Assembly (NCBI GenBank): GCA_019359095.1
Contig: JAHHHZ010000013.1
Location: forward strand, 124,001-188,000
Direction of reading: 5' to 3'
Origin: Pleurocapsa minor HA4230-MV1
GTDB lineage: Bacteria > Cyanobacteriota > Cyanobacteriia > Cyanobacteriales > Xenococcaceae
Length of the DNA stretch: 64,000 bases
The position numbers and the translations under genes were made by a program. The notes beneath the pieces were generated by a model. It saw only the letters and a program-made list of their open reading frames with translations, was not told where the DNA came from and did no database searches. The stretch's first letter is position 1; every line of letters begins with the position of its first letter. Positions 1 through 64,000 of the stretch are shown piece after piece.

Positions 1-140
1 TCAGGCAGCGCGAAAAGCCGTTGCCCTAAAGGACTAGCCCTAAAGGATTAGCTCGCAAGCTCGCGTCCTTCGCGTCGCGGGGGTTTCCCCCGTTGAGGCT
101 ATTGAGTAAGCAAGCCCTGTCGTTCTAAGGCAGGGATCCT
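1..140. repeat. Composite dispersed repeat, CCCTAAAGGA family
   Basis: Two copies of the module CCCTAAAGGA lie at about 25-50, followed by a GC-rich stretch (GCGTCCTTCGCGTCGCGG) and the short palindrome gggggtttccccc. The same modules recur at 17.05, 21.2-21.3, 32.3, 37.4, 42.3-42.4, 46.05, 48.9, 58.0-58.15 and 63.63 kb. No ORF is supported here. Confidence 0.7.
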
Positions 141-522
141 GACCTTTATTTTTTCATCTTAGCTATAACAGCTTTTTTTTAGTTCTATCTCCAACATTTT
201 GGGAAAACTAATAGTATTTGTGTTCTTACTCACTTAGTTCTACAATACACGATTTTCATTAACTTATGTAAAGTTTATTTAAAATATTTGCGATTGAATA
301 AGAACTGACATTTATTGGGCATTGTTTCTCATGGAAAGATCATATCGATAACATCGAGGCAAAAATGCAACGCAGGCAACAAAATCAGTCTAATTACCCA
401 TCTAATCTGGTATTGTGTCTAGTCCCTTTACCTAAGATACTACTATGGGAATTGGGGTCAGAAAACTGTAAAAATAATTAAGTGTAAGACACAAGAATTT
501 TCCTCCAGCAAATTAAAATTTT
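141..522. other. Intergenic region upstream of the S9 peptidase
   Basis: AT-rich and without a credible coding frame. It presumably holds the leader and promoter of the peptidase-PIS-GSS gene run. I see no riboswitch-like or strong hairpin structure. No convincing Shine-Dalgarno sequence precedes the ATG at 523. Confidence 0.4.
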
Positions 523-2448
523 ATGAATACACCTCAAATGGCTTCTTGTGGTTCTTGGAAATCTCCCATAACCTCAGATTTAATTGTTGACCAAACTGTT
601 GGCATTGGTAGTGTGGCTGTCAACCAAGGAAATATTTATTGGCTAGAAAAAAGACCCCAAGAACAAGGAAGAAATTTATTGATCGGCTACGGTAACCCAG
701 AAGAGGTAAAAATTTTCACCCCAGCACCCTTAAGCGTGCGGAGCAAAATTCATGAATATGGGGGAGGTGCATTCGTAGTTGATGGAAATACAATTTATTT
801 TTCTAACTATCAAGATGGCAAAATTTATCAGCAGGTAATTGGCACGCAGCCTTATCCTTTGACGGACAAATTGGAGCAACGTTATGGAGATCTGATCGTT
901 GATCGATCCAGAAATCGCCTAATTTGTGTTTGTGAAGATCATTCTGTAGCTGGCGAAGCCGTTAATAATCTGGTGACGATTAATCTCAGTACTGGGAGAA
1001 AGCAAAATTTAGTTACAGGTAACGATTTTTATTCTTCTCCTCGTTTAAGTCCTGATGGCAGATATTTAGCGTGGTTGAGCTGGAATCATCCTGATATGCC
1101 ATGGGATAGCACTTATCTCTGGTTGGCACAGCTTGACGCGGAGGGGATGGTTTTAAAGCCTGAATTAATTGCGGGAGGAATAGCCGAATCGATCTGTGAA
1201 CCCAAATGGGGTGATGATGGTACGCTTTACTTTTCTAGCGATCGCACTAACTGGTGGAATTTATACCGACGACAACCCGATGGCAAGGTGGAAATTCTTC
1301 ATCAAAAAGCTGCCGAGTTTGCCTATCCCCATTGGGTATTTGGCTTATCTACCTATGCTGTTGTGGGAGAGCGTCTAATTTGTGCTTATTCAGCGGATGG
1401 CTATTGGCATTTAGGCACAATTGACCTAAAAACTAAGCAGTTTAGCGAAATTAGAACTAGATACACCAATATTTCCGATCTTCAAGCTGGTAATGATTTT
1501 GTCGTCTTTATTGGCGGTTCGTCAACCGAAACTACTGCGGTAATCAAGCTAGATTTAAAGACCTTGAGAGAACAAATACTACGGCGTTCAGGAGAGCTGG
1601 AGATCGATCCTGGTTATTTATCCTTACCAGAGGCGATCGCTTTCCCTACTACTGATGGTCTTACTGCTCATGCTTGGTATTATCCCCCGCAAAATAAAGA
1701 CTACATGGCGCTATCAGCAGAACTTCCTCCTCTAATAGTCAATAGTCATGGAGGCCCTACCGCAGCGGCTGCTGTCGAATTGAACTTGCGAATTCAATAC
1801 TGGACTAGTCGTGGTTTTGCCTATTTAGATGTGAATTATGGTGGTAGTATTGGTTATGGTCGTCAGTATCGGCAGCGACTAGACGGCAAGTGGGGTATTG
1901 TCGATGTGGATGATTGTATTAATGCTGCTAAATACTTGGTTGAACGCAAAAGCGTCGATGGCGATCGCCTAGTAATTACAGGCAGTAGCGCTGGTGGTTA
2001 CACTACCTTAGCAGCCTTGACCTTCCGTGATACTTTTAAAGCGGGAGCGAGTTATTATGGCGTGAGCGATCTAGAGATCTTAGCCAAAGATACTCATAAG
2101 TTTGAGTCGCGCTATTTAGATCGTTTAGTGGGCAAATATCCTGAAGACAAAGCTATTTATCAAGAGCGATCGCCGATTTACTTTATAGAACAGTTAGACT
2201 GTCCCGTAATTTTCTTCCAGGGATTAAAAGATCAAGTCGTACCCCCCAATCAGGCGGAAATGATGTTTGAGGCGATTAAACACAAGGGTTTACCCGTGGC
2301 TTATATTGCTTTTGCCCAAGAGGGTCATGGTTTTAGAATTGCTGAGAATATTAAAAAAGCTCTCGATAGCGAATTTTACTTTTATTCCCGCGTCTTTGGC
2401 TTTGAACCAGCAGATCGGCTCGAACAGATCGAAATAATTAATTTATAG
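523..2448 (+). CDS. S9-family prolyl oligopeptidase / acylaminoacyl-peptidase-like protein
   Basis: Serine peptidase of family S9, expected to cleave short peptides in the cytoplasm, since no signal peptide is visible. The N-terminal ~370 residues have the repeated beta-strand character of a beta-propeller (for example SPDGRYLAWLSW and EPKWGDDGTLYFSSD). The C-terminal ~260 residues form the alpha/beta-hydrolase domain. The catalytic triad can be placed at Ser489 in GSSAGG, Asp570 in GLKDQVVPP and His602 in EGHGF. The length of 641 aa is normal for bacterial dipeptidyl-peptidase/AARE-like members. The next gene begins within 10 bp of the stop, so co-transcription is likely. Exact substrate unknown. 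Confidence 0.9.
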   Translation: MNTPQMASCGSWKSPITSDLIVDQTVGIGSVAVNQGNIYWLEKRPQEQGRNLLIGYGNPEEVKIFTPAPLSVRSKIHEYGGGAFVVDGNTIYFSNYQDGKIYQQVIGTQPYPLTDKLEQRYGDLIVDRSRNRLICVCEDHSVAGEAVNNLVTINLSTGRKQNLVTGNDFYSSPRLSPDGRYLAWLSWNHPDMPWDSTYLWLAQLDAEGMVLKPELIAGGIAESICEPKWGDDGTLYFSSDRTNWWNLYRRQPDGKVEILHQKAAEFAYPHWVFGLSTYAVVGERLICAYSADGYWHLGTIDLKTKQFSEIRTRYTNISDLQAGNDFVVFIGGSSTETTAVIKLDLKTLREQILRRSGELEIDPGYLSLPEAIAFPTTDGLTAHAWYYPPQNKDYMALSAELPPLIVNSHGGPTAAAAVELNLRIQYWTSRGFAYLDVNYGGSIGYGRQYRQRLDGKWGIVDVDDCINAAKYLVERKSVDGDRLVITGSSAGGYTTLAALTFRDTFKAGASYYGVSDLEILAKDTHKFESRYLDRLVGKYPEDKAIYQERSPIYFIEQLDCPVIFFQGLKDQVVPPNQAEMMFEAIKHKGLPVAYIAFAQEGHGFRIAENIKKALDSEFYFYSRVFGFEPADRLEQIEIINL

Positions 2449-2457
2449 TTGATTTTT

Positions 2458-3126
2458 ATGGCGATTAACCAAGTATTCTTATATGTCCCTAATCTGATTG
2501 GCTATGTCAGATTTATTTTGTATCTGGCCAGCTTTATTAGTCATAGTTTAGGTTACTGGCAACTGTGTATTGGACTATATGCGATCGCCTTTATCTTAGA
2601 TGAATTTGATGGTCGTGCTGCCCGTGCTTATAATCAAAGTAGTAATTTTGGTGCTGCCCTAGATATGGTGGCGGATCGTTCGGCAACTGCGGGTTTATGT
2701 CTGATTTTGGCGCAGCTATATCCTGATTATTTATTAGCTTTTATTGGTGCGATCGCTCTTGATATCAGTAGTCATTATTATTTAATTTATGCTACAGGAA
2801 TGCGGGGATCGGCCAGTCATAAAGATTCGGCTCAATGGTCAAATAACGGACTATTGAAACTTTACTATGGCAATAAATCTTTCATGGATTTGCTGATTCT
2901 GGGTAATGAGCTATTTTATTTACTGCTATATCTCGATTTTTATCTGGTGGGTATGAGTTTCAATCTGGCTGGATGGCAGACCAATATTTGGCAGTTGGCG
3001 CTCATTGTTTCCTTGCCGATTTACTTATTAAAACAGACGACAAACATATTTCAATTACAGACAGCAGGACAAGAAATAGCCAAACTAGACTTGGATAATC
3101 GTGAATCTAAATCAGCGGCTGAATAA
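2458..3126 (+). CDS. CDP-alcohol phosphatidyltransferase, eukaryotic phosphatidylinositol-synthase type
   Basis: Integral membrane enzyme that moves a phosphatidyl group from CDP-diacylglycerol to an alcohol. The full signature DGx2ARx8Gx3Dx3D is present at residues 51-73 with all three Asp residues. Outside the signature it also carries features I recall from animal and plant PI synthases (CDIPT/PIS1): an N-terminal VPNLIGYVR, a GSASHK motif, a KLYYGNK segment and GNELFYLLLYLDF. Inositol is therefore the predicted acceptor. Several hydrophobic segments fit a six-helix protein, and 222 aa is the usual PIS length. I chose the ATG at 2458; a TTG at 2449 would abut the upstream stop. Two HIP1 sites inside the gene show it is settled in this genome. 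A PgsA-like or archaetidyl-inositol role is the alternative. Confidence 0.85.
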   Translation: MAINQVFLYVPNLIGYVRFILYLASFISHSLGYWQLCIGLYAIAFILDEFDGRAARAYNQSSNFGAALDMVADRSATAGLCLILAQLYPDYLLAFIGAIALDISSHYYLIYATGMRGSASHKDSAQWSNNGLLKLYYGNKSFMDLLILGNELFYLLLYLDFYLVGMSFNLAGWQTNIWQLALIVSLPIYLLKQTTNIFQLQTAGQEIAKLDLDNRESKSAAE

Positions 3127-3189
3127 TATTGTTCTATACTAATTAAGCCAATACTCAGCCTTAATCATATAGATAGAGCGCGATCGCTG

Positions 3190-4572
3190 ATGAAACAGTC
3201 CCCTGAAGCAGATCTTCCTGAATCAAGCATTGCCAGCGCAGTGGATATTGCCCTTGCTTGTGCATTACTACAACGCACAGAGAATGGAAGCTTAACCCAT
3301 TGTCCCTTAATGCTTTCCCCCGCTAAGGTCACTGACTTATTGATTACTCAACTAGAGTCTTTGGCTCAACCGCTAGCACTACTGATTCATCGAGTAGCCA
3401 ACAATTTAGAGTTTCTGGAAGAACAGCTGCAATTTACTGCTGCTAATGATGAATATACAGGCTTTTTATTGTCTCTCGCTCAGTCACAAGGTCATCAGGA
3501 TAGGCTACGGTTTTCGATTACCCGCAGTGACTACTTTATAACGCAACAGGGAGATAGCTTACGCCAGGTCGAATTTAACACCATTGCTGCAAGTTATATC
3601 GGTCTGTCCGAAAAAATCACTGAATTTCATCAAATATGGGGGAATCTCAGTAACGAAACCTGGGATTTACTACCCAATCAACCGATCGCTATAGTTGCTG
3701 ATGCATTCGTGACAGTAATGAAGGAGTACAATGTTGATGATGCTTACGTGCTGTTTGTGGTTCAAGCTAACGAGCGTAATGTTTTCGATCAGCGCCTATT
3801 AGAAATCGCCCTGATTGAACGAGGTATAAGAGTTGTACGTGCTAGCCTAGAAGCTATTGGTGAACAGGGAGAATTACGTCAGGGTCATCTAGTATTGAAC
3901 GGTGAAATTGCAGCTATTACTTATTTTCGAGCGGGTTATCGTCCTGATGAACTCGAAAGCGAAATAGCTCGTCAAGGTCGTCAGTTAATTGCTCGTTCAA
4001 CGACAATTTCTGTGCCAGATCTACCGACTCATTTAGCAGGGACAAAGAAAATTCAACAAGTATTGACGAATCCCGAACTGTTAAAGCATTTCCTTAATGA
4101 GCAGGATATTGCTATAGTTAGAAGCGCCTTTGCTCAGATTTACCCCCTTGATGCTTCCATTGAATTTGCAGGCAAAACCATGCTAGCCAAAGAAGCTGCT
4201 ATTTTACAGCCAGAGCAATTTGTCCTCAAACCCCAGCGAGAAGGAGGTGGTTTCAATCTCTACGGTGATGAACTGCGCCAATGTCTGCAAAATCTACCGA
4301 CAGAAGCAGGTAACGCATACATCCTAATGGAGCGATTATATCCCCCTGTGTCCCAGGGTTGGGGTCTACGGGAAGGAAAACTCTGGCAAGGACAGGTTGT
4401 ACATGAAATTGGTCAATATGGCGTTTTAATTGCCCAAGGCGAGCGCATTTTAACCAATCAAGCAGCAGGCTATCTCGTCCGCACTAAACTTGGCGAGATG
4501 AACGAGGGGGGTATATCGGCGGGATATGGACATCTTAATAGTTTGGTCAAAAGTAATATCAAGTCCGCTTGA
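3190..4572 (+). CDS. Glutathione synthetase, eukaryotic (GSS) type
   Basis: ATP-dependent ligase joining gamma-glutamylcysteine and glycine to give glutathione. The 460-aa protein follows the eukaryotic GSS fold, not bacterial GshB (about 315-330 aa). Seen in order: RSDYF (~116), VEFNTIA (~132; metal-binding Glu and Asn), ERNVFDQR, YFRAGYRP, LAGTKKIQQ, the glycine-rich loop KPQREGGGFNLYGDE (~347) and the C-terminal substrate lid VRTKLGEMNEGGISAGYG. In human GSS, as I remember it, the corresponding strings are nearly the same. One loop Asn is Phe here (GGGFN for GGGNN). It sits 63 bp after the PIS-like gene on the same strand and is probably co-transcribed. Whether the genome also has gshB cannot be seen. 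Confidence 0.9.
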   Translation: MKQSPEADLPESSIASAVDIALACALLQRTENGSLTHCPLMLSPAKVTDLLITQLESLAQPLALLIHRVANNLEFLEEQLQFTAANDEYTGFLLSLAQSQGHQDRLRFSITRSDYFITQQGDSLRQVEFNTIAASYIGLSEKITEFHQIWGNLSNETWDLLPNQPIAIVADAFVTVMKEYNVDDAYVLFVVQANERNVFDQRLLEIALIERGIRVVRASLEAIGEQGELRQGHLVLNGEIAAITYFRAGYRPDELESEIARQGRQLIARSTTISVPDLPTHLAGTKKIQQVLTNPELLKHFLNEQDIAIVRSAFAQIYPLDASIEFAGKTMLAKEAAILQPEQFVLKPQREGGGFNLYGDELRQCLQNLPTEAGNAYILMERLYPPVSQGWGLREGKLWQGQVVHEIGQYGVLIAQGERILTNQAAGYLVRTKLGEMNEGGISAGYGHLNSLVKSNIKSA

Positions 4573-4671
4573 TTACTTCTTATAAAATCTTTGCGCCTTT
4601 GCGTCTTGGCGCGAGTTTTAATTGGAATTATCTAAACGGACTTCATATAAGACCTAGATTTTGGTTGGTCA
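4573..4671. repeat. Short intergenic repeat between convergent genes
   Basis: Contains TTTGCGCCTTTGCGTCTTGGCGCGAG. The reverse-complement type (GACGCAAAGACGCAAAG) recurs near 63660-63680. It lies between the convergent glutathione synthetase gene and argS and may act as a weak bidirectional terminator; that role is inference. Confidence 0.35.
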
Positions 4672-6429
4672 TTACATTCTTTCTAAGACATTAATACCTA
4701 ATAAAGATAAACCTAACTTAATTGTACGTGCGGTTAGATCGGCCAAAATCAAACGAGATGTTCTTTGTGGCTCGGCTGCATTTAAGATCTCACACTGTTC
4801 ATAAAATTGATTAAACTTTTGGCTCAATTCAAAAAGATATAAACAAATACGATTAGGTAGTAAACTAGATTCAACTTCTTTAAGCACTTCTTCAAATTGC
4901 AAAATATGTTTTGCCAAAGCTAATTCTGGTTCTGCCGTCAAGCTAATTTTCGTGTTCTGATCTAACGCAGAAAAATCAATATTACCTTTGCGACTAACCC
5001 CTTGAGGACGTACATAGGCATATAACAAGTACGGTGCTGTATTACCTTTTAAGTCGAGCATTTTATCGAAGTCAAACTTATAGTCTGAGGTACGATTCTG
5101 ACTTAAATCTGCGTATTTTACTGCACTTAAACCCGTTACCTGAGCTACATGATTGATAAATTCTGGAGTTTCTTTTCTTGCTTCTGCTTCTAATCTAGTT
5201 TCTAATTCTGCACGAGCATAATCTACCGCTTCATCTAATAAGTCTTTAAGCTTAAATGTTTCACCAGAACGAGTTTTAATTCTCTTACCATCTTTACCCA
5301 ATACTAACCCAAAGGGTACGTGAACTACTTCCACTTCATCGGGTAAGATTTTTGCTTTTCTAGCTACCTGAAATACGGCTGCAAAATGATTAGCCTGTCC
5401 AGAGTCAGTAACGTAAATAATTTTGTTAGCGCCATCTTCTTTGACTCGATATTTAATTGCTGCTAAATCAGTTGTGGCATAGTTAAAACCACCATCAGTT
5501 TTCTGGACAATTAGAGGTAGAGGCTCACCATCTTTATTAGTAAAGCCATCTAGAAAAACACACATTGCGCCTTCACTTTTTTCTAGTAAACCTGTTTGTT
5601 TTAATTCACTAACAATGTCTTCCAGAAAAGGATTGTAAAAAGATTCACCTCTTTCTTCTAGCTTAATATTAAGCAGATTGTAGATTACCTGAAACTCTTG
5701 GCGAGACTGATCGCATAATAACTGCCAAGCATGAAGGCTATCTTCAGCACCCGCCTGTAACTTAACGACTTCTTGTCTAGCGGTTTGCTTAAACTCTTCA
5801 TCTTCGTCAAAACGAACCTTGGCTTGTTTATACAGAGATACCAAATCACCAATATTTAAAGCATTAGCAGTAGTTAGCGCTTCGGGATAAGCTTCTCTCA
5901 GGTAAGCAATCAACATGCCAAACTGAGTCCCCCAGTCGCCTACATGATTGAGACGCAATACCTGATAACCACGAAATTCTAAAATACGCGCGATCGCATC
6001 ACCAATAATGGTTGAGCGCAAGTGTCCCACATGCATTTCTTTGGCAATATTGGGACTGGAAAAATCGACAATTACCTTTGATGTTGGCTGTACCTGGGGA
6101 ATGCCTAATCTTTCGTCTGACTGGATCTGACTCAGCAACTGCTCAAGATAACTAGATTTGAGCATAAAATTGATAAAACCTGGCCCAGCGATGGTGGGGG
6201 TTTCGCACATATCCTCAATTTGCAGATGATCGATGATTGCTTGAGCGATCGCTCGCGGATTTTGCTTGAGGGGTTTGGCTAGAGATAAGGCTACATTAGA
6301 CTGATAATCGCCAAATTTGGGATTATTCGTCGAGGTTACCAGAGGATCGGTATCTGCTAACTCATCACCAAAAGCAGATAATAAGGCTTGGCTAACAGAA
6401 TCTTGAAGCTGTTCTAGTATGGAGGTCAT
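4672..6429 (-). CDS. argS: Arginyl-tRNA synthetase
   Basis: Class I aminoacyl-tRNA synthetase that charges tRNA-Arg in the cytoplasm. An N-terminal additional domain (residues ~1-90) comes first. The HIGH-type motif follows as HVGH at 133-136 in [16 protein letters not shown], then the Rossmann core, and [13 protein letters not shown], which replaces the missing KMSK of this family. The C-terminal DALR anticodon-binding domain includes the string YLLYAYVR and ends in NVLERM. The length of 585 aa is normal. The ATG at 6429 follows a GGAGG-like stretch. Transcribed alone, divergent from the PRC-barrel gene. Confidence 0.97.
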
Positions 6430-6709
6430 AGTATTTGTTGATTTTAGCCTGAAGACAGTTTTAGCCGACCAGCAGCTATTCCTAGAATAATCAATTTATC
6501 ATCAATCGATAATTTCAATGATTATTTTTGATTTGTGCCAAAGGTCTATTAAAGCAAATACTCTCTGTAATCTAAATCACGATCATCGATCATCATCTGT
6601 CTCACTCCAAAGGATTACACGCTAAGCATGATTACTATCCATCATTAGCAAGAAGCAACTCAAAGAGAACTTATTTAAGCTAAAAGAATATTTTACTTTA
6701 GTTCAACCT
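6430..6709. promoter_or_regulatory. Divergent intergenic region, argS / PRC-DUF2382 gene
   Basis: A 280-bp AT-rich gap between divergent genes that must contain both promoters. It has several short direct repeats of the type atcatcgat/atcaatcgat. I cannot assign -10/-35 boxes with confidence. Confidence 0.4.
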
Positions 6710-7576
6710 ATGACTTTACAATCAATTGCCGAGTTTAGTCCCAACTATAATCAAGAAGATTTGATGGATAATGAGCTGATTTCAAAACCAGTGTTTATCG
6801 CTCAAACAGACGAAAAACTAGGTGTGGTCGAGGACGTTTTGGTAGATGAGTTTGGGCATTTTCGTTATTTGGTAGTCGGTGCGGGTTCTTGGTTAGCGGA
6901 TCAAAAATTTCTGTTGCCTATTGGTAGATGTCGCGCTATTCAAGACGGTCAGGCGATCGCTGTTATGGATATTAACAATATCCAAGATCTTGAACAGTTA
7001 CCTCCTTATCAAAGCGATAGTCAGCTTGATTATGATTATGAGGAAAGTATCCGCAACATCTATCGTCAATTTTTGGCAGGGGATAATTATGAGATCCCTA
7101 ATTACGACAGAGATAGTTATAGTTATGACCATGAACCTGAACTGTATCAAATACCCACAGAAGAAGGTCAAACTATTAGATTTTACGAAGAAAGATTAGT
7201 TGCCGATAAACAACGCCATGAAGTAGGGGAAGTAACTATAGGAAAAAGAATTGAAACAGAAGTAGCGCAGGTAGAAATTCCTGTAGAGAAAGAAAAAGTC
7301 TTCGTTAAAATTCATGAAGTCGGCGATCAGAATATTGCTGTCTCTCCAGAAGAAGCCAAGTTTGAAGGAGGTACGGTAGCTACATTTAAAGTTCACGAAG
7401 AAACCGCCGAGATCAAGAAGCAGGCATTTGTTCATGAAGAGGTAGAGATCAAAAAAGAAGTCAAAAAAGAAATAGTTAATGCAGAAGAAACTTTGCGTAA
7501 GGAACAATTAGAGATGACAGGAGAAGAAAACATCGAAATAGAACAATCATCAACTTCAACTCCAGAAAATTACTAA
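6710..7576 (+). CDS. PRC-barrel plus DUF2382 (YsnF/AvaK-type) stress protein
   Basis: The N-terminal half (~20-100) is a PRC-barrel domain: KPVFIAQTDEKLGVVEDVLVDEFGHFRYLVV. A Tyr/Asp-rich linker (~105-155) follows, then a DUF2382 domain (~158-275) with ERLVADKQRHEVGEVTIGKR, VEIPVEKEKVFV and HEEVEIKKEVKKE. The protein is soluble and highly charged. Homologues are linked to desiccation, salt and general stress in cyanobacteria and Bacillus; a structural or membrane-surface role is only inferred. Its stop codon abuts the stop of the convergent anti-sigma gene with no spacer. Confidence 0.85.
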   Translation: MTLQSIAEFSPNYNQEDLMDNELISKPVFIAQTDEKLGVVEDVLVDEFGHFRYLVVGAGSWLADQKFLLPIGRCRAIQDGQAIAVMDINNIQDLEQLPPYQSDSQLDYDYEESIRNIYRQFLAGDNYEIPNYDRDSYSYDHEPELYQIPTEEGQTIRFYEERLVADKQRHEVGEVTIGKRIETEVAQVEIPVEKEKVFVKIHEVGDQNIAVSPEEAKFEGGTVATFKVHEETAEIKKQAFVHEEVEIKKEVKKEIVNAEETLRKEQLEMTGEENIEIEQSSTSTPENY

Positions 7577-8350
7577 TTATTCATTTCCCGTAGCTATAAA
7601 AATTGCACCTGTATGATTTTGCGGTGCCGAAATATCTTCGACGGTAAGGGCAATTTTCTTAATCGTTCTAGGATTTAGATGGGGTTGAGGCACAGTAATT
7701 TCTTGGGTAAAATCTCCTGCTTTGTTTACCTGAAAAACCGCAGTCAAGATCGCTCCTTTTTCATCGGTGGTATAAGGAACATCTTTACCTACCACTGTCC
7801 ACAATGCATAAGTTTTTTCTGGAGGTAATGGCGGTAAGTTGTTGGCAATCAAAGTAGCGTTCAATTGATTAGGATTAACTACTAGTTTGGCTTGTGTCGT
7901 CTTGGGTAGATTTTTGCCCCGAAGCAAATATGTTCTTTGATTTGTTACTTTAACTGTATCTTTGACTAGATCTGCCGTTTGTACAGAACGCCACAGTCGA
8001 TAGTTAGCAATACTAAGCAAGGCAATTGTCAAGAGCGCGATCGCCATGAAGATTCTTGATAATCTGGCTCTGGGTGTCGTTGCCTTAATATTGCTTAAAG
8101 ACTTTGCTATTGTAGGCTCGATTTGTGGGGAATTAGCCGCCGTCAAAATGCGATCGCGTAAGCTATTAGGAGGAGATACTTCTGGCGGATTATATACCAG
8201 ATCTAATGCTTGCTGCATTGCTACTATTTGTTCAATCAGATGGCTATTTTCCGCTAACATTTCTTCAAACAGCAGAGCTTCAGCCGGACTCAAATTACCT
8301 AATACATAGCCCGAAATAAGTAGTTGTTCGCATTCTGGAGGAATTGACAT
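7577..8350 (-). CDS. Anti-sigma factor, RskA-type with one membrane helix
   Basis: 257 aa. The N-terminal ~90 residues form a cytoplasmic anti-sigma domain (EQLLISGYVLGNLSPAEALLFEEML). One membrane helix (~98-117, IFMAIALLTIALLSIANYRLW) follows. The extracytoplasmic C-terminal RskA domain contains KTYALWTVVGKDVPYTTDEKGAIL and TQEITVPQPH. The gene starts 4 bp after the ECF sigma gene, the standard arrangement for a sigma/anti-sigma pair. It is predicted to hold that sigma factor at the membrane until an envelope signal triggers release. No zinc-binding HxxxCxxC motif is seen. Confidence 0.85.
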   Translation of the reverse strand: MSIPPECEQLLISGYVLGNLSPAEALLFEEMLAENSHLIEQIVAMQQALDLVYNPPEVSPPNSLRDRILTAANSPQIEPTIAKSLSNIKATTPRARLSRIFMAIALLTIALLSIANYRLWRSVQTADLVKDTVKVTNQRTYLLRGKNLPKTTQAKLVVNPNQLNATLIANNLPPLPPEKTYALWTVVGKDVPYTTDEKGAILTAVFQVNKAGDFTQEITVPQPHLNPRTIKKIALTVEDISAPQNHTGAIFIATGNE

Positions 8351-8354
8351 GATC

Positions 8355-8954
8355 CTAAAACTCCTCGCTAAAATTAATTAAAGCTTGACGCAGTTTAAGT
8401 AAGCCACGACGAGATCTAGATTTAACTGTTCCTAGTGCAATGTTTAGCTGATTGGCAATTTCAGATTGACTTAAACCTTGATAATATGCCATTTTTAGCA
8501 CTTCTTGTTCTTTGGTTGATAGTTGTTCTAAGGCTGATTGAACCTCTTGCGATCGCTCTGATTGGGTAATCTCTTCAAAGGGACTATCGGACAATACCTT
8601 AGCATTTTCATTGAGGGATTGATGATGAAGTCTTTGTTGTTTTCGGGTGCGAGATCTGAGGCGGTCTAAAGCTCGCGATCGCGTTAAAATTGCTAGGTAA
8701 GTGCGTAATGTTCCTCTTTTTGGGTCGTAAGAGCATTTTTTAGTCAGGAGCAAAAAGATATCCTGAGTTAAGTCCTCTGCTTCTGCCGTATTACCCAGGA
8801 GTTTCCCAGCTATCCCATAAACTAAGGCTGCATGGCGATCATACAAAATGCTTAAAGCATCAGTTTGCCCATGCTGCAACTGCCAAAATAAATCTGCATC
8901 AGTCTGATTAGGAAGATCATCCCCACAAGAATGGCTGGGTGGTTCAAAAGACAT
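8355..8954 (-). CDS. ECF (extracytoplasmic function) RNA polymerase sigma factor
   Basis: About 199 aa. Region 2 spans ~35-105 (LYDRHAALVYGIAGKLLGN, AEDLTQDIF, GTLRTYLAILTRSRALDRLRSR). Region 4 spans ~135-190 with a clear helix-turn-helix (LSQSEIANQLNIALGTVKSRSRRGLLKLR). Regions 1 and 3 are absent, as expected for group 4 sigma factors. It resembles the SigK/SigG type paired with RskA anti-sigma factors. I prefer the ATG at 8954 over the TTG at 8966. It is first in a two-gene operon with its anti-sigma factor. Confidence 0.92.
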   Translation of the reverse strand: MSFEPPSHSCGDDLPNQTDADLFWQLQHGQTDALSILYDRHAALVYGIAGKLLGNTAEAEDLTQDIFLLLTKKCSYDPKRGTLRTYLAILTRSRALDRLRSRTRKQQRLHHQSLNENAKVLSDSPFEEITQSERSQEVQSALEQLSTKEQEVLKMAYYQGLSQSEIANQLNIALGTVKSRSRRGLLKLRQALINFSEEF

Positions 8955-9149
8955 ATATGAATGCAAAGTATAGCAATTATATAATATATGCTTTTAGCCT
9001 AGCCGAATTTTATTGCTTTGGAATTTTGAATCATTTGTTTACTCACGCGCTAAAAATTGAGGGAAGAAAAAGAGAGTAAAAAAAGCCCAAATAAAGTTTA
9101 CTTCACAGCTATTTCTTACTCCTCTATTAAATTAAAATTATTACTTTAA

Positions 9150-10475
9150 TTAAGCAAAGTCATATTCAACAGTCAAATCATCAAAACTCAAATTACCCCC
9201 ATTGGGTAAATCCTCAAAGCCGAGAATATTGTCACCTAAGCTGCGAACATGTTCTGCTCCGTCAGAATTAGCTTCTAAGAAGGGAAAATACACCAGAGGA
9301 TCGTTGCTACTGCCATCTTCTAGCTGTTCAATTGTGCCATCAACTACGATAAAGGGTGCGTAAGTTGAACCACCTGCAAGCTCTGTAGTAAATGTGCTAG
9401 TAACGCCATTGACTCCATTAAGACTGAGATCAGAGCGATTAGCGATCGCAGTAGCAGTGTAGTCTTCGTCTCCCACAGCGATCGTCTCACCTGATTCTGA
9501 GTCGATAATATTACCTGCTGCATCTACTGTATAAAAACCGACAGTATTATTGAACCCACTATCTCGGCTAACGGTAAAGTTAATTGTGGAATCTCCAAGC
9601 TCACTAAGATCGATTAAAGGAGCAGCAACTTCAGGTAATGTTTGAGCTTCTTCTGAGGATAAACTATCTCCATCATTGTCGCCAGATACAACAGCTAATC
9701 CCTGTAAATTGCGAGCATCTGTACCAATTTCTCCTAGGCTGAATGCCATACCTAAATCTAGATCGACATTATATAAAGTGCCATCAGCAACAGCAAAGGC
9801 TGTATTGTCACCATTGGGAGAAGAGACAATCTCAAATCCGCTTAAAGTATCAAGATCGATTCCCAAATCGCCTACTGTAACTAAAGTTCCATCATTAGGA
9901 GGGTTTTGCAAGACTAGATCGTTAAGTAAGGTATCAAGATTGTATAGCTGAGTACTGTCAGTCCCGTCAAAAGAATTAGTATAGGCAGCAGCAGTAATAT
10001 TAGGATTGACTCCATAATTAGTATCTCCCTCAGCAAAAGCTAAAGTACCATCAGCGGTAACTTCTCCCGTGTCTACATTAATTCTAAAATTTTGGTCATT
10101 ATCTCCTACTAGACGCAGGCGATCGGCAACAGGATTAAAGTCTAATCCTGAGATAGTTCCCCCTGTAAAAGGCAGATTTAAAGTGCTGACATAGGTTGCA
10201 GCACCACTTTCAGCATCAATTGTATAAATATTATTGGCAGTAGTAATGCCATAAATTAGACCATTGGCTGGGCGAGTATCAATACCGAATAGTACACCAT
10301 CAACTCCTGAGACAGCTATTGAATCTATCTCGCCAGGATTAGTGGGATCAAAAGAAATTAAAGTATTGTCGTCGGTCAACGCCACAAATTCCGAGTTGAG
10401 GGCAATCTCTGATATTGGGGGAATTTCGACGTTATCGCGATTGAGAGTGGCTAAATCTGCGGTAAATTGCTGCAT
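9150..10475 (-). CDS. DUF4394 / DUF4114 protein
   Basis: The N-terminal ~270 residues form DUF4394, a beta-propeller-like fold with repeats such as EFVALTDDNTLISFDP, GIDTRPANGLIYGIT and GLDFNPVADRLRLVGDNDQNFR. The C-terminal ~115 residues (GFYTVDAAGNI to DDLTVEYDFA) form DUF4114, often found on exported calcium-binding cyanobacterial proteins. Low in Lys and rich in Asp/Asn/Gly/Thr, so likely secreted or at the surface. The ATG at 10475 gives a start just before the domain. An in-frame TTG at 10598 would add 41 residues with no clear signal peptide, so the start is unsettled. Function unknown. Confidence 0.75.
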   Translation of the reverse strand: MQQFTADLATLNRDNVEIPPISEIALNSEFVALTDDNTLISFDPTNPGEIDSIAVSGVDGVLFGIDTRPANGLIYGITTANNIYTIDAESGAATYVSTLNLPFTGGTISGLDFNPVADRLRLVGDNDQNFRINVDTGEVTADGTLAFAEGDTNYGVNPNITAAAYTNSFDGTDSTQLYNLDTLLNDLVLQNPPNDGTLVTVGDLGIDLDTLSGFEIVSSPNGDNTAFAVADGTLYNVDLDLGMAFSLGEIGTDARNLQGLAVVSGDNDGDSLSSEEAQTLPEVAAPLIDLSELGDSTINFTVSRDSGFNNTVGFYTVDAAGNIIDSESGETIAVGDEDYTATAIANRSDLSLNGVNGVTSTFTTELAGGSTYAPFIVVDGTIEQLEDGSSNDPLVYFPFLEANSDGAEHVRSLGDNILGFEDLPNGGNLSFDDLTVEYDFA

Positions 10476-10813
10476 AATTGGTAATTTTTTGGATTTTTTC
10501 CCAGCAAAACCGTCCCCTCTATTAAGACAGGACAAGTTGTTTGCATCGGCTGTGATGCCCGTGAGCAATGAGTAAATAGTTATGAACAATTTGAACAATA
10601 CCTAGGAGCAAATAGTATCTAGTTAATTAGCTATTTTCCCTAACTTCTCTGCAACCTATTGATGGACATCAATCAAAATTGTTCTTACAGACAAAAATAA
10701 AATTAATCATTTTTCCTGCTTGTATAACTAGTACGTCTGAGTAGTGCGATCGGATTCAAATCAATATTAGGGGAGAATTACAATGCAATAAACTTAAAAG
10801 CCTACTGCTGTAT
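10476..10813. other. Intergenic region with uncertain start of the DUF4394 gene
   Basis: If the ATG at 10475 is used, 338 bp separate it from the kinase stop. The region has an open in-frame extension to 10598 and is otherwise AT-rich. One HIP1-like half site (TGCGATCGG) lies near 10746. No RNA gene or hairpin stands out. Confidence 0.35.
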
Positions 10814-12346
10814 TTAATGGAAATCTGCCGACCACACAGCTAAGTAAATACGATCCTGCTGATTGCGTTGAATCGTACCCTGCAAATCTCCTGCGGTAAA
10901 ATTGTAAACAGTTTGGCGACGTTGATACACTGCTTCTAATCCTTGCTTTAAATCAGGCTCGATTTTCGTTGATAAAAGAGAAATTAAAGCAGCTTGTAAT
11001 GTATTGAAGCTAGTCGAAGGAGGAACAGCTATTTCTGCTTGACGTAATTTGTTAGTTTGAACGTCAAATATGTATCCCAGATCGATTCCCTGAGAAACAA
11101 TATTTTTATATGACCAAGCAGCGCTATTTTGCCAAAACCCAGGTTGACGCCAGACAGGTTCACCCAAAGCCTGAAGAATTTCTCGATCTGAAGTGCCAAC
11201 GGTAAAAATTATGCCTTGAAAAATATTCTCAGTCGCATTATCTTTAGTTAGCGCTACATTATCTTTAGTCGGCGATACATTATTTTTAGTTAAATCTGTA
11301 TCATCTTCAGTCAGTAAAAGTGATTCTTCAGGAAATAGATCGGCAAAATTTAGAGGTGGTCGTTCATCTAATTTAGCCACAACTTGCCAACCTCTCCAGG
11401 CAATAGAAAATAATATCCCTAACGTTAAAAACATTGTCCAAGTTTTTAAGGCAGATTTTTGGCTATTGCTGCTGAGTAATACAGTTGAGGAAGAAGACAG
11501 TAGCGCCGAGCGCATTTTTGCTGCCGAAGCAAATCGTCGCTCTGGTTGAGGTGAGATTGCCCGACTAAGTACTCTGATTAAATTATGGCTAATTGAAATT
11601 TTTTGGCACTCAAAATCAAGATCTAAAGGCGATCGCCCTGTGAGCAAATGAATTGCAGTTAAAGCCAAACTGTAAAGATCGTTATTGTATGTTGCCTGTC
11701 CCATTGCTTGCTCAGAAGACATATATCCAGGAGTCCCAGCGACAACTCTTAGCTGCTGGTGATTACACCCATTCGAGGGCAAGTCCTTTGAGTACCCTAA
11801 AGGATTCCTCAAGGATATAGCTTCGCGATCGCTAATTGGTTGTGCTATGCCAAAGTCAATCAGTACAGGTAAATTGTCTTGAGAACGTAAGACAATATTA
11901 TGGGGTTTAATATCGCGATGGACAATGCCCTGGCTGTGAATATACTCTAATACGGATAATAAATTGAGTAAAATATTTCTGGTTTCTAATTCAGATAGCT
12001 TCTTTTGTCGATCTAGCTTTTCTTTGAGAGTCTTGCCAGCAATCCATTCCTGGACTAAATATAAAGAGCTATCATCTCTAAAATAATGATAAAACTGGCT
12101 GATTTGAGCATGTTTGCCGCTCAGATGCTGGAGTATTTTAGCTTCCTGTTCAAATAGAGATATTTTGGTTGACCTAATTCTCTCAGAACAACAATTGAGA
12201 TCGAGCCGTTTGACTATACATTTACGATGTTCAATAAAATCCCTAGCTACAAAAACCTGACTCTGATTGCTGTTTGCTATTGGTTCATAAAGATAATAGC
12301 GATTGTTAACTAATTTATTTGGCAAACTTAGGGTAAGGTTGGTCAT
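10814..12346 (-). CDS. Membrane-anchored serine/threonine protein kinase
   Basis: The N-terminal Hanks-type kinase domain (~12-285) has the invariant Lys in CIVKRL, the catalytic loop HRDIKPHN (~142-149), IDFGIAQP (DFG) and GTPGYMSSEQA. The glycine loop is atypical (PIANSNQSQVF), lacking the GxGxxG glycines. A single membrane helix follows (~300-320, MFLTLGILFSIAWRGWQVV), then a low-complexity linker built on a 7-aa repeat (TKDNVAL-like). The C-terminal ~110-residue extracytoplasmic domain resembles those of other cyanobacterial kinases. I chose the ATG at 12346 over a TTG at 12352. Substrates unknown. Confidence 0.87.
   Translation of the reverse strand: MTNLTLSLPNKLVNNRYYLYEPIANSNQSQVFVARDFIEHRKCIVKRLDLNCCSERIRSTKISLFEQEAKILQHLSGKHAQISQFYHYFRDDSSLYLVQEWIAGKTLKEKLDRQKKLSELETRNILLNLLSVLEYIHSQGIVHRDIKPHNIVLRSQDNLPVLIDFGIAQPISDREAISLRNPLGYSKDLPSNGCNHQQLRVVAGTPGYMSSEQAMGQATYNNDLYSLALTAIHLLTGRSPLDLDFECQKISISHNLIRVLSRAISPQPERRFASAAKMRSALLSSSSTVLLSSNSQKSALKTWTMFLTLGILFSIAWRGWQVVAKLDERPPLNFADLFPEESLLLTEDDTDLTKNNVSPTKDNVALTKDNATENIFQGIIFTVGTSDREILQALGEPVWRQPGFWQNSAAWSYKNIVSQGIDLGYIFDVQTNKLRQAEIAVPPSTSFNTLQAALISLLSTKIEPDLKQGLEAVYQRRQTVYNFTAGDLQGTIQRNQQDRIYLAVWSADFH
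11236..11298 (-). repeat. Three tandem 21-bp units inside the kinase gene
   Basis: Three imperfect 21-bp units, each starting cattatctttagt or cattatttttagt on the plus strand, encode a 7-residue repeat of the TKDNVxx type just outside the membrane helix of the Ser/Thr kinase. The period is a multiple of three, so copy-number change would alter linker length without shifting the frame. Confidence 0.8.
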
Positions 12347-12493
12347 ATCCAATACGATATCGCTATGGTATTTCTATTTATTAAGTACGCCGAGCAACTA
12401 AAATTGGTTTCAAATAAGTAATTAAACTAAATCTTGTAAATCTGGTAAATTTTGCTGCTAAAATTTTGGGCTAAAAGTTGCCGCTTAAATTAA

Positions 12494-13777
12494 ATGAATG
12501 AAGAACTAGAATCATTGCTTGGCTTGGCATCTCGTCGGGGAATTAGCCATGCGGAAGTATATCAAGTATCGTCTCAGTCTCAACCAGTCTTTTTTGAGGG
12601 AAATCGTCTCAAGCAATTAGAAAGCTCTCAATCAATGGGGACAGCCTTAAGACTGTGGCAAGATCATCGTCCTGGTTTAGCTGTAGCCTATGGCAAAATT
12701 GAACCTGAATTATTAATTGATAAAGCGATCTCCTTATCTCAACTCAATGCGCCAGAAATTATTGAGTTAGCACCACCGCGTCAAGTAACTTACGATTTAA
12801 CTGGAGTGGGTGCATCGGTTCAAGATTTAATTACCTACGGCGATCGCGCAATTACTCGATTGCGGGAAGAATATCCTGAAGTAATCTGTTCGGCAGAATT
12901 GGAATTTGAACAAGAAAGTATTACTTTGCTCAATTCTCAAGGATTATATTGTCATTATTACGAGTCAGGTTTGAGTTATTCCCTAGGTGCAGAATTGATT
13001 CGGGGAGAAGATTTTCTGGGTATTTTTGACGGTGACTATAGCAAAGAGCAATTAAACCTCGATCCTCTGATCGAGGGAATTATTCGGCGTTTAGATTGGG
13101 CAAAATATAACGTCGATCCCCCTCAAGGAAATATCCCCGTAATCCTCACGGCTAATGTGGCAACTTTGCTGTGGGAAACTGTTTCCTCGGCTTTAAATGC
13201 TAAAAGAGTTAAAGAAAAATCTTCTCCTTGGAGTAATCTAAAGCAAGAATTAGTTGTTTCGGAGCAAATTAGCTTATCTCAACAGCCAGAATTGCGACCT
13301 TATGACTGTCCTTTTGACGATGAGGGAATGACAACCCAAAAGCTAGATTTAATTACCAAGGGAGTATTAAATCAATTCTATTGCGATCGCGCGATCGCCA
13401 GGGAATTAAACCTCAAACCCACAGGCAATGGCTTTCGTCCTGCTTTGGATAGTTATCCTAGTCCATCTTTAGTTAATTTAATCGTCGCATCGGGTAAAGA
13501 TTCTTTAGACGAGTTAATCACTAAACTAGATAATGGGATCATTGTCGATCAAATACTGGGTGGGGGTGCAGATATCAGTGGTGACTTTTCGGTTAACGTC
13601 GATCTTGGCTATCGGGTAGTTAATGGCAATATTACAGGACGAGTTAAAGATACGGCGATCGCAGGTAACGTCTATCAAATCCTCAAACAAATTATCGCTT
13701 TAGGTAATGACTCAATCTGGGATGGTTCTTGTTTTACTCCTTCTCTATTAGTCGAAGGGATTTCGGTAGTCGGCTAA
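12494..13777 (+). CDS. tldE: TldE/PmbA-family metalloprotease subunit
   Basis: 427 aa with the TldD/PmbA fold: N-terminal EVYQVSSQSQPVFFEGNRLKQLESSQ, central FDDEGMTTQKLDLITKGVLNQFYCD, and C-terminal GGGADISGDFSVNVDLGYRVVNG. There is no HExxxH zinc motif, which places it as the E (PmbA) partner and not the catalytic TldD. TldD/E heterodimers degrade unfolded or leader peptides in modified-peptide maturation and toxin control. No tldD is adjacent. lnt follows 52 bp downstream on the same strand. Confidence 0.9.
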   Translation: MNEELESLLGLASRRGISHAEVYQVSSQSQPVFFEGNRLKQLESSQSMGTALRLWQDHRPGLAVAYGKIEPELLIDKAISLSQLNAPEIIELAPPRQVTYDLTGVGASVQDLITYGDRAITRLREEYPEVICSAELEFEQESITLLNSQGLYCHYYESGLSYSLGAELIRGEDFLGIFDGDYSKEQLNLDPLIEGIIRRLDWAKYNVDPPQGNIPVILTANVATLLWETVSSALNAKRVKEKSSPWSNLKQELVVSEQISLSQQPELRPYDCPFDDEGMTTQKLDLITKGVLNQFYCDRAIARELNLKPTGNGFRPALDSYPSPSLVNLIVASGKDSLDELITKLDNGIIVDQILGGGADISGDFSVNVDLGYRVVNGNITGRVKDTAIAGNVYQILKQIIALGNDSIWDGSCFTPSLLVEGISVVG

Positions 13778-13829
13778 TTTAAACAGCTTATGATTTAATT
13801 ATTTCTCTGCATATTTAACAGATTGAATA

Positions 13830-15389
13830 ATGCCATCCAAAACCAAGTTAATTTTTACATCATTTCTCAGCGGCATTTTAATGGGTTTAGCACCCGCACC
13901 ATTTAATGCTTGGTATTTTGCCTGGTTTGCTTTGACCCCTTTATGGATCTTAATTAGACAACAAAAGTCGCTTCAACAAATAGCTATTCTGGCTCTGGCT
14001 TGGGGGATTGGTTATGACGGATTAGCTTTGTTTTGGATTACTGGGGTGCATCCGATGACTTGGATGGGAGTACCTTGGTTAGCTAGTTTAGCGATCGCTA
14101 TTTTTTGCTGGGTTTTTATTACTTTATGGGGTGCAGGAGTTGTCGTTACTTGGGCAGTTTTATTCAGCTTTATTAATCAAAAATTAAATAATCAGAGCAA
14201 TAAAAATATTTCCAGCAGTTTAATTAAAGCTTTAATTGGCGCAGCTTTATGGTCAGGTCTAGAAACATTATGGAGTCACACACCTCTGTGGTGGCCAGCG
14301 ATCGCCTATACTCAAAGTCCGCATAATTTAATCATCCTGCAACTAGGCAAGCTATCAGGAGTTAATACCGTTGCTGTAGTAATAATTATGGTCAATGGTT
14401 TACTAGCAGAGGCAATCTTAGCTTGGCATAAATATTCTAGTTTTAAAAGCAAAATATTATTAATTACTGCTCCTTTAGTTATCTTAATTATTAGCCATTT
14501 ATTAGGTTTTTATTTATATCAAATACCTGTAGCTAAAGATAATTTAGCACCATTAAAAATTGGTATTATTCAAGGCAATATTCCCAATGAAATCAAGCTA
14601 TTTTCTGAAGGTTGGCGTAAAGCGATCGCTGGCTACACTTCTGGTTATCAAAGATTAGCTAAACAAGGGGTTGATGTTGTCCTTACTCCTGAAGGAGCAT
14701 TACCCTTTTACTGGGAGGATATAATTGATGATTCTAGTTTTTATCGGGCTGTGATTACGGAACAAGTTCCTGCTTGGGTGGGAGCAAACGGTAGAGACGG
14801 CAACAGTTACACCAACAGTATCTTTACCCTAACAGGAGATGGTAAAACCTATAGTCGCTACGATAAATATAAACTAGTACCTTTAGGCGAATATATCCCG
14901 TTTGAATCTATTGTCGGTAAATTAATCGATCGCCTATCACCTTTAAATGCTCATCTAGCAGCAGGTAAACCAAACCAAATCTTCGACACTCCTTTTGGTC
15001 AAGCCATAATTGCTATCTGTTACGAATCGGCATTTCCTCAACATTTTTTACGTCAGGCACAAGCAGGGGGAGAATTTATCATTACCGCTTCCAATAATGC
15101 TCATTATAGTAAGACCATGCCCAGTCAACACCATGCCCATGATGTCATGCGGGCGATAGAAAGCGATCGCTGGGCTGCTAGAGCTACCAATACGGGTTAT
15201 AGTGCGATCGTCGATCCTCATGGTAATACTCTCTGGATTTCTGCAATAGATCGCTATACCATTCACGCCGATACTATTTATCGTCGACAAAACAAAACGC
15301 TATATGTGCGTTGGGGAGACTGGTTAACACCGTCAATGATTTTACTCAGCGCATTGTCAATTTATAGTAAATTGATTAAAAGCTTATAG
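13830..15389 (+). CDS. lnt: Apolipoprotein N-acyltransferase
   Basis: Inner-membrane enzyme that transfers the third acyl chain to the N-terminal Cys of lipoproteins. N-terminal hydrophobic helices (residues ~1-225, starting FLSGILMGLAPAPFNAWYFAW) are followed by a nitrilase-type domain. The catalytic triad is visible: Glu in TPEGALPFYW, Lys in KYKLVPLGEYIP and Cys in ICYESAFPQ. The length of 519 aa is normal. It lies directly after tldE. Confidence 0.93.
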   Translation: MPSKTKLIFTSFLSGILMGLAPAPFNAWYFAWFALTPLWILIRQQKSLQQIAILALAWGIGYDGLALFWITGVHPMTWMGVPWLASLAIAIFCWVFITLWGAGVVVTWAVLFSFINQKLNNQSNKNISSSLIKALIGAALWSGLETLWSHTPLWWPAIAYTQSPHNLIILQLGKLSGVNTVAVVIIMVNGLLAEAILAWHKYSSFKSKILLITAPLVILIISHLLGFYLYQIPVAKDNLAPLKIGIIQGNIPNEIKLFSEGWRKAIAGYTSGYQRLAKQGVDVVLTPEGALPFYWEDIIDDSSFYRAVITEQVPAWVGANGRDGNSYTNSIFTLTGDGKTYSRYDKYKLVPLGEYIPFESIVGKLIDRLSPLNAHLAAGKPNQIFDTPFGQAIIAICYESAFPQHFLRQAQAGGEFIITASNNAHYSKTMPSQHHAHDVMRAIESDRWAARATNTGYSAIVDPHGNTLWISAIDRYTIHADTIYRRQNKTLYVRWGDWLTPSMILLSALSIYSKLIKSL

Positions 15390-15438
15390 CTGCGAGCAGT
15401 AATCCTTTGTATAGCACTACTTAATCAGCAACGCTCTG

Positions 15439-16218
15439 CTATTTTGGCGAATTAGAATTTTTTTCGTGAAATATTTCTCTAACTTCATGCCAAAGTTCTT
15501 TTAATAGCTGTTTTACCTGCTTTTCTTTACGTGCTACGGCAGTACCTGTTGAGCCTAACTTTTCTTCAAATTCAGCTCTTTTGCGCTTGGTAGGCTCGGT
15601 AAAAACTTCAGGATCTTCTTTGGCTTTGTCGTACCAAACTTTTGCATCTTCTAAATATTTGCTAACTTCTCCATACTGTTCACCATAACGATTAGCTAAG
15701 TTTGCCTGGAGTACGGCAGTTTGCGCTTTCAGACGAGCATAATGTTTTTGCAGAATAGCAAACTCTTCGCTGTTGCTGATGTTAATCATCGCTTCGGCGA
15801 TCGCTTCTTTAACTTTATCAGGTTGGGTATTATTAGTTTTAACTTCCGCTAAAGCCTCGTCGATTTCAGTTTGTAATTCTTGTTCGTCTTGAACTACTTG
15901 AGCCTCTAAAGTGGTGATTTCCGATTGGGTTTGTGCAATTTTCTGTCTTTTGGCTTGACTAACACCATCAATTACTCCTTGAATTGATGCTGTCACTTCG
16001 TCTTTAACTTCCCCACCAGATTCTTTGACAGTTTCTGTAACGGCAGCGATCGCATCTTGAACTAAAGCAGCTATTTCGCTTCTACCCGATTTGACTTCAG
16101 AAACCGCTTCGGCGATCGCATTTTTAATAATCTCGCGAATTCTTTCGGTTTTTAATTCTCCTGTTTGTTTTGCCCGCTGCAAATCGGCAACTATTCTTTC
16201 TTTGCTTGAGTCTGGCAT
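15439..16218 (-). CDS. Coiled-coil protein of unknown function
   Basis: 259 aa, almost wholly alpha-helical. Repeated amphipathic segments of an 11/22-residue character (IIKNAIAEAVSEVKSGRSEIAALVQDAIAAVTETVKESG) occupy the first ~100 residues and resemble apolipoprotein- or LEA-like helices. A Glu/Lys-rich coiled coil then runs to the end. No signal peptide or membrane helix is seen. I do not recognise a named family with confidence. Convergent with lnt; likely monocistronic. Confidence 0.75.
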   Translation of the reverse strand: MPDSSKERIVADLQRAKQTGELKTERIREIIKNAIAEAVSEVKSGRSEIAALVQDAIAAVTETVKESGGEVKDEVTASIQGVIDGVSQAKRQKIAQTQSEITTLEAQVVQDEQELQTEIDEALAEVKTNNTQPDKVKEAIAEAMINISNSEEFAILQKHYARLKAQTAVLQANLANRYGEQYGEVSKYLEDAKVWYDKAKEDPEVFTEPTKRKRAEFEEKLGSTGTAVARKEKQVKQLLKELWHEVREIFHEKNSNSPK

Positions 16219-16453
16219 AATTTAATACCTCTTACTATCTATATTGAATGAATCATAAGATCTGGTGATATTTTTATCTTAGAATTCTCACTAGAGTTTT
16301 GCACCTTTCTAAGGGTAGAAATTTCGCTACTCAAACTCCCGATTGGAAACTAATTTTAAAGTGAAAAGCGATCGCCAGAACAAAAATAATTGCTGATTTC
16401 GTAAAATATAGGTCAAAGCTGATAATTAGAATATGTAAACATTTAGCACTTCT

Positions 16454-16732
16454 ATGCAAGCGTACAAACTAACAGGAAAAGTCGATCACTCTGGTCAATT
16501 AATTATTACTGAACCAATTAATCTTAATCCTGGTGATGTAGAAGTTATTATTTTGCAGTCAACTACTACGACAGAAAATCAACTTTTTGATGAGCAACTT
16601 CATACCGTTAAATCTGACAAAATCTTGAAAATGCGTGTTTCTGGAATTGATGAAGGACGTTTTGTTGTCCCAGATGATTTTGATGATCCTTTGCCTCCAG
16701 ATATTTTAAAAGCTTTTGAGGGTAAAGATTAA
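16454..16732 (+). CDS. Small antitoxin-like protein, orphan
   Basis: 92 aa. The N-terminal half (YKLTGKVDHSGQLIITEPINLNPGDVEVIILQ) is a swapped-hairpin-like segment often seen in small cyanobacterial proteins. The C-terminal half (MRVSGIDEGRFVVPDDFDDPLPPDILKAFEG) matches the tail of DUF2281-type antitoxins placed ahead of PIN toxins. No toxin follows; downstream there is a transposase fragment instead. Function as antitoxin is inferred. Confidence 0.6.
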   Translation: MQAYKLTGKVDHSGQLIITEPINLNPGDVEVIILQSTTTTENQLFDEQLHTVKSDKILKMRVSGIDEGRFVVPDDFDDPLPPDILKAFEGKD

Positions 16733-16791
16733 ACTAGTTTATTATGGTTGAGCTATAAATTAATATTTCACAGCAAGCTGTATCTAAATGA

Positions 16792-17019
16792 CTAAACTTT
16801 TAATTTAGCTTTCAGCTTATATCTTACTAGTTCATGAACTGTTCGATAAGCTACATCAATTTCAAAACAGGTTCTTAACCACAGTTGAATTTCACTATAG
16901 CTTTGGAATCCTTCGGTATTTTTCAATTCTTCTTTTAATTTGGCGCTCGCCTGAGAAGGAATTGCCCTTGGTCTTCCTCCCTTGTTTTTCTTTGATTCTA
17001 GTAGTAGATTTATTCCACC
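16792..17019 (-). pseudogene. IS630-family transposase fragment (N-terminal HTH part)
   Basis: Reading from 17019 down to the stop at 16792 gives about 75 residues without a start codon: LLLESKKNKGGRPRAIPSQ, then SAKLKEELKNTEGFQSYSE, then IQLWLRTCFEIDVAYRTVHELVR. The GRPR motif and the SYSEIQLWL...YRTVHELVR helix-turn-helix are typical of the N-terminal half of IS630/Tc1-type transposases. The DDE catalytic part and the first HTH are missing. Its upstream end is cut by a heptanucleotide repeat (17021-17048). Confidence 0.75.
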
Positions 17020-17096
17020 AGTAGGAAATAGGAAATAGGAAGTAGGGCGAAATTCCTTTGCCCTAAAGGATATGCGAATATACTGATGAAAGTCAA
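17020..17096. repeat. Heptanucleotide repeat (AGGAAAT) plus CCCTAAAGGA module
   Basis: Positions 17021-17048 contain tandem aggaaat units. They are followed by gccctaaaggat, the dispersed module seen throughout the window. The block separates the transposase remnant from the 3' end of chlD. Confidence 0.65.
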
Positions 17097-19130
17097 TTAC
17101 ATCTGAGCAATTGCACCTCTTGCCATATCGGCGATCGCTCGATCCGTAGCTTTAGGTAGATGATAATAAGTTCCACCAGCTTGTTTAGCTAGTTCTTTGG
17201 CAAAACCTGTGGACACAAAACGGCTTTCAGTGTCAATTACCAGGAGTTTCATGCCCATCCCGCGCACTTTACCTGCAATATCTAGTAGTTCTTCTTTGAT
17301 ATTGGGCTTTTCTGCTCCCTCTTCGGGGACTTCTCCTAATGAACGGGACAAAGGAATATTACCTCGTCCATCGGTAATAGCGACAATTACTACCTGTCCA
17401 ATATCTCCCGACATTTGAGCATTGATACCGACGTTTACTGCTTGGGTTAAACCATGAGACAGGGGCGAACCACCACCACAGGGTAAGGATTCTAATCTAC
17501 CTTTTGCCATCGTAATGGAACGGGTGGGTGGGAGTAATACTTCAGCACGTTCACCACGGAAGGGAATCAAAGAGATTTGATCGCGATTTTCGTAAGCTTC
17601 GGTTAACAAGCGCATGACCGCACCTTTAGCTGACTGCATTCGATTTAATGCCATAGAACCAGAAGCATCCACGACAAATATAATTAACGAACCAGCTTTG
17701 CGCGCCATCCGTTTGGAACGGAGATCACTTTGTTCCACAATTACATTTTTGCCAGGGTTACGCTCCCGTCTCGCTTTTTGATAGGGAGCAGCACTACGCA
17801 GGGTGGCATCGATCGCAATTCGTTTGACCTTTCCTTTAGGAATCATCGGCTTAATATAACGCCCGCGATCGTCGGAGAAGATTAAATTGCGCGCCCCTGA
17901 TTTACCCTGTCGCTGCATAGTCTGGGCAAAGGTTAACACTTCGGGGTCTAACACCACACCTTCAATATCAAAGATAAACTCATCGGGAATTGCGGGTGGC
18001 TCTTGTTCTTGCTCCTGCTCGTCTTCCTGTTCATCTTCTGGCTCGTCTTCATCCTGATCTTGATTTGATTCGTCTTCTGGCTGCTGCTGTTGAGGTGGTG
18101 GGGGTGGTGGTTGAGGTGCGTCTTCTGGCGGTGCTTCAATCGTCGTGGCGCGAGGAATAATAACTAGCTCTACTGCTTTACGTAAATCATCAGCAATCAC
18201 GTTATCTCGACCATCTAGGGCAGCACAGGCTTTGGCTACCCTGACAGCAAACAGTTCAGCGCGATGCCCTTCCACAGTTCCCCGAACTGCTTCCTGGACT
18301 AAATACATAATCTGATCGTGGCTGATTTTGACTTCCTTAAGCCATTCCCGCGCCAGGATAATATCGGTCTTCAGACTATCAATATCTCCTTCATAAGCAG
18401 CGATAAAGTCTTTGGGAGAATTAGTAAAATCAATCACTTGGTTTACCGCTTCAACTCGCTGTTCGAGGGACAACATGCTATCAGCAGAAAGAGCGATCGC
18501 AATGCGGTCTAGTAAATGTTCTCGCAACACTCCTTCTTCAGGGTTGTAGGTGGCAATCAAAATCGGTTTACAGGGATGCTGAAAACTAATGCCTTCCCGT
18601 TCAATGACATTACGTCCATCGGTTAAAACCGTTAATAGCTGGTTGGCAATCTGATCGTCTAGGAGATTAAGCTCATCGATATATAGAACTCCACGATGTG
18701 CCTGGGCTAACAATCCTGGCTGAAAGATTGGCTTCCCACGCTTAACCGATTCTTCCACATCCACTGAACCCAATAGCCGATCTTCTGTTACCCCCAAAGG
18801 TATCTGCACAAAAGGAGCAGGCACAATCTGCGTGGGTATATCTTCTACAGCGGTATCATTGTATTTAACTGCGGTGTCATCATCCCAGTTTTGCGGCTGA
18901 TGGGGGTCACAATTATAGAGAGAACCCTTAATAATTTCAATCGGTGGCAAAAGACTGTAAATCGATCGCGCCATCACTGATTTAGCCGTTCCTCGACGAC
19001 CAGCGATCGCCACGCCCCCTAATTCTGGATCGATTGCCGCTAATAATAAAGCCAGCTTAATTGATTCCTGACCAACAATGGCAGTGAGGGGAAAGTTAAA
19101 ATTTTTGGGGGCAGTAGTTACAGCAGACAT
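17097..19130 (-). CDS. chlD: Magnesium chelatase subunit D
   Basis: Subunit of the ATP-dependent chelatase (ChlH/I/D) that inserts Mg2+ into protoporphyrin IX for chlorophyll synthesis. The AAA+ domain (1-340) has a Walker A-like GRRGTAKS at 44-51, LYIDELNLL and [11 protein letters not shown] proline-rich then acidic linker ([10 protein letters not shown] followed by D/E-rich runs) covers ~345-395. The C-terminal von Willebrand A domain has a MIDAS motif DASGS at 488-492. The length of 677 aa is typical for ChlD. The leader at 19157-19207 is duplicated at 19831. Confidence 0.97.
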
Positions 19131-19156
19131 GCGATCGCCTTTTAGTTCCTTTGGGT

Positions 19157-19207
19157 AATAAAACCTAGACTCTTAACTTTAGTCTATTTAGGGGGTCAAA
19201 CTCAAAG
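19157..19207. repeat. Direct repeat copy 1 (chlD leader)
   Basis: 51 bp starting aataaaacctag and ending gtcaaactcaaag. The same 51 bp recur at 19831-19881 with two mismatches (49/51 identical). The copies bracket the DarG-type remnant. Confidence 0.9.
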
Positions 19208-19295
19208 GTACAATTGCAACCGTGTTTGTCTTATCTCTATTTTTTACTCTATCGCTTAAGCATACACAACTAGTGTAATCAAACTTAGTTAAGCA

Positions 19296-19823
19296 CTAGC
19301 TATTAATTGCAGTATCCCTCAACCAATTTTGCTGTTTAAGTCGTTCCCAGGCTTTTTGTAGATGACTGGGTTTGAATAGTTGGCACTTTCTTTCATTCCA
19401 TTGTTGCACTAGGGCGATCGCTTTTTCACAATCTTCTGTTGCTTGAGGATCTTCTTTCATAGCTACCCAATGAATTGTGGCTAGCATTTCCATTCCGTAA
19501 GGAGTTTCAAACCCAGCAATCAAATTACTGACTTTTTCCAAACGTTCATTAGCTTCGGGATGCTATTCTAGAAAATGATGCGCTGCTTTTTTTCCTTCTG
19601 GTAAAACATACATTTGCGATCTTTGGGTTCGATCTCCATACCCACAGATAAAATGCCCATCTATTCTTTGTAAAACATGATTTAGGTTATTAGCATAGGG
19701 GCCGAATTGATGTTTTACATAGCGTAGTTTTAAATTTTCTCCCGCTTCTTGAAGAAAATAAGCAAGTTTTTGGATTTCCAGCTTTGTTAGTGTGTACCTA
19801 GGAATTTCATAAAGCTCCAGCAA
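19296..19823 (-). pseudogene. DarG-type antitoxin C-terminal domain, interrupted by an in-frame TAG
   Basis: One reading frame of 175 codons with an amber codon at 19563-19565. The upstream part reads [20 protein letters not shown], then [19 protein letters not shown] and [12 protein letters not shown]-like residues. After the stop it continues in the same frame with HPEANERLEKVSNLIAGFE and TPYGMEMLATIHWVA. This is the C-terminal domain I recognise from DarG, the macro-domain antitoxin/ADP-ribosyl-glycohydrolase of the DarTG system. The N-terminal macro domain and darT are absent. The remnant begins only 7 bp from direct repeat copy 2. Confidence 0.75.
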
Positions 19824-19830
19824 CCTTATG

Positions 19831-19881
19831 AATAAAACCTAGGCTTTTAACTTTAGTCTATTTAGGGGGTCAAACTCAAAG
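19831..19881. repeat. Direct repeat copy 2 (duplicated chlD leader)
   Basis: 49 of 51 positions are identical to 19157-19207. It lies between the DarG-type remnant and the IS4 transposase remnant, whose open frame starts at its last base. Confidence 0.9.
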
Positions 19882-20295
19882 CAACAGTTTTTACCTTACA
19901 GCTTTGGTAGCCTCAAAATCCGCCAAATAAGTCGAAATAGAGCCGAACAAGTAGGATATTATCGCTTTTTGGAGAATGAAAACGTGACAGTATCAGAACA
20001 AAGACAAAGTATTGCCCAGCATTGCCAACAAAACTTAGAAGAACGTCACGTATTAGCAATAAGTGACAGGAGCGAAATTAATTTGCAGTCTCATGTAGGA
20101 AGACTAAAATCAGAAAACTTGGGAGTAGTAGGAAATAACATAGATGTCGGATTTTACATTCATCCAACATTAATTGTGGATAGTGAAAATGGATTTCCTT
20201 TAGGATTAAGCACTATACAGTTGTGGAGCAGAGATTTTAACCATCAAGACAAATACGAACGAAACTATCAAAAATTGCCTATAGAGGCGATTTGA
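19882..20295 (+). pseudogene. IS4-family transposase fragment (Tn5-like N-terminal part)
   Basis: An open frame of 138 codons with no good start reads FGSLKIRQISRNRAEQVGYY and RFLENENVTVSEQRQSIAQH, then HVLAISDRSEINLQSHVGR and GNNIDVGFYIHPTLIVD. The ISDxSEIN segment holds the first catalytic Asp of IS4/Tn5-type DDE transposases. The frame stops after LPIEAI, and the rest of the catalytic domain (second Asp, YREK Glu) is not found downstream. Confidence 0.75.
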
Positions 20296-20695
20296 ATCTA
20301 TTTTCTTAGGCTGGAAACTCTCTCAGAATCAACTTGTGTGTACACGGTAGCCGAAATTCGGGGGGAATCGGAATCAAAGTCCCCCTTAACAAGGGGATTT
20401 AGGGGGATCTACCCACTGAAAACGTAGCAATTAGACTTTTCAGATATCCTCTTATAACTCAATCTTTTAAAAGCAGATCTTGATTCGTATTACATATTAA
20501 TCATACAGAGAAAATATTTAATTTTTTATTAGTATTGACGATTTGTAAAGTGTCATTGTTGCTGGCTTAATTTGTAATTACTGGGCATAATTGTTATTGA
20601 ATACTAATATAATAATCGCCAAGCTAATTTAATCCATTTTGGCAAACTATTAGTAACAAGATAACCTCAAGTTTATAATTATTTAACTACTAAAA
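20296..20695. other. Intergenic region with a palindromic CCCCCTTAACAAGGGG repeat
   Basis: Positions 20377-20410 read agtcccccttaacaagggga followed by tttagggggatct. This is a common cyanobacterial dispersed palindrome, and the same type sits in frame inside the phosphoketolase gene at 34001-34036. The rest is AT-rich leader sequence for the secreted protein at 20696, with no ORF. Confidence 0.6.
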
Positions 20696-21166
20696 ATGAA
20701 AAATCTCTTACAATTTTTATTAACAATAGGAATTAGTTTTGCTCCTCAATCAGTTTTGTTGGTTTCAGCTCAAGCTGAAGTTAAACCCAAGCCTAGTTTA
20801 GCTCAGTCGCCAACTCAAAATGACAAAATCAAACAATTTACCTTCGATTTCAAGAATACTTATGATTATGCTACCTGTTTGGACATAATTTTATTAGCCT
20901 ACGAAAAACGTAACGCTGAACTAGAAAAGGCTTTTAAAAATGATTGTGCTAATAATGTTTTGCAAACCTTTGGTAACAATTTATCGAAAGATGTGGCTTT
21001 ACAGTTGGTTAAATCAGCTAATTTATACGCTACGGAAAGACTAGAAAATCCACTTTATCCTTCTCTTGGTTTAAGAAGAAGAATCGCGATTAATCTGGGA
21101 TATGTTTATGACACAGATAAAAACAATCCCGATATTTTGAAATATATTAATCCTGAGTCAGAATAA
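20696..21166 (+). CDS. Secreted protein of unknown function
   Basis: 156 aa. The N-terminal signal peptide is MKNLLQFLLTIGISFAPQSV...VSAQAE, with likely cleavage after AQA. The mature part is helical, with two Cys residues (TCLDIILLAYEKRN and FKNDCANN) that could pair in the periplasm. I do not recognise the family. The gene stands alone between mobile-element remnants. Confidence 0.65.
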   Translation: MKNLLQFLLTIGISFAPQSVLLVSAQAEVKPKPSLAQSPTQNDKIKQFTFDFKNTYDYATCLDIILLAYEKRNAELEKAFKNDCANNVLQTFGNNLSKDVALQLVKSANLYATERLENPLYPSLGLRRRIAINLGYVYDTDKNNPDILKYINPESE

Positions 21167-21379
21167 AGGAACTCTGTTCCAGCTATAAGCCATAAGCTAT
21201 AAGTTTAAAGCCACTATATGCGGAGCGGTATACCATTTGCGAAGCTTATCCTTTAGGACAAGGGTATATCCGAAGGTGTATCCTTTAGGACAATGTGCCA
21301 CGGCATTTGCGGAGCTTATCCTTTAGGACGCATTTAGTAGCATATCAGTGATAAATAAAGCTACAACGTAACATCAATC
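21167..21379. repeat. Composite repeat with CCTTTAGGAC modules
   Basis: Contains gcggtataccatttgcgaagcttatcctttaggac, an intervening aagggtatatccgaaggtgtatcctttaggac and a third cctttaggac copy (21215-21335). A nearly identical 90-bp stretch occurs at 58035-58115, so this is a mobile or recombining repeat. Confidence 0.75.
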
Positions 21380-21531
21380 AAACGGCTTCAGGGCTATTTC
21401 ATTCTCATATATCCAGAGAATAAATTCTCTGTCTAAGTACATTAAGTCCGTTTAAACGGACTTTGATTTTAAGCCAAGAAATTTATTTCTTGGTTCACTA
21501 CAGTTAGAACGAAATAGCCCTGAAACGGCTT
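21380..21531. mobile_element. MITE with terminal inverted repeats and 9-bp target duplication
   Basis: The 134-bp element at 21389-21522 is bounded by inverted termini cagggctatttcattct and agaacgaaatagccctg (one mismatch). It is flanked by a perfect direct repeat aaacggctt at 21380-21388 and 21523-21531. Internally there are three hairpins: cagagaataaattctctg (21414-21431), aagtccgtttaaacggactt (21444-21463) and ccaagaaatttatttcttgg (21474-21493). It has no coding capacity and must be mobilised in trans. A 9-bp duplication fits IS4- or IS5-type transposases. Confidence 0.85.
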
Positions 21532-21556
21532 ATAGCTTAAAGCGTATAGCTATCGA

Positions 21557-22762
21557 TTAAAGTCCTCTAGTTTTTTGTGACCAAACTCTGGTGGGTAGAC
21601 CCCAAATATAAATAAAGCCTTCTGCTGCTTTATGGTCGAACTTATCTTCAGCACCGTAGGTAGCAAGATCTGGTGCATAGATAGAATTATCAGACTGACG
21701 ACCAACTATGGTTGCGTTACCTTTATGTAATTTAATTCTGACTTCTCCAGAAACTCTTTCCTGAGTCTGTTGAATAAAGCCATCTAAAGCAGCTTTTAGC
21801 GGACTGTACCACAAACCACGATAGATTAATTCACCATAAGATTGTTCAATGCCTCGCTTATATTGAGTAACATCACCTGTAAGAGTAAGGCTTTCTAAGT
21901 CACGGTGAGCATGAATTAAAACTAAGAGTGCAGGTGCTTCGTAGATCTCCCGCGATTTAATCCCGACCACACGGTTTTCTAACATATCGATGCGTCCGAT
22001 GCCATGTTGACCAACGGTTTCATTAAGTTGAGAAATCAAGGCTACGGGGTCTAATTTCTTGCCGTTAATTGTAGTGGGTAAACCCTGCTCAAAACCAATG
22101 GTAATATATTCTGGCTCATCAGGAGTATCGGCGATCGCCTTAGTCATTAAGTAAATTTCTTCGGGAGGCTCTGCCATGGGATCTTCTAAGATACCTGCTT
22201 CAATACTGCGACCGAGTAAATTGCGATCGATACTATAGGGAGAAGACTTTTTCACAGGAAACTCTAAGCCAAACTGCTCACCATAAGAAATTGCTTCTTC
22301 TCGGCTCATATTCCATTCTCTTGCAGGCGCTAATACCTTCAGGTTAGGGTTTAGTGCCATAATGCCCAAATCAAAGCGTACTTGGTCATTTCCTTTAGCC
22401 GTACAGCCATGAGCTACCGCATCTGCACCATATTTTTCCGCAGCTTCTACCAGTAATTTAGCAATTAGAGGACGTGCTAAAGCAGTAGAAAGAGGATAGC
22501 GGTTTTCATAGAGAGTATTAGCTTGGATAGCAGGAAAAGCATAATCTGTCACAAAGCTGGCTGTGGCATCTACCACCAAAGATTCCGCAGCACCAAATTT
22601 TAAAGCCTTTTGTTGAATTGGCTCTAATTCATCCCCCTGTCCCAAGTCAGCAGCAAGGGTAATTACTTCTTTAACCCCCCACTCATTTTTGAGGTATGGA
22701 ATACATACGGTGGTATCTACTCCCCCTGAGTAAGCTAAGACAACTTTATTGGCACGTCCCAT
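21557..22762 (-). CDS. argG: Argininosuccinate synthase
   Basis: Joins citrulline and aspartate in arginine synthesis using ATP. The N-terminal PP-loop is present as [10 protein letters not shown] (~9-18). The tetramer-type core signatures [15 protein letters not shown] and [13 protein letters not shown] follow. The length of 401 aa matches cyanobacterial ArgG. The ATG at 22762 is clear. Monocistronic. Confidence 0.97.
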
Positions 22763-22870
22763 GATTAGATTTCCTAGAAATATATAACTAAAGGGGTATT
22801 GTACATAAAAGCTTACTCTTTAAAATGTTTTTCTTGGTCAATTTTGAGTCATGTAGGTGAAAAATCTCAA

Positions 22871-24649
22871 TCACTCAGTAATTTTTAACTGATCCAGATT
22901 CCAAAAAGCACCACCCAGAGCCGAATATTCCACTCCTTCGATGTTGTTGCGGACTGCTGCCATGGAGTAAGGATTAACTAAATAGATAAAAGGCACTTTT
23001 GCCGACACTAGCTCCTGAATTTCGGCATAGATAGCTTTACGTTTCTCAACCTCTAATTCTCTTGCTGCCTTAATAAATAATCGACCAATTTCGGTTTCCC
23101 AATCAGCAACGACTCTACCTTCTAGGGGTTTTCCTTCTGCTGGCGTGGCAAGATTGAAAATATGGGAGTTACCATCTGGCAACCATACATTTGCTCCGTT
23201 ATTAGGTTCGTTACCCCCCGTAAAGCCTAGAATAATCGCTTCCCAAGCTAAGGAGCCACCCATTCTACTAGTCAAAACGTTGAAGTTAATAGTTTTAAAG
23301 TTTACGTCTATACCAATCGCTTCTAGGTCTTCTTCTACTTGATTACCAATCGCTTCCCGAATTTGGTTACCAGTATTCGTATTCAGACTAAATTTGACTC
23401 GATTCCCTTGAGCATCAAATAGTTGACCTTGTGGGTTGTATTTAAACCCTGCTTTTTGGAGCAATTGTTTTGCTTTCTCTGGGTTATAGTCATAACCCTT
23501 TAAATCGGGGTTGTAAAAAGGAGACTGAACAGAAATAAAAGACTGCTGTGGTTGACCCAAACCTCGATAAATATTTTTGACCATTCTCTGACGGTTCAGA
23601 GCATAAGCTACAGCTTGCCTAAAGTTGAGATTGTTAAACCAGCGAGACTTGATTGGATTAACTACAGGCTTGCCGTTTTGCTTACCTGTATTGAGATTAA
23701 ATGTTAGATAGCTAGTAGTATAGTCGGGGCCACCATTATAAATGGTAAAATTGCCTTTTTCTTCTTCCTGTTTTAGTAACGAGAAATATTCAGGCTTAAC
23801 TTCAACTGAATTGAGACTACCTGAACGAAATTGCGTCAAAAAGGTATCTGTAGATTCCACAATTTCCCAGATAACTCTTTTAATATAGGGAATATCTTTG
23901 TTTACTACTTCTTTTTTCCAGTAGTAAGGATTCTCTTCAAACACGAGTCTTTGAACAGTGGCGTAGCTTTTCAGCTTATAAGCACCACTGGCAACCAGTT
24001 TTTCTGGAGGTGTATCTACTGACCAGGTGGAAAGAAACTTCAAATTGCCAGATTCATCTTTTTGTTTAACAGTTTCTTTTAAGACATGAGCAGGAAAAAT
24101 AGATGCTCCAGTTACCCCCAAAAAAGGCGCAAACGGTTCGGGGACAGTAAATTTAACCTGTCGATCATTAATCTTCGTTACTTGAGGAAAAGCTCCACTC
24201 TCACCAATTTTGAGTACATCTTGCATCCCCGTTGGAATATCAGGATTGAGGTAAAGCTGATTGTAGGTGAAGACAACATCTTCTGCTGTCAAAGGTTGAC
24301 CATCAGACCATTTGAGGTTTGGTCGTAGAGTATAAACAATTTCTAAATTATCGTCAGAAATATCCCAAGATTCGGCTAAAGCAGGTTCGATCTCGCTCGT
24401 AATGGGATGCTGTTTGGTTAAACCCTCCAGCATCATTGCACCTACTAAGCTACTAGTTTGATCGCTAGCGATTACAAAGTTGAAAGTTTTAGGATCGCTT
24501 AAAATGACATCAACTAACTGAGGTGGTTGGTCGGGATTTGCCAAGAGAGTACTAGGATTACAGGCTGTCAGAGGAATTAACAACAGCACTGCTAAAACAA
24601 GAACCAGACAGTTAGTGACGAATCTTCGGAGTGAGTTGAGCAAATCCAA
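22871..24649 (-). CDS. ABC transporter substrate-binding lipoprotein, peptide/nickel family (SBP_bac_5)
   Basis: 592 aa. A lipoprotein signal ends in a lipobox LTAC with the modified Cys30, so the mature protein is membrane-tethered in the periplasm. The SBP family 5 body shows VYTLRPNLKWSDGQPLTAEDVVFTY, FRQAVAYALNRQRMV and YAEIQELVSAKVPFIYL. It is likely to bind oligopeptides or a similar ligand. No permease or ATPase gene is adjacent, so the transporter partners lie elsewhere. Start is TTG at 24649; no ATG is available upstream of the signal peptide. Confidence 0.9.
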   Translation of the reverse strand: MDLLNSLRRFVTNCLVLVLAVLLLIPLTACNPSTLLANPDQPPQLVDVILSDPKTFNFVIASDQTSSLVGAMMLEGLTKQHPITSEIEPALAESWDISDDNLEIVYTLRPNLKWSDGQPLTAEDVVFTYNQLYLNPDIPTGMQDVLKIGESGAFPQVTKINDRQVKFTVPEPFAPFLGVTGASIFPAHVLKETVKQKDESGNLKFLSTWSVDTPPEKLVASGAYKLKSYATVQRLVFEENPYYWKKEVVNKDIPYIKRVIWEIVESTDTFLTQFRSGSLNSVEVKPEYFSLLKQEEEKGNFTIYNGGPDYTTSYLTFNLNTGKQNGKPVVNPIKSRWFNNLNFRQAVAYALNRQRMVKNIYRGLGQPQQSFISVQSPFYNPDLKGYDYNPEKAKQLLQKAGFKYNPQGQLFDAQGNRVKFSLNTNTGNQIREAIGNQVEEDLEAIGIDVNFKTINFNVLTSRMGGSLAWEAIILGFTGGNEPNNGANVWLPDGNSHIFNLATPAEGKPLEGRVVADWETEIGRLFIKAARELEVEKRKAIYAEIQELVSAKVPFIYLVNPYSMAAVRNNIEGVEYSALGGAFWNLDQLKITE

Positions 24650-24934
24650 GACTTATATTTTCCCTTACTCATTTTTAGACAACATTTAGACCACATTATA
24701 TTTGCTGCCACCAATTTTGAGGCATGAATTTGAGAGTAATATTGTTCAGAGCTATCAGTAGCAAATAAGTATTAAGCGATCGCAAATTATTATTAAATTA
24801 TTAATTACGCCTAGTGTGAATTAAATTTTAGTAGGTAGACAAAGAATGAAAAGTCAAAACATCAATTTCAAAGGGACGTATAAGATTTGGGCGATTAGCA
24901 AAGATTAGTAAAGCTATGCCTTCGGCGATCGCCT

Positions 24935-25165
24935 TTATTCTTTTCCTTCGCCAAAATAAGCATCGAGTTTGTCTAAAAGGGCAATTCCTCTTGCGGGATT
25001 TCCCTTAGCTGCCATAGCTTTAAATCTAGTTTCTGCGTCAAATTCTGCTAGGGCAATAGTGCTTAATTCTTCCATTAACTTATTGAGACTCATTCCTCTA
25101 GCTTGAGCTAATTCTTTGAGCCGATCGTGTTTATCGTCTGGGATGCGAACCATAAAAGCTGCCAT
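24935..25165 (-). CDS. Ribbon-helix-helix antitoxin-like protein
   Basis: 76 aa. MVRIPDDKHDRLKELAQARGMSLNKLMEEL is a short RHH (Arc/HicB-like) DNA-binding domain. A C-terminal tail (GNPARGIALLDKLDAYFGEGKE) probably contacts the toxin. It lies 9 bp downstream of the PIN toxin gene, so the toxin is first in the transcript, the reverse of the usual order. Confidence 0.75.
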   Translation of the reverse strand: MAAFMVRIPDDKHDRLKELAQARGMSLNKLMEELSTIALAEFDAETRFKAMAAKGNPARGIALLDKLDAYFGEGKE

Positions 25166-25174
25166 AGATATCTC

Positions 25175-25594
25175 CTAGATTATTTGTTCTGGTTTGAGGA
25201 TTTTAATTTGAGGGAACTGTAATTGAGAACTCTGGAAATCATTGATATTTTTAGTTACGATTATCTGTGCATTACCAGCGATCGCCAACTCGACTAAATG
25301 ATTATCGGCTTCATCCTTTAGATTTGGTCGCCACAGATAAAATATTTTTACCCATTGACAAACACTCATAAAATCTGTCGATAAATCTTCTGCTTCTTGG
25401 GTAGTTAAAGGACTTTTAGATTTGATTTCATCTCGATTCATTACGTCTAGGTACTCGTTAAATAAAGCATTACTCATTAAGAGTTGATAGTTTCCCTTTA
25501 GACATTGCCTTAGTAATTCCCGATTAGCCGCTCTTTCCCTGCCAATTAACGCGCCAATATAAACATTGGTATCAACTACTATTTTTGTCCCCAT
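25175..25594 (-). CDS. PIN-domain toxin (VapC-like)
   Basis: 139 aa PIN-family ribonuclease. VVDTNVYIGAL supplies the first acidic residue, EYLDVM and EADNHLVELAIAGNA the middle acidic cluster, and IIVTKNINDF the C-terminal Asp/Asn region. It is of the 'putative toxin-antitoxin system toxin component, PIN family' type (COG1569). Paired with the RHH gene at 24935. Target RNA unknown. Confidence 0.82.
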   Translation of the reverse strand: MGTKIVVDTNVYIGALIGRERAANRELLRQCLKGNYQLLMSNALFNEYLDVMNRDEIKSKSPLTTQEAEDLSTDFMSVCQWVKIFYLWRPNLKDEADNHLVELAIAGNAQIIVTKNINDFQSSQLQFPQIKILKPEQII

Positions 25595-25700
25595 GTCTAC
25601 ATGATATCTTATATGATATCAAATATCAGAGTGTAGTTGTTTGCTCTCTTGGTAATTGGTCAGCTTAGTTAATTCTCAATTAACCTCGTTAATTATTTAT

Positions 25701-26816
25701 ATGACATCTAGTAATCAGATTGGTGTAGCCGTAGTTGGGACAGGATTTGGGCAAAAGATCCACATTCCAGGTTTTCAGCATCATCCCCGCACTGAAGTAG
25801 TCGCTATATATAATCGCGATTTAAATAAAGCTAAAGCAATTGCCGATCGACATCAGATTTACTATGCCTATAATGATCTAGCTAAAATTCTCTCCTTGCC
25901 TGAAGTAGATGCCGTAAGTATCTCCACTCCGCCGTTTTTACACTACGATATGGCGAAGCAAGTCCTATCAGCTAAAAAGCATCTGTTGTTAGAAAAGCCA
26001 ATGGCAATGAACGCCACCCAGGTTAAAGAACTATATCATTTAGCTCAGGCTCAAGGAGTAACGGCGATCGCTGATTTTGAATTTCGCTATGTCCCCGCTT
26101 GGCTAGCTTTAGCTGAACATCTGGAAAATGATTATGTGGGCAAAAAAAGATTAATTAAAATCGACTGGTTGGTAACTAGTCGTGCTGACTCCCAAAGAGA
26201 CTGGAATTGGTATTCTCAGCAGCAAGCTGGAGGGGGTGCTTTAGGCGCAGTGGCTTCCCATGCCTTTGATTACATCAACTGGCTGTTTGGCTCTGTATCA
26301 AAGCTCTGTGGCTATCTTAACTGTGCTATACCCGAACGTCCTGACCCCAAAGACGGCGGCATAATGAAGCCTGTCGATGCCGATGATACCTGCTTAATTA
26401 TGCTGGAATTAGCCGATGGTACTCCCGTGCAGCTATCTATTAGCTCTGTTACCTATGGTGGTAGAGGTCATTGGTTAGAAATTTATGGCGAAACAGGAAC
26501 TCTAGTTCTTGGCAGCAGTAACTTAAAAGATTATGTCCACGGCTTTGAACTGTTTGCTGCTCCCGCAGGTAAATCTTTAAAAAAGATAATCATTCCTAAA
26601 AATTTAGAGTTTCCCCAGATATTCACCGACGGTAGATTAGCTCCTTTTATTCGTGTAGTCGATCGCTTTGTGGCATCAATTGATACTGGAACATCTCTAG
26701 TTCCGTCCTTAAAAGAAGGGGTCTATTCGCAATTACTGATGGATTTAACCCATAGATCGCACCAACAAAAAACTTGGGTTGACGTGCCTAATCTCGAACA
26801 ATTTATGACTAACTAG
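25701..26816 (+). CDS. Gfo/Idh/MocA-family oxidoreductase
   Basis: NAD(P)-dependent sugar or cyclitol dehydrogenase-like protein of 371 aa. The N-terminal Rossmann motif is VAVVGTGFGQKIHIPG. The catalytic Lys lies in LLLEKPMAMN. The C-terminal beta-sheet domain includes GGGALGAVASHAFDYINWLFG. I chose the ATG at 25701; an in-frame TTG at 25656 would add 15 residues not typical of the family. Substrate unknown. Given the PI-synthase-like gene at 2.5 kb an inositol link is tempting, but nothing here supports it. Confidence 0.9.
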   Translation: MTSSNQIGVAVVGTGFGQKIHIPGFQHHPRTEVVAIYNRDLNKAKAIADRHQIYYAYNDLAKILSLPEVDAVSISTPPFLHYDMAKQVLSAKKHLLLEKPMAMNATQVKELYHLAQAQGVTAIADFEFRYVPAWLALAEHLENDYVGKKRLIKIDWLVTSRADSQRDWNWYSQQQAGGGALGAVASHAFDYINWLFGSVSKLCGYLNCAIPERPDPKDGGIMKPVDADDTCLIMLELADGTPVQLSISSVTYGGRGHWLEIYGETGTLVLGSSNLKDYVHGFELFAAPAGKSLKKIIIPKNLEFPQIFTDGRLAPFIRVVDRFVASIDTGTSLVPSLKEGVYSQLLMDLTHRSHQQKTWVDVPNLEQFMTN

Positions 26817-27073
26817 ATCGCAGCCTAAAAGTCAAGACTTATTGACAATTCGCAATTGGCAAAATGAGAAAAGAAGCCTATTATTGAGTTAAGGTCAGTA
26901 AAAACACTTAATAGTATCAACTAAAGAGAGAATAACTCTGTAACAAATTTGACTGTCGCTCAAAGTATTATTTTTCATTGAAGTAGAACCAAACAATAAT
27001 AACGCTGTTGATATTTAATCGCAGTTAATTACTGTTGAACTAGACTGAATTATTTAAGCAGAGAGTATCACCT

Positions 27074-27304
27074 ATGCTATCCACCACTTCAATCAAACGT
27101 TATTCTATTTCCGCAATTCGCGAAGAAGCTATCAACCTGTTAGAAGTTGGCGCTATTGCACTCAATCAACCTTTAAGGATTTTATTTGAATATCTGCCCG
27201 TTAATGAATGGAATACGATTGAATCTGAACTTGAAAGATATGATTATTTCTTGCGCGATCGCATTATTGATTTAGTAGGTGAAATTAACTGGGAAAGTGA
27301 CTAA
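27074..27304 (+). CDS. Small DUF4327-like protein
   Basis: 76 aa. The pattern YSISAIREEAINLLEVGAI, QPLRILFEYLPVNEWN and ESELERYDYFLRDRIIDLVGEINWE matches what I remember of DUF4327, a small family confined to cyanobacteria. Soluble and helical. Function unknown. The 257-bp leader contains no obvious regulatory structure. Confidence 0.65.
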   Translation: MLSTTSIKRYSISAIREEAINLLEVGAIALNQPLRILFEYLPVNEWNTIESELERYDYFLRDRIIDLVGEINWESD

Positions 27305-27359
27305 GTTTTGCAGTTAAAAATAGATATTTCTGCGATCGCAGAATCAGATTTACAGGTAA

Positions 27360-27500
27360 TAGACTTGTTGTAAAATAGGCTCTAAATTTGTCTGAAACGT
27401 AAAGACTGAAGGTGTTTCAAGCGACAAAACATTTTGATAGCTGTAAGCTAGATATAATAAGCGTTTCAGCGACTTTTTTCGTTATTACGCAACAAGTCTA
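27360..27500. mobile_element. Possible MITE with 11-bp inverted ends
   Basis: Perfect inverted repeat TAGACTTGTTG at 27360-27370 and CAACAAGTCTA at 27490-27500, spanning 141 bp with no clear gene. If the terminal TA is a target duplication, as for IS630/Tc1-type elements, the element proper is 27362-27498. It joins the 3' end of a RES-domain remnant. Confidence 0.5.
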
Positions 27501-27696
27501 ATATCTCAGCTATTTTTACTTTAGAAGAACCAATAGTATCTTCCGCTCTTTCATAGAATGCGATCGCATCTTCTCCATTATGCGCTCCACTGAAAATCAG
27601 ACCATCAACTCGGTCGTATAATTCTAGGTGTTCGTAGAAATAACGTCCCCATGCTTGGGTAATCTCTCTTTTATTAGTTACTACACAATTGATACG
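27466..27696 (-). pseudogene. RES-domain (toxin-like) C-terminal remnant
   Basis: An open frame without a start codon reads NKREITQAWGRYFYEHLELY and DRVDGLIFSGAHNGEDAIAF, then YERAEDTIGSSKVKIAEILD and a stop at 27466. The phrase DGLIFSGAHN...AIAFYERA resembles the C-terminal part of RES-domain NAD-degrading toxins (DGIxYxSxH). The N-terminal two thirds and any Xre-type antitoxin are missing. The last residues come from the inverted-repeat element. Confidence 0.5.
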
Positions 27697-27789
27697 CTAA
27701 AATTCAAAGTTTGATTTCACTGAGCATCATCATACTATTTAAAGTGTATAATGTGCATAACAATACACATTAAGCAGATTAAGCAAACT

Positions 27790-27987
27790 ATGCGTACCAA
27801 CATTGAAATTGACGATGAGCTAATGGAAGAGGCTTTTAGACTGACTAATGTTAGAACGAAAAAAGAACTAGTTCATTTGGCTCTAATGGAATTTGTCAAA
27901 GCAAAAAAGAAGAAAGATCTTTTGGAATTGAGCGGAAAAATTCAGTTTCATGAGGGTTACGATTATAAGGCTCTAAGAGGCAGTTAA
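27790..27987 (+). CDS. vapB: VapB-family antitoxin
   Basis: 65 aa from ATG 27790 (MRTNIEIDDELMEEAFRLTN). The RHH DNA-binding segment is followed by VRTKKELVHLALMEFVKAKKKKDLLELSGKI and a basic tail typical of VapB type II (MRTNI) antitoxins. The toxin gene starts 2 bp after the stop codon. An in-frame upstream ATG at 27751 is less likely because the family always begins MRTN. Confidence 0.88.
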   Translation: MRTNIEIDDELMEEAFRLTNVRTKKELVHLALMEFVKAKKKKDLLELSGKIQFHEGYDYKALRGS

Positions 27988-27989
27988 CT

Positions 27990-28382
27990 ATGCTGCTGAT
28001 CGATACATCAGTTTGGATTAAGTTGTTTCGCAATCCTGATAACAATTTCAAGCAGATTTTGATTGAGGCTATTGATGGTCAAGACTATTATTTGTCTCGA
28101 TTTACCCAAACTGAGTTGTTGCAAGGAGCTAGAAACGAGAAAGAATGGACGGAGTTGAATAATTATTTGTCAACTCAAGACTATATCGATCCTGGTGTTC
28201 AGTCATGGAGCCATGCTGCTCGAATCTATTATGAACTGCGTCGTCAAGGAATAACAGTTCGCAATACTATTGACTGTCTGATCGCAGCTTCAGCTATTGA
28301 GCATGATCTATTATTAGTACATGATGATCGCGATTTTGAAGCAATAGCTCACGGTACTCCTCTTAATGAAACTCGCGTTTGA
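27990..28382 (+). CDS. vapC: VapC-family PIN ribonuclease toxin
   Basis: 130 aa. Four PIN acidic positions are visible: Asp in LLIDTSVWIKLF, Glu in TQTELLQGA, Asp in RNTIDCLIAASA and Asp in LVHDDRDF. It forms an intact VapBC operon with the preceding gene and is predicted to cleave RNA when freed from VapB. Confidence 0.9.
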   Translation: MLLIDTSVWIKLFRNPDNNFKQILIEAIDGQDYYLSRFTQTELLQGARNEKEWTELNNYLSTQDYIDPGVQSWSHAARIYYELRRQGITVRNTIDCLIAASAIEHDLLLVHDDRDFEAIAHGTPLNETRV

Positions 28383-28463
28383 ATCAAACAATGGTAGAAA
28401 GCTTAATCCTACATGTGTTTACTGCGCCAAGAATTACCGCTAATAGTTATTGAGTGAACTAAA

Positions 28464-29900
28464 GTGAATCAGATTGATTGGCATCGGCTAGCTACTTTAT
28501 ATCGTCAAAAATATTTAAATAATCGACTAAAGGAAGGTGGCAAAAGTTATCAAGATGCTAATCTTGGTATTCCTATTTTTCCTAATAATTTGCAACTAAG
28601 AAAATATCAGCATCAAGCAGTAGCTAACTGGCTTGAAAATAAGGGCAGGGGAACACTAAAAATGGCGACAGGTAGTGGCAAAACCATTATTGCTTTAGCG
28701 ATCGCCCAAGAACTTTATCAGCAGATTAGATTACAAGTACTATTAATAGTCTGTCCAACTCAGCATTTAGTTTCTCAGTGGTCAAGAGAATGTCAAAAGT
28801 TTAATCTTCAGCCGATTATTGCCATGACGCGGGTAGATAATTGGCAAGGAGAATTATCCAATCAGCTATATAATTTACAAAATTCAGCTCAATCTTTTCT
28901 GACAATTATTACCACTAACTCAACCTTAATTAGTGATAGTTTTCAATCCCAGTTAAAATACTTTCCTGCCAAAACTTTAATTGTAGGAGATGAAGCACAC
29001 AACCTCGGTTCAACTCAAAGCGAATCCTGTTTACCTCGTAACATTGGTTTGCGTTTAGCTCTTTCCGCCACTCCAGAAAGACAATACGATGAATTGGGTA
29101 CACAAGCATTATTAGACTATTTTGGGGCAATCCTTCAGCCAGAATTCACCTTAGCCGATGCCATTAAACAGGGTGCATTAGCTCGCTATCTTTATTACCC
29201 CGTATTTGTCGAACTAACCACCTCAGAAGCCTTAGAATATGCCAAACTTACCCAACGAATTGGCTGGAATTTACACAAAAATCCGAGTTTTCAGGGTAAT
29301 GATACTTTAACCTCTTTGTTAAACAAGCGATCGCGTTTAATTGCCACCGCAGCGAATAAACTAACCTGTCTCAAAGAATTAATGGCATCGAGATTAAATA
29401 CTAGCCATACTATTTTTTATTGCGGAGATGGACATCTCGATAATGATACACGCCAAATTGATGCTGTTACGCACTTGTTAGGTAAAGAGTTAGGCTATCG
29501 CGTCAATACCTATACTACCGATACCTCTTTAGAAGCAAGAGAACGTTTACGTCGTCAATTCGAGTCTGGAGAATTACAGGGTTTAATTGCGATTCGGTGC
29601 TTAGATGAAGGAGTCGATATACCTGCAATCAAAACTGCGATTATCCTTGCTAGCAGTAGTAATTCTCGCCAATTTATTCAGCGTCGTGGTAGAATTTTGC
29701 GTCCTCATCCTAGTAAACAACAAGCTACACTATTCGATACAATAGTCATCCCGCCAAATTTAGATCGAGAAACTTGGGAAGTAGAAAAGAATCTTTTACG
29801 TAAAGAATTACGCCGATTTCTCACTTTTGCCGAATTGGCTGATAACGCCGAAGAAGCGACAACACAATTATTGAGGCTACAAGAGCAATATAAACTATGA
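28464..29900 (+). CDS. SF2 DEAH helicase resembling phosphorothioation-linked restriction helicases
   Basis: 478 aa, GTG start at 28464. Superfamily 2 motifs: YQHQAVANWL (Q-like), Walker A ATGSGKT at 68-74, DEAH at 176-179, LSATPER (~200) and RRGRILRPH (~413, motif VI). The N-terminal DWHRLATLYRQKYLNN and the body (LVSQWSRECQKFNLQPI, IITTNSTLISDSFQSQL) resemble a family annotated in cyanobacteria as DNA phosphorothioation-system restriction enzyme. I base this on memory and could not run a search. No dndBCDE or dptFGH genes lie in the window. It starts 81 bp after vapC. Confidence 0.78.
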   Translation: MNQIDWHRLATLYRQKYLNNRLKEGGKSYQDANLGIPIFPNNLQLRKYQHQAVANWLENKGRGTLKMATGSGKTIIALAIAQELYQQIRLQVLLIVCPTQHLVSQWSRECQKFNLQPIIAMTRVDNWQGELSNQLYNLQNSAQSFLTIITTNSTLISDSFQSQLKYFPAKTLIVGDEAHNLGSTQSESCLPRNIGLRLALSATPERQYDELGTQALLDYFGAILQPEFTLADAIKQGALARYLYYPVFVELTTSEALEYAKLTQRIGWNLHKNPSFQGNDTLTSLLNKRSRLIATAANKLTCLKELMASRLNTSHTIFYCGDGHLDNDTRQIDAVTHLLGKELGYRVNTYTTDTSLEARERLRRQFESGELQGLIAIRCLDEGVDIPAIKTAIILASSSNSRQFIQRRGRILRPHPSKQQATLFDTIVIPPNLDRETWEVEKNLLRKELRRFLTFAELADNAEEATTQLLRLQEQYKL

Positions 29901-29956
29901 AGAGCAAAGAGTATTTACAGCAGTTTTCAATTGAGTAGACACATTAATTTATCGAA

Positions 29957-29996
29957 GTAATGAGTAATGAGTAATGGGTAATGGGTAATGGGTAAC
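29957..29996. repeat. Heptanucleotide tandem repeat (GTAATGR)
   Basis: About five and a half units of the 7-mer gagtaat/gggtaat in tandem. Similar 7-bp arrays with different units occur at 17021 and 45977, consistent with the short tandemly repeated repetitive (STRR) sequences known in cyanobacteria. Confidence 0.8.
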
Positions 29997-30085
29997 TGAA
30001 ATTCGCTGTAACTTATTTACTATTAGTGAGACAAAAATTAGATAATGATGAAACGTGAGTATATCTAAGTAAAAATTAAAGCAAA

Positions 30086-30178
30086 ATGATTACTAGTAAT
30101 GAGTTAGATTGGTTGGCGGTATGTGGTTACTTGGGAGTAACTTTGTTTGTGATGTGGCGCATCTTTACTGCTGATTAA
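30086..30178 (+). CDS. Possible 30-aa single-span membrane protein
   Basis: ATG at 30086, TAA at 30176. The peptide is MITSNELDWLAVCGYLGVTL followed by FVMWRIFTAD. It has one hydrophobic helix with a short acidic N-terminus, similar in layout to small photosynthetic subunits (PetN/PsbM/Ndh small subunits), but I do not recognise it. Ribosome-binding site is weak. The call rests on the clean hydrophobic pattern only. Confidence 0.4.
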   Translation: MITSNELDWLAVCGYLGVTLFVMWRIFTAD

Positions 30179-30257
30179 AAAGTCTAAAGATCGCTTTTCC
30201 CCTTAATACCTTTAAACTAGATAGAGCGATCGCTTTATTGTTTTTTGATGGTCATAT

Positions 30258-30485
30258 TTAATTTAAACCGTCCATTTCAGTAATTAAAAACTCTCGCTCT
30301 ATATTTGTTATTTCTGTTTGAATTTCTGAATCTTCAGCCATTGCTTGCAATTGCTTTTCTAGGCTAGTTTGATTAGCTTGTTTTTTGTTTTTGCTTTTAG
30401 TCAATAGCAAAAAATTTAATACTTCTTTGATCAAATAATCAGGAGCTTTTTCTATCTCTTTGAGCAATTGCTCTTTTTCCTTCAT
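30258..30485 (-). CDS. DUF2281-like antitoxin, orphan
   Basis: 75 aa. EQLLKEIEKAPDYLIKEVLNFLLLTK is the N-terminal helical motif of the DUF2281-type antitoxin family; an acidic C-terminus follows. No toxin gene lies next to it on the same strand. The nearest upstream sequence on this strand is the broken DUF433/DUF5615 module. Confidence 0.65.
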   Translation of the reverse strand: MKEKEQLLKEIEKAPDYLIKEVLNFLLLTKSKNKKQANQTSLEKQLQAMAEDSEIQTEITNIEREFLITEMDGLN

Positions 30486-30594
30486 AGTTAACTCAAGCTT
30501 ATATAATATTCAATATTGATTAATTTTTATTTTATCTAAAATATATTTCAAAGAGCGATCGCACTTTGAACTTAAATCATTTGTAATTTAAAAA

Positions 30595-30627
30595 TCAGGA
30601 GAGTATTAAGTCAAACAATAACTTCAT
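30595..30627 (-). pseudogene. DUF5615 PIN-like toxin remnant (10 codons)
   Basis: The ATG at 30627 overlaps the final TGA of the DUF433 frame as ATGA. The peptide is MKLLFDLILS followed by a stop. MKLLFDENLS is the conserved start of DUF5615 toxins, so this is the stump of the toxin normally paired with DUF433 antitoxins. The rest of the toxin is lost. Confidence 0.6.
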
Positions 30628-30848
30628 TTTGTAACGATCAATGTTTGTTGCTCACGCTATGCTGCATAACTCAGACAAGCTAATATATCCTCTATTGTTA
30701 GATAAGCAAAATCCTCAAGTATCTCTTCGTAAGTCATTCCCGCAGCTAAATAAGACAGCACATCATAAACTGTAATTGTCATGCCACGAATACAAGGCTT
30801 TCCACTTCGTTTTCCTGGTTCGATTGTAATGATGTCGCGGTAATCCAT
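30624..30848 (-). pseudogene. DUF433 antitoxin with in-frame amber stop
   Basis: The main frame is MDYRDIITIEPGKRSGKPCI then RGMTITVYDVLSYLAAGMTY and EEILEDFAYLTIEDILACLSYAA, ending in TAG at 30657-30659. In the same frame after the stop it continues REQQTLIVTK and ends in TGA at 30624-30626. The usual family sequence here is YAADRE, so the amber replaces the conserved Asp codon. A 63-aa product lacking only the last dozen residues could still fold. The 3' end keeps the ATGA overlap with the toxin stump. Confidence 0.7.
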
Positions 30849-31052
30849 AATAATTTTTACTGTAGACTTGTTTGCTATCTTCTTATGTTATCCAATGCGA
30901 TCGCAACTCTCCCAATATCTTTAAAACTAAATAGTGCGATCGCTTTTCATCTCAATAACTCTAAATCAGATTGAATCTATAAAACTGGCGATCGCGTTAA
31001 TATTTTATTATGCCAAACAATTTTTTCATTTTGATCTTAAAATCAGGAATAA

Positions 31053-31973
31053 TTAATTTAAATCAGCTATAAAAGCTTTAATATTTTCTCGCCATAAATT
31101 TTGATTTGCTGTTACTAATAACTCATGTTCGGCATTAGAAAAACTAACTATTTTTTTAGGAGCATTAATATTTTGATAAAGATTATCTATAGCTTTTTGA
31201 TCGACTGTTAAGTCTTGCTGACCTTGCAATATCAAAGTAGGACAATTAACCTGTTGAGCATAATTAATGGGATTGTGAGTAAATCCGTTAAAGCCGTGCT
31301 GTATTCCTCCCCAAAAGACAATTAATTCACCTAAAGGAAAAGACGGGATTTGAGATTCGGTCAATCTATTTTTTACTGCACTTAGAAGAGTACTGAAAGG
31401 AAGCTCTAAAATAATTCCTTCAACTTGAATATTATCTTTAGCGATCGCTCTCAAAATAGCAGCACTGCCCATTGAAATGCCATATAAGATTATTGGTTGT
31501 TCGGGATATAAATTTTTAATATAATTAGTCACCAAAGTAACATCTTTACTTTCTTTGATTCCTACAGTAGTAACACTTCCACTTGAGCCACCCGATCCCC
31601 GAAAATCTACTAATAAAGTTGTATAATCTAGTTGATTAAAAATTTGAGCTGAAGTTAATAAACTACTTTTAGTACTATTTTTACCGTGGAATAAAATTAT
31701 TGTACCTTTAGGTTTTAAAGCAGGAGATTTAATTAACCATGTATCCAACCATTCTTGTTGATTGATTTTAAGACGAATGCTAGTATATGCTAATTTTAAA
31801 CTACTCGGTGTTTTATTATTTCCAGGACGAAGATATCCCAAACCAAATAAAGTGCGATCGTGATAATTAGTTAGAATATATGCACCTAAATAACCTGCAA
31901 TATTGATACTTACAAGAGTAACTATAAAAGTTATCCAAAGATAATTTTTTTTATTGAAAAAACTATGTTTCAT
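31053..31973 (-). CDS. Membrane-anchored alpha/beta hydrolase
   Basis: 306 aa. An N-terminal membrane helix (LWITFIVTLVSINIAGYLGAYI, ~13-34) anchors an alpha/beta-hydrolase of the 'BEM46/YfhR-like' shape. The oxyanion region is LFHGKNSTKSS, the nucleophile elbow is GISMGSAAI, and the acid and His are in LILQGQQDLTVD and FSNAEHELL. The catalytic domain probably faces the periplasm. Substrate unknown. Confidence 0.85.
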   Translation of the reverse strand: MKHSFFNKKNYLWITFIVTLVSINIAGYLGAYILTNYHDRTLFGLGYLRPGNNKTPSSLKLAYTSIRLKINQQEWLDTWLIKSPALKPKGTIILFHGKNSTKSSLLTSAQIFNQLDYTTLLVDFRGSGGSSGSVTTVGIKESKDVTLVTNYIKNLYPEQPIILYGISMGSAAILRAIAKDNIQVEGIILELPFSTLLSAVKNRLTESQIPSFPLGELIVFWGGIQHGFNGFTHNPINYAQQVNCPTLILQGQQDLTVDQKAIDNLYQNINAPKKIVSFSNAEHELLVTANQNLWRENIKAFIADLN

Positions 31974-32451
31974 GTAGATATTAAATTGGTTTTAGCAACA
32001 CACAATACTACATTTTGTTAAGATAAATTATTAAAAAGTTTTGAATTACAGCTGGAGGGTGGACATTTGCCCACCTTAGCCATTTAAAAACCTAACCAAT
32101 TAATTCCATTGCCCGTTTAACAAAATTATCCGCAGGAAAGTAGGGTGGACATAGTCAAGTCTATAAAGACAAAAGACAATTGTTGATAATGCCCACCGCA
32201 ATTCAATTGACATTGGATAATAAAATGATTCAGATTATTATTTGGTGGGCAATAAGCTAATTAATGAAACGTTAATTTAAATCTTGTGATTTTTTGTACC
32301 AAAGTATTTGTGGAGCTTATCTTTTAGGACTAGCTTCGCGTCGCCCATCCTACAAATGAGATCGCACTTTTAAATCAGACAGAGTGATAAATTAAAAACC
32401 TTGAGTTACACTTCGCTCAACATAATTATAAAAAATTATAAAAAACTTTAA
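31974..32451. other. Intergenic region with phosphoketolase-tail copy and repeats
   Basis: Contains direct repeat copy A (32061-32135), several GGGTGGRCA/TGCCCACC palindromic fragments and a CTTTTAGGACTAGCTTCGCGTCG module near 32320-32345. No gene is supported. It looks like recombination-derived spacer between the hydrolase and the XRE gene. Confidence 0.65.
32061..32135. repeat. Direct repeat copy A (copy of phosphoketolase 3' end)
   Basis: 69 of 75 bases match 33571-33645, and the last 51 bp (32085-32135 versus 33595-33645) are identical. It carries the last 13 phosphoketolase codons plus stop (ADNFVKRAMELIG) and the downstream hairpin GGTGGGCAAATGTCCACC, detached from the rest of that gene. 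Confidence 0.92.
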
Positions 32452-33438
32452 TTATTTTGATAGGGGCAAATATGGGGAAAGTTCTCTATGCTCTAGTAAA
32501 TCAGGGCTATCTTCACAAGCTAATTGCCAATATTTAATTGCAGGTACTTCTATCAAAGCAATATTATCTAAATTTAAAAACTCACTGTACCCATCTTGTT
32601 CGTATTGCTCTAGAAACAATGCTCCTGAAGGAATTTCATTATTATCAGAGAAAAAAATTGGATCATTACATAATGTTCTTAAATCAGCCAAAGTCCACCA
32701 CAGTCTTTTATCTAATAAATAAGAATCTTGTTCCCCATCCAACCAATAAACATTGGCTTCACTAAATGATATCCAATTCCAAGATTCTTGCTTCGTTTTT
32801 TCGTGATTCATAATTACTCCAATCACTTTTTCGGCAAAATCTTTAGAAAGATTATAATTGATTGCAATTTCTGAAGCCGTTACTCCATCTTCTAGTTGTT
32901 CTACATCGCAATCAGTAAGAAACCTATATATTTCTGGATGAGAAAATGGAGGAGAACCTTCATAATGATCTGTGTAAACTTGTACTGTTTTTAATGCTTT
33001 AGTATTAACGAATACTATCTTATTATCCATCGTTTCAAAAAATATCCAATTAAAGGATAAAAAACCCTCATCGGGTGCAGGGAAATAACTATGTATATTT
33101 TTTGCTGCAAGATCGTCAATAGGATAATCTTTAAGTTGAGAAATTCCTCGTAGTTTTAAATGAACTCCTCCATAATAACCAATTAGCTTTTGCCGACTTT
33201 TTTTTTCTGATTCGCTCAAAAACCAATTACCATATCTTGTTCGACTATATTTAGCTATTCCTAATAGTTCATCTACAGAGCAATCAAGAACAATAGCAAG
33301 TTCTTTTAATGACTCAGAGGGAATATTTGTTTTGCCTGTTTCCCAACGTTGAATAGTTTGCTGGGTTGTATTTAATCTCTCAGCTAGATTTGCCTGAGTT
33401 ATGTTCTTTGCCTGACGAAGTTGTTTTATTCTAACCAT
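32452..33438 (-). CDS. XRE-family HTH protein with unknown C-terminal domain
   Basis: 328 aa from ATG 33438 (MVRIKQLRQAKNITQANLAE). The N-terminal ~60 residues form a classic Xre/Cro helix-turn-helix (LAERLNTTQQTIQRWETGKTNIPSESLKELAIVL). The remaining ~265 residues are acidic and aromatic-rich (SFNWIFFETMDNKIVFVNTKALKTVQ, WWTLADLRTL) and match nothing I recognise. Similar two-part proteins act as phage-type or toxin-linked regulators. It lies between direct repeats copied from the phosphoketolase 3' end, suggesting acquired cargo. Confidence 0.8.
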   Translation of the reverse strand: MVRIKQLRQAKNITQANLAERLNTTQQTIQRWETGKTNIPSESLKELAIVLDCSVDELLGIAKYSRTRYGNWFLSESEKKSRQKLIGYYGGVHLKLRGISQLKDYPIDDLAAKNIHSYFPAPDEGFLSFNWIFFETMDNKIVFVNTKALKTVQVYTDHYEGSPPFSHPEIYRFLTDCDVEQLEDGVTASEIAINYNLSKDFAEKVIGVIMNHEKTKQESWNWISFSEANVYWLDGEQDSYLLDKRLWWTLADLRTLCNDPIFFSDNNEIPSGALFLEQYEQDGYSEFLNLDNIALIEVPAIKYWQLACEDSPDLLEHRELSPYLPLSK

Positions 33439-33570
33439 AGATAGTATGGATTCAAATGGATAAAATAATTTTAACACTTTTAATGTGTATTAAGAGTGTT
33501 AAAACATCTTTTACGTGTTTTTTTAGCTAAATATCTCTTGGTAAATAAAACAACAAAGTAGTTGAGGGGC

Positions 33571-33645
33571 GGACAAAAGCCCACCTTCCCCATCTAAAAA
33601 CCTAACCAATTAATTCCATTGCCCGTTTAACAAAATTATCCGCAG
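33571..33645. repeat. Direct repeat copy B (native phosphoketolase 3' end)
   Basis: The native copy spans the last 14 codons of the phosphoketolase gene, its stop and the downstream hairpin GGTGGGCTTTTGTCCGCC. It pairs with copy A 1510 bp away; the XRE gene lies between them. Confidence 0.92.
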
Positions 33646-35821
33646 TAATCCCGTTAAACTGCATAATCTGTCCTGCACTAGCTGTAGTTTCGCCACGCTT
33701 CCAAGCAAAAACATCGCGTTTACTATTACTGCGTAACATCACAGGTTCTAACATGGCACTTGAACCACCAGTAACACCTAGTAAAGCATCGCCATCAAAC
33801 AGGTTAGAAAATTCAGCATCACTAAGAAAATCACCATCTTGTTCGCGACTGCAACTATCCCAAGCAACATCAGTTGAGCGATATAAACGACGGGGATTAA
33901 TTATCGAGATGATTTTTGAGCCAATACCCTGAGCTTTTAATTGTTCTGCTGCTTCAAAGACAGGAATTAAAGTCATGTCGCCAATTACGGCAAACACAAC
34001 TTTACCCCCCTTATTAAGGGGGGATTGGGGGGGATCAATTTCTTGAAGGACGATGCCACCTTTAGCTAATCCCTCACGGGTTTGTTCGAGGGTAGTACGA
34101 ATTTCTAGGGGAGATTTACTAGCGGTAATGGTAACGCCTTTATTTTTGGTGCTTAATGCCCATTCATAACAAGCCTGGATACTATTAGCATCACAGGGAA
34201 AGAGGGGAAAGATATTACCGTTACGCATCATCCCTGCAAAGTAATTTTCTACTTCAGGACGTTGATGTGTCCAGCCGTTGCGCCCTTGTTCTAATGCCCC
34301 TGCGGTAAATAAAGTGATGGTCGATGGTGTGGAACGGCGTAATTCTGCCATTGCTTGGGTTACTGTCTGCCAAATGGGTAAGCCGTTAATGACAAAGGAT
34401 TCATAGGAACACCACAAAGTGCGCGCCCCAAATAAAGCTTGGGCAGCTGCTAATCCCGCACAGGCATCTTCGCTTAAGGGTTCATATACCTGTCCTTGAG
34501 GCTGTTGGAAATAGGTTGCGTCTGTGGTGGGGTGGATAATTTTTAGGGCAGTATTAATATTATTAATCCCTGATGCAGCATTGCCATCCGCATTAGCCAC
34601 AATAAAGTCTTTGTCCTGTTGTCCTACATAACCAACGATCGCACCCATGGCTGTCGTGGCTACTTGCTTTTCCCCACCGACGCTATATTCTTGCAGGGGA
34701 ATGTTACCTAAATCGCAAATTGGGTATTCATGCTCAGTTACAACTGTATTAACCGCAGCACCGCCATTCGAGCGCAGATAATTATCTCTGACCAGCTGCC
34801 AAGCTTCGGGAGTTAAGGCTCTTTCTTTCAAAGCTGCCACAATGTAGTCTTTGTCTAAACTATCTCCAGCATAAAGATTGTGGGATTGCGCGCCCCGCTT
34901 ATGCACTCCTGCTCCTTTGAGCTGCTTAACAATCAAGACAGTCAATTTACCATCAAGAGCTGATTTGGCTGCCATATCGGTTGCTTCTAATACCGCTTGG
35001 GTAAATGCCATTCTCCCAGCTTGAGAAAACAGGGTGCTGTCTACATAGTCGCTGACTTGATTACTATCGTCGTAATCTTTTGCATTTACCAGAATCACCT
35101 CGGTAAAGCCATTACCTGCCCAATAGTCAATCATCTCCTCGTTGGTTTTAGTGGAAACCATGCTGTGATGTTCTTGGGAATAGCCATTCCAAACGAGAAT
35201 GGGCAAGAAGTTGGTCACCTGGGGAAACGCCGTATTAAAGTGACCAAAGCTACTCATGATATAGGGTTCACCTAAGCCACCATCACCAATAGTTACGGGG
35301 AATAAGACCCCTGGATGTAATTTTGCCCCCGCCATGGCGAAATGTTGCCCCTGTCCCAATGGCCCTGCGGGGTTCAACAAGCCAGGAATTTGTCCTGAAA
35401 GATGACCGAGCAAACCATGAGTTTCTCGAAAGCGATCGCCCATTTCCTGCACATTATTAATGCCCATCGCCTCTAAAGAAGTATCGAGGAAGACGTTGCT
35501 ATAGAAGCCTGGAGCGTGGTGTCCCACTTCCGTAATAATGTTTTTATGACCCAGCATTACCAAAGAAGCGATCGCCTCAGCAATAGAAGCAAAACCCCCA
35601 GGATGTCCTGACTGCTTACTGGCAGTAACTTGCAGGGTTAAATAACGTAAGGCATCAGCAGCCAACATGGTTTGGTAAACTGCTGCGGGATCTGTCGGGG
35701 AGGCGATCGCAGTTTGGCCTTCTTTAATGGCTGGAGAACTATATTGGTCAAAATCTGGCAAGCTATCTTTGAAATGTTGAATTCCTTGACAAAAAGTGGG
35801 AACATTTGTGGCAACAGTCAT
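33602..35821 (-). CDS. xfp: Phosphoketolase (xylulose-5-P/fructose-6-P)
   Basis: Thiamine-diphosphate enzyme that splits xylulose-5-phosphate or fructose-6-phosphate to acetyl-phosphate. About 739 aa from ATG 35821, which has an AAGGA site just upstream; an in-frame extension to 35935 is not family-like. Visible: SGHPGG (~60), HGLLGHLSGQIPG, the TPP motif GDGGLGEPY, NGYSQEHHSM and the C-terminal NADGNAASGI...YEPLSEDAC region. Residues ~596-607 (DPPQSPLNKGGK) are encoded by a palindromic repeat and are absent from phosphoketolases I know. The 3' 44 bp are duplicated at 32092. Confidence 0.95.
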   Translation of the reverse strand: MTVATNVPTFCQGIQHFKDSLPDFDQYSSPAIKEGQTAIASPTDPAAVYQTMLAADALRYLTLQVTASKQSGHPGGFASIAEAIASLVMLGHKNIITEVGHHAPGFYSNVFLDTSLEAMGINNVQEMGDRFRETHGLLGHLSGQIPGLLNPAGPLGQGQHFAMAGAKLHPGVLFPVTIGDGGLGEPYIMSSFGHFNTAFPQVTNFLPILVWNGYSQEHHSMVSTKTNEEMIDYWAGNGFTEVILVNAKDYDDSNQVSDYVDSTLFSQAGRMAFTQAVLEATDMAAKSALDGKLTVLIVKQLKGAGVHKRGAQSHNLYAGDSLDKDYIVAALKERALTPEAWQLVRDNYLRSNGGAAVNTVVTEHEYPICDLGNIPLQEYSVGGEKQVATTAMGAIVGYVGQQDKDFIVANADGNAASGINNINTALKIIHPTTDATYFQQPQGQVYEPLSEDACAGLAAAQALFGARTLWCSYESFVINGLPIWQTVTQAMAELRRSTPSTITLFTAGALEQGRNGWTHQRPEVENYFAGMMRNGNIFPLFPCDANSIQACYEWALSTKNKGVTITASKSPLEIRTTLEQTREGLAKGGIVLQEIDPPQSPLNKGGKVVFAVIGDMTLIPVFEAAEQLKAQGIGSKIISIINPRRLYRSTDVAWDSCSREQDGDFLSDAEFSNLFDGDALLGVTGGSSAMLEPVMLRSNSKRDVFAWKRGETTASAGQIMQFNGITADNFVKRAMELIG
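34001..34036 (-). repeat. In-frame palindromic repeat inside phosphoketolase
   Basis: Plus-strand text tttacccccc ttattaaggg gggattgggg gggatc: a CCCCCCTTATTAAGGGGGG palindrome plus tail, 36 bp or 12 codons. The same type lies between genes at 20377-20410. It encodes DPPQSPLNKGGK between LQEI and VVFAVIGD without breaking the frame. Confidence 0.82.
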
Positions 35822-35943
35822 AAATCTATCCTTCTTTGAGGGAACTGCAAGTTTTAAGTAAATCTTACAGTTTTGGGGTGGCTCAAGGAAAATAATCTCG
35901 ATCGAGACTGTGATCGATCGATGATCATCGATCATTGAGTTAG

Positions 35944-36225
35944 CTACTCTTGCTCTAGCAAACGACTCAACTTGTTTTTGACATCCTGAATCTTTTCCTC
36001 ACATTTAGAGAGAGCAACCACGCGCAGATCGATTTCTAAAATATTGTCTAATCTGGTTGTTTTTTCCCACACTTTCACTTCCTCAGCCGACTCATGCTGA
36101 TAACGGAAAGTTACTGTGTCTGATGCTACCTCTAATATTTCGACATTTTTGACCCAACCATTACTGCTTTTGACGTATAGCCAAACGTTAGGCTGACCGA
36201 TAAGTTCCTGTAGTTTAGTTTCCAT
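35944..36225 (-). CDS. Small conserved protein, DUF6679-like
   Basis: 93 aa. VWLYVKSSNGWVKNVEILEVASDTVTFRYQHE has a small beta-barrel-like pattern, followed by a C-terminal coiled coil. It resembles a cyanobacterial family I recall as DUF6679, but the match is from memory and weak. It lies 122 bp upstream of phosphoketolase on the same strand and may be co-transcribed. Confidence 0.6.
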   Translation of the reverse strand: METKLQELIGQPNVWLYVKSSNGWVKNVEILEVASDTVTFRYQHESAEEVKVWEKTTRLDNILEIDLRVVALSKCEEKIQDVKNKLSRLLEQE

Positions 36226-36422
36226 AATTAGAAATTAAATTAGTCGCATGGATGTATAAAATATTGCATCCACTATAAGATATATCTTTCTCCTTTGCAC
36301 GATCAATTAAGACAAAATTTGTCTAACTTAGGATAGATGACTAAAAATGATCTAGTCAATTGGCGATCGCTTGTCACCGAGATAAATTAAGATCGTAGAG
36401 TCGAAAAGTAATTTAAGCCTAC

Positions 36423-37352
36423 ATGTCCAATATTCAATACGTCGGCATGACTGTTGCCAATATGGAGCAGTCAATCAAATTTTATTCAGAAGTCCTCTCG
36501 TTTCAAAAAATTAAGGATTTAGAAGTTGCGGGAGAAGATTGGTCTAAGTTACAAGGGGTATTTGGTTTAAGAATGCGAGTTGTCCAGATGCAGCTTGGCT
36601 CGGAAATTATTGCCTTAATGGAATATCTCACTCCTCAAGGACGACCAATGCCCGTAGATTCCCGTAGTAACGATCGCTGGTTTCAACATATTGCGATCGT
36701 CGTCAAGGATATGGAGCAAGCTTATCAGCACCTGCGTCAGTACAACGTGAAACATACCTCTACTAGCCCGCAAACACTACCAGAGAATTTAAAATCGGCG
36801 GGGGTAGAAGCGTTTTACTTCAAAGATCCTGATGGGCATAATCTAGAGTTAATTACCTTTCCTCCAGACAAAGGAGATCCTAAATGGCTACAAGAAACTG
36901 ACAAATTATTCCTAGGCATTGACCACAGTGCAGTAGGGGTAAAAGATGCTCAAGCTAGTTTTGGATTGTATCGCGATCGCCTTAAGTTAGAATTAGCAGC
37001 AGATGTAGAAAACTACGGCATTGAATTTGAACACGTAACCTGTGTCTTTGGCTCAAGGGTTCACGTTAACAGTCTAAAAGGCAGTGATGGTATTGGGTTT
37101 GAATTATTGGAATACATTGCGCCTACCGATGGTAAAAGTATGCCTGTAGATAGTCGAGCTTGCGATCTCTGGCACTATCAAACCGTAATCTGTGTCACTG
37201 ATTTGGCGAGTCTCGAACAGGAATTACGCTCTGCACCCTGTCAATTTATTTCCCCTGGCATAGTTAAGATGTCGAGTAATGAGCTGGGTTTTAGTCAAGC
37301 TTTATCAATTAGAGATTTAGATGGTCATGTTTTGCATTTAGTCGAAGCATAA
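36423..37352 (+). CDS. Two-domain VOC (glyoxalase/dioxygenase superfamily) protein
   Basis: 309 aa built from two VOC modules of ~150 residues that resemble each other: both contain a PMPVDSR motif (GRPMPVDSRSNDRWFQH and GKSMPVDSRACDLWHYQ). Candidate metal ligands are His in WFQHIAIVV, Glu in HNLELITF, His in GIDHSAVGV and Glu in the final HLVEA. The fold binds Fe/Mn/Ni or Zn in dioxygenases and lyases. The reaction is unknown. It lies 235 bp upstream of a 2OG oxygenase. Confidence 0.8.
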   Translation: MSNIQYVGMTVANMEQSIKFYSEVLSFQKIKDLEVAGEDWSKLQGVFGLRMRVVQMQLGSEIIALMEYLTPQGRPMPVDSRSNDRWFQHIAIVVKDMEQAYQHLRQYNVKHTSTSPQTLPENLKSAGVEAFYFKDPDGHNLELITFPPDKGDPKWLQETDKLFLGIDHSAVGVKDAQASFGLYRDRLKLELAADVENYGIEFEHVTCVFGSRVHVNSLKGSDGIGFELLEYIAPTDGKSMPVDSRACDLWHYQTVICVTDLASLEQELRSAPCQFISPGIVKMSSNELGFSQALSIRDLDGHVLHLVEA

Positions 37353-37400
37353 ACTACTAGTCGGTCAATTTGGAATTGATGGGTTGAGATTAGGTAGTGG

Positions 37401-37481
37401 GTAGGGGCGAACGGCGACGCGAAGGACGCGACGTAAGGAGCTAATCCTTTAGGGCTAATCCTTTAGGGCGTTCGCCCGTAC
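37401..37481. repeat. Palindrome-ended repeat (GTAGGGGCGAAC...GTTCGCCCGTAC) with nested modules
   Basis: Imperfect inverted ends gtaggggcgaacggc and ggcgttcgcccgtac enclose gcgtcgc-type sequence and two CCTTTAGGGC modules. It is related to the larger element at 57990-58163. Confidence 0.75.
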
Positions 37482-37586
37482 AGGCAGTGGGTAGTAGGTA
37501 ACAAACTCATTACTCACATTGTCCCCTTGTGGGATTACTATTCCTCAAATGTTATACATGATCTTAAACTAGCAACACTGCGATTA

Positions 37587-38567
37587 ATGAGCGATATTCT
37601 GTTTAAGGAAATTCCGACTGTAGATCTTCATGATTTTGCTTCAAATCGTCCTCTGGTCAAGCAAAATTTTGTGCAAACTTTGGGCAATGCTTTTGAAAAT
37701 ATAGGTTTTGTTGCTGTGAAAAATCATGGTTTAACCGATGCCATGTCTGAAAATCTTTATCATGCAGTTAAACAATTTTTCGCCCTTCCCGAAGCAACCA
37801 AACTAAACTACGAAATATCAGGTATCGGGGGGCAAAGAGGCTATACCGCCAAAGGAAAAGAACATGCTAAAGGTAGAAGCGTCGGCGATCTCAAAGAGTT
37901 TTATCATGTGGGACAAGAACTAGCTGAGGCAGAGTTAACTCGCTTGAATTACCCTGCGAATATCTTTCCCTCAGAAGTACCAGAATTTGCTAATGCCACA
38001 ATCACCGCTTATCGCACTTTAGAAGCAGCAGGAGTGCAAATCCTCAGAGCGATCGCCCTTTATCTTCAGCTAGAGGAAAACTATTTTGATCGTCAAGTCA
38101 AACTAGGTAATAGTATTTTGCGCCCAATTCATTATTTCCCCATTAATAATCCTCAAGATATTCCCGCCAATGCAGTACGAGCAGCGGCCCACGGCGATAT
38201 TAATCTAATTACTCTATTAATGGGTGCAAGTGCGGAAGGTTTAGAGATTTTGCGTCAGGATGGCAACTGGATTCCTTTTACCGCCCTACCTAATCAGATA
38301 GCGGTTAATGTAGGAGATATGTTGGAAAGATTGACTAACAAAAAACTTAGGTCAACTATTCATCGGGTAGTCAATCCAGCGCAAGGATTTTGGGATACTC
38401 CTCGATATTCGATTCCCTTTTTTATGCACCCCGTTTCCGAGATGGATCTAAGCTGTTTAGCTGAATGTATTGATGAGCAACATCCTAAGCAGTTTGAAGA
38501 TCTTACCGCTGGAGAGTTTTTGACTCAGCGCTTGCGAGAAATTGGCTTAATCAAAGAAGATGTTTGA
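37587..38567 (+). CDS. Isopenicillin-N-synthase-family 2OG-Fe(II) oxygenase
   Basis: 326 aa from ATG 37587. Non-haem iron dioxygenase: the facial triad is His202-x-Asp204 in AAHGDINLITLL and His259 in STIHRV; 2-oxoglutarate-binding Arg273 lies in RYSIPFF. The N-terminal DIOX_N domain reads IPTVDLHDF...FVAVKNHGL. Members act on flavonoids, gibberellins, amino acids or peptides; substrate here unknown. Its stop is 5 bp from the convergent AspH-like gene. Confidence 0.9.
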   Translation: MSDILFKEIPTVDLHDFASNRPLVKQNFVQTLGNAFENIGFVAVKNHGLTDAMSENLYHAVKQFFALPEATKLNYEISGIGGQRGYTAKGKEHAKGRSVGDLKEFYHVGQELAEAELTRLNYPANIFPSEVPEFANATITAYRTLEAAGVQILRAIALYLQLEENYFDRQVKLGNSILRPIHYFPINNPQDIPANAVRAAAHGDINLITLLMGASAEGLEILRQDGNWIPFTALPNQIAVNVGDMLERLTNKKLRSTIHRVVNPAQGFWDTPRYSIPFFMHPVSEMDLSCLAECIDEQHPKQFEDLTAGEFLTQRLREIGLIKEDV

Positions 38568-38572
38568 CTTAA

Positions 38573-39349
38573 TCATGTTGTGTCGTTGCTGGCGATCGCT
38601 TTGCTGCTAGATAAATTGGCCAAACGTTTATGCCATTGCTGTTGATTTTTGTAGGCATCTTTCACATATGGCGAGTAACGAATTAAGTTGATTAAACAAT
38701 GGTTGAGAATTGAAACAGGAAACTTGGTCGGTCTAATAATATCCATAAACAATATGACTCGAATTTCGTTAGTTTTATTCCAGACTTCATGGACAAAAGA
38801 ATCATCAAATAAAAGACTTTTTCCTTCTGACCAATGGCGAAATTCAGTTCCTACCCGAATAAAGCAGTTGTCTCGATCCTGGGGTATTTTTAAGGCTAGT
38901 TGATAACGCAATAATCCTTTATAGGGACCACGATGTTCGGGAATATGTTTTCCTGGTAGCAAAATTGAAAAGAATGCTGTTTTCATCCCTGGTATGCTCT
39001 CGATGAGCAAAACCGTCAATGGGCAACGCTGGCAGTTTTGCTCTATTTTGATGCCATAGCCATACAAAAAGAAAGTTTTCCATAAACCATCGTTACTCAA
39101 GCGATATTGGTCCTGAGAAATATCGTGAAATCCAGGTAATTGCTCTGTAGATTTTAAAACTATATCTAGTTCTTTTCTAATAGTTTGCCAGTTCTCTTCA
39201 AGTTTGGATGACCAATCAAAGTAATTGGCATCGAAAAAAAAGTTATTGCCGATCGCCGAATAACGCGAGATCGTATCTTCTAACCAATTAAGAATTGTTT
39301 TACCAACTTTATAAATTAAAAAATATCTGATTGTTTGTTTGAGCTTCAT
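38573..39349 (-). CDS. Aspartyl/asparaginyl beta-hydroxylase-like protein
   Basis: 258 aa of the AspH/LpxO type (cupin, Fe/2OG). Iron-binding His residues are in GKHIPEHRGPYKG and DDSFVHEVWN; the 2OG-binding Arg is likely in NEIRVILFMDI. The N-terminal ~25 residues are moderately hydrophobic. Related enzymes hydroxylate protein Asp/Asn, lipid A acyl chains or ornithine lipids. Convergent with the IPNS-like gene. Confidence 0.88.
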   Translation of the reverse strand: MKLKQTIRYFLIYKVGKTILNWLEDTISRYSAIGNNFFFDANYFDWSSKLEENWQTIRKELDIVLKSTEQLPGFHDISQDQYRLSNDGLWKTFFLYGYGIKIEQNCQRCPLTVLLIESIPGMKTAFFSILLPGKHIPEHRGPYKGLLRYQLALKIPQDRDNCFIRVGTEFRHWSEGKSLLFDDSFVHEVWNKTNEIRVILFMDIIRPTKFPVSILNHCLINLIRYSPYVKDAYKNQQQWHKRLANLSSSKAIASNDTT

Positions 39350-39527
39350 AGCATCAATTTTCCAGACAACTAAACTTAATTAACTTAAAGTTATGAGATT
39401 ACTATAACTATGTTTTTAATTTTGGTGCAGAATACTAATAAATTTAGGTAAAGAGACTTATGAAATCTTCAAATCTCTTTACCTCGACTTGAGCCAATTC
39501 TCCCAGTTGTACTAAGATTAAAATTGA

Positions 39528-40409
39528 TTAAAATTTAATAAATTTTCGGGGAATATCATCAAAAGAATAATTATCATCACTATTTTGTTGATTAATAATC
39601 GGCTCTAATAAGCGATCGCCTTCGGGGATTAGCGCCTGATATTTATACTTGGTAATGTTTAATTCAGGCTGGCTCAGAATTTTACGGAGATAATCTTGCT
39701 GTTGGGGACTAGAACCATCGCTAATCAGATCTTGAGCTTGATTGCCTTGATGATCGCTAATCGTTACGGATGCTCCACTGCTAACTAAAAGCTCAACTAC
39801 TTCTAAACGAGAATTAGCTACTGCATACATTAAAGCTGTTTTTCCCTCTGGTGTTTGAGCATCAATCTCTGCACCACTATCTAGTAGATGCATAATGATT
39901 TGTAGTTTGTCCTGCATCGGTCGAGCATCTTGAATACCTAAGATAGCAGCTTTCATTAAGGGAGTCTGACCGTTTTTTGCTTTAAAGTTGGGGTCAGCAC
40001 CATTGAGGAGTAATAGCTTAACGGTATCAGTCAAACACCAAAGAATGGCAATGTTTAAAATAGTGCGCCCTTGACTGTCTCTAACATTAGGGTTAGCACC
40101 ATGTTTAAGTAGTAAACTTAAGCACTTTGATTTAGCGGTGATCTTATATGAAGTCTTCGGGCGATCGCCTAGTTTTTCCAAAGGCAAAGTAAACCAGTCT
40201 TTGCTAAAAGCCAGAAAGATTAGAGGCTCATGAGCTTGACCGACAAGCCGTACATTTGGGTCAACTCCTTTATCTAATAGCTTTTTGACCATGCTCGGAT
40301 CGTTATTCGCCACCGCCTCCGCTAACTTCAATTCCTGAGCCTTGCTAAAAGTGCGATGTTTTTTGACAAGATGATAAATGATCCAACTCACAAGCTTAAA
40401 TTTCACCAT
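39528..40409 (-). CDS. Ankyrin-repeat protein
   Basis: 293 aa with about five ankyrin repeats: LAEAVANNDPSMVKKLLDKGVDPNVR, CLSLLLKHGANPNVRDSQGRTILNIAI, VKLLLLNGADPNFKAKNGQTPLMKAAI, IMHLLDSGAEIDAQTPEGKTALMYAVA and VELLVSSGASVTISDHQGNQA. A protein-interaction scaffold with no catalytic domain or signal peptide. Partner unknown. Confidence 0.9.
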   Translation of the reverse strand: MVKFKLVSWIIYHLVKKHRTFSKAQELKLAEAVANNDPSMVKKLLDKGVDPNVRLVGQAHEPLIFLAFSKDWFTLPLEKLGDRPKTSYKITAKSKCLSLLLKHGANPNVRDSQGRTILNIAILWCLTDTVKLLLLNGADPNFKAKNGQTPLMKAAILGIQDARPMQDKLQIIMHLLDSGAEIDAQTPEGKTALMYAVANSRLEVVELLVSSGASVTISDHQGNQAQDLISDGSSPQQQDYLRKILSQPELNITKYKYQALIPEGDRLLEPIINQQNSDDNYSFDDIPRKFIKF

Positions 40410-40551
40410 TTCAAGATCTAACCTGTTGCCCTAGTGCTGGTTATATTGATAGATTACCCAACTCCTCAACTTAAATTTCATCTTTATTTTATCTTTGATT
40501 AGATCAAATGTATGTTAAGGGCTGGGTGATCAATACACGATCGCAATTCAG

Positions 40552-42090
40552 CTATTCAGGCTGGGTCGAGGTCAGGGTATGGGTCGGGACAGGGCTACGT
40601 CCATAAAGATGGGTTAAATATTTTAGGCGACCGCTCAATTCATCATTAAACGCCTCCGCGCGACAGCGCCAACTCCAGTTACCTGTAGGTTGAGAAGGAG
40701 TATTCATTTTAGCATCTGTGCCTAAACCCAAAATATCTTGAAATGGCAGCACGGCAGTATTGCCAACTGAACTAAGCGCTAACCGAATCATCGCCCAGTG
40801 AATGCCGTCGTTACCCACGCAGCCAAAATAATCGCTTACTTGAACATTAGCTTCAGGCGATCGCTCATTAAACCAGCCTACAGTAGTGTCATTATCGTGA
40901 GTACCTGTGTAAACAATACAGTTGCGGTCTGTATAGTTATAGGGTAAAAAACCATTAGCTGGATCGCCATCAAAGGCAAACTGCAAGATTTTCATACCAG
41001 GGAAGTTAAATTTATCCCGTAGCGCCTCAACTTCAGGAGTAATGACCCCCAGATCTTCTGCCACAATTGGTAGTTTGCCCAGCTGTTTGTCTAGCCGTTG
41101 GAAAAATTCATCTCCAGGAGCATCTAACCAAGTGCCATTCATCGCGGTAGTCTCTCCGTGGGGTACTGCCCAGTAAGCTTGAAAACCTCTAAAGTGATCG
41201 ATCCGAATAATATCGACATATTCCAAGATGGCTTCTACTCTTCTAATCCACCATTTAAAATCGGTTTTTTCCAGTTCTTGCCAATTGTAGACAGGATTAC
41301 CCCAAAGCTGTCCTGTCTCACTAAAATAGTCTGGAGGAACACCAGCCATAAGCGAGGCTTCTCCTGTATCGGGGTCTAGCTGAAAAATGTTGCGGTGCGC
41401 CCAAACATCTACACTATCATGAGCAACATAGATGGGGATATCGCCAAACAGCTGGATGCCTTTCTCGTTGGCATATTGCTTGAGATTTTGCCACTGAGCG
41501 AAAAACTGATACTGAACAAACTTGTGAAAGAAAATATCATCAGTCAATTTTGCTCCCCATTCTGCCATTGCTTGAGGTTGACAAGCGGAAATATCTGCTG
41601 GCCACTGATTCCACCCACTACCATGATGAGCATCTTTTAAGGACATAAATAGAGCGTAGTCACTCAGCCAATCATTTTGTCGGTTACAAAAACGTTGAAA
41701 CTCTTCTTTGGCTTCGTCTGAGGCGATCTCCTTAAAGCGATCGCTTGCCTTGCGCAGCAAAGGCATTTTCATTTTAATCACCCCCTCAAAGTCCACCCGA
41801 TCTTGAGGAAAGTCTGGCAAATTCTGTAGATCCTCCCAGGTTAATAAATCCTGTTGTTGGAGAATTGCGGGGCTAATTAATAACGGATTTCCTGCCAAAG
41901 CAGAATAAGATAGATAAGGAGAGTTGCCATAACCTGTCGGTCCAATTGGTAGTATTTGCCATATTTGCTGGTCACTATTTGCCAAAAAATCGACAAATCG
42001 ATATGCGTTCTCGCCCAAATCGCCAATCCCAAAACGGCTAGGCAGAGAGGTGGGATGAAGTAATACACCGCTAGCGCGAAAATCTAACAT
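40552..42090 (-). CDS. malQ: 4-alpha-glucanotransferase (amylomaltase)
   Basis: GH77 enzyme that disproportionates alpha-1,4-glucans in glycogen turnover. 512 aa. N-terminal SGVLLHPTSLPSRFGIGDLG. Catalytic nucleophile Asp in IRIDHFRGF, acid/base Glu in IVAEDLGVITPEV and the third Asp in YTGTHDNDTTVGW. Length is standard. Monocistronic. Confidence 0.96.
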   Translation of the reverse strand: MLDFRASGVLLHPTSLPSRFGIGDLGENAYRFVDFLANSDQQIWQILPIGPTGYGNSPYLSYSALAGNPLLISPAILQQQDLLTWEDLQNLPDFPQDRVDFEGVIKMKMPLLRKASDRFKEIASDEAKEEFQRFCNRQNDWLSDYALFMSLKDAHHGSGWNQWPADISACQPQAMAEWGAKLTDDIFFHKFVQYQFFAQWQNLKQYANEKGIQLFGDIPIYVAHDSVDVWAHRNIFQLDPDTGEASLMAGVPPDYFSETGQLWGNPVYNWQELEKTDFKWWIRRVEAILEYVDIIRIDHFRGFQAYWAVPHGETTAMNGTWLDAPGDEFFQRLDKQLGKLPIVAEDLGVITPEVEALRDKFNFPGMKILQFAFDGDPANGFLPYNYTDRNCIVYTGTHDNDTTVGWFNERSPEANVQVSDYFGCVGNDGIHWAMIRLALSSVGNTAVLPFQDILGLGTDAKMNTPSQPTGNWSWRCRAEAFNDELSGRLKYLTHLYGRSPVPTHTLTSTQPE

Positions 42091-42319
42091 TTATGATTGA
42101 TGAATTTTAGTGATTTTTGTCTTTATGCTCTGGTTAGAGATTATTCTGTCGCGAGACGACAAACTAATCTTTGCCCGTTGCTGAAACCTTAACTTTTTCA
42201 AAGCTTTGGTATCTGTCTAATTTACAAAAGTTTGAATAAAGTTATCTAGCATTGTGTAACAAATTTCTGCTCAGATGTAGTCGATTTTTGGTAGCGTAAT
42301 ATATCAGGAAAAAATAACT

Positions 42320-42508
42320 AACCTCGACAATAACCTTATCCGAAGGTGTATGCTAAAGCACTAGCGGCGGCTTTTGGGTAAGAAGATTCTTACCCAAAAC
42401 GCGCCTTAGCTTCGCGTCGTCCTTTAGGGCAACGGGTCACAGACCCGCAACGGTTTTGCGAGACAGCACGGTCTTGAGGGTTTCCCTCATAAAGTGACTG
42501 TCGAGGTT
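42320..42508. repeat. Inverted-repeat-bounded composite element upstream of psbZ
   Basis: Ends aacctcgaca (42320-42329) and tgtcgaggtt (42499-42508) are perfect inverted repeats. Inside are a 13-bp-stem palindrome (TTTTGGGTAAGAA / TTCTTACCCAAAA, 42372-42399), a CCTTTAGGGC module, acgggtcacagacccgc and tgagggtttccctca. It is non-coding and lies in the psbZ 5' region. Confidence 0.7.
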
Positions 42509-42560
42509 GTCTCACAAATTAAAACTTTATTTAAAGATTTGCCTTCGGCTATCTTGATTT

Positions 42561-42565
42561 AGGAG
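42561..42565 (+). promoter_or_regulatory. Ribosome-binding site of psbZ
   Basis: AGGAG, 9 bp before the ATG at 42575. This is one of the few strong Shine-Dalgarno matches in the window and fixes the psbZ start. Confidence 0.8.
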
Positions 42566-42574
42566 AATCAAACG

Positions 42575-42763
42575 ATGACTATTTTATTTCAGTTGGTACT
42601 AGCTGCTCTAGTTCTATTTTCTTTTGTCATGGTAATTGGCGTTCCCGTTGCCTATGCTTCCCCCCAAAACTGGGAGCAATCTAAATCTTTGATCTATGTT
42701 GGATCGGGGATTTGGACTATTCTTGTGATAGCAGTGGCAGTGTTGAATTTTTTTGTTATTTAG
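42575..42763 (+). CDS. psbZ: Photosystem II protein PsbZ (Ycf9)
   Basis: 62 aa, two membrane helices: [26 protein letters not shown] and [22 protein letters not shown], with [10 protein letters not shown] between. This is the whole of PsbZ, the two-helix PSII subunit at the core periphery. ribH follows about 95 bp downstream, a neighbour pair I know from other cyanobacteria. Confidence 0.96.
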
Positions 42764-42857
42764 ACGACAAATGTAGGGGGAGAACAGTCGTTTCCCCTTA
42801 CAAAGTTAATGCTCTAGTAAGCGCAAATTACTCTTAGATTTAAATTTATTTTATTTT

Positions 42858-43430
42858 ATGGCTGTTTTTGAAGGAACGTTTGCTGGAGATGTATCAAATC
42901 TGCGGATGGCGATCGTAATAGGTCGTTTTAACGATCTTGTAACGGAAAAGTTAATTTCTGGCTGTCAAGATTGCTTAAAGCGCCACGGTATTAATATTGA
43001 GCCTGATAATGGTCAGGTAGACTATGTATGGGTTCCTGGTAGCTATGAGATTGCCATGGTAGCTCGACAATTAGCTTTCTCTGGTGGTTATAATGCCATC
43101 ATTTGCTTGGGAGCAGTTATTCGAGGGCAAACCCCTCACTTTGACTATGTGTCGTCTGAGGCAGCTAAAGGGATCGCAGCAGCCAGCTTCCAATCAGGTG
43201 TCCCCGTAATTTTTGGCGTACTAACGGTGGATACAATGCAGCAGGCGCTTGAGCGAGCAGGTATCAAAAGCAACTTGGGCTGGAACTATGCTTTAAATGC
43301 ACTAGAAATGGCAAGCTTGATGCAGCAGCTTAATAATCGAGTTTTGTCTACTTCTCCCGTTGGCTTACCACCAGGAAACGAGGCAATTACGCTACCTAAA
43401 GTTATTGGACAAAATGCATCTGATAGTTAG
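42858..43430 (+). CDS. ribH: 6,7-dimethyl-8-ribityllumazine synthase
   Basis: Penultimate step of riboflavin synthesis, forming a 60-mer or pentamer. Core signatures: [56 protein letters not shown] and [17 protein letters not shown]. At 190 aa it carries a ~30-residue C-terminal tail ([25 protein letters not shown]) beyond the usual ~158-aa core. Confidence 0.96.
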
Positions 43431-43459
43431 GATTATTAGTATTAGTTGATGTTGAAATT

Positions 43460-44194
43460 TTAATTTAGGCTAGATAGAGCGACAAAAACTAAAAATCCGA
43501 GAGAAAAAAGAATAATAAAAATAAGCAGCTTAAACTCAAAGCTCATCATCGTCTTCTTGGCTCGGCTGATGGTAACATCATGAATTCCAGAGTTTTGACG
43601 CTGCTGTTTAAAGGCAGAATACTTTTGCCTGACTTGATTTCTCGCGAGTAAAAGTTCTAATTCAGCTGACTTTTTATCTTCTTTGGGTGACGCCATAGAT
43701 GATGTTGGTGAAGCTAAATTATGCTCGGCTGGAAATACTTTATGGGCTTTAGTCGAATTAGTTGATTTTAGCTTTATTGGCTGATTTTCTGGGTTGAGAG
43801 ATGTTAACAATTCCGATTTAAATGCTGAGTATCCTTGATGTACTAATTTGATTGACCATTCAAGTTCTTCAGCCGATATATTTTTGAGCAGATATCCTTT
43901 GGCGCTTGATTTTATTGCTTGGCTGACATAGCTTTCGTCTTCATAGCTACTAAGCATAATAACCTTAATCTGGGGAAATTTAAGGGCAAGCTGATTAGCA
44001 ACCGCTATGCCATCAATGCCTGGTAAATTGATATCTAATAACACGACATCTGGTTGAGTAGCTTCTATTTTAGCTAATGCAGTCTCACCATTTTCAGCAA
44101 AACCTACTAGTTCAATTTCGGCGGAATTTTCTAGCAATACTTTTATGCCTTTGCGGATGATATTTTGATCATCGACTATTAAGGTGCGAATCAT
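43460..44194 (-). CDS. Response-regulator receiver domain fused to a C-terminal membrane helix
   Basis: 244 aa. The N-terminal REC domain (1-120) has the acidic pair Asp8/Asp9, phospho-acceptor Asp54 (VLLDINLPG), Ser82 (MLSSYED) and Lys104 (YLLKNIS), as in NarL/LuxR-type regulators. The expected LuxR HTH is absent. Instead there is a ~95-residue linker (SPTSSMASPKEDKKSAELELL, charged helix) and a membrane helix at ~222-242 (FKLLIFIILFSLGFLVFVAL) near the C-terminus. So it is a tail-anchored receiver that cannot bind DNA in the usual way. No kinase is adjacent. Confidence 0.85.
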   Translation of the reverse strand: MIRTLIVDDQNIIRKGIKVLLENSAEIELVGFAENGETALAKIEATQPDVVLLDINLPGIDGIAVANQLALKFPQIKVIMLSSYEDESYVSQAIKSSAKGYLLKNISAEELEWSIKLVHQGYSAFKSELLTSLNPENQPIKLKSTNSTKAHKVFPAEHNLASPTSSMASPKEDKKSAELELLLARNQVRQKYSAFKQQRQNSGIHDVTISRAKKTMMSFEFKLLIFIILFSLGFLVFVALSSLN

Positions 44195-44443
44195 ATTAAA
44201 TTAACAGGGTGAATAGAAAAAATAAAATATTGGGGAAATTTATTGAATTTAATTTAATTTATAGGTTACCATCATATATTTTTTTACCAAAATATACTAA
44301 TTGGTATTATCTTTGAAAATTTTTAAACATCATAAAATAATTAAACGTATATAATATCGACAAACAAAATGCAGAACTTAGCTTAAATTCTGTGGAGATA
44401 GATCTAAAATTAGGTAAGTTGTTTTCTACAGAGCAAAAAATCT
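44195..44443. promoter_or_regulatory. Divergent intergenic region, receiver gene / gatB
   Basis: 249 bp, very AT-rich. It must contain the promoters for both divergent genes. No defined operator is seen. Confidence 0.35.
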
Positions 44444-45934
44444 ATGACTAGTGCTGCACCAGCCAAAACAGAGTACGAGGCAATTATTGGCTTAGAAACT
44501 CACTGTCAGTTAAGTACCGAAACCAAAATATTTAGTCGCGAAGCTACTAAATTTGATGGTGATAATCCCAATGCAAATATCTCTCCAATTTGCTTAGGTT
44601 ATCCAGGAGTACTTCCTGTTCTCAACGAGAAAGTACTGGAATATGCAGTGAAGGCAGGGTTAGCTTTAAACTGCCAAATTGCGCCTTACAGTAAATTCGA
44701 TCGCAAACAGTATTTTTATCCTGACTTACCCAAAAACTATCAAATTTCTCAGTTCGATCTGCCGATCGCCGAACACGGTTGGGTGGAAATTGAGATTGTG
44801 GAGCAACCTAACACTGAACCGATTAGAAAGAAAATTGGTGTTACTCGTTTGCATATGGAAGAAGATGCGGGGAAACTGACTCATGGTGGGAGCGAGCGCC
44901 TTGATGGTTCGACTTATTCTCTGGTAGACTTCAACCGTGCGGGTATACCTCTGGTGGAAATTGTTTCCGAACCCGATCTGCGTACAGGGAAAGAAGCAGC
45001 GGAATATGCCCAAGAAATTCGTCGGATCATGCTGTATCTTGGCATCAGTGACGGGAAGATGAATGAGGGTTCTCTGCGCTGTGATGTGAACATTTCGGTG
45101 CGTCCTGTGGGACAAAAAGAGTTTGGCACGAAAGTAGAAATCAAAAACATGAATTCCTTTAGTGCGATTCAAAAAGCGATCGACTATGAAATTGAGAGGC
45201 AAATTGCAGCAGTAACCAACGGTGAACCGATCTATCAAGAGACTCGTCTGTGGGAAGAAGGTACACAAAGGACGAAGAGTATGCGTTTGAAGGAAGGAAG
45301 TAGCGACTATCGTTATTTCCCTGAGCCAGATTTACCGCCGATTGAAGTTTCGACGGAACAGTTAGAAGCTTGGAAAGCAGAATTACCCGAACTACCAATC
45401 AGTAAACGTCATCGTTATCAAGCAGACTTAGGTTTATCAGCTTACGATACTAGAGTGTTGACGGACGATCGCGCTGTTGCCGAATATTTTGAAGCGGCGA
45501 TCGCTGCGGGTGCCGATACTAAGCAGGTAGCTAATTGGGTCATGGGAGATATTGCTGCCTATGTTAATAGTAATAATTTAAAGATTACGGAAACTGAACT
45601 CAAGCCTGAAATTTTAGCCGAGTTAATCAGCTTGATTACGGACGGGACAATTAGTGGCAAAATTGGGAAAGAAATCTTACCCGAACTGTTAACTAAAGGC
45701 GGTTCAGCAAAAGCTTTAGTTGAAAGCAAAGGCTTGATTCAAATTTCTGATACAGGAGAAATCGAGCAAATTATCGATGCGGTCATTGCTGCACATCCCC
45801 AAGAGTTAGAACAGTTTCGAGCTGGTAAGACGAAGCTAAAAGGCTTTTTTGTCGGTCAAGTTATGAAGGAAACTGGTGGACGTGCCGATCCCAAATTAGC
45901 GAATCAATTGTTGGCTAAAAAATTACAAGGTTGA
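44444..45934 (+). CDS. gatB: Glutamyl-tRNA(Gln) amidotransferase subunit B
   Basis: Part of GatCAB, which converts Glu-tRNA-Gln to Gln-tRNA-Gln. 496 aa: YEAIIGLETHCQLSTETKIFS, CLGYPGVLPVLN, DYRYFPEPDLPP, and a C-terminal YqeY/GatB tail domain (GKTKLKGFFVGQVMKETGGRADPKLANQLL). The single tRNA-Gln(TTG) gene lies 3.7 kb away. gatA and gatC are not in the window. Confidence 0.97.
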   Translation: MTSAAPAKTEYEAIIGLETHCQLSTETKIFSREATKFDGDNPNANISPICLGYPGVLPVLNEKVLEYAVKAGLALNCQIAPYSKFDRKQYFYPDLPKNYQISQFDLPIAEHGWVEIEIVEQPNTEPIRKKIGVTRLHMEEDAGKLTHGGSERLDGSTYSLVDFNRAGIPLVEIVSEPDLRTGKEAAEYAQEIRRIMLYLGISDGKMNEGSLRCDVNISVRPVGQKEFGTKVEIKNMNSFSAIQKAIDYEIERQIAAVTNGEPIYQETRLWEEGTQRTKSMRLKEGSSDYRYFPEPDLPPIEVSTEQLEAWKAELPELPISKRHRYQADLGLSAYDTRVLTDDRAVAEYFEAAIAAGADTKQVANWVMGDIAAYVNSNNLKITETELKPEILAELISLITDGTISGKIGKEILPELLTKGGSAKALVESKGLIQISDTGEIEQIIDAVIAAHPQELEQFRAGKTKLKGFFVGQVMKETGGRADPKLANQLLAKKLQG

Positions 45935-45976
45935 TTAATAACTGACGTTACGCAGAGTTAGTTATTACAATTATGT

Positions 45977-46095
45977 AGGGAGATAGGGAGATAGGGAGAT
46001 GGGGAGATGGGGAGATAGGGAGCTAATTATTGCCCCAAGTCCCCTAATTCCCGACGCGAAGCTAGTCCTTTAGGGCAACACCCCTACGTAAAAAC
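45977..46095. repeat. Heptanucleotide array (GGGAGAT) inside a GTAGGG...CCCCTAC element
   Basis: About six tandem GGGAGAT/AGGGAGAT units at 45977-46022, followed by a gtcctttagggc module and closed by cacccctacgta, the inverse of the opening tatgtaggg. It lies between the convergent gatB and the PhoH-family gene. Confidence 0.8.
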
Positions 46096-46115
46096 TATAT
46101 GGTATAACTCTTGAA

Positions 46116-47441
46116 TTACAGCAACACCGCTGCTCTTTCGGCTAACCCCGATCGCTCTCCTTTAAATAGAGTAATATGACCTGCTAGGGGTTCGTGTTTA
46201 AATCTTTCCACCACATAGGTTAAACCGTTACTGGCAGCATCAATATAGGGATTATCAATCTGATCGGGATCTCCTGTGAGAACTACCTTAGTGCCTTCTC
46301 CTGCGCGGGTAATAATAGTTTTTACTTCATGGGGAGTTAGGTTTTGCGCCTCATCGATAATGAGAAACTGTTGGGGGATAGTGCGACCGCGAATATAGGT
46401 CAGAGGTTCAATTTGCAGCATTCCCATTTCGATTAATTCTTCGTGTCCTCGACGCCAATGTCCAGGTTTTTCCGAGATTTCTTGAGTACGAAAGATTAAG
46501 TCAAAATTATCGTATAGAGGCTGCATCCAGGGAGTGAGTTTGTCATTGATATCTCCAGGGAGGTAACCAATATCTTTGCCCATTGGGACAACTGGACGCG
46601 AGATTAATAGGCGATTATAGAGCTTTTCATCTGCCACTTTTTGTAGTCCTGCGGCGATCGCCAAGAGAGTTTTTCCTGTACCTGCTTTTCCCACTAAAGT
46701 AACCAGCTTAATTGAGTCTTGTAATAACAGGTTGAGGGCAAATCTTTGTTCCCGGTTACGGGGTTGAATGCGAGAAACACCAAGTTTTGGTAGCGCTATT
46801 AAAGGAATAATCTTGCTGCTTTTCCCTTCTGCCATGCCTAATGCAGTATGAGATGGATTCAGACTGTCTACTAGGGTAATATCCTGATTGGGTAAAAATT
46901 CTCGCTCCAGGGTTACCGAACCAGCTTGGAAAAATTCAGCTATCTGTTCAGCGCTAACTAAAACTTCTGTAGTGCCAGTATAAAGCTCATTAATATCTAC
47001 TTTATCAGTTTCATAATCTTCAGCATGTAAACCTAAAGCATCGGCTTTAATTCTTAAATTAGTATCTTTGCTAATTACTACCACGGGACATTGACAACTG
47101 TATTTAGACTGCAATCCCACCGCCAAAATTGCATTATCAGCAACATCACCGCTTAATTCTAGGGGTAAAGTCTTGAGGGTATCGCGATCGCTCAAGGCAA
47201 CTCTGAGAGTTCCACCATTGCTTAAGCTTACTCCTGTGGTTAAATTACCTTGTTGACGCAATTGATCCAAAGTACGGGCAACTTCTCTGGCGTTACGACC
47301 AGTCATTTCTGGCTGTTTTTTAAACCGATCTAATTCTTCAATTACAGCGATCGGCAAGACTATTTCGTTGTCTTCAAAGCGTAAAATAGCGTTGGGGTCA
47401 TGAAGTATTACATTAGTGTCAATTACAAAGATTTTTTTCAT
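46116..47441 (-). CDS. PIN-PhoH family ATPase
   Basis: 441 aa. N-terminal PIN domain (IFVIDTNVILHDPNAILRF, ~1-140) and C-terminal PhoH ATPase domain with Walker A GKAGTGKT (~253) and Walker B FLIIDEAQNLTP. This is the YlaK/PhoH2 layout, linked to RNA unwinding and cleavage. The next gene on this strand ends 9 bp upstream, so the two are probably co-transcribed. Confidence 0.93.
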   Translation of the reverse strand: MKKIFVIDTNVILHDPNAILRFEDNEIVLPIAVIEELDRFKKQPEMTGRNAREVARTLDQLRQQGNLTTGVSLSNGGTLRVALSDRDTLKTLPLELSGDVADNAILAVGLQSKYSCQCPVVVISKDTNLRIKADALGLHAEDYETDKVDINELYTGTTEVLVSAEQIAEFFQAGSVTLEREFLPNQDITLVDSLNPSHTALGMAEGKSSKIIPLIALPKLGVSRIQPRNREQRFALNLLLQDSIKLVTLVGKAGTGKTLLAIAAGLQKVADEKLYNRLLISRPVVPMGKDIGYLPGDINDKLTPWMQPLYDNFDLIFRTQEISEKPGHWRRGHEELIEMGMLQIEPLTYIRGRTIPQQFLIIDEAQNLTPHEVKTIITRAGEGTKVVLTGDPDQIDNPYIDAASNGLTYVVERFKHEPLAGHITLFKGERSGLAERAAVLL

Positions 47442-47450
47442 TAATACTGA

Positions 47451-48821
47451 TTACTGATTACTGATTGAATTTTCTAAAGCCTGTTGTAAATCTTGAGTTA
47501 GGTCGGCTACGGCTTGACGACGATTAGTTTGATATGGTTTCCAATAGTCAACAATTAAAAATGGGGGCATGGCGGTAATTTTTACCCATTTTTTGCCCAG
47601 ATAGGGAGTTTTAGCTTTAGAATCTCCCTTTAATCTAGTGACCATAGTCCACAGTAGTAAAATTGTATCGGCAAATCTTTCGGCGCTGAGATTTTCTGCT
47701 AAATAATTCCCCGTAACGCTGACAAAGGTTTCTACTAGCCTCATATGCCATAGTCGCAATTCGGCTTCTGAAGCAACCAAATCAGCCAATCCTTTAACTG
47801 CGGGAGCGAGATTGGTTAATTTTGAGATATCTTCACGATAGATACGATTCCAGCCTGCTTGTTCAACTCGACGACAGCGATCGCTAATACTGCCGTTAGA
47901 CTTGAGACCAAATGATTGTTCTGCGACTTTTAAAGCTGCATCCAATAGAGCTTGTAAACGTTGGGATAAGTCTTGACTAGACTCTAGCTGCTGTTGATAG
48001 AATTTGCGATAAAAATCTTCCATTAAAGCTAAAAGATGTTCGGCTAGGGTAATTAGCCGTTGATAAAGTTCCGTTTGTTGATTCTCATTCGGCGTTTTAC
48101 CATTAACTAATCCCATGGTGCGGTTGGGAGTAGCTGGTAAACCGCTATCAACTTCTAGTTTAGTCAATAACTCATCTAAATATTGCCAAGGTGCTGTTTG
48201 ATAGAAATACCTAATTCCGATCGGCGCGATCGCTACTGCTTCATCTCGTTTTGCTTTGATTAAATCTTCTTGACACCAAAAGCCAAACTGGGCAATACCA
48301 GGCTCAATCGGACTAACTATTTCATTATGACCATTAGTCGCTCCTTCGGGGGCAGCAGCCAGGGGAAACTGTCCATTGACAAACAACTCTCGAATTGAGC
48401 GCAAACCCGCCCGATCAACTGCTCCACGCCGAATAGGAGTCCCCCCCAGCTGAGAAATGCCCCAGCCGACTTTTGCTCCTGCCCATAGGGGAATACCGCG
48501 ATCGTAGATAAAATGAGCATGTACAGGCGATCGCAAAGAAACTCCTGTTTGCTGTGCCAAGCTGGGCAATTGATTCCACAATAATTGAGCCAGACAAGGA
48601 GGATCGATCACGGTGGGATGACGAAATGCCAGCAGAAACCGCATCTTCCCCTGTTGAAACTGATGATATAGATCGATTAATTCCCCCGCACGATCTACCT
48701 CAACCCTAACAACACTGTGGTTATAGCGTAACCAAAAGGGATTGATTGCCTTAGCGATGTGCCAAATAACTGGGCTATAAGCGGGAGGAATAAACTCCAA
48801 GGAAGACTGGGCTTGGGCCAT
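47451..48821 (-). CDS. Glycerol-3-phosphate / lysophospholipid acyltransferase-like protein
   Basis: About 456 aa from ATG 48821; a TTG three codons earlier is less likely. An HX4D motif (HPTVID in LLAFRHPTVIDPPCLAQLL) and AAAPEGATNGHNE (matching the PEGT motif) mark a PlsC-type acyltransferase domain at ~50-240. A long helical C-terminal part of unknown role (~240-456) follows. Predicted to acylate a lysophospholipid at the membrane surface. Confidence 0.78.
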   Translation of the reverse strand: MAQAQSSLEFIPPAYSPVIWHIAKAINPFWLRYNHSVVRVEVDRAGELIDLYHQFQQGKMRFLLAFRHPTVIDPPCLAQLLWNQLPSLAQQTGVSLRSPVHAHFIYDRGIPLWAGAKVGWGISQLGGTPIRRGAVDRAGLRSIRELFVNGQFPLAAAPEGATNGHNEIVSPIEPGIAQFGFWCQEDLIKAKRDEAVAIAPIGIRYFYQTAPWQYLDELLTKLEVDSGLPATPNRTMGLVNGKTPNENQQTELYQRLITLAEHLLALMEDFYRKFYQQQLESSQDLSQRLQALLDAALKVAEQSFGLKSNGSISDRCRRVEQAGWNRIYREDISKLTNLAPAVKGLADLVASEAELRLWHMRLVETFVSVTGNYLAENLSAERFADTILLLWTMVTRLKGDSKAKTPYLGKKWVKITAMPPFLIVDYWKPYQTNRRQAVADLTQDLQQALENSISNQ

Positions 48822-48992
48822 TGTGGTCAACTCAATTATTCAGATATTCAGACTGTATAGCAATACTAGACAATGTTAGGACGTTTTTTACTAATATCTA
48901 TTTGCGAAGCTTATCCTTTAGGACTACCTGCTACCTACGAGCCGATCACCCTAATTGTCTATCGCTAATTTTGTACGGCTATAGCTGCCAGT

Positions 48993-49106
48993 TTAGTCCT
49001 TTTCGTTCATTGCACCAACACCTTGAAAGAGCAAAAATAAGCCACTAAGAACAATCAGCAGTGCAGCTACGCCGAAAGCAATGTCGGCCCAGTTAGTGTT
49101 TTCCAT
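48993..49106 (-). CDS. 37-aa single-span membrane protein
   Basis: ATG at 49106, TAA at 48993-48995. The sequence is MENTNWADIAFGVAALLIVL then SGLFLLFQGVGAMNEKD. One clean hydrophobic helix has an acidic, Trp-containing N-terminus and a short charged tail, the layout of small thylakoid subunits. I do not recognise it as a named Psb/Pet/Ndh protein. It stands alone between a CCTTTAGGAC module and the ORF at 49175 on the other strand. Confidence 0.65.
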   Translation of the reverse strand: MENTNWADIAFGVAALLIVLSGLFLLFQGVGAMNEKD

Positions 49107-49174
49107 TTGCTTTTTCAAATTGAATATAGAATACTAAAAACATTATCTACTTTTCATCTACCGAATCGAACATA

Positions 49175-49441
49175 ATGTTTCGAGTTATAACTCCTAGTTT
49201 TGAGGCGCATTATGAGCGTTGGACAGATGCGCTCAATCAAGCAAACTCACTAATTCCCAATTGCCACGGTCTTTTGCAAGATATTCGGATTTATTACGGC
49301 AAAAACTTGATCTGGCTTTATAGTCGCTCCCATAAGTATCCTCAATATATCGGGGCAGGAATTTACGATAAGTTAGCCAAGCTTTTTATTACCGAAGCAA
49401 TGGAAGAAGCTAACCAAAACCCCAACCCGCAAGAATCTTAA
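49175..49441 (+). CDS. Small conserved protein of unknown function
   Basis: 88 aa: FRVITPSFEAHYERWTDALNQANSLIP, LLQDIRIYYGKNLIWLYSRSHKYPQYIGAGIYDKL and an Asn/Pro-rich tail. Soluble, mixed alpha/beta pattern, basic. It looks like a genuine coding sequence (Trp/Tyr-rich, coherent), but the family is not recognised. Confidence 0.6.
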   Translation: MFRVITPSFEAHYERWTDALNQANSLIPNCHGLLQDIRIYYGKNLIWLYSRSHKYPQYIGAGIYDKLAKLFITEAMEEANQNPNPQES

Positions 49442-49463
49442 TAACCAAGGTAAAACTGAGCTG

Positions 49464-49640
49464 TCACCATAAATATAAATTTTGTTTTGCCCAAAGTGCT
49501 GCTTGAGTGCGATCGCTTACCCCAAGTTGATTGCACGCCGTTATCAATATATTCCTGTATTTTTTCTCGAAGTTCTTTGGGCTGTCTGATGAAGAACGCA
49601 GTTCAATCACAAAATCAGGACTAATGGAACTGGTAATCAC
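49464..49640 (-). pseudogene. Hybrid remnant: Uma2-type nuclease fragment joined to a response-regulator tail
   Basis: From 49640 downwards one frame gives SPDFVIELRSSSDS. A one-base shift then gives PKELREKIQEYIDNGVQ, the central part of Uma2/DUF820 restriction-endonuclease-like proteins (SPDFVIELRSPSDSLKELREKMQEYIDNG). From ~49535 another frame reads NQLGVSDRTQAALWAKQNLYLW and stops at 49464. That is the C-terminal end of a NarL/LuxR-type HTH. Two unrelated genes appear to have been joined during decay. Confidence 0.55.
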
Positions 49641-49653
49641 TTTTAGTTTACAA

Positions 49654-49725
49654 CTGGGGTGCTAGGATTCGAACCTAGGAATGTCGATACCAAAAACCGA
49701 TGCCTTACCGCTTGGCGACACCCCA
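49654..49725 (-). tRNA. tRNA-Gln (TTG)
   Basis: 72 nt. Acceptor stem TGGGGTG/CACCCCA, D-arm GCCAAGCGGTAAGGC, anticodon stem TCGGT/ATCGA with loop TTTTGGT (anticodon TTG), T-arm CTAGGTTCGAATCCTAG. Discriminator is G, as for tRNA-Gln. The 3' CCA is not encoded. It is charged as Glu-tRNA-Gln and corrected by GatCAB, whose B subunit is at 44444. Confidence 0.97.
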
Positions 49726-49797
49726 ACGTTTCGCAACAGAATTCAGTATAGCAATTTCCTCTATAAGTTTGTCAAGTAATTGGGAAAAAAAATTTTA

Positions 49798-50694
49798 TTA
49801 AGATTCTACTGCCCTATTTTGGATTGCCTTAATTGCCTGACGCAAACCCTTAGCATGAATTAAACCTACGTATCCTGCATAGAGACATTGCTGTTGTTGA
49901 CCCAGATAAACATGATTAACGCCAAAAGGGTTATTCCAGGTATGAAGAGTAACGTCAGAAAAACGGACAACAATGCGCGATCGCGCAAAATCACGATAGT
50001 CGGTATCAGTCATCCCTCGTACTGTACGCAAACGTTGAATCAACTGATTAGTTAAAGTGGCTTCTGGTGCTAAACCGAGTTGGGGATTTGCCCAAAAATT
50101 CTGTATGATCGGCACCATCTCAGCATGGTGTCGCATGGCATTATGAGTAATATCGGATATTAGTAAGCAGTTAGCATAGTCAAACTTAGTATTTTCTACC
50201 GTAACTAAACCATCTGTCCCCATTCCCAGATCGCTTGCCACTGATAGGGTGGGAATATGCTGAGCTATCTTTTCTGCCATAGCACGGCGATTTTTACCCA
50301 AATCTGCTGCTGTACCCACACCAATAGCTAAAGGATCGACAATCCGCGCAATATTAGACCCCCCCACAGGAGAACCCAACAGAATCAGCGAGTGCACCTG
50401 ATCCCACCATTGAGGATTACGTTCTAGTACCTCTAACCACATCAAACCCCCCATCGAATGCCCAATTATTTTAATTGGGGTGTTGGGATGACGCGCGATC
50501 GCCTCAGTAGCGATTTGTTCTAGGCGTTTAACTAAAGGCTCAATCCGAATAAAAGTTTTAATCAATCCCAAACTAGGTACAATTAATTTAGTCTGGGGAT
50601 CGACTGCTGCTTTGACTAGCCGACCAAGATTATTGCCTGTATCAGCCCAGCCGTGTTGAGCAAATAATAAGTATTCAGGATGATCATTTACCAT
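49798..50694 (-). CDS. Alpha/beta hydrolase (lipase-like)
   Basis: 298 aa. YLLFAQHGWADTGNNLG (oxyanion region), nucleophile elbow IGHSMGGLMWL and GSPVGGSNIARI are typical of PGAP1/EstA-like lipases. A His candidate is in ISDITHNAMRHHAE. No signal peptide. It is followed by the HAD gene upstream on the same strand (17-bp gap), so they likely form an operon. Confidence 0.82.
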   Translation of the reverse strand: MVNDHPEYLLFAQHGWADTGNNLGRLVKAAVDPQTKLIVPSLGLIKTFIRIEPLVKRLEQIATEAIARHPNTPIKIIGHSMGGLMWLEVLERNPQWWDQVHSLILLGSPVGGSNIARIVDPLAIGVGTAADLGKNRRAMAEKIAQHIPTLSVASDLGMGTDGLVTVENTKFDYANCLLISDITHNAMRHHAEMVPIIQNFWANPQLGLAPEATLTNQLIQRLRTVRGMTDTDYRDFARSRIVVRFSDVTLHTWNNPFGVNHVYLGQQQQCLYAGYVGLIHAKGLRQAIKAIQNRAVES

Positions 50695-50711
50695 CGATTT
50701 TCAGAATTAGT

Positions 50712-51371
50712 TTAAAAGGCAGCTGTTTGACAAGGCTGCCAATGAGCGATCGCTTCGAGCAACTCTGAGGGTTCAGCAACTAGGTAATCTGGCTCATGCT
50801 CTTGGAGAATTTCGGCTGCATTAAATCCCCAACTTACCGCAACTACGGAAATGAGGCTTTTTCTCGCCGATCTAATATCTCTAGTTTCATCCCCAACATA
50901 AATTATGTCAGATTGAACAATGTTATGTTCCCTAATTACTTGGTTGAGTACTCGATGTTTGCCAAAGATTGCCGTACTAGAATATATATAGCTAAACAAA
51001 TGATCTAACTGATTTTTTTCCAAAAATATATTGACATTTTCTTTATTGTTAGAAGTGACAATTCCTAAGATATAACCTTGCTTTTTTAACTCTAATAAAA
51101 CCTGGGCAATACCTTTGATCGGTTGTAGTTCAGCAATTTCTTTACTCAATTCAGCGCGAACTCTTCTGACCAAAAAAGGTAACTTAAAGATCGATATTTC
51201 TGAGCGCTTAACTATTTCACGAGAGCTGATATTTTTGATTAAGATTAACTCTTCTTGGTCTAATGCTTTATAGCCAAATTCAGTTGATAGCTGATTGGTT
51301 ATCTTAGCGATCGCTTGATACGTGTCAGCAATGGTACCATCAAAGTCAAATAAGATTACTTTCACAGTCAT
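50712..51371 (-). CDS. HAD-superfamily hydrolase (phosphoglycolate-phosphatase-like)
   Basis: 219 aa. Motif I LFDFDGTIADT (Asp nucleophile and acid), motif II IVTSNNKENV, motif III Lys in FGKHRVLN and motif IV YVGDETRDIRSA. The Gph-like cap is helical. Phosphoglycolate or nucleotide substrates are both possible. Upstream partner of the lipase-like gene. Confidence 0.88.
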   Translation of the reverse strand: MTVKVILFDFDGTIADTYQAIAKITNQLSTEFGYKALDQEELILIKNISSREIVKRSEISIFKLPFLVRRVRAELSKEIAELQPIKGIAQVLLELKKQGYILGIVTSNNKENVNIFLEKNQLDHLFSYIYSSTAIFGKHRVLNQVIREHNIVQSDIIYVGDETRDIRSARKSLISVVAVSWGFNAAEILQEHEPDYLVAEPSELLEAIAHWQPCQTAAF

Positions 51372-51458
51372 GAGAATAATTAAATATATAAATAAAACGC
51401 TAAAAAATTAAAGTAATGATAAATAATTAAAATCTTTATATTTGTAATATAATTACAG

Positions 51459-52388
51459 TTACTTCTCTTCATTAAGATTAGCACGAGCATTGCGTCGCCA
51501 CATATCAGGCTTAATTCTTCTGAGGGCTGAAGCGCGAAATTGCCTATCCCATTGTACTTCATTAAGATTGGCTAATGCGCTTAATTGAGGTTGTAAATTA
51601 CCAGTATAAGGCTGAAATTCATTAATGTCTGTCTCTTGAGCAAAACGCTGATTCCAGGGGCAAACATCCTGACAAATATCACATCCTGCCACCCAACCTG
51701 ATAAATAATCGGCGATCTGTGGCGGTAATTCTGGCTCACGATTTTCGATCGTGTGATAAGCAATACAGCGATTAGCGTCAACAACATAAGGCTGAGTAAT
51801 CGCCCCCGTCGGACAAGCTTCTAAGCAGCGAGTACAGGTACCACAATGACTAGTATGAGGAGGATCGTTTGTTAGAGATAAATTAGTGACAACTTCGCCT
51901 AAAAATACCCAACTGCCATATTTTTTAGTAATTACGTTACCGTTTTTCGCAATCCAACCCAAACCAGCCCGTTGCGCCCAAACTTTGTCTTGAATTGGCG
52001 CAGTATCCACTGCATAACGAGTAACAATCGATTCATCTTGCGATCGCAACCAGTTACATAAAGCCTTGAGCTTTTTACCCATAACTTTATGATAGTCTCT
52101 ACCCCAACCATAACGAGAAATTTTACCGATTCCAGGCTGCTGGGAGTGTTGATGGGGAGTATAGTAATTTAACGCCACTGAAATAACTGACTGCGCTTCG
52201 GGCAAATAAGCACGGATATCGGCTCTGTTTGGATTAGCCATCCACGCCATGTCAGCTTGATAGCCAGAGTTCAACCAGTTATTGAGATGCTTGTTGGCTC
52301 CATCTTGATGGTTATCTACTGTAGTTATGCCTACTAAGTGAAAGCCAATTTCTCGCGCCTGTTGCTTCACCTGAAAACTATCAATCAT
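51459..52388 (-). CDS. queG: Epoxyqueuosine reductase
   Basis: Last step of queuosine formation in tRNA; cobalamin and two 4Fe-4S clusters. 309 aa. First cluster [16 protein letters not shown], second [11 protein letters not shown]. The [23 protein letters not shown] segment is the QueG signature with the catalytic Asp. Length is normal for the single-domain enzyme. Confidence 0.95.
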
Positions 52389-52498
52389 GAGATTTTTGAG
52401 TTAGGAACATAGCAAAGACAATAATCATCTAAAAAATATACAATTAGCTGCTAAATTAAACCTCACCCTTATTAAGTTTAAATCTTACCGCGATCGCC

Positions 52499-52837
52499 AT
52501 GCCATATTTTATTTATTCTCTCTTAAGTCTGGTTCTTCTAACCACAGGCGGTGTAGCAGTTGCCAGCGGTTTGGTGAATACGAAAAAAGCTCATCAATAT
52601 CCTGCCGAGTTTGTTCAAAGCTATAACCAGGAATGTCTGCAAACTTCCATGCAGGAGGGATTAGCCGAAGTGGAAGCTAAAAGACTATGCGACTGTACCC
52701 TTGGTGAATTTGAACGACAATACAGTCTGACAGAATTTAAACAGCTTACCGCAGCCTCCGCAACAGACAAAGCGGCTGAGACTACTTTGGTGGAAGTAGG
52801 ACAATTTTGCTTTGAACAAATCTTATACGAAGAATAG
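52499..52837 (+). CDS. Small exported or membrane-anchored protein of unknown function
   Basis: 112 aa. N-terminal hydrophobic segment (FIYSLLSLVLLTTGGVAVASG), a signal peptide or anchor. The remaining ~85 residues are acidic with four Cys (NQECLQ, RLCDCTLG, GQFCFEQ), which could form two disulfides in the periplasm. The family is not recognised. Confidence 0.65.
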   Translation: MPYFIYSLLSLVLLTTGGVAVASGLVNTKKAHQYPAEFVQSYNQECLQTSMQEGLAEVEAKRLCDCTLGEFERQYSLTEFKQLTAASATDKAAETTLVEVGQFCFEQILYEE

Positions 52838-52850
52838 TTTGCTAATCTCT

Positions 52851-53483
52851 TTATTTAATCACCTCTTGATTAATAAACTGTTGGAAAAGTGCGATCGCCT
52901 CATCTCTGACTTCGTGAGCCATCTCAAACTCATGATACTGAACTTTGACACCGATCTTGCTTAGTTCATCTTTAGCCTTGACAGCAGCCTGTATCGGTAC
53001 GACAGAATCTTGTCTCCCGTGAATAATTATGGTTGGGGGATAGGTTTTGTTTAATTGCCCTTGCGGTTCATAATGTAAATAGCCACTAAAGCTACACACA
53101 GCAGCCAGAGGCAAAGTTAACCCGACATCTAAAGTCATCGCCCCACCCTGGGAAAATCCTGCCATAATAGTTCTTTCAAGCGGAACACCTGTTGAAGCTT
53201 CTAGAGAAGTTAACCAGTCTAGGAGTAGCTGTCTGCTTTCGGCTAAACCTGTAAAGTCTTTATTTTCTAAAGCATACCAAGCCCTACCCCCTGGCACTTG
53301 AAAATGAGCGAAGGGAGCATTGGGAAACAGATAACCAAAGCCAGGTAAGTTTAACACCTTGGCAAAAGGCACAAAATCTTGATAATTTGCACCCCAACCA
53401 TGCAGCACTACTAGCAGATAAGTCGGTTGAGTGTGGTTGGGTATAGCGGAAATAGCTTCAATCGTTGGCTTCATCGATTTCAT
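52851..53483 (-). CDS. Phospholipase/carboxylesterase
   Basis: 210 aa alpha/beta hydrolase of the acyl-protein-thioesterase/YpfH type. LVVLHGWGAN at the start, nucleophile elbow AGFSQGGAM, Asp in IHGRQDSVVP and His in EMAHEVRDEA. Cytoplasmic. An alternative start at 53474 (MKPTIEAISA) would shorten it by three residues. Confidence 0.88.
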   Translation of the reverse strand: MKSMKPTIEAISAIPNHTQPTYLLVVLHGWGANYQDFVPFAKVLNLPGFGYLFPNAPFAHFQVPGGRAWYALENKDFTGLAESRQLLLDWLTSLEASTGVPLERTIMAGFSQGGAMTLDVGLTLPLAAVCSFSGYLHYEPQGQLNKTYPPTIIIHGRQDSVVPIQAAVKAKDELSKIGVKVQYHEFEMAHEVRDEAIALFQQFINQEVIK

Positions 53484-53565
53484 TTAGTCAGATCATGATT
53501 GTCTCAACTTTCAGCTTATAGCATACAACTTTAATCCTGAATTGTTAGTACTACCCTTCGTTGGC

Positions 53566-53982
53566 TCACCTCTTTGGCAAAAACCCTTTATTTACCAAAT
53601 CTTCAGCTAGTAACCTAGGAGAAACAACCATAACTCCTGCTATAGTCTTACCAAAAAAAAGCCCAAAATCTCGCTTATCTCCTGTTAATAAATAAGTGCA
53701 TTGTTGAGCGATCGCACTACCGAGAATAGGAATATCTTTTGATTTGATCGTGACTGGTAAATCTAAAACTAACTTATTACTAATAGTAACTGTTGTTAGC
53801 AACAATTCAAATATTTCTAGAGAGCCAAATTGTTTTAATTGCAAGTTTTTTCGTGCTTCTTCAACCGCATAAGGGCTAGTAACACATTGTCCATGTTTTT
53901 GAACGAGATCGATCAGTTTGGCAACATTACTCTTGGGTGCTGCTGCACTGAATAAAATATTGGCATCGAGAAAAACCTTCAC
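53566..53982 (-). CDS. PIN-domain toxin, partner of AbrB-type antitoxin
   Basis: 138 aa, GTG start at 53982 overlapping the antitoxin stop by 4 bp. KVFLDANILFSAAA gives the first Asp, EEARKNL the Glu, and LLTGDKRDFG the C-terminal acidic site. A 'PIN domain, COG2405-like' ribonuclease toxin. Target unknown. Confidence 0.82.
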   Translation of the reverse strand: MKVFLDANILFSAAAPKSNVAKLIDLVQKHGQCVTSPYAVEEARKNLQLKQFGSLEIFELLLTTVTISNKLVLDLPVTIKSKDIPILGSAIAQQCTYLLTGDKRDFGLFFGKTIAGVMVVSPRLLAEDLVNKGFLPKR

Positions 53983-54206
53983 TCTAGATCGAAATCCTTA
54001 AGTTCATCTTCGTTACACTCTTGAAATTCTTTCAGACGATCTTCGCTATAAATTTCCACAGAAAATGTCACCCCAGGGCGTAGGAGCAATCCTTCTTCAC
54101 TCTCTTCTATCACAACCTTTCCACCAGTTTCTAGACCATACTTGCGTCTTAGTTCTTTTGGTAAGGTTATCGTACCGCGATCGTTAATCGTCACTATTTT
54201 CTTCAT
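53979..54206 (-). CDS. AbrB/MazE-type antitoxin
   Basis: 75 aa. The swapped-hairpin AbrB domain reads KIVTINDRGTITLPKELRRKYGLETGGKVVIEESEEGLLLRPG and is followed by an acidic tail (EDRLKEFQECNEDELKDFDLE) that would mask the toxin. First gene of the pair; translationally coupled to the PIN gene. Confidence 0.88.
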   Translation of the reverse strand: MKKIVTINDRGTITLPKELRRKYGLETGGKVVIEESEEGLLLRPGVTFSVEIYSEDRLKEFQECNEDELKDFDLE

Positions 54207-54361
54207 AATTACAGTATTTCATATTTACTGAATCTCTGCAATATGCATTGAACACCCTTCGATAGAAGAGATTTCTGCGATCGCGCTTGCATACTCTATC
54301 TTAAACAAACACTTCCTAATCACTAGAGAAACTAATCGAATGGACAGACCAAGGAGTCTCC

Positions 54362-54700
54362 TCAGCAACACAATTTGTTAAATCCAATCATAACTTTTTG
54401 ATAATCCGTTTCCTCTATCCTCACTAGAAACTTACCTAGCCTTTTAATACTCAAGGTTCTTATTTGAGTAATTTTTACCCATGATGGTTTGGGTAGTAAA
54501 TCCTTTGGTAACTCGTAAACTAAAGGATATTTAACTTGAGGCTGTTGGCTGGTAATTGCAAAAGCGATCGCACTATCACTATTGTTGTTAAAAGCTTCAA
54601 TGCTAATTACTAATACTGGTCGCGTCCCTTGCTGCTCTACACCCACTGTTGGATCGAGCTTTGCCCAATAAATACCGCCTCTTAATATTCTTCTTGCCAA
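54362..54700 (-). CDS. mazF: MazF/PemK-family mRNA endonuclease toxin
   Basis: 112 aa, TTG start at 54700. RGGIYWAKLDPTVGVEQQGTRPVLVISIEAFN holds the conserved Arg-containing strand, and SWVKITQIRTLSIKRLGKFLV the second catalytic region. It overlaps the antitoxin gene by 19 bp. Confidence 0.9.
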   Translation of the reverse strand: MARRILRGGIYWAKLDPTVGVEQQGTRPVLVISIEAFNNNSDSAIAFAITSQQPQVKYPLVYELPKDLLPKPSWVKITQIRTLSIKRLGKFLVRIEETDYQKVMIGFNKLCC

Positions 54701-54918
54701 GAATCTAATTCTCCCTCAAACCATTCTTCCGTATCATTATTTTTTTTGAGCAATTTTGCTTGTTCGGCGATATGTTCGGTATCCAGCTTGAGAAGCATAG
54801 CTTGAATAGATGCCTGTACAAATTGAGAACGATTTGCATATTTTCCTTCAGCCACCAAGGAATCAGAAAGTGCCAGCAATTTCTCATCTATAGTTACATT
54901 GATACTTTTTGATGCCAT
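54682..54918 (-). CDS. Ribbon-helix-helix antitoxin of the MazF module
   Basis: 78 aa: INVTIDEKLLALSDSLVAEGKYANRSQFVQASIQAML is an RHH (ParD/MazE-type) DNA-binding domain, with an acidic, Trp-rich tail (EEWFEGELDSWQEEY). It precedes and overlaps mazF, so the pair is autoregulated as one transcript. Confidence 0.87.
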   Translation of the reverse strand: MASKSINVTIDEKLLALSDSLVAEGKYANRSQFVQASIQAMLLKLDTEHIAEQAKLLKKNNDTEEWFEGELDSWQEEY

Positions 54919-55085
54919 CTGACAAGATATTACATACTATTTTTTACACTATAAATTATAGTGTATTATTTTCATCCTTACGGACATCCCTTTTTGAAAT
55001 TGGCCCATTTTCTGAGATCGACTACGATTTTCATCGCACATTTTTAGATAAGTTTTTTTTAAAAAACTATAACCCCAAACTCAGG

Positions 55086-56270
55086 TTACTTCAGCCTTAA
55101 CCAAGATAATTTTTGTTGTGCTTCATCCCAATGCCAGCGTAATAAATTAGCCTGTTGCCCAACAGTTATATTTGTACTTAATAAATTAATTGCTTTTCTG
55201 GGAGATGTTGTTGCCATGGCGATCGCCTTTTCTAGATCGCAACCCCATTTAACTAGGTTTTCTACTCCGACTAATAATGGTAGAGTTGTGCCTGATAAAG
55301 TCCCGTCGGCTAGTCTGGCTGTACCTTGGGTGACGGTAATTTGCCGTTCATCCCAGGGATAAACCCCCTCAGCTAAACCGATAGGAGATAAGGCATCACT
55401 AACTAAAAAGATACCCTGTTCGTAGTTACTAGCCTTGAGGATAATTTCTAACATAGTGGGGCAGACATGATTGCCATCGGCGATTAAACCGCAATAAACA
55501 TCAGGATTGACGATCGCTGTGCCTAATAATCCTGGTTGGCGATGGTGCAAACTGGGCATGGCATTAAAAGCATGAGTCACCATTGATGCGCCTTGGCTGA
55601 ATGCCTCCTGTGCTTGGCTAGCTGTCGCGAGGGAATGTCCTAAGCTGACGATAATATTTTGGTTTCGCAGATAAGTAATTGCTGTGTTGCTGCTGTCTAA
55701 TTCTGGTGCGAGGGTGATTACCTTGACAATCTGGCTATATTCTCCCAAAACTTGTTGAATATTTTCAATGGTTAAAGGTAATAAATATTGTTGTGGATGT
55801 GCGCCTCGCTTCTGGTAGTTTAAAAAAGGCCCTTCTAAATGAACTCCCAAAATTTTTGCTGTATTATCTGCTGTATTGGTTTTGTCTTGAGTAGCCATAA
55901 ATTGGGCGATGGTAGCAAGCGATCGCTGTATTTTATCCACGGCAGTAGTTACAATTGTCGGTAAAAAGCCATCAACTCCCTGTTGCCAAAGAAAGTCACA
56001 GATCTGTTTGAGCTTGGGTAAGTCGGTTGCTACCAGATCTGGAAAAGCCAAACCCAAAGCACCATTGATTTGGAGATCGATCCCGCCTAAAGATAGCCAA
56101 TCTCCTTGCAAATCTAGTCTGGGAATATCTGTTAATCTTAGTCGGGTTGCAGTGGAACTAGTCGCAGACATTTCTTTAATTTGATTAATTTTGCCTGTAG
56201 CGATCGCTAATTGATATAAGCCTTCATGTCCGATAATCTGCGCATTCTCAATCAACAGATCCGTTCTCAT
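55086..56270 (-). CDS. nagA: N-acetylglucosamine-6-phosphate deacetylase
   Basis: Removes acetate from GlcNAc-6-P in amino-sugar recycling. 394 aa from ATG 56270; the in-frame extension to 56324 lacks family features. GGIDLQINGALG replaces the HxH of other amidohydrolases, as in E. coli NagA. HLEGPFLN supplies the metal Glu, HAFNAM the His and VSDALSPIG the catalytic Asp. nagB is not nearby. Confidence 0.92.
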   Translation of the reverse strand: MRTDLLIENAQIIGHEGLYQLAIATGKINQIKEMSATSSTATRLRLTDIPRLDLQGDWLSLGGIDLQINGALGLAFPDLVATDLPKLKQICDFLWQQGVDGFLPTIVTTAVDKIQRSLATIAQFMATQDKTNTADNTAKILGVHLEGPFLNYQKRGAHPQQYLLPLTIENIQQVLGEYSQIVKVITLAPELDSSNTAITYLRNQNIIVSLGHSLATASQAQEAFSQGASMVTHAFNAMPSLHHRQPGLLGTAIVNPDVYCGLIADGNHVCPTMLEIILKASNYEQGIFLVSDALSPIGLAEGVYPWDERQITVTQGTARLADGTLSGTTLPLLVGVENLVKWGCDLEKAIAMATTSPRKAINLLSTNITVGQQANLLRWHWDEAQQKLSWLRLK

Positions 56271-56376
56271 TGAAATAGTCTCCCTAGATTTCCTTGGTTT
56301 AAAGATAAAGCTAAATTTTGTCAAATCACATCAATAAACAAGATAAAATACAGAACTAAGAATTTTAACAACAACT

Positions 56377-56901
56377 TTGAGTGAAACTACACCGTTAATT
56401 GGCATTATTATGGGCAGCGATTCTGATTTGCCCACGATGGAAAAAGCGATCGCCGTTTGCGAAGATTTTGCTATCCCCCATAAGGTAGGAATTATTTCCG
56501 CCCATCGTACCCCAGACAGAATGGTTGAGTATGCTCGTAATGCTCATCAACAAGGCATTAAGGTAATCATTGCTGGGGCGGGAGGTGCTGCCCATTTACC
56601 AGGAATGGTGGCTGCTTTGACTCCTTTGCCTGTGATTGGTGTACCTGTGACTACTCGTCAACTACAGGGAGTAGATTCTCTCTATTCGATTGTGCAAATG
56701 CCCAGAGGAATTCCCGTGGCAACTGTAGCAATCGGCAATGCTCAAAATGCAGGGTTGCTTGCCGTACAAATATTGGCAACAAGTGATCCACAACTGCAAA
56801 ATAAGATTCAACAATATCGTCAAGATTTAGCACAGACAGTACTTGACAAGCAGGATCGCCTTGATAAATTAGGTTATCAAACCTACTTGAGCCAGATGTA
56901 A
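56377..56901 (+). CDS. purE: N5-carboxyaminoimidazole ribonucleotide mutase
   Basis: Purine synthesis, class I PurE. 174 aa. [31 protein letters not shown] and [24 protein letters not shown]. Start is TTG at 56377; no better ATG exists upstream in frame. Divergent from nagA with a 106-bp gap. Confidence 0.95.
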
Positions 56902-57114
56902 ATTTACATAATTTACAGTATGGTTATTGCCCAATTATACTTGTCAAGCAATATTTCAATTTAAATGGTGAAAACATTAGCCAAATTAATCTTTAATTGA
57001 CCGTTAAATGAGAAATTCGGGAAAATACTTTACAATTCTTTACCTAGGTTGGGAATTAGTGTAAACTACCTGAGAAAAGTCGTAAGATCAAAAGTAAGAG
57101 GAGCAAACGAAAAG

Positions 57115-57990
57115 ATGCAGTCGGCTCAAACACTGCGAACAGTACCCAGAGAGTATTTAAAAGCTCCTGGGGGATTAAATCCCAATGTGTTGATGGTGAT
57201 TGCAGCGATCGCGTTGCTGACAATATCAACCACGGGTTATTTTATGGGCAAATTCCCAGATTGGTGTTGTTTTATCGCCAATGTTTTGGCATTACATTTA
57301 TCAGGAACAGTTATTCATGACGCTTCTCATAATAGCGCCCACAGCAATCGTATAATAAATTCTATCTTGGGTCATTGCAGTGCCTTAATGCTAGGCTTTG
57401 CTTTTCCTGTGTTTACTAGGGTACATTTACAACATCATGCCCATGTAAACGATCCTGAAAATGACCCCGACCATTTTGTCTCTACAGGTGGCCCTTTATG
57501 GCTAATTGCTGCCCGCTTTTTTTATCATGAGTTTTTCTTTTTTAAAAGACGCTTATGGCGTAAATATGAATTACTAGAGTGGTTTCTTAGTCGCCTATTT
57601 TTAATCACGATAGTTATGTTGGGGATTCATTACGGCTTTATCGGTTATGTAATGAACTTTTGGTTTGTGCCAGCAATGGTAGTGGGCATGGCTTTAGGTC
57701 TATTTTTTGATTATTTACCCCATCGTCCTTTTCAAGAGCGCGATCGCTGGAAAAACTCTAGAGTTTATCCCAGTCCGATTCTCAATCTGCTAATTTTAGG
57801 GCAAAACTACCATTTAGTACATCATCTTTGGCCGTCTATTCCTTGGTATAAATATCAGTCAGCTTATTATGAAACTAAGCCTTTGTTAGACGCTAAGGGT
57901 TGCGAACAGTCTTTAGGATTATTAGATGGCAAAAACTTTTTAAACTTTTTGTACGATATTTTTTTGGGTATTCGCTTCCATAAACATTAG
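57115..57990 (+). CDS. crtR: Beta-carotene hydroxylase, CrtR type
   Basis: Di-iron, fatty-acid-desaturase-superfamily enzyme that makes zeaxanthin and helps form myxoxanthophyll. 291 aa from ATG 57115; an in-frame upstream ATG at 57049 adds 22 basic residues. Histidine boxes: HDASHNSAH (~65), HLQHHAHVNDPENDPDH (~103) and YHLVHHLWPSIPWYKY (~240). Four hydrophobic stretches fit the membrane topology. Confidence 0.92.
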   Translation: MQSAQTLRTVPREYLKAPGGLNPNVLMVIAAIALLTISTTGYFMGKFPDWCCFIANVLALHLSGTVIHDASHNSAHSNRIINSILGHCSALMLGFAFPVFTRVHLQHHAHVNDPENDPDHFVSTGGPLWLIAARFFYHEFFFFKRRLWRKYELLEWFLSRLFLITIVMLGIHYGFIGYVMNFWFVPAMVVGMALGLFFDYLPHRPFQERDRWKNSRVYPSPILNLLILGQNYHLVHHLWPSIPWYKYQSAYYETKPLLDAKGCEQSLGLLDGKNFLNFLYDIFLGIRFHKH

Positions 57991-58163
57991 TAGAGGCGAT
58001 TCGCCCTAAAGGATATGCCCTAAAGGACTAGCTCCGCGTCGCGAAGCGGTATACCATTTGCGAAGCTTATCCTTTAGGACAAGGGTATATCCGAAGGTGT
58101 ATCCTTTAGGACAATGTGCTTTAGCACTAGCTCATTACGTCGCGCGTCGCGAATCGCCCCTAC
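57990..58163. repeat. 174-bp palindrome-ended composite repeat
   Basis: Ends gtagaggcgattcgc (57990-58004) and gcgaatcgcccctac (58149-58163) are inverted with one mismatch. Between them sit four CCTTTAGGAC/CCCTAAAGGA modules and a stretch (58035-58115) nearly identical to 21215-21300. The element starts at the crtR stop codon. It appears to be a GTAGGGGCGA palindrome carrying a nested repeat. Confidence 0.82.
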
Positions 58164-58325
58164 AAGATCATATATTTTTTATTTGGAATGACTATATATA
58201 GCGATCGCGGGAATCAACAAGAACTACATGATCTTGGTTTTGAGCAGATTTAACTCCATTTATCTACTGGCTGTCTTAATTGGCATAAGCTAACATTGCT
58301 TCAGGTTCTTCCTTTGGTTCAGCTT
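58164..58325. other. Leader of the TPS-domain adhesin gene
   Basis: AT-rich with one HIP1 site (gcgatcgc at 58201). The gene start is ambiguous between TTG 58296 and ATG 58326. No other feature. Confidence 0.35.
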
Positions 58326-60569
58326 ATGTTGTCTGCGAATGTTAGTGGTTATGGAGGCAAATTCACCGCCACCCTGACGGTTCTGGTAATAATGCTCGAC
58401 AGCAATGTTCAGGCGCAGATAGTAGAAGATAATACTACCAAGACTCAGGTTCAGAGCGATCGGGGTGTTTCCGTCATTACAGGTGGTATTCAGTCTGGGA
58501 CAAATCTGTTTCATAGTTTTGAACAGTTTTCTGTAATCACTGAGGGAGTAGCTAACTTCGATCATGCTTTAGAGATTGAGAATATTTTTAGTCGAGTTAC
58601 GGGGGGAACAGTTTCCGAGATTGATGGCTTGATTCAAACCCAAGGCGATGCTAGTTTGTTCCTGCTCAATCCCGCAGGAGTTATTTTTGGTGCTAATGCT
58701 CAACTAGATCTGGGTGGATCTTTGATTGTAACTACAGGCGATCGCCTAATTTTTGCCGACGGGACAGAATTTAGCGCAGTTGCACCAAAAGTTGAGTCTT
58801 TATTAACTATTAGCGCACCGATTGGCTTGCAATATGGCAATGGCGCAACGATTGAAGTTCTACCCAATCATAATCGAACTTCTACTAGTCCTGGTTTGAA
58901 TATTAACCCTGGCAATACTTTGGCTTTGTTGGGTGGCGATGTATCGATCGGTAGAAATACTCTCAACGCGATCGATAGTAATCTCGAAATTGCTGGAGTT
59001 AAATCTGGAGCGATCGCGCTACAAACAGACGATCGTGGTTGGCAGTTTGACTATCAGCCTGGTGCAGAATTCGCTAACATTGACCTCAATAGTCGCGCTT
59101 TAATCAACAGTAGCGGTCAGGTCAATTTTCAAGGTAAGACCATTAATTTCTCTGCTGGTTCAGGCATCCTCGACTTTAATCAACTCAGTGAGGCAAAGAG
59201 CAATATTAATCTTAAAGCTTCAGAATCGATTAATCTTGATGCTGGCTTATTGATAACTCAAGTCGGTTTACGCAGTGGCTTAGGCGAGCAAGCCGCTAAT
59301 GCGGGAGGAGATATTCTCATCGAAGCACCTCAAGTTTCTATCAGCAACGGCTCAATAATTTCTGCTGGAACTTTAAACGAGGGAACCGGAGGAAGTATTA
59401 CGATCGATGCTCCAGATCGGGTGAGATTGTCTAGTGACAAGGATCACAATCCTGTTATTATTAGCACTTCCACTGGCGGAACTGGTTCAGGAGGACAGAT
59501 CGGCATCAACACAGGAAAGCTAGTAATTGAAGATGGTAGCCAGATTCAGGCTTTGGCAGGAGAAGGCGCAGGAGGAACTATTACAGTCAATGCAAGTGAG
59601 TCAGTCGTTCTTTCTGGTCAGGGAATATTGCGATCGCAAGACAATGAAGGAAATATTGCCGAAACTAAACTAGCTAGTGGCTTTTCTGCCTCATCAGGTG
59701 TTGATGGTTTACCGGTAGGACAGCAACCCCAAGGAGACAGCGGTAGCTTGATGATTAATACACCCCAGCTAACTATTGAGCAAGCAGCACAAATATCTGT
59801 AAGTAACTATGGATTGGCTAATGCAGGGGATATCGAAATTGCTACTTCTGTTTTGAATTTAGATACTCAAGGAGAGATTGTCGCCAATACGGCATCGGGT
59901 GAAGGTGGTTCGGTTAATATCTTGGCAGATCACTTAGTCACTCTCGACCACGGCAGCTCAATTTCTACCACCGCAGCACAAGATGGTAATGGGGGGAATA
60001 TCACCTTGAAAACTGAAAATTTAGCTTTGTTAAATTTCAATCGAATCAGTGCTGATGCTAGTCGAGGAAATGGCGGGAGTGTTTCTATTGATACTCAAGG
60101 ACTATTTATCGATCCCAGTAGTCGGATTACCGCTAGTTCTGAAGTTGAGCAGAAGCAGGGTAATGTGGCAATTTCTACGTTAGATCTTAATTCTCGCTTA
60201 GTTACAGATTATATCGAACAGTCTCCTTTAGTAGCCGAAGATCAGATTACTTCTAGTTGTGGTGTCGGCACAGAGTCTAGTTCTAATCAAATTCGCGATC
60301 TTGGACGAGGAGGTATTCCCCGCAATCCTTTACACGAGACTACCTATTGGGAAACATTGAACGATTGGGGTATCGAGCAGATCCCTGTTGTTAGCCACGC
60401 TAACTTACAATTATTAAAAGCAAGTTCTAGCGATCGAGTTAGTCCCACAAAACTAAATCAGCCAATTGTGGAAGCGAATAGCTGGGTGGTAAATCAAGGT
60501 GTTGTTGAGCTAATTGCTAATACTGTGCAAAATTTGCCCCTCTCTCCCTGTCAACTTAATCGATTCTAA
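58326..60569 (+). CDS. Filamentous-haemagglutinin N-terminal (TPS) domain exoprotein
   Basis: Secreted protein of the two-partner secretion type, expected to cross the outer membrane through a ShlB/FhaC transporter that is not in the window. ~747 aa from ATG 58326. A signal peptide (LTVLVIMLDSNVQA) comes first. The TPS domain (~30-200) contains GVSVITGGIQSGTNLFHSFEQFSV and LFLLNPAGVIFGANAQLDLGGS. Repetitive beta-helix follows (GEGGSVNILADH, GNGGNITLKTENL). The C-terminal GVGTESSSNQIRDLGRGGIPRNP is the signature of the large cyanobacterial subfamily. Role in adhesion is inferred. Confidence 0.9.
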   Translation: MLSANVSGYGGKFTATLTVLVIMLDSNVQAQIVEDNTTKTQVQSDRGVSVITGGIQSGTNLFHSFEQFSVITEGVANFDHALEIENIFSRVTGGTVSEIDGLIQTQGDASLFLLNPAGVIFGANAQLDLGGSLIVTTGDRLIFADGTEFSAVAPKVESLLTISAPIGLQYGNGATIEVLPNHNRTSTSPGLNINPGNTLALLGGDVSIGRNTLNAIDSNLEIAGVKSGAIALQTDDRGWQFDYQPGAEFANIDLNSRALINSSGQVNFQGKTINFSAGSGILDFNQLSEAKSNINLKASESINLDAGLLITQVGLRSGLGEQAANAGGDILIEAPQVSISNGSIISAGTLNEGTGGSITIDAPDRVRLSSDKDHNPVIISTSTGGTGSGGQIGINTGKLVIEDGSQIQALAGEGAGGTITVNASESVVLSGQGILRSQDNEGNIAETKLASGFSASSGVDGLPVGQQPQGDSGSLMINTPQLTIEQAAQISVSNYGLANAGDIEIATSVLNLDTQGEIVANTASGEGGSVNILADHLVTLDHGSSISTTAAQDGNGGNITLKTENLALLNFNRISADASRGNGGSVSIDTQGLFIDPSSRITASSEVEQKQGNVAISTLDLNSRLVTDYIEQSPLVAEDQITSSCGVGTESSSNQIRDLGRGGIPRNPLHETTYWETLNDWGIEQIPVVSHANLQLLKASSSDRVSPTKLNQPIVEANSWVVNQGVVELIANTVQNLPLSPCQLNRF

Positions 60570-60650
60570 CTAGTCTAATATGGTAATTTTATCTATTTTA
60601 CCTATTTGAGTTAGTTTATCGGGTTTTTCTGCGCCCAAAATGTTTTTCCA

Positions 60651-60666
60651 CCAGGCGATCGCCTGG
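60651..60666. terminator. Palindrome CCAGGCGATCGCCTGG after the adhesin gene
   Basis: A perfect 16-bp palindrome built around a HIP1 site, followed by aaaa, 82 bp after the stop. It could form a terminator hairpin, but there is no run of T. The rest of 60570-60856 shows no gene. Confidence 0.4.
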
Positions 60667-60856
60667 AAAATAGTTCATTTCTATTGGTAAGTTTAAATCT
60701 TAGATATTTTTACTGCATCTTGAGGGATCGACAAACTGAGCTAAAGATATTAATTCATCTAGCGAAGAACATGATTATTTAGATAACATTATCTGCTTAG
60801 TCATATTAATTAAAATCACAATTTTGAGCAATTAATTTCTTATTTAAATTATAAAT

Positions 60857-61447
60857 TTATGATTTTTCTCTAGTCCATAAAGCTAGACCACCACCTTTAC
60901 CTCTAGCAGCAATAAAATTATCTTTGATTAAAAAATATTTAAAAAATGCTTGATATTTCAGTTCTTTTTCGGCAAAAAGCTTTTCTCTTTCCACTCCATT
61001 TTGAATATATCCTTGATACAAGGTTAAACCCCCTACTGAAATTTTTAAATAAGTGAAGTCAAAAGCTAATATTCTTTTTTGTGGTAAAAACCTAATTGGC
61101 CCTGTTAAAGATAGTTCACAAAAAGCTAATTTTACCAAATTTATTACTTGCCCTATATTTACGGTTGAAGATTCAGTTTTATATGTAATTTGGATCTTAA
61201 TTAATTTAGGAATATACTTGCCTGTACCTAAAATAATTCCTGCTTTTTGACGAGTTTTTTTGGTTCCCGTAATGAACCGCAAGTTCCAAGAACCAGCTAA
61301 ATCAGACAAATAATAGCTATCTTGTTCGTTTTTAGGAGTTTTTTCTAACTTAAGTAAAGCATTTACTACTTGTGCTGAAGATGGTAATTTAGTTTGGCTA
61401 TTTTTATCAATTGCCACCTGTTCTATTATAGAGATTTCATCTAACAT
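60857..61447 (-). CDS. PAP/fibrillin (plastoglobulin-like) protein
   Basis: 196 aa. LLKLEKTPKNEQDSYYLSDLAGSWNLRFITGTKK is the N-terminal PAP_fibrillin signature, and IRFLPQKRILAFDFTYLKISVGGLTLYQGYI the C-terminal strand region. Lipid-binding lipocalin-like family found in plastoglobules and cyanobacterial thylakoids. Its role in carotenoid or quinone storage is inferred. Low-GC composition like the flanking spacer. Confidence 0.85.
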   Translation of the reverse strand: MLDEISIIEQVAIDKNSQTKLPSSAQVVNALLKLEKTPKNEQDSYYLSDLAGSWNLRFITGTKKTRQKAGIILGTGKYIPKLIKIQITYKTESSTVNIGQVINLVKLAFCELSLTGPIRFLPQKRILAFDFTYLKISVGGLTLYQGYIQNGVEREKLFAEKELKYQAFFKYFLIKDNFIAARGKGGGLALWTREKS

Positions 61448-62090
61448 AATTAATCTAATTACTTTTAATTATCAATTTTAATTTTAATCTATTACTTAAT
61501 TTATTGATTTAAAATACAATCTAAATTATCCAACCAAATCTTTTGAGTAATTGGCTTTAAAAAATAATGTTATATTTTACCTAATTACCGTAATAATTAA
61601 TAATAGTAAATTTGTAGCCAATTCACATATCAATATATATCGTATTTATAAATAAATTTAAACAGAGTGACAAAAAAATTATTGTTATTCTAGAATTTAT
61701 TAAAAAAATCTATTTGATAAATGCGAATAATCATTAAAACAAGTAGAATCTAAAAACTGGAATATCGACTGGAAGATCGTAAAGGCAAAATGAAAGATAG
61801 AGACAAAACTAATCAAATCGATCGAAGACAAGATTATCAGCCTAGTTTGAGAGTTATGCTGAGAGCGATCGCTCATTTAAGCCAAAATCGTAGCTTACTT
61901 TTGTAATTTCCTCGCTGAAAGATTTACATCCTCATATAGATGAGATACGGTAAGCAAAAATACACATTTAGTTACCTTTCTTTCAATAGTATCTAGTTTA
62001 TTTCTCAGCCATCAAGCGCTAAAACTAGTTTTAATACTAGAAAAAAGCTTTTTTATAGTTTTAAATTTAACCAAAAATTTCAGTTCTATT
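61448..62090. other. Long AT-rich intergenic region with one possible small ORF
   Basis: 643 bp, very AT-rich between 61448 and 61780, without repeats or hairpins that stand out. It contains the short ORF described at 61790-61906 and then the leader of the DUF1816 gene. Confidence 0.45.
61790..61906 (+). CDS. Possible 38-aa basic peptide
   Basis: ATG at 61790 preceded by AAAGG. The peptide is MKDRDKTNQIDRRQDYQPSL then RVMLRAIAHLSQNRSLLL. Hydrophilic N-terminus and amphipathic helix at the end. It contains a HIP1 site. No family is recognised, so this may be chance. Confidence 0.3.
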   Translation: MKDRDKTNQIDRRQDYQPSLRVMLRAIAHLSQNRSLLL

Positions 62091-62354
62091 ATGTCCTTGG
62101 TTACAAAATTCCTCAGCATACTCGGAGTAAAAGAGCAGAAGAGACTACCTTATTGGCTTAAAATAACCACTAAAGTTCCTCGATGCACCTACTATTTTGG
62201 CCCTTTTGATAGTCCCTTGGAGGCAAAAACACTTCAGCCTGGATACATTGAAGATCTTATGGCAGAGGAAGCACAGGGTATACATATCGAGCTGGAGCAA
62301 GCTATACAGCCTGAAAACCTAACAGTCTGTGAAGATGATGTTTTTAACGATTAG
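62091..62354 (+). CDS. DUF1816 protein (CpcD/linker-like)
   Basis: 87 aa. LPYWLKITTKVPRCTYYFGPFDSPLEAKTLQPGYIEDLMAEEAQGI is the DUF1816 signature, a small cyanobacterial family related to the CpcD phycobilisome linker fold. Function unproven. ATG at 62091. Located 137 bp before the DMT transporter on the same strand. Confidence 0.88.
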   Translation: MSLVTKFLSILGVKEQKRLPYWLKITTKVPRCTYYFGPFDSPLEAKTLQPGYIEDLMAEEAQGIHIELEQAIQPENLTVCEDDVFND

Positions 62355-62491
62355 TTCGCTATTGCAGTTTAAACATAAACCTTTAACTTTTTCAACATTC
62401 GCTGAAAAGCAGTCAAACAACTTAACAAAACTACAAATTATCTGAGAATTGAGTAAACTCATATACAAGTATTCTGTTATCTTGATATTCA

Positions 62492-63544
62492 ATGCAACTC
62501 AGTTCTAATTCGACCTCATCTTTACCTAAAGCCTTGCTGCTAATTGCTCCTTTTTTCCTTTGGGGTACAGCGATGGTGGCGATGAAAGGAGTAATTCCCC
62601 ACACCACACCCTTTTTTATGGCAGGAGTAAGACTAGTACCTGCGGGAATTTTGGTTTTGCTAGTTTCACTCTTGCTAAAGTTGCCTCAGCCTAAAACTTG
62701 GCAAGCTTGGTTATGGATTTTAGCTTTTGCCTTAGTTGATGGGGCAATGTTTCAGGGTTTTCTTGCTCAGGGAATTGTCAAAACAGGAGCAGGTTTAGGA
62801 TCGGTAATGATCGATTCTCAGCCTTTAGCCGTGGCACTCCTGTCAAGCTTCTTATTTGCTGAGGTGATTGGCTTCTGGGGTTGGTTGGGATTAGGAATTG
62901 GCGTTTTGGGCATCAGTTTAATTGGCTTACCCGATCGCTGGATCTATAGTCTATTTGCGGGAGACTTAGCAGCAGTAGATCTCAACTGGTGGGGATTATT
63001 TGATAATGGCGAATGGCTTATGCTACTGGCTTCCTTGTCGATGGCGCTAGGCACGGTAATGATTCCCTATATCAGTCGTCACACCGATCCTGTGGTAGCT
63101 ACGGGTTGGCACATGATCATTGGGGGAGCGCCGTTATTTGGTCTATCCTGGCTACAGGAATCACAACAGTGGCAAAATATAACAATAGAAGGCTGGTTAG
63201 CATTAGGATATGCTACGGTTTTCGGCAGTGCGATCGCCTATGGGATTTTCTTTTATCTAGCGTCTAAAGGTAACTTAACTAGCCTCAGCGCCTTAACTTT
63301 CCTCACGCCGATTTTTGCCCTACTATTCGGTACGATTTTGCTATCGGAAGTCTTGAGCAACCTGCAATCAGTAGGAGTTTTCCTAACTATCATTAGTATC
63401 TATCTAATAAATCAACGAGATGCGATCGCTGCTAAATTTACTGTTAAAACTAATGAATTAGAACTCGAAGAACCTTCTCAAGCTATTAATCCTCAACCAA
63501 AAATCTCCCTTAAGCTTACTTCTTCAGAAAAAATAGCTGAATAA
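62492..63544 (+). CDS. DMT-superfamily EamA-type transporter
   Basis: 350 aa, about ten membrane helices in two EamA halves: LLLIAPFFLWGTAMVAMKGVIPHTTPFF and AGVRLVPAGILVLL in the first; LALGYATVFGSAIAYGIFFYLAS and LTFLTPIFALLFGTILLSE in the second. A ~50-residue hydrophilic C-terminal tail follows. Exporter of amino acids or metabolites; substrate unknown. Confidence 0.9.
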   Translation: MQLSSNSTSSLPKALLLIAPFFLWGTAMVAMKGVIPHTTPFFMAGVRLVPAGILVLLVSLLLKLPQPKTWQAWLWILAFALVDGAMFQGFLAQGIVKTGAGLGSVMIDSQPLAVALLSSFLFAEVIGFWGWLGLGIGVLGISLIGLPDRWIYSLFAGDLAAVDLNWWGLFDNGEWLMLLASLSMALGTVMIPYISRHTDPVVATGWHMIIGGAPLFGLSWLQESQQWQNITIEGWLALGYATVFGSAIAYGIFFYLASKGNLTSLSALTFLTPIFALLFGTILLSEVLSNLQSVGVFLTIISIYLINQRDAIAAKFTVKTNELELEEPSQAINPQPKISLKLTSSEKIAE

Positions 63545-63840
63545 ATTGCGTTCAATCAAAGTCAATTAGAAATAAGAAACTAATACCATTTCTCCTTGAG
63601 GTTGCACTTAATATTTTAAGTTTAAATCTCGCGCCCTAAAGGACTAGCTTCGCGTCGCAAAGACGCAAAGACGCAAAGGGGTTAAATTTAATTTAGCGCA
63701 TTGTTATAGAGAATTGGTATGAGGAGCGATCAGTTTAGATTGACTCCTCAATAATTTTGCTGATTAACCACTAATAGATACAAACAAAGCTAAATATTTA
63801 AATATTTATGATTAAATAGCCTGTTGCTTTAAGCGTAGTA
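63545..63840. other. Intergenic region with CCCTAAAGGA module and GACGCAAA repeats
   Basis: At 63632-63680 reads gccctaaaggactagcttcgcgtcgc followed by three gacgcaaa/agacgcaaa units. The remainder is AT-rich with no ORF. The GACGCAAA array matches the inverse copy at 4600-4615. Confidence 0.55.
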
Positions 63841-63999
63841 TTAAAACTGGTTACGATAGGGAATTGTGCCTTTTTTCTTCTTACCTTTATTTTTCTCGTA
63901 ATCAATTTCTTTTAATTTTTTCATAATACGACTAAAGTACTCCTTCATATATTCTTCTAAAGTAGTAGTCTCTTGAGGATCTAACCCAAAAGTTTGATA
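63841..63999 (-). CDS. C-terminal end of a gene running past the right edge
   Basis: From the window end the frame reads YQTFGLDPQETTTLEEYMKE then YFSRIMKKLKEIDYEKNKGK and KKKGTIPYRNQF, with TAA at 63841-63843. Only the last 52 residues are visible; they are charged and Lys-rich. Gene identity cannot be told. Confidence 0.6.
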   Translation of the reverse strand, partial: YQTFGLDPQETTTLEEYMKEYFSRIMKKLKEIDYEKNKGKKKKGTIPYRNQF

Positions 64000-64000
64000 A

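Follow-up and report, generated by a model that had tools for sequence, protein, structure and literature searches.

To our knowledge, phosphatidylinositol (PI) is not among the lipids that one would usually expect of cyanobacteria, and in the open-licence literature, searched mostly as titles and the beginnings of abstracts, no description was found of either a eukaryotic-type PI synthase (PIS) or a eukaryotic-type glutathione synthetase (GSS) in this phylum. A bacterial route to inositol lipids, the PIP-synthase pathway of mycobacteria and Bacteroides, is fed by Ino1, as outlined in PMC9246714. For the CDP-alcohol phosphatidyltransferases the motif D..DG..AR..N.....G..LD...D is printed in PMC8727905. 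In Synechocystis, according to a review (PMC10295655), both gshA and gshB seemed to be essential.

The window analyzed in this work, a stretch of 64,000 nucleotides from Pleurocapsa minor HA4230-MV1, contains genes for a predicted PIS and a GSS that are present on the same strand and separated by 63 bp (Table 1). The coordinates and strands assigned to both genes in an initial annotation agreed with our check of the open reading frames; the PIS frame is also open from a TTG codon at 2449, with the ATG at 2458 being the likelier start. Of 12 pairs, 11 allowed an estimate of dN/dS; the values were 0.06–0.14, in some cases with dS over 1, which suggests that purifying selection acts on both genes.

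Table 1. Features of the PIS-GSS region (positions are those of the window).
Feature	Position	Strand	Basis or remark
S9-family peptidase (context)	523..2448	+	immediately precedes PIS; the S9-PIS pair recurs in relatives that lack GSS
PIS, CDP-alcohol phosphatidyltransferase of eukaryotic PI synthase type, 222 aa	2458..3126	+	ORF, Pfam, NCBIfam, alignment with presumed PIS1 sequences
CDP-alcohol phosphatidyltransferase signature D48..D51-G52..A55-R56..N59.....G65..L68-D69...D73	2599..2676	+	invariant in 13/13 aligned rows
Eukaryotic-type GSS, 460 aa	3190..4572	+	TIGR01986, Pfam, phmmer, alignment
GSS motif VEFNTIA (E128, N130)	3568..3588	+	alignment
GSS motif LAGTKKIQQ (K286)	4033..4059	+	alignment
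GSS ATP-grasp motif KPQREGGG (K347, E351)	4228..4251	+	alignment
argS, arginyl-tRNA synthetase (context)	4672..6429	-	convergent with GSS; named by reading the sequence

The PIS protein scores 59 bits against the Pfam model CDP-OH_P_transf (PF01066, cut-off 22), and the residues SHY, SHK, and GNE.FY are invariant in all 13 aligned rows. Nine NCBIfam models matched it, every one far under its cut-off, and based upon these scores it lies outside the PIP synthase (NF045883, 23.5 of 170 bits), archaetidylinositol-phosphate synthase (NF040950, 31.6 of 180 bits) and PgsA (TIGR00560, 29.2 of 109.1 bits) families; the score with the PssA model was likewise under the cut-off (27.3 of 107 bits). The assignment of this protein to the eukaryotic type in the initial annotation was upheld by its end-to-end alignment with sequences that we take to be yeast PIS1 (39% identity, E 2e-40) and Arabidopsis PIS1 (37%, E 4e-38), both written out after the window had been seen and not database copies, which lends the comparison less weight; the two are 41% identical to each other. 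The match of a PgsA-type paralogue from the same genome to these sequences spans about 75 residues. No eukaryotic PIS was matched when the protein was run against the set of solved structures, and its AlphaFold model is modest (pLDDT 70). A tree including PgsA and PIP-synthase rows was small, with long branches, and as it is unreliable it was left out of the argument. A yeast PIS mutant of His114, H114Q, is said to exist; the term 'H114Q' was not found in the papers listed by a literature search for it.

The GSS exceeds the cut-off of the curated equivalog model for the eukaryotic enzyme (TIGR01986, 354.3 bits; cut-off 329.8) and contains both of its Pfam domains, PF03917 (281.5 bits, cut-off 25) and PF03199 (81.6 bits, cut-off 20.9), so that its description as eukaryotic in type also stands. 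In phmmer searches it matched the plant, human, and yeast GSS structures (5oes, 2hgs, and 1m0t) over nearly their full length with E values of 9.8e-76 to 2.5e-60, sharing with them E128/N130 and the motifs ERN..DQ, YFRAGY, LAGTKK, KPQREGGG, and RTK. When the phmmer alignment with human 2hgs was inspected by eye, R112, E128, N130, E195, N197, Q201, R247, Y250, K286, K347, E351, R431, and K433 were found to be conserved, and these we take to be the ATP/Mg and substrate residues; S149 and N372 of the human enzyme are replaced by A133 and F355. The counterparts of E128, N130, K286, K347, and E351 in the human protein are E144, N146, K305, K364, and E368. The enzyme differs from its eukaryotic relatives in its cyanobacterial host, where its partner is a cyanobacterial GshA.

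Within this genus, GSS replaces gshB exactly. GshB was found over the cut-off in 36 of 40 relatives, and the four without it are exactly the four with GSS. The distribution is reciprocal in all 13 genomes of the genus, nine of which possess GshB and no GSS, whereas four possess GSS and no GshB; although GshB carries out the same pathway step in these nine genomes, it belongs to another protein family (TIGR01380), whose best match in the window's genome reaches 56.3 bits (cut-off 299). The genes grxC and DUF2499, which flank the old gshB site, are retained in all four genomes without gshB, and the stretches left between them measure 56, 136, 254, and 173 bp when the stop codon of grxC is counted. 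No credible gshB remnant was detected in these empty sites (best piece 20 bp, E 1.2e-4), and none by tblastn. The loss of gshB, for which the initial annotation had proposed a search, is thus borne out. GSS was present in one of 292 sampled genomes of the phylum, namely that of the window, and Symploca and Trichodesmium MAGs with GSS, for which completeness is not given, contain no GshB over the cut-off. One of the four GSS-bearing genomes, G292, is 81% complete, and neither PIS nor GshA was found in it; a four-gene tree does not fix its position, so that the losses of gshB in the genus number one or two. The window's genome also encodes GshA (687 bits), and it therefore most likely makes glutathione by a mixed route in which a cyanobacterial GshA is followed by the eukaryotic-type GSS.

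The GSS family is not purely eukaryotic, because it is found in 39 of 52 genomes from the SAR324 phylum and on enterobacterial plasmids. The proteins encoded on enterobacterial and Vibrionaceae plasmids (an example is NZ_CP019905.1, annotated 'glutathione synthase'; 351 records matched, 306 of them over at least 80% of the query) belong to the same family by match, but they are only about 30% identical and form a separate long branch. The closest non-cyanobacterial relatives are from the SAR324 phylum (36–45% identity), where GSS is widespread in contrast to its sporadic occurrence in cyanobacteria, and a long stem leads to the cyanobacterial clade. The exclusion between GSS and GshB is not strict in the SAR324 phylum, since a GshB-like match of 267 bits, a little short of the cut-off of 299, is present in one GSS-bearing genome and a piece at a contig end in a second. 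The suggestion of a little-studied bacterial lineage in the initial annotation therefore holds for GSS. For PIS no orthologue was found in the 52 SAR324-phylum genomes (only five weak matches, at most 24.6 bits), and a SAR324 source for PIS is rejected. In the GSS trees, which included no more than four eukaryotic sequences, each taken from a solved structure, the cyanobacterial GSS was not nested within eukaryotes; three trees had a branch separating the eukaryotic sequences from the others, with support of 99/99, 100/99, and only 55/15. No relative of either protein was detected in IMG/VR by a pattern scan and no GSS match in phage records, and viral carriage was rejected on this basis; PIS likewise had no match on plasmids.

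The explanation that we favor, and regard as likely on the whole, is that the two genes were gained separately. PIS would be an older, nearly genus-wide acquisition; GSS, which looks like a later insertion, would have been gained before gshB was lost and displaced it in a few Pleurocapsa-like cyanobacteria, the adjacency of the two genes reflecting local insertion and neither a joint pathway nor one transfer. The initial annotation had favored a single transfer from a eukaryote, to which the adjacency, common strand, and eukaryotic type of both genes lend some appeal. This is highly improbable, and was rejected based upon distribution, synteny, and the SAR324-phylum result: of the 13 genomes in this genus, 12 have PIS, as does one from another genus, and the gene sits in several genomic contexts, whereas GSS occurs in four of the 13; the S9-PIS order is found without GSS in three genomes (G302, G070, and G294); a clade of cyanobacterial and plant GSS was rejected by the AU test (p 0.0006); and the lack of PIS orthologues in the SAR324 phylum requires separate histories. 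The PIS-GSS adjacency, for which other cyanobacteria were to be checked, did recur, the order S9-PIS-GSS-argS being common to three genomes, but GSS is located elsewhere in G292. As to the donor, the trees lean towards a SAR324-like source for GSS. A separate origin from an unsampled eukaryote, such as an alga, is unlikely, although it retains some weight: without plasmid rows a clade of cyanobacteria and eukaryotes was not rejected (p 0.485 and 0.354), and with them the separation of cyanobacteria from SAR324 was not rejected either (p 0.138). Against it, the SAR324-phylum sequences are the closest (best 43–45% identity, vs. 37–38% for plants), and with plasmid rows cyanobacteria and SAR324 were set apart at 95/98 and a grouping of cyanobacteria with eukaryotes was rejected (p 0.025). 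The rarity of GSS in the phylum, its lack of HIP1 sites and its GC content (0.443 vs. 0.395 for the window) could be read as contamination or mis-binning, the chance of which is negligible. Two HIP1 sites are indeed present in PIS (2581 and 2749), as had been argued earlier, and one in the leader (3180), but better evidence comes from the 448,820-bp contig around the window, the same order including flanking genes in two other assemblies, and the empty gshB sites in the same four genomes that carry GSS; on these grounds contamination was rejected.

In regard to function, GSS would convert gamma-glutamylcysteine, glycine, and ATP into glutathione, following GshA. As this activity is predicted from sequence, GSS might instead not be the organism's glutathione synthetase, and gshB might have disappeared because glutathione was given up or because some hidden enzyme replaces it. 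This is very unlikely in view of the retention of GshA by 12 of the 13 congeneric genomes, the strict reciprocity with gshB, the conserved catalytic residues together with the purifying selection, and the apparent essentiality of both gsh genes in Synechocystis noted in the review (PMC10295655). For PIS, the ORF probably makes PI, judging from its alignments; it would use CDP-diacylglycerol and free myo-inositol, whereas inositol phosphate is used directly in the PIP-synthase pathway, which it otherwise resembles in that inositol for the lipid would be supplied by Ino1. The inositol-phosphate synthase sought at the suggestion of the initial annotation was found in the window's genome (C33:64334-65419; PF01658, 122.7 bits, cut-off 27), where it is not a neighbor of PIS; together with a putative phosphatase it could provide the inositol, and PI production by this genome is likely. 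That the product is some other phospholipid (PIP, PGP, PS, or one with a novel head group) is a less probable reading, to which we assign a small share: the catalytic signature is common to the enzymes of the family and the substrate is not readable from it, and a PIP-synthase-like enzyme adjoins ino1 in another cyanobacterial family, but the low family scores, the end-to-end match with the presumed PIS1 sequences and the invariant residues argue against it, as does the separate PgsA-type paralogue. The adjacency of PIS to ino1 is seen in G320, from another genus, whose Ino1 reaches 443.8 bits with TIGR03450 (cut-off 638) but passes the Pfam cut-off, and a PIS-like gene with a broken frame adjoins ino1 in G385; in G381 and G358 a PIP-synthase-type enzyme and a PfkB kinase are found around ino1.

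A broader reading, which we hold tentatively and at slightly less than even odds, is that inositol phospholipids are real but overlooked in cyanobacteria, with at least two routes around ino1 (eukaryotic-type PIS with free inositol in Pleurocapsa-like genomes, G320, and G385; PIP-synthase-type enzyme with PfkB kinase in G381 and G358), and that the glutathione synthesis of one lineage was rebuilt as a hybrid when gshB gave way to a GSS circulating among bacteria (SAR324, plasmids), making the 'eukaryotic' GSS partly a bacterial family. If PIS works as predicted, a cyanobacterial lineage would possess PI made by the eukaryotic route, which would alter the lipids expected in cyanobacteria and in lipid-biomarker work. 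Genomes of one genus differ by the exact swap of a central redox enzyme, and the former gshB site can still be recognized; nature has thereby set up a clean experiment in which the costs and benefits of GshB and GSS are testable against a related genetic background. That most of the sampled SAR324-phylum genomes carry GSS also bears on the origin of the eukaryotic enzyme. A difference is seen in one motif, which reads NTIAAS in the window's GSS, as in five of 12 SAR324-phylum rows, whereas the four solved eukaryotic enzymes have serine (NTIS or NTVS).

The window is part of a 448,820-bp contig, and the cyanobacterial genome to which it belongs (5.64 Mb) is reported to be 100% complete. By its sequence, the 460-aa synthetase encoded in the window is a glutathione synthetase of the eukaryotic type (GSS); it scored 354.3 bits against the TIGR01986 model (cut-off 329.8), matched both Pfam domains, and matched the plant, human, and yeast GSS structures with E values from 9.8e-76 to 2.5e-60. 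Residues with functional roles in human GSS are kept in this protein, the exceptions seen being S149 (replaced by A) and N372 (replaced by F). The LP of soybean homoglutathione synthetase, a specificity switch, is aligned with SA in the window protein, and this replacement suggests that its substrate would be glycine rather than beta-alanine.

Features of the window and of related loci (G, genome handle; L, locus handle)
Feature	Genome or record	Positions	Remark
S9 peptidase	window genome (G000)	523-2448	same strand as PIS and GSS, 5' of both
CDP-alcohol phosphatidyltransferase (PIS), 222 aa	window genome	2458-3126	same strand as GSS
Synthetase (GSS), 460 aa	window genome	3190-4572	convergent with argS
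argS	window genome	4672-6429	convergent with GSS; named by reading the sequence
PIP-synthase-like phosphatidyltransferase; PfkB-family kinase	G381	L148:4178-4786; 4846-5772	
PIP-synthase-like phosphatidyltransferase; PfkB-family kinase	G358	L149:3730-4335; 4402-5310	
Plasmid GSS	L156	3965-5401	example
Plasmid GSS	Escherichia albertii plasmid NZ_CP141903.1		example; plasmid of 3,293 bp

The firmest finding is a hybrid glutathione pathway together with an empty gshB site. GshB (TIGR01380), the usual cyanobacterial glutathione synthetase, was over the cut-off in 36 of the 40 relatives searched and absent from exactly the four that carry GSS, viz. the window genome, Pleurocapsa sp. CCALA 161 (G296), the Hyellaceae MAG CSU_1_1 (G293), and an uncultured Pleurocapsa MAG (G292). 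The loss of gshB, raised in the initial annotation as a point to check, is thus strikingly borne out. GshA, the enzyme of the preceding step, was over the cut-off in 12 of the 13 genomes of the genus (687 bits in the window genome), the miss being G292. A review describes gshA and gshB as having appeared essential in Synechocystis (PMC10295655).

In the five gshB-bearing relatives whose gaps were measured (G302, G070, G298, G301, and G297), the order at this site, with gene names assigned by reading, is grxC-gshB-DUF2499-DUF3593; neither DUF gene comes after gshB in G299. The four GSS genomes keep grxC, DUF2499, DUF3593, and prfB, gshB is gone, and 56, 136, 254, and 173 bp remain between grxC and DUF2499 (grxC stop codon included). 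That these neighbors are retained without gshB speaks against its absence being due to missing contigs, also in G292. By eye, the gaps of G293 and G296 start with sequence resembling the old grxC-gshB leader. In a four-gene tree the window genome, G293, and G296 grouped together (99/99) and G292 was unplaced, so that either one or two losses are possible. Empty sites at L139:5391-5446, L140:4929-5064, and L141:4872-5125 were seen by eye to end in short AATCAGTAATTA-like repeats, and similar repeats come after gshB in G301; such repeats may have helped the deletion.

Both enzymes are of known kinds and it is their host that is unexpected. The initial annotation was right in describing two adjacent genes of eukaryotic type, the other being that of a putative phosphatidylinositol (PI) synthase (PIS), and wrong in suggesting one joint transfer. 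PIS orthologs (>300 bits) are present in 13 of the 27 genomes of the family, comprising 12 of the 13 from the genus and G320 of another genus; the sole genus member without one, G292, is 81% complete. Of 292 sampled phylum genomes 168 gave a match, strong only for the window genome (484 bits) and G070 (377 bits), the next best among the matches listed having 35.6 bits. GSS is found in four of the 13 genus genomes and in one of the 292, the window's own. The order S9-PIS-GSS-argS is common to the window genome, G293, and G296, but S9-PIS occurs without GSS in G302, G070, and G294; PIS is next to a prolyl-tRNA synthetase gene (named by reading) in G301, G298, and G300, and the GSS of G292 sits among other genes. 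Joint transfer is ruled out by these differences in distribution and gene order, and the wide occurrence of PIS in varied contexts, with GSS in few genomes, makes it most likely that PIS preceded GSS, which would be a later insertion. The dN/dS values are low, 0.094-0.129 for GSS (six pairs) and 0.060-0.136 for PIS (five pairs, a sixth being saturated), those from the five of 11 pairs with dS >1 being rough, and hence both genes look maintained. Partial extra PIS matches (G297:C1:5226012-5226272; L070:3493-3582 in G295) suggest that PIS was duplicated or moved in the past. In G293, the argS match next to GSS (L065:1608-3361) consists of two pieces in different frames, with 90% identity for residues 1-82 and 67% for 78-585 (argS of G296, 92%), and is possibly a recombined or misassembled copy.

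Outside the genus, a non-exhaustive genome scan with two short patterns detected GSS in two cyanobacterial MAGs, one of Symploca (77%) and one of Trichodesmium (71%), and in seven non-cyanobacterial records. The genomes of these seven all belong to the phylum set of G390, here called SAR324 after two of its records (L057 and L058), others bearing the names Deltaproteobacteria or proteobacterium. GshB was over the cut-off in none of the 13 GSS-bearing genomes searched, for nine of which completeness is not stated; G391 came close (267 bits, cut-off 299), and G393 had a piece of 86.7 bits at the end of a contig. PF03917 was over the cut-off in 39 of 52 SAR324-phylum genomes (loci L091-L120) and matched in none of 14 control genomes; GSS is perhaps the usual glutathione synthetase of this phylum. 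By tblastn, GSS of ~30% identity was found on 351 mostly enterobacterial plasmid records (Escherichia 207, Salmonella 102), of which 306 covered at least 80% of the query and 221 are predicted to be conjugative; the annotation "glutathione synthase" is given for 12 of the 15 plasmid rows of a spread listing, and there are partial copies as well.

The six cyanobacterial GSS formed one clade with a long stem (100/100) in a 46-row tree. Without plasmid rows, a clade of cyanobacteria and eukaryotes was not rejected in this tree (p 0.485) or in a 38-row tree leaving out near-duplicates, yeast, L099, and L103 (p 0.354), each p here and below being a single-test value from trees with at most four eukaryotic GSS. 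When two plasmid rows and human were added (37 rows, near-duplicates left out), cyanobacteria and SAR324 were set apart at 95/98, and grouping of cyanobacteria with eukaryotes (p 0.025) or plants (p 0.0006) was rejected; separation of cyanobacteria from SAR324 was not (p 0.138). We lean toward a SAR324-like source of GSS, of which these trees are not proof.

The window transferase is over the cut-off of its general Pfam family and reaches that of none of the nine NCBIfam models matched, including those for PIP synthase (23.5 of 170 bits), archaetidylinositol-phosphate synthase (31.6 of 180), PgsA (29.2 of 109), and PssA (27.3 of 107). Its whole-length identity is 39% to yeast and 37% to Arabidopsis PIS, which are 41% identical to each other, these references being sequences written out after the window was seen and not database entries. 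H106 is invariant in all 13 cyanobacterial rows; it is equivalent to yeast His114, which presumably affects inositol binding, a point that a literature search did not confirm. AlphaFold modeled the transferase as a largely helical protein (pLDDT 70, pTM 0.59).

In G320, PIS lies 69 bp from the inositol-3-phosphate synthase gene (ino1) on the same strand, and its Ino1 scored 443.8 bits against TIGR03450 (cut-off 638) and was over the PF01658 cut-off. The inositol-phosphate synthase that the initial annotation proposed to seek in the window genome was found there, as a homolog 80% identical to that of G320 (PF01658, 122.7 bits). Among 120 sampled genomes of the order 14 matched ino1, 11 strongly and three with <40 bits. 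When ino1 surroundings, in stretches of differing length, were scanned in 12 genomes with two phosphatidyltransferase queries, such a gene was near ino1 in four (G320, G385, G381, and G358) and none was seen within the stretch examined in the other eight, the window genome included. In G385 a divergent PIS-like gene (L145:7446-8095; ~38% identical), its frame broken in the contig, adjoins ino1. G381 and G358, of another cyanobacterial family, have near ino1 a PIP-synthase-like enzyme (scores for G381, 144 bits with a cut-off of 180 and 132 bits with a cut-off of 170) with a PfkB-family kinase, a pair possibly representing a second inositol-lipid pathway. The mycobacterial-type route takes inositol phosphate and the eukaryotic route free inositol, as stated in one article (PMC9246714); judged by the type of its PIS enzyme, the window genome would take the latter. 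Cyanobacterial PI would be more exciting than the hybrid glutathione pathway and is less certain. A fatty acyl-AMP ligase-like gene adjoins ino1 in the window genome (L132:2943-4856), G070 (L154), G297 (L155), and G320 (L075:6465-8264), and PIS of G301 (L068) is followed by a large gene that starts with such a domain; acyl activation is possibly linked to inositol lipids.
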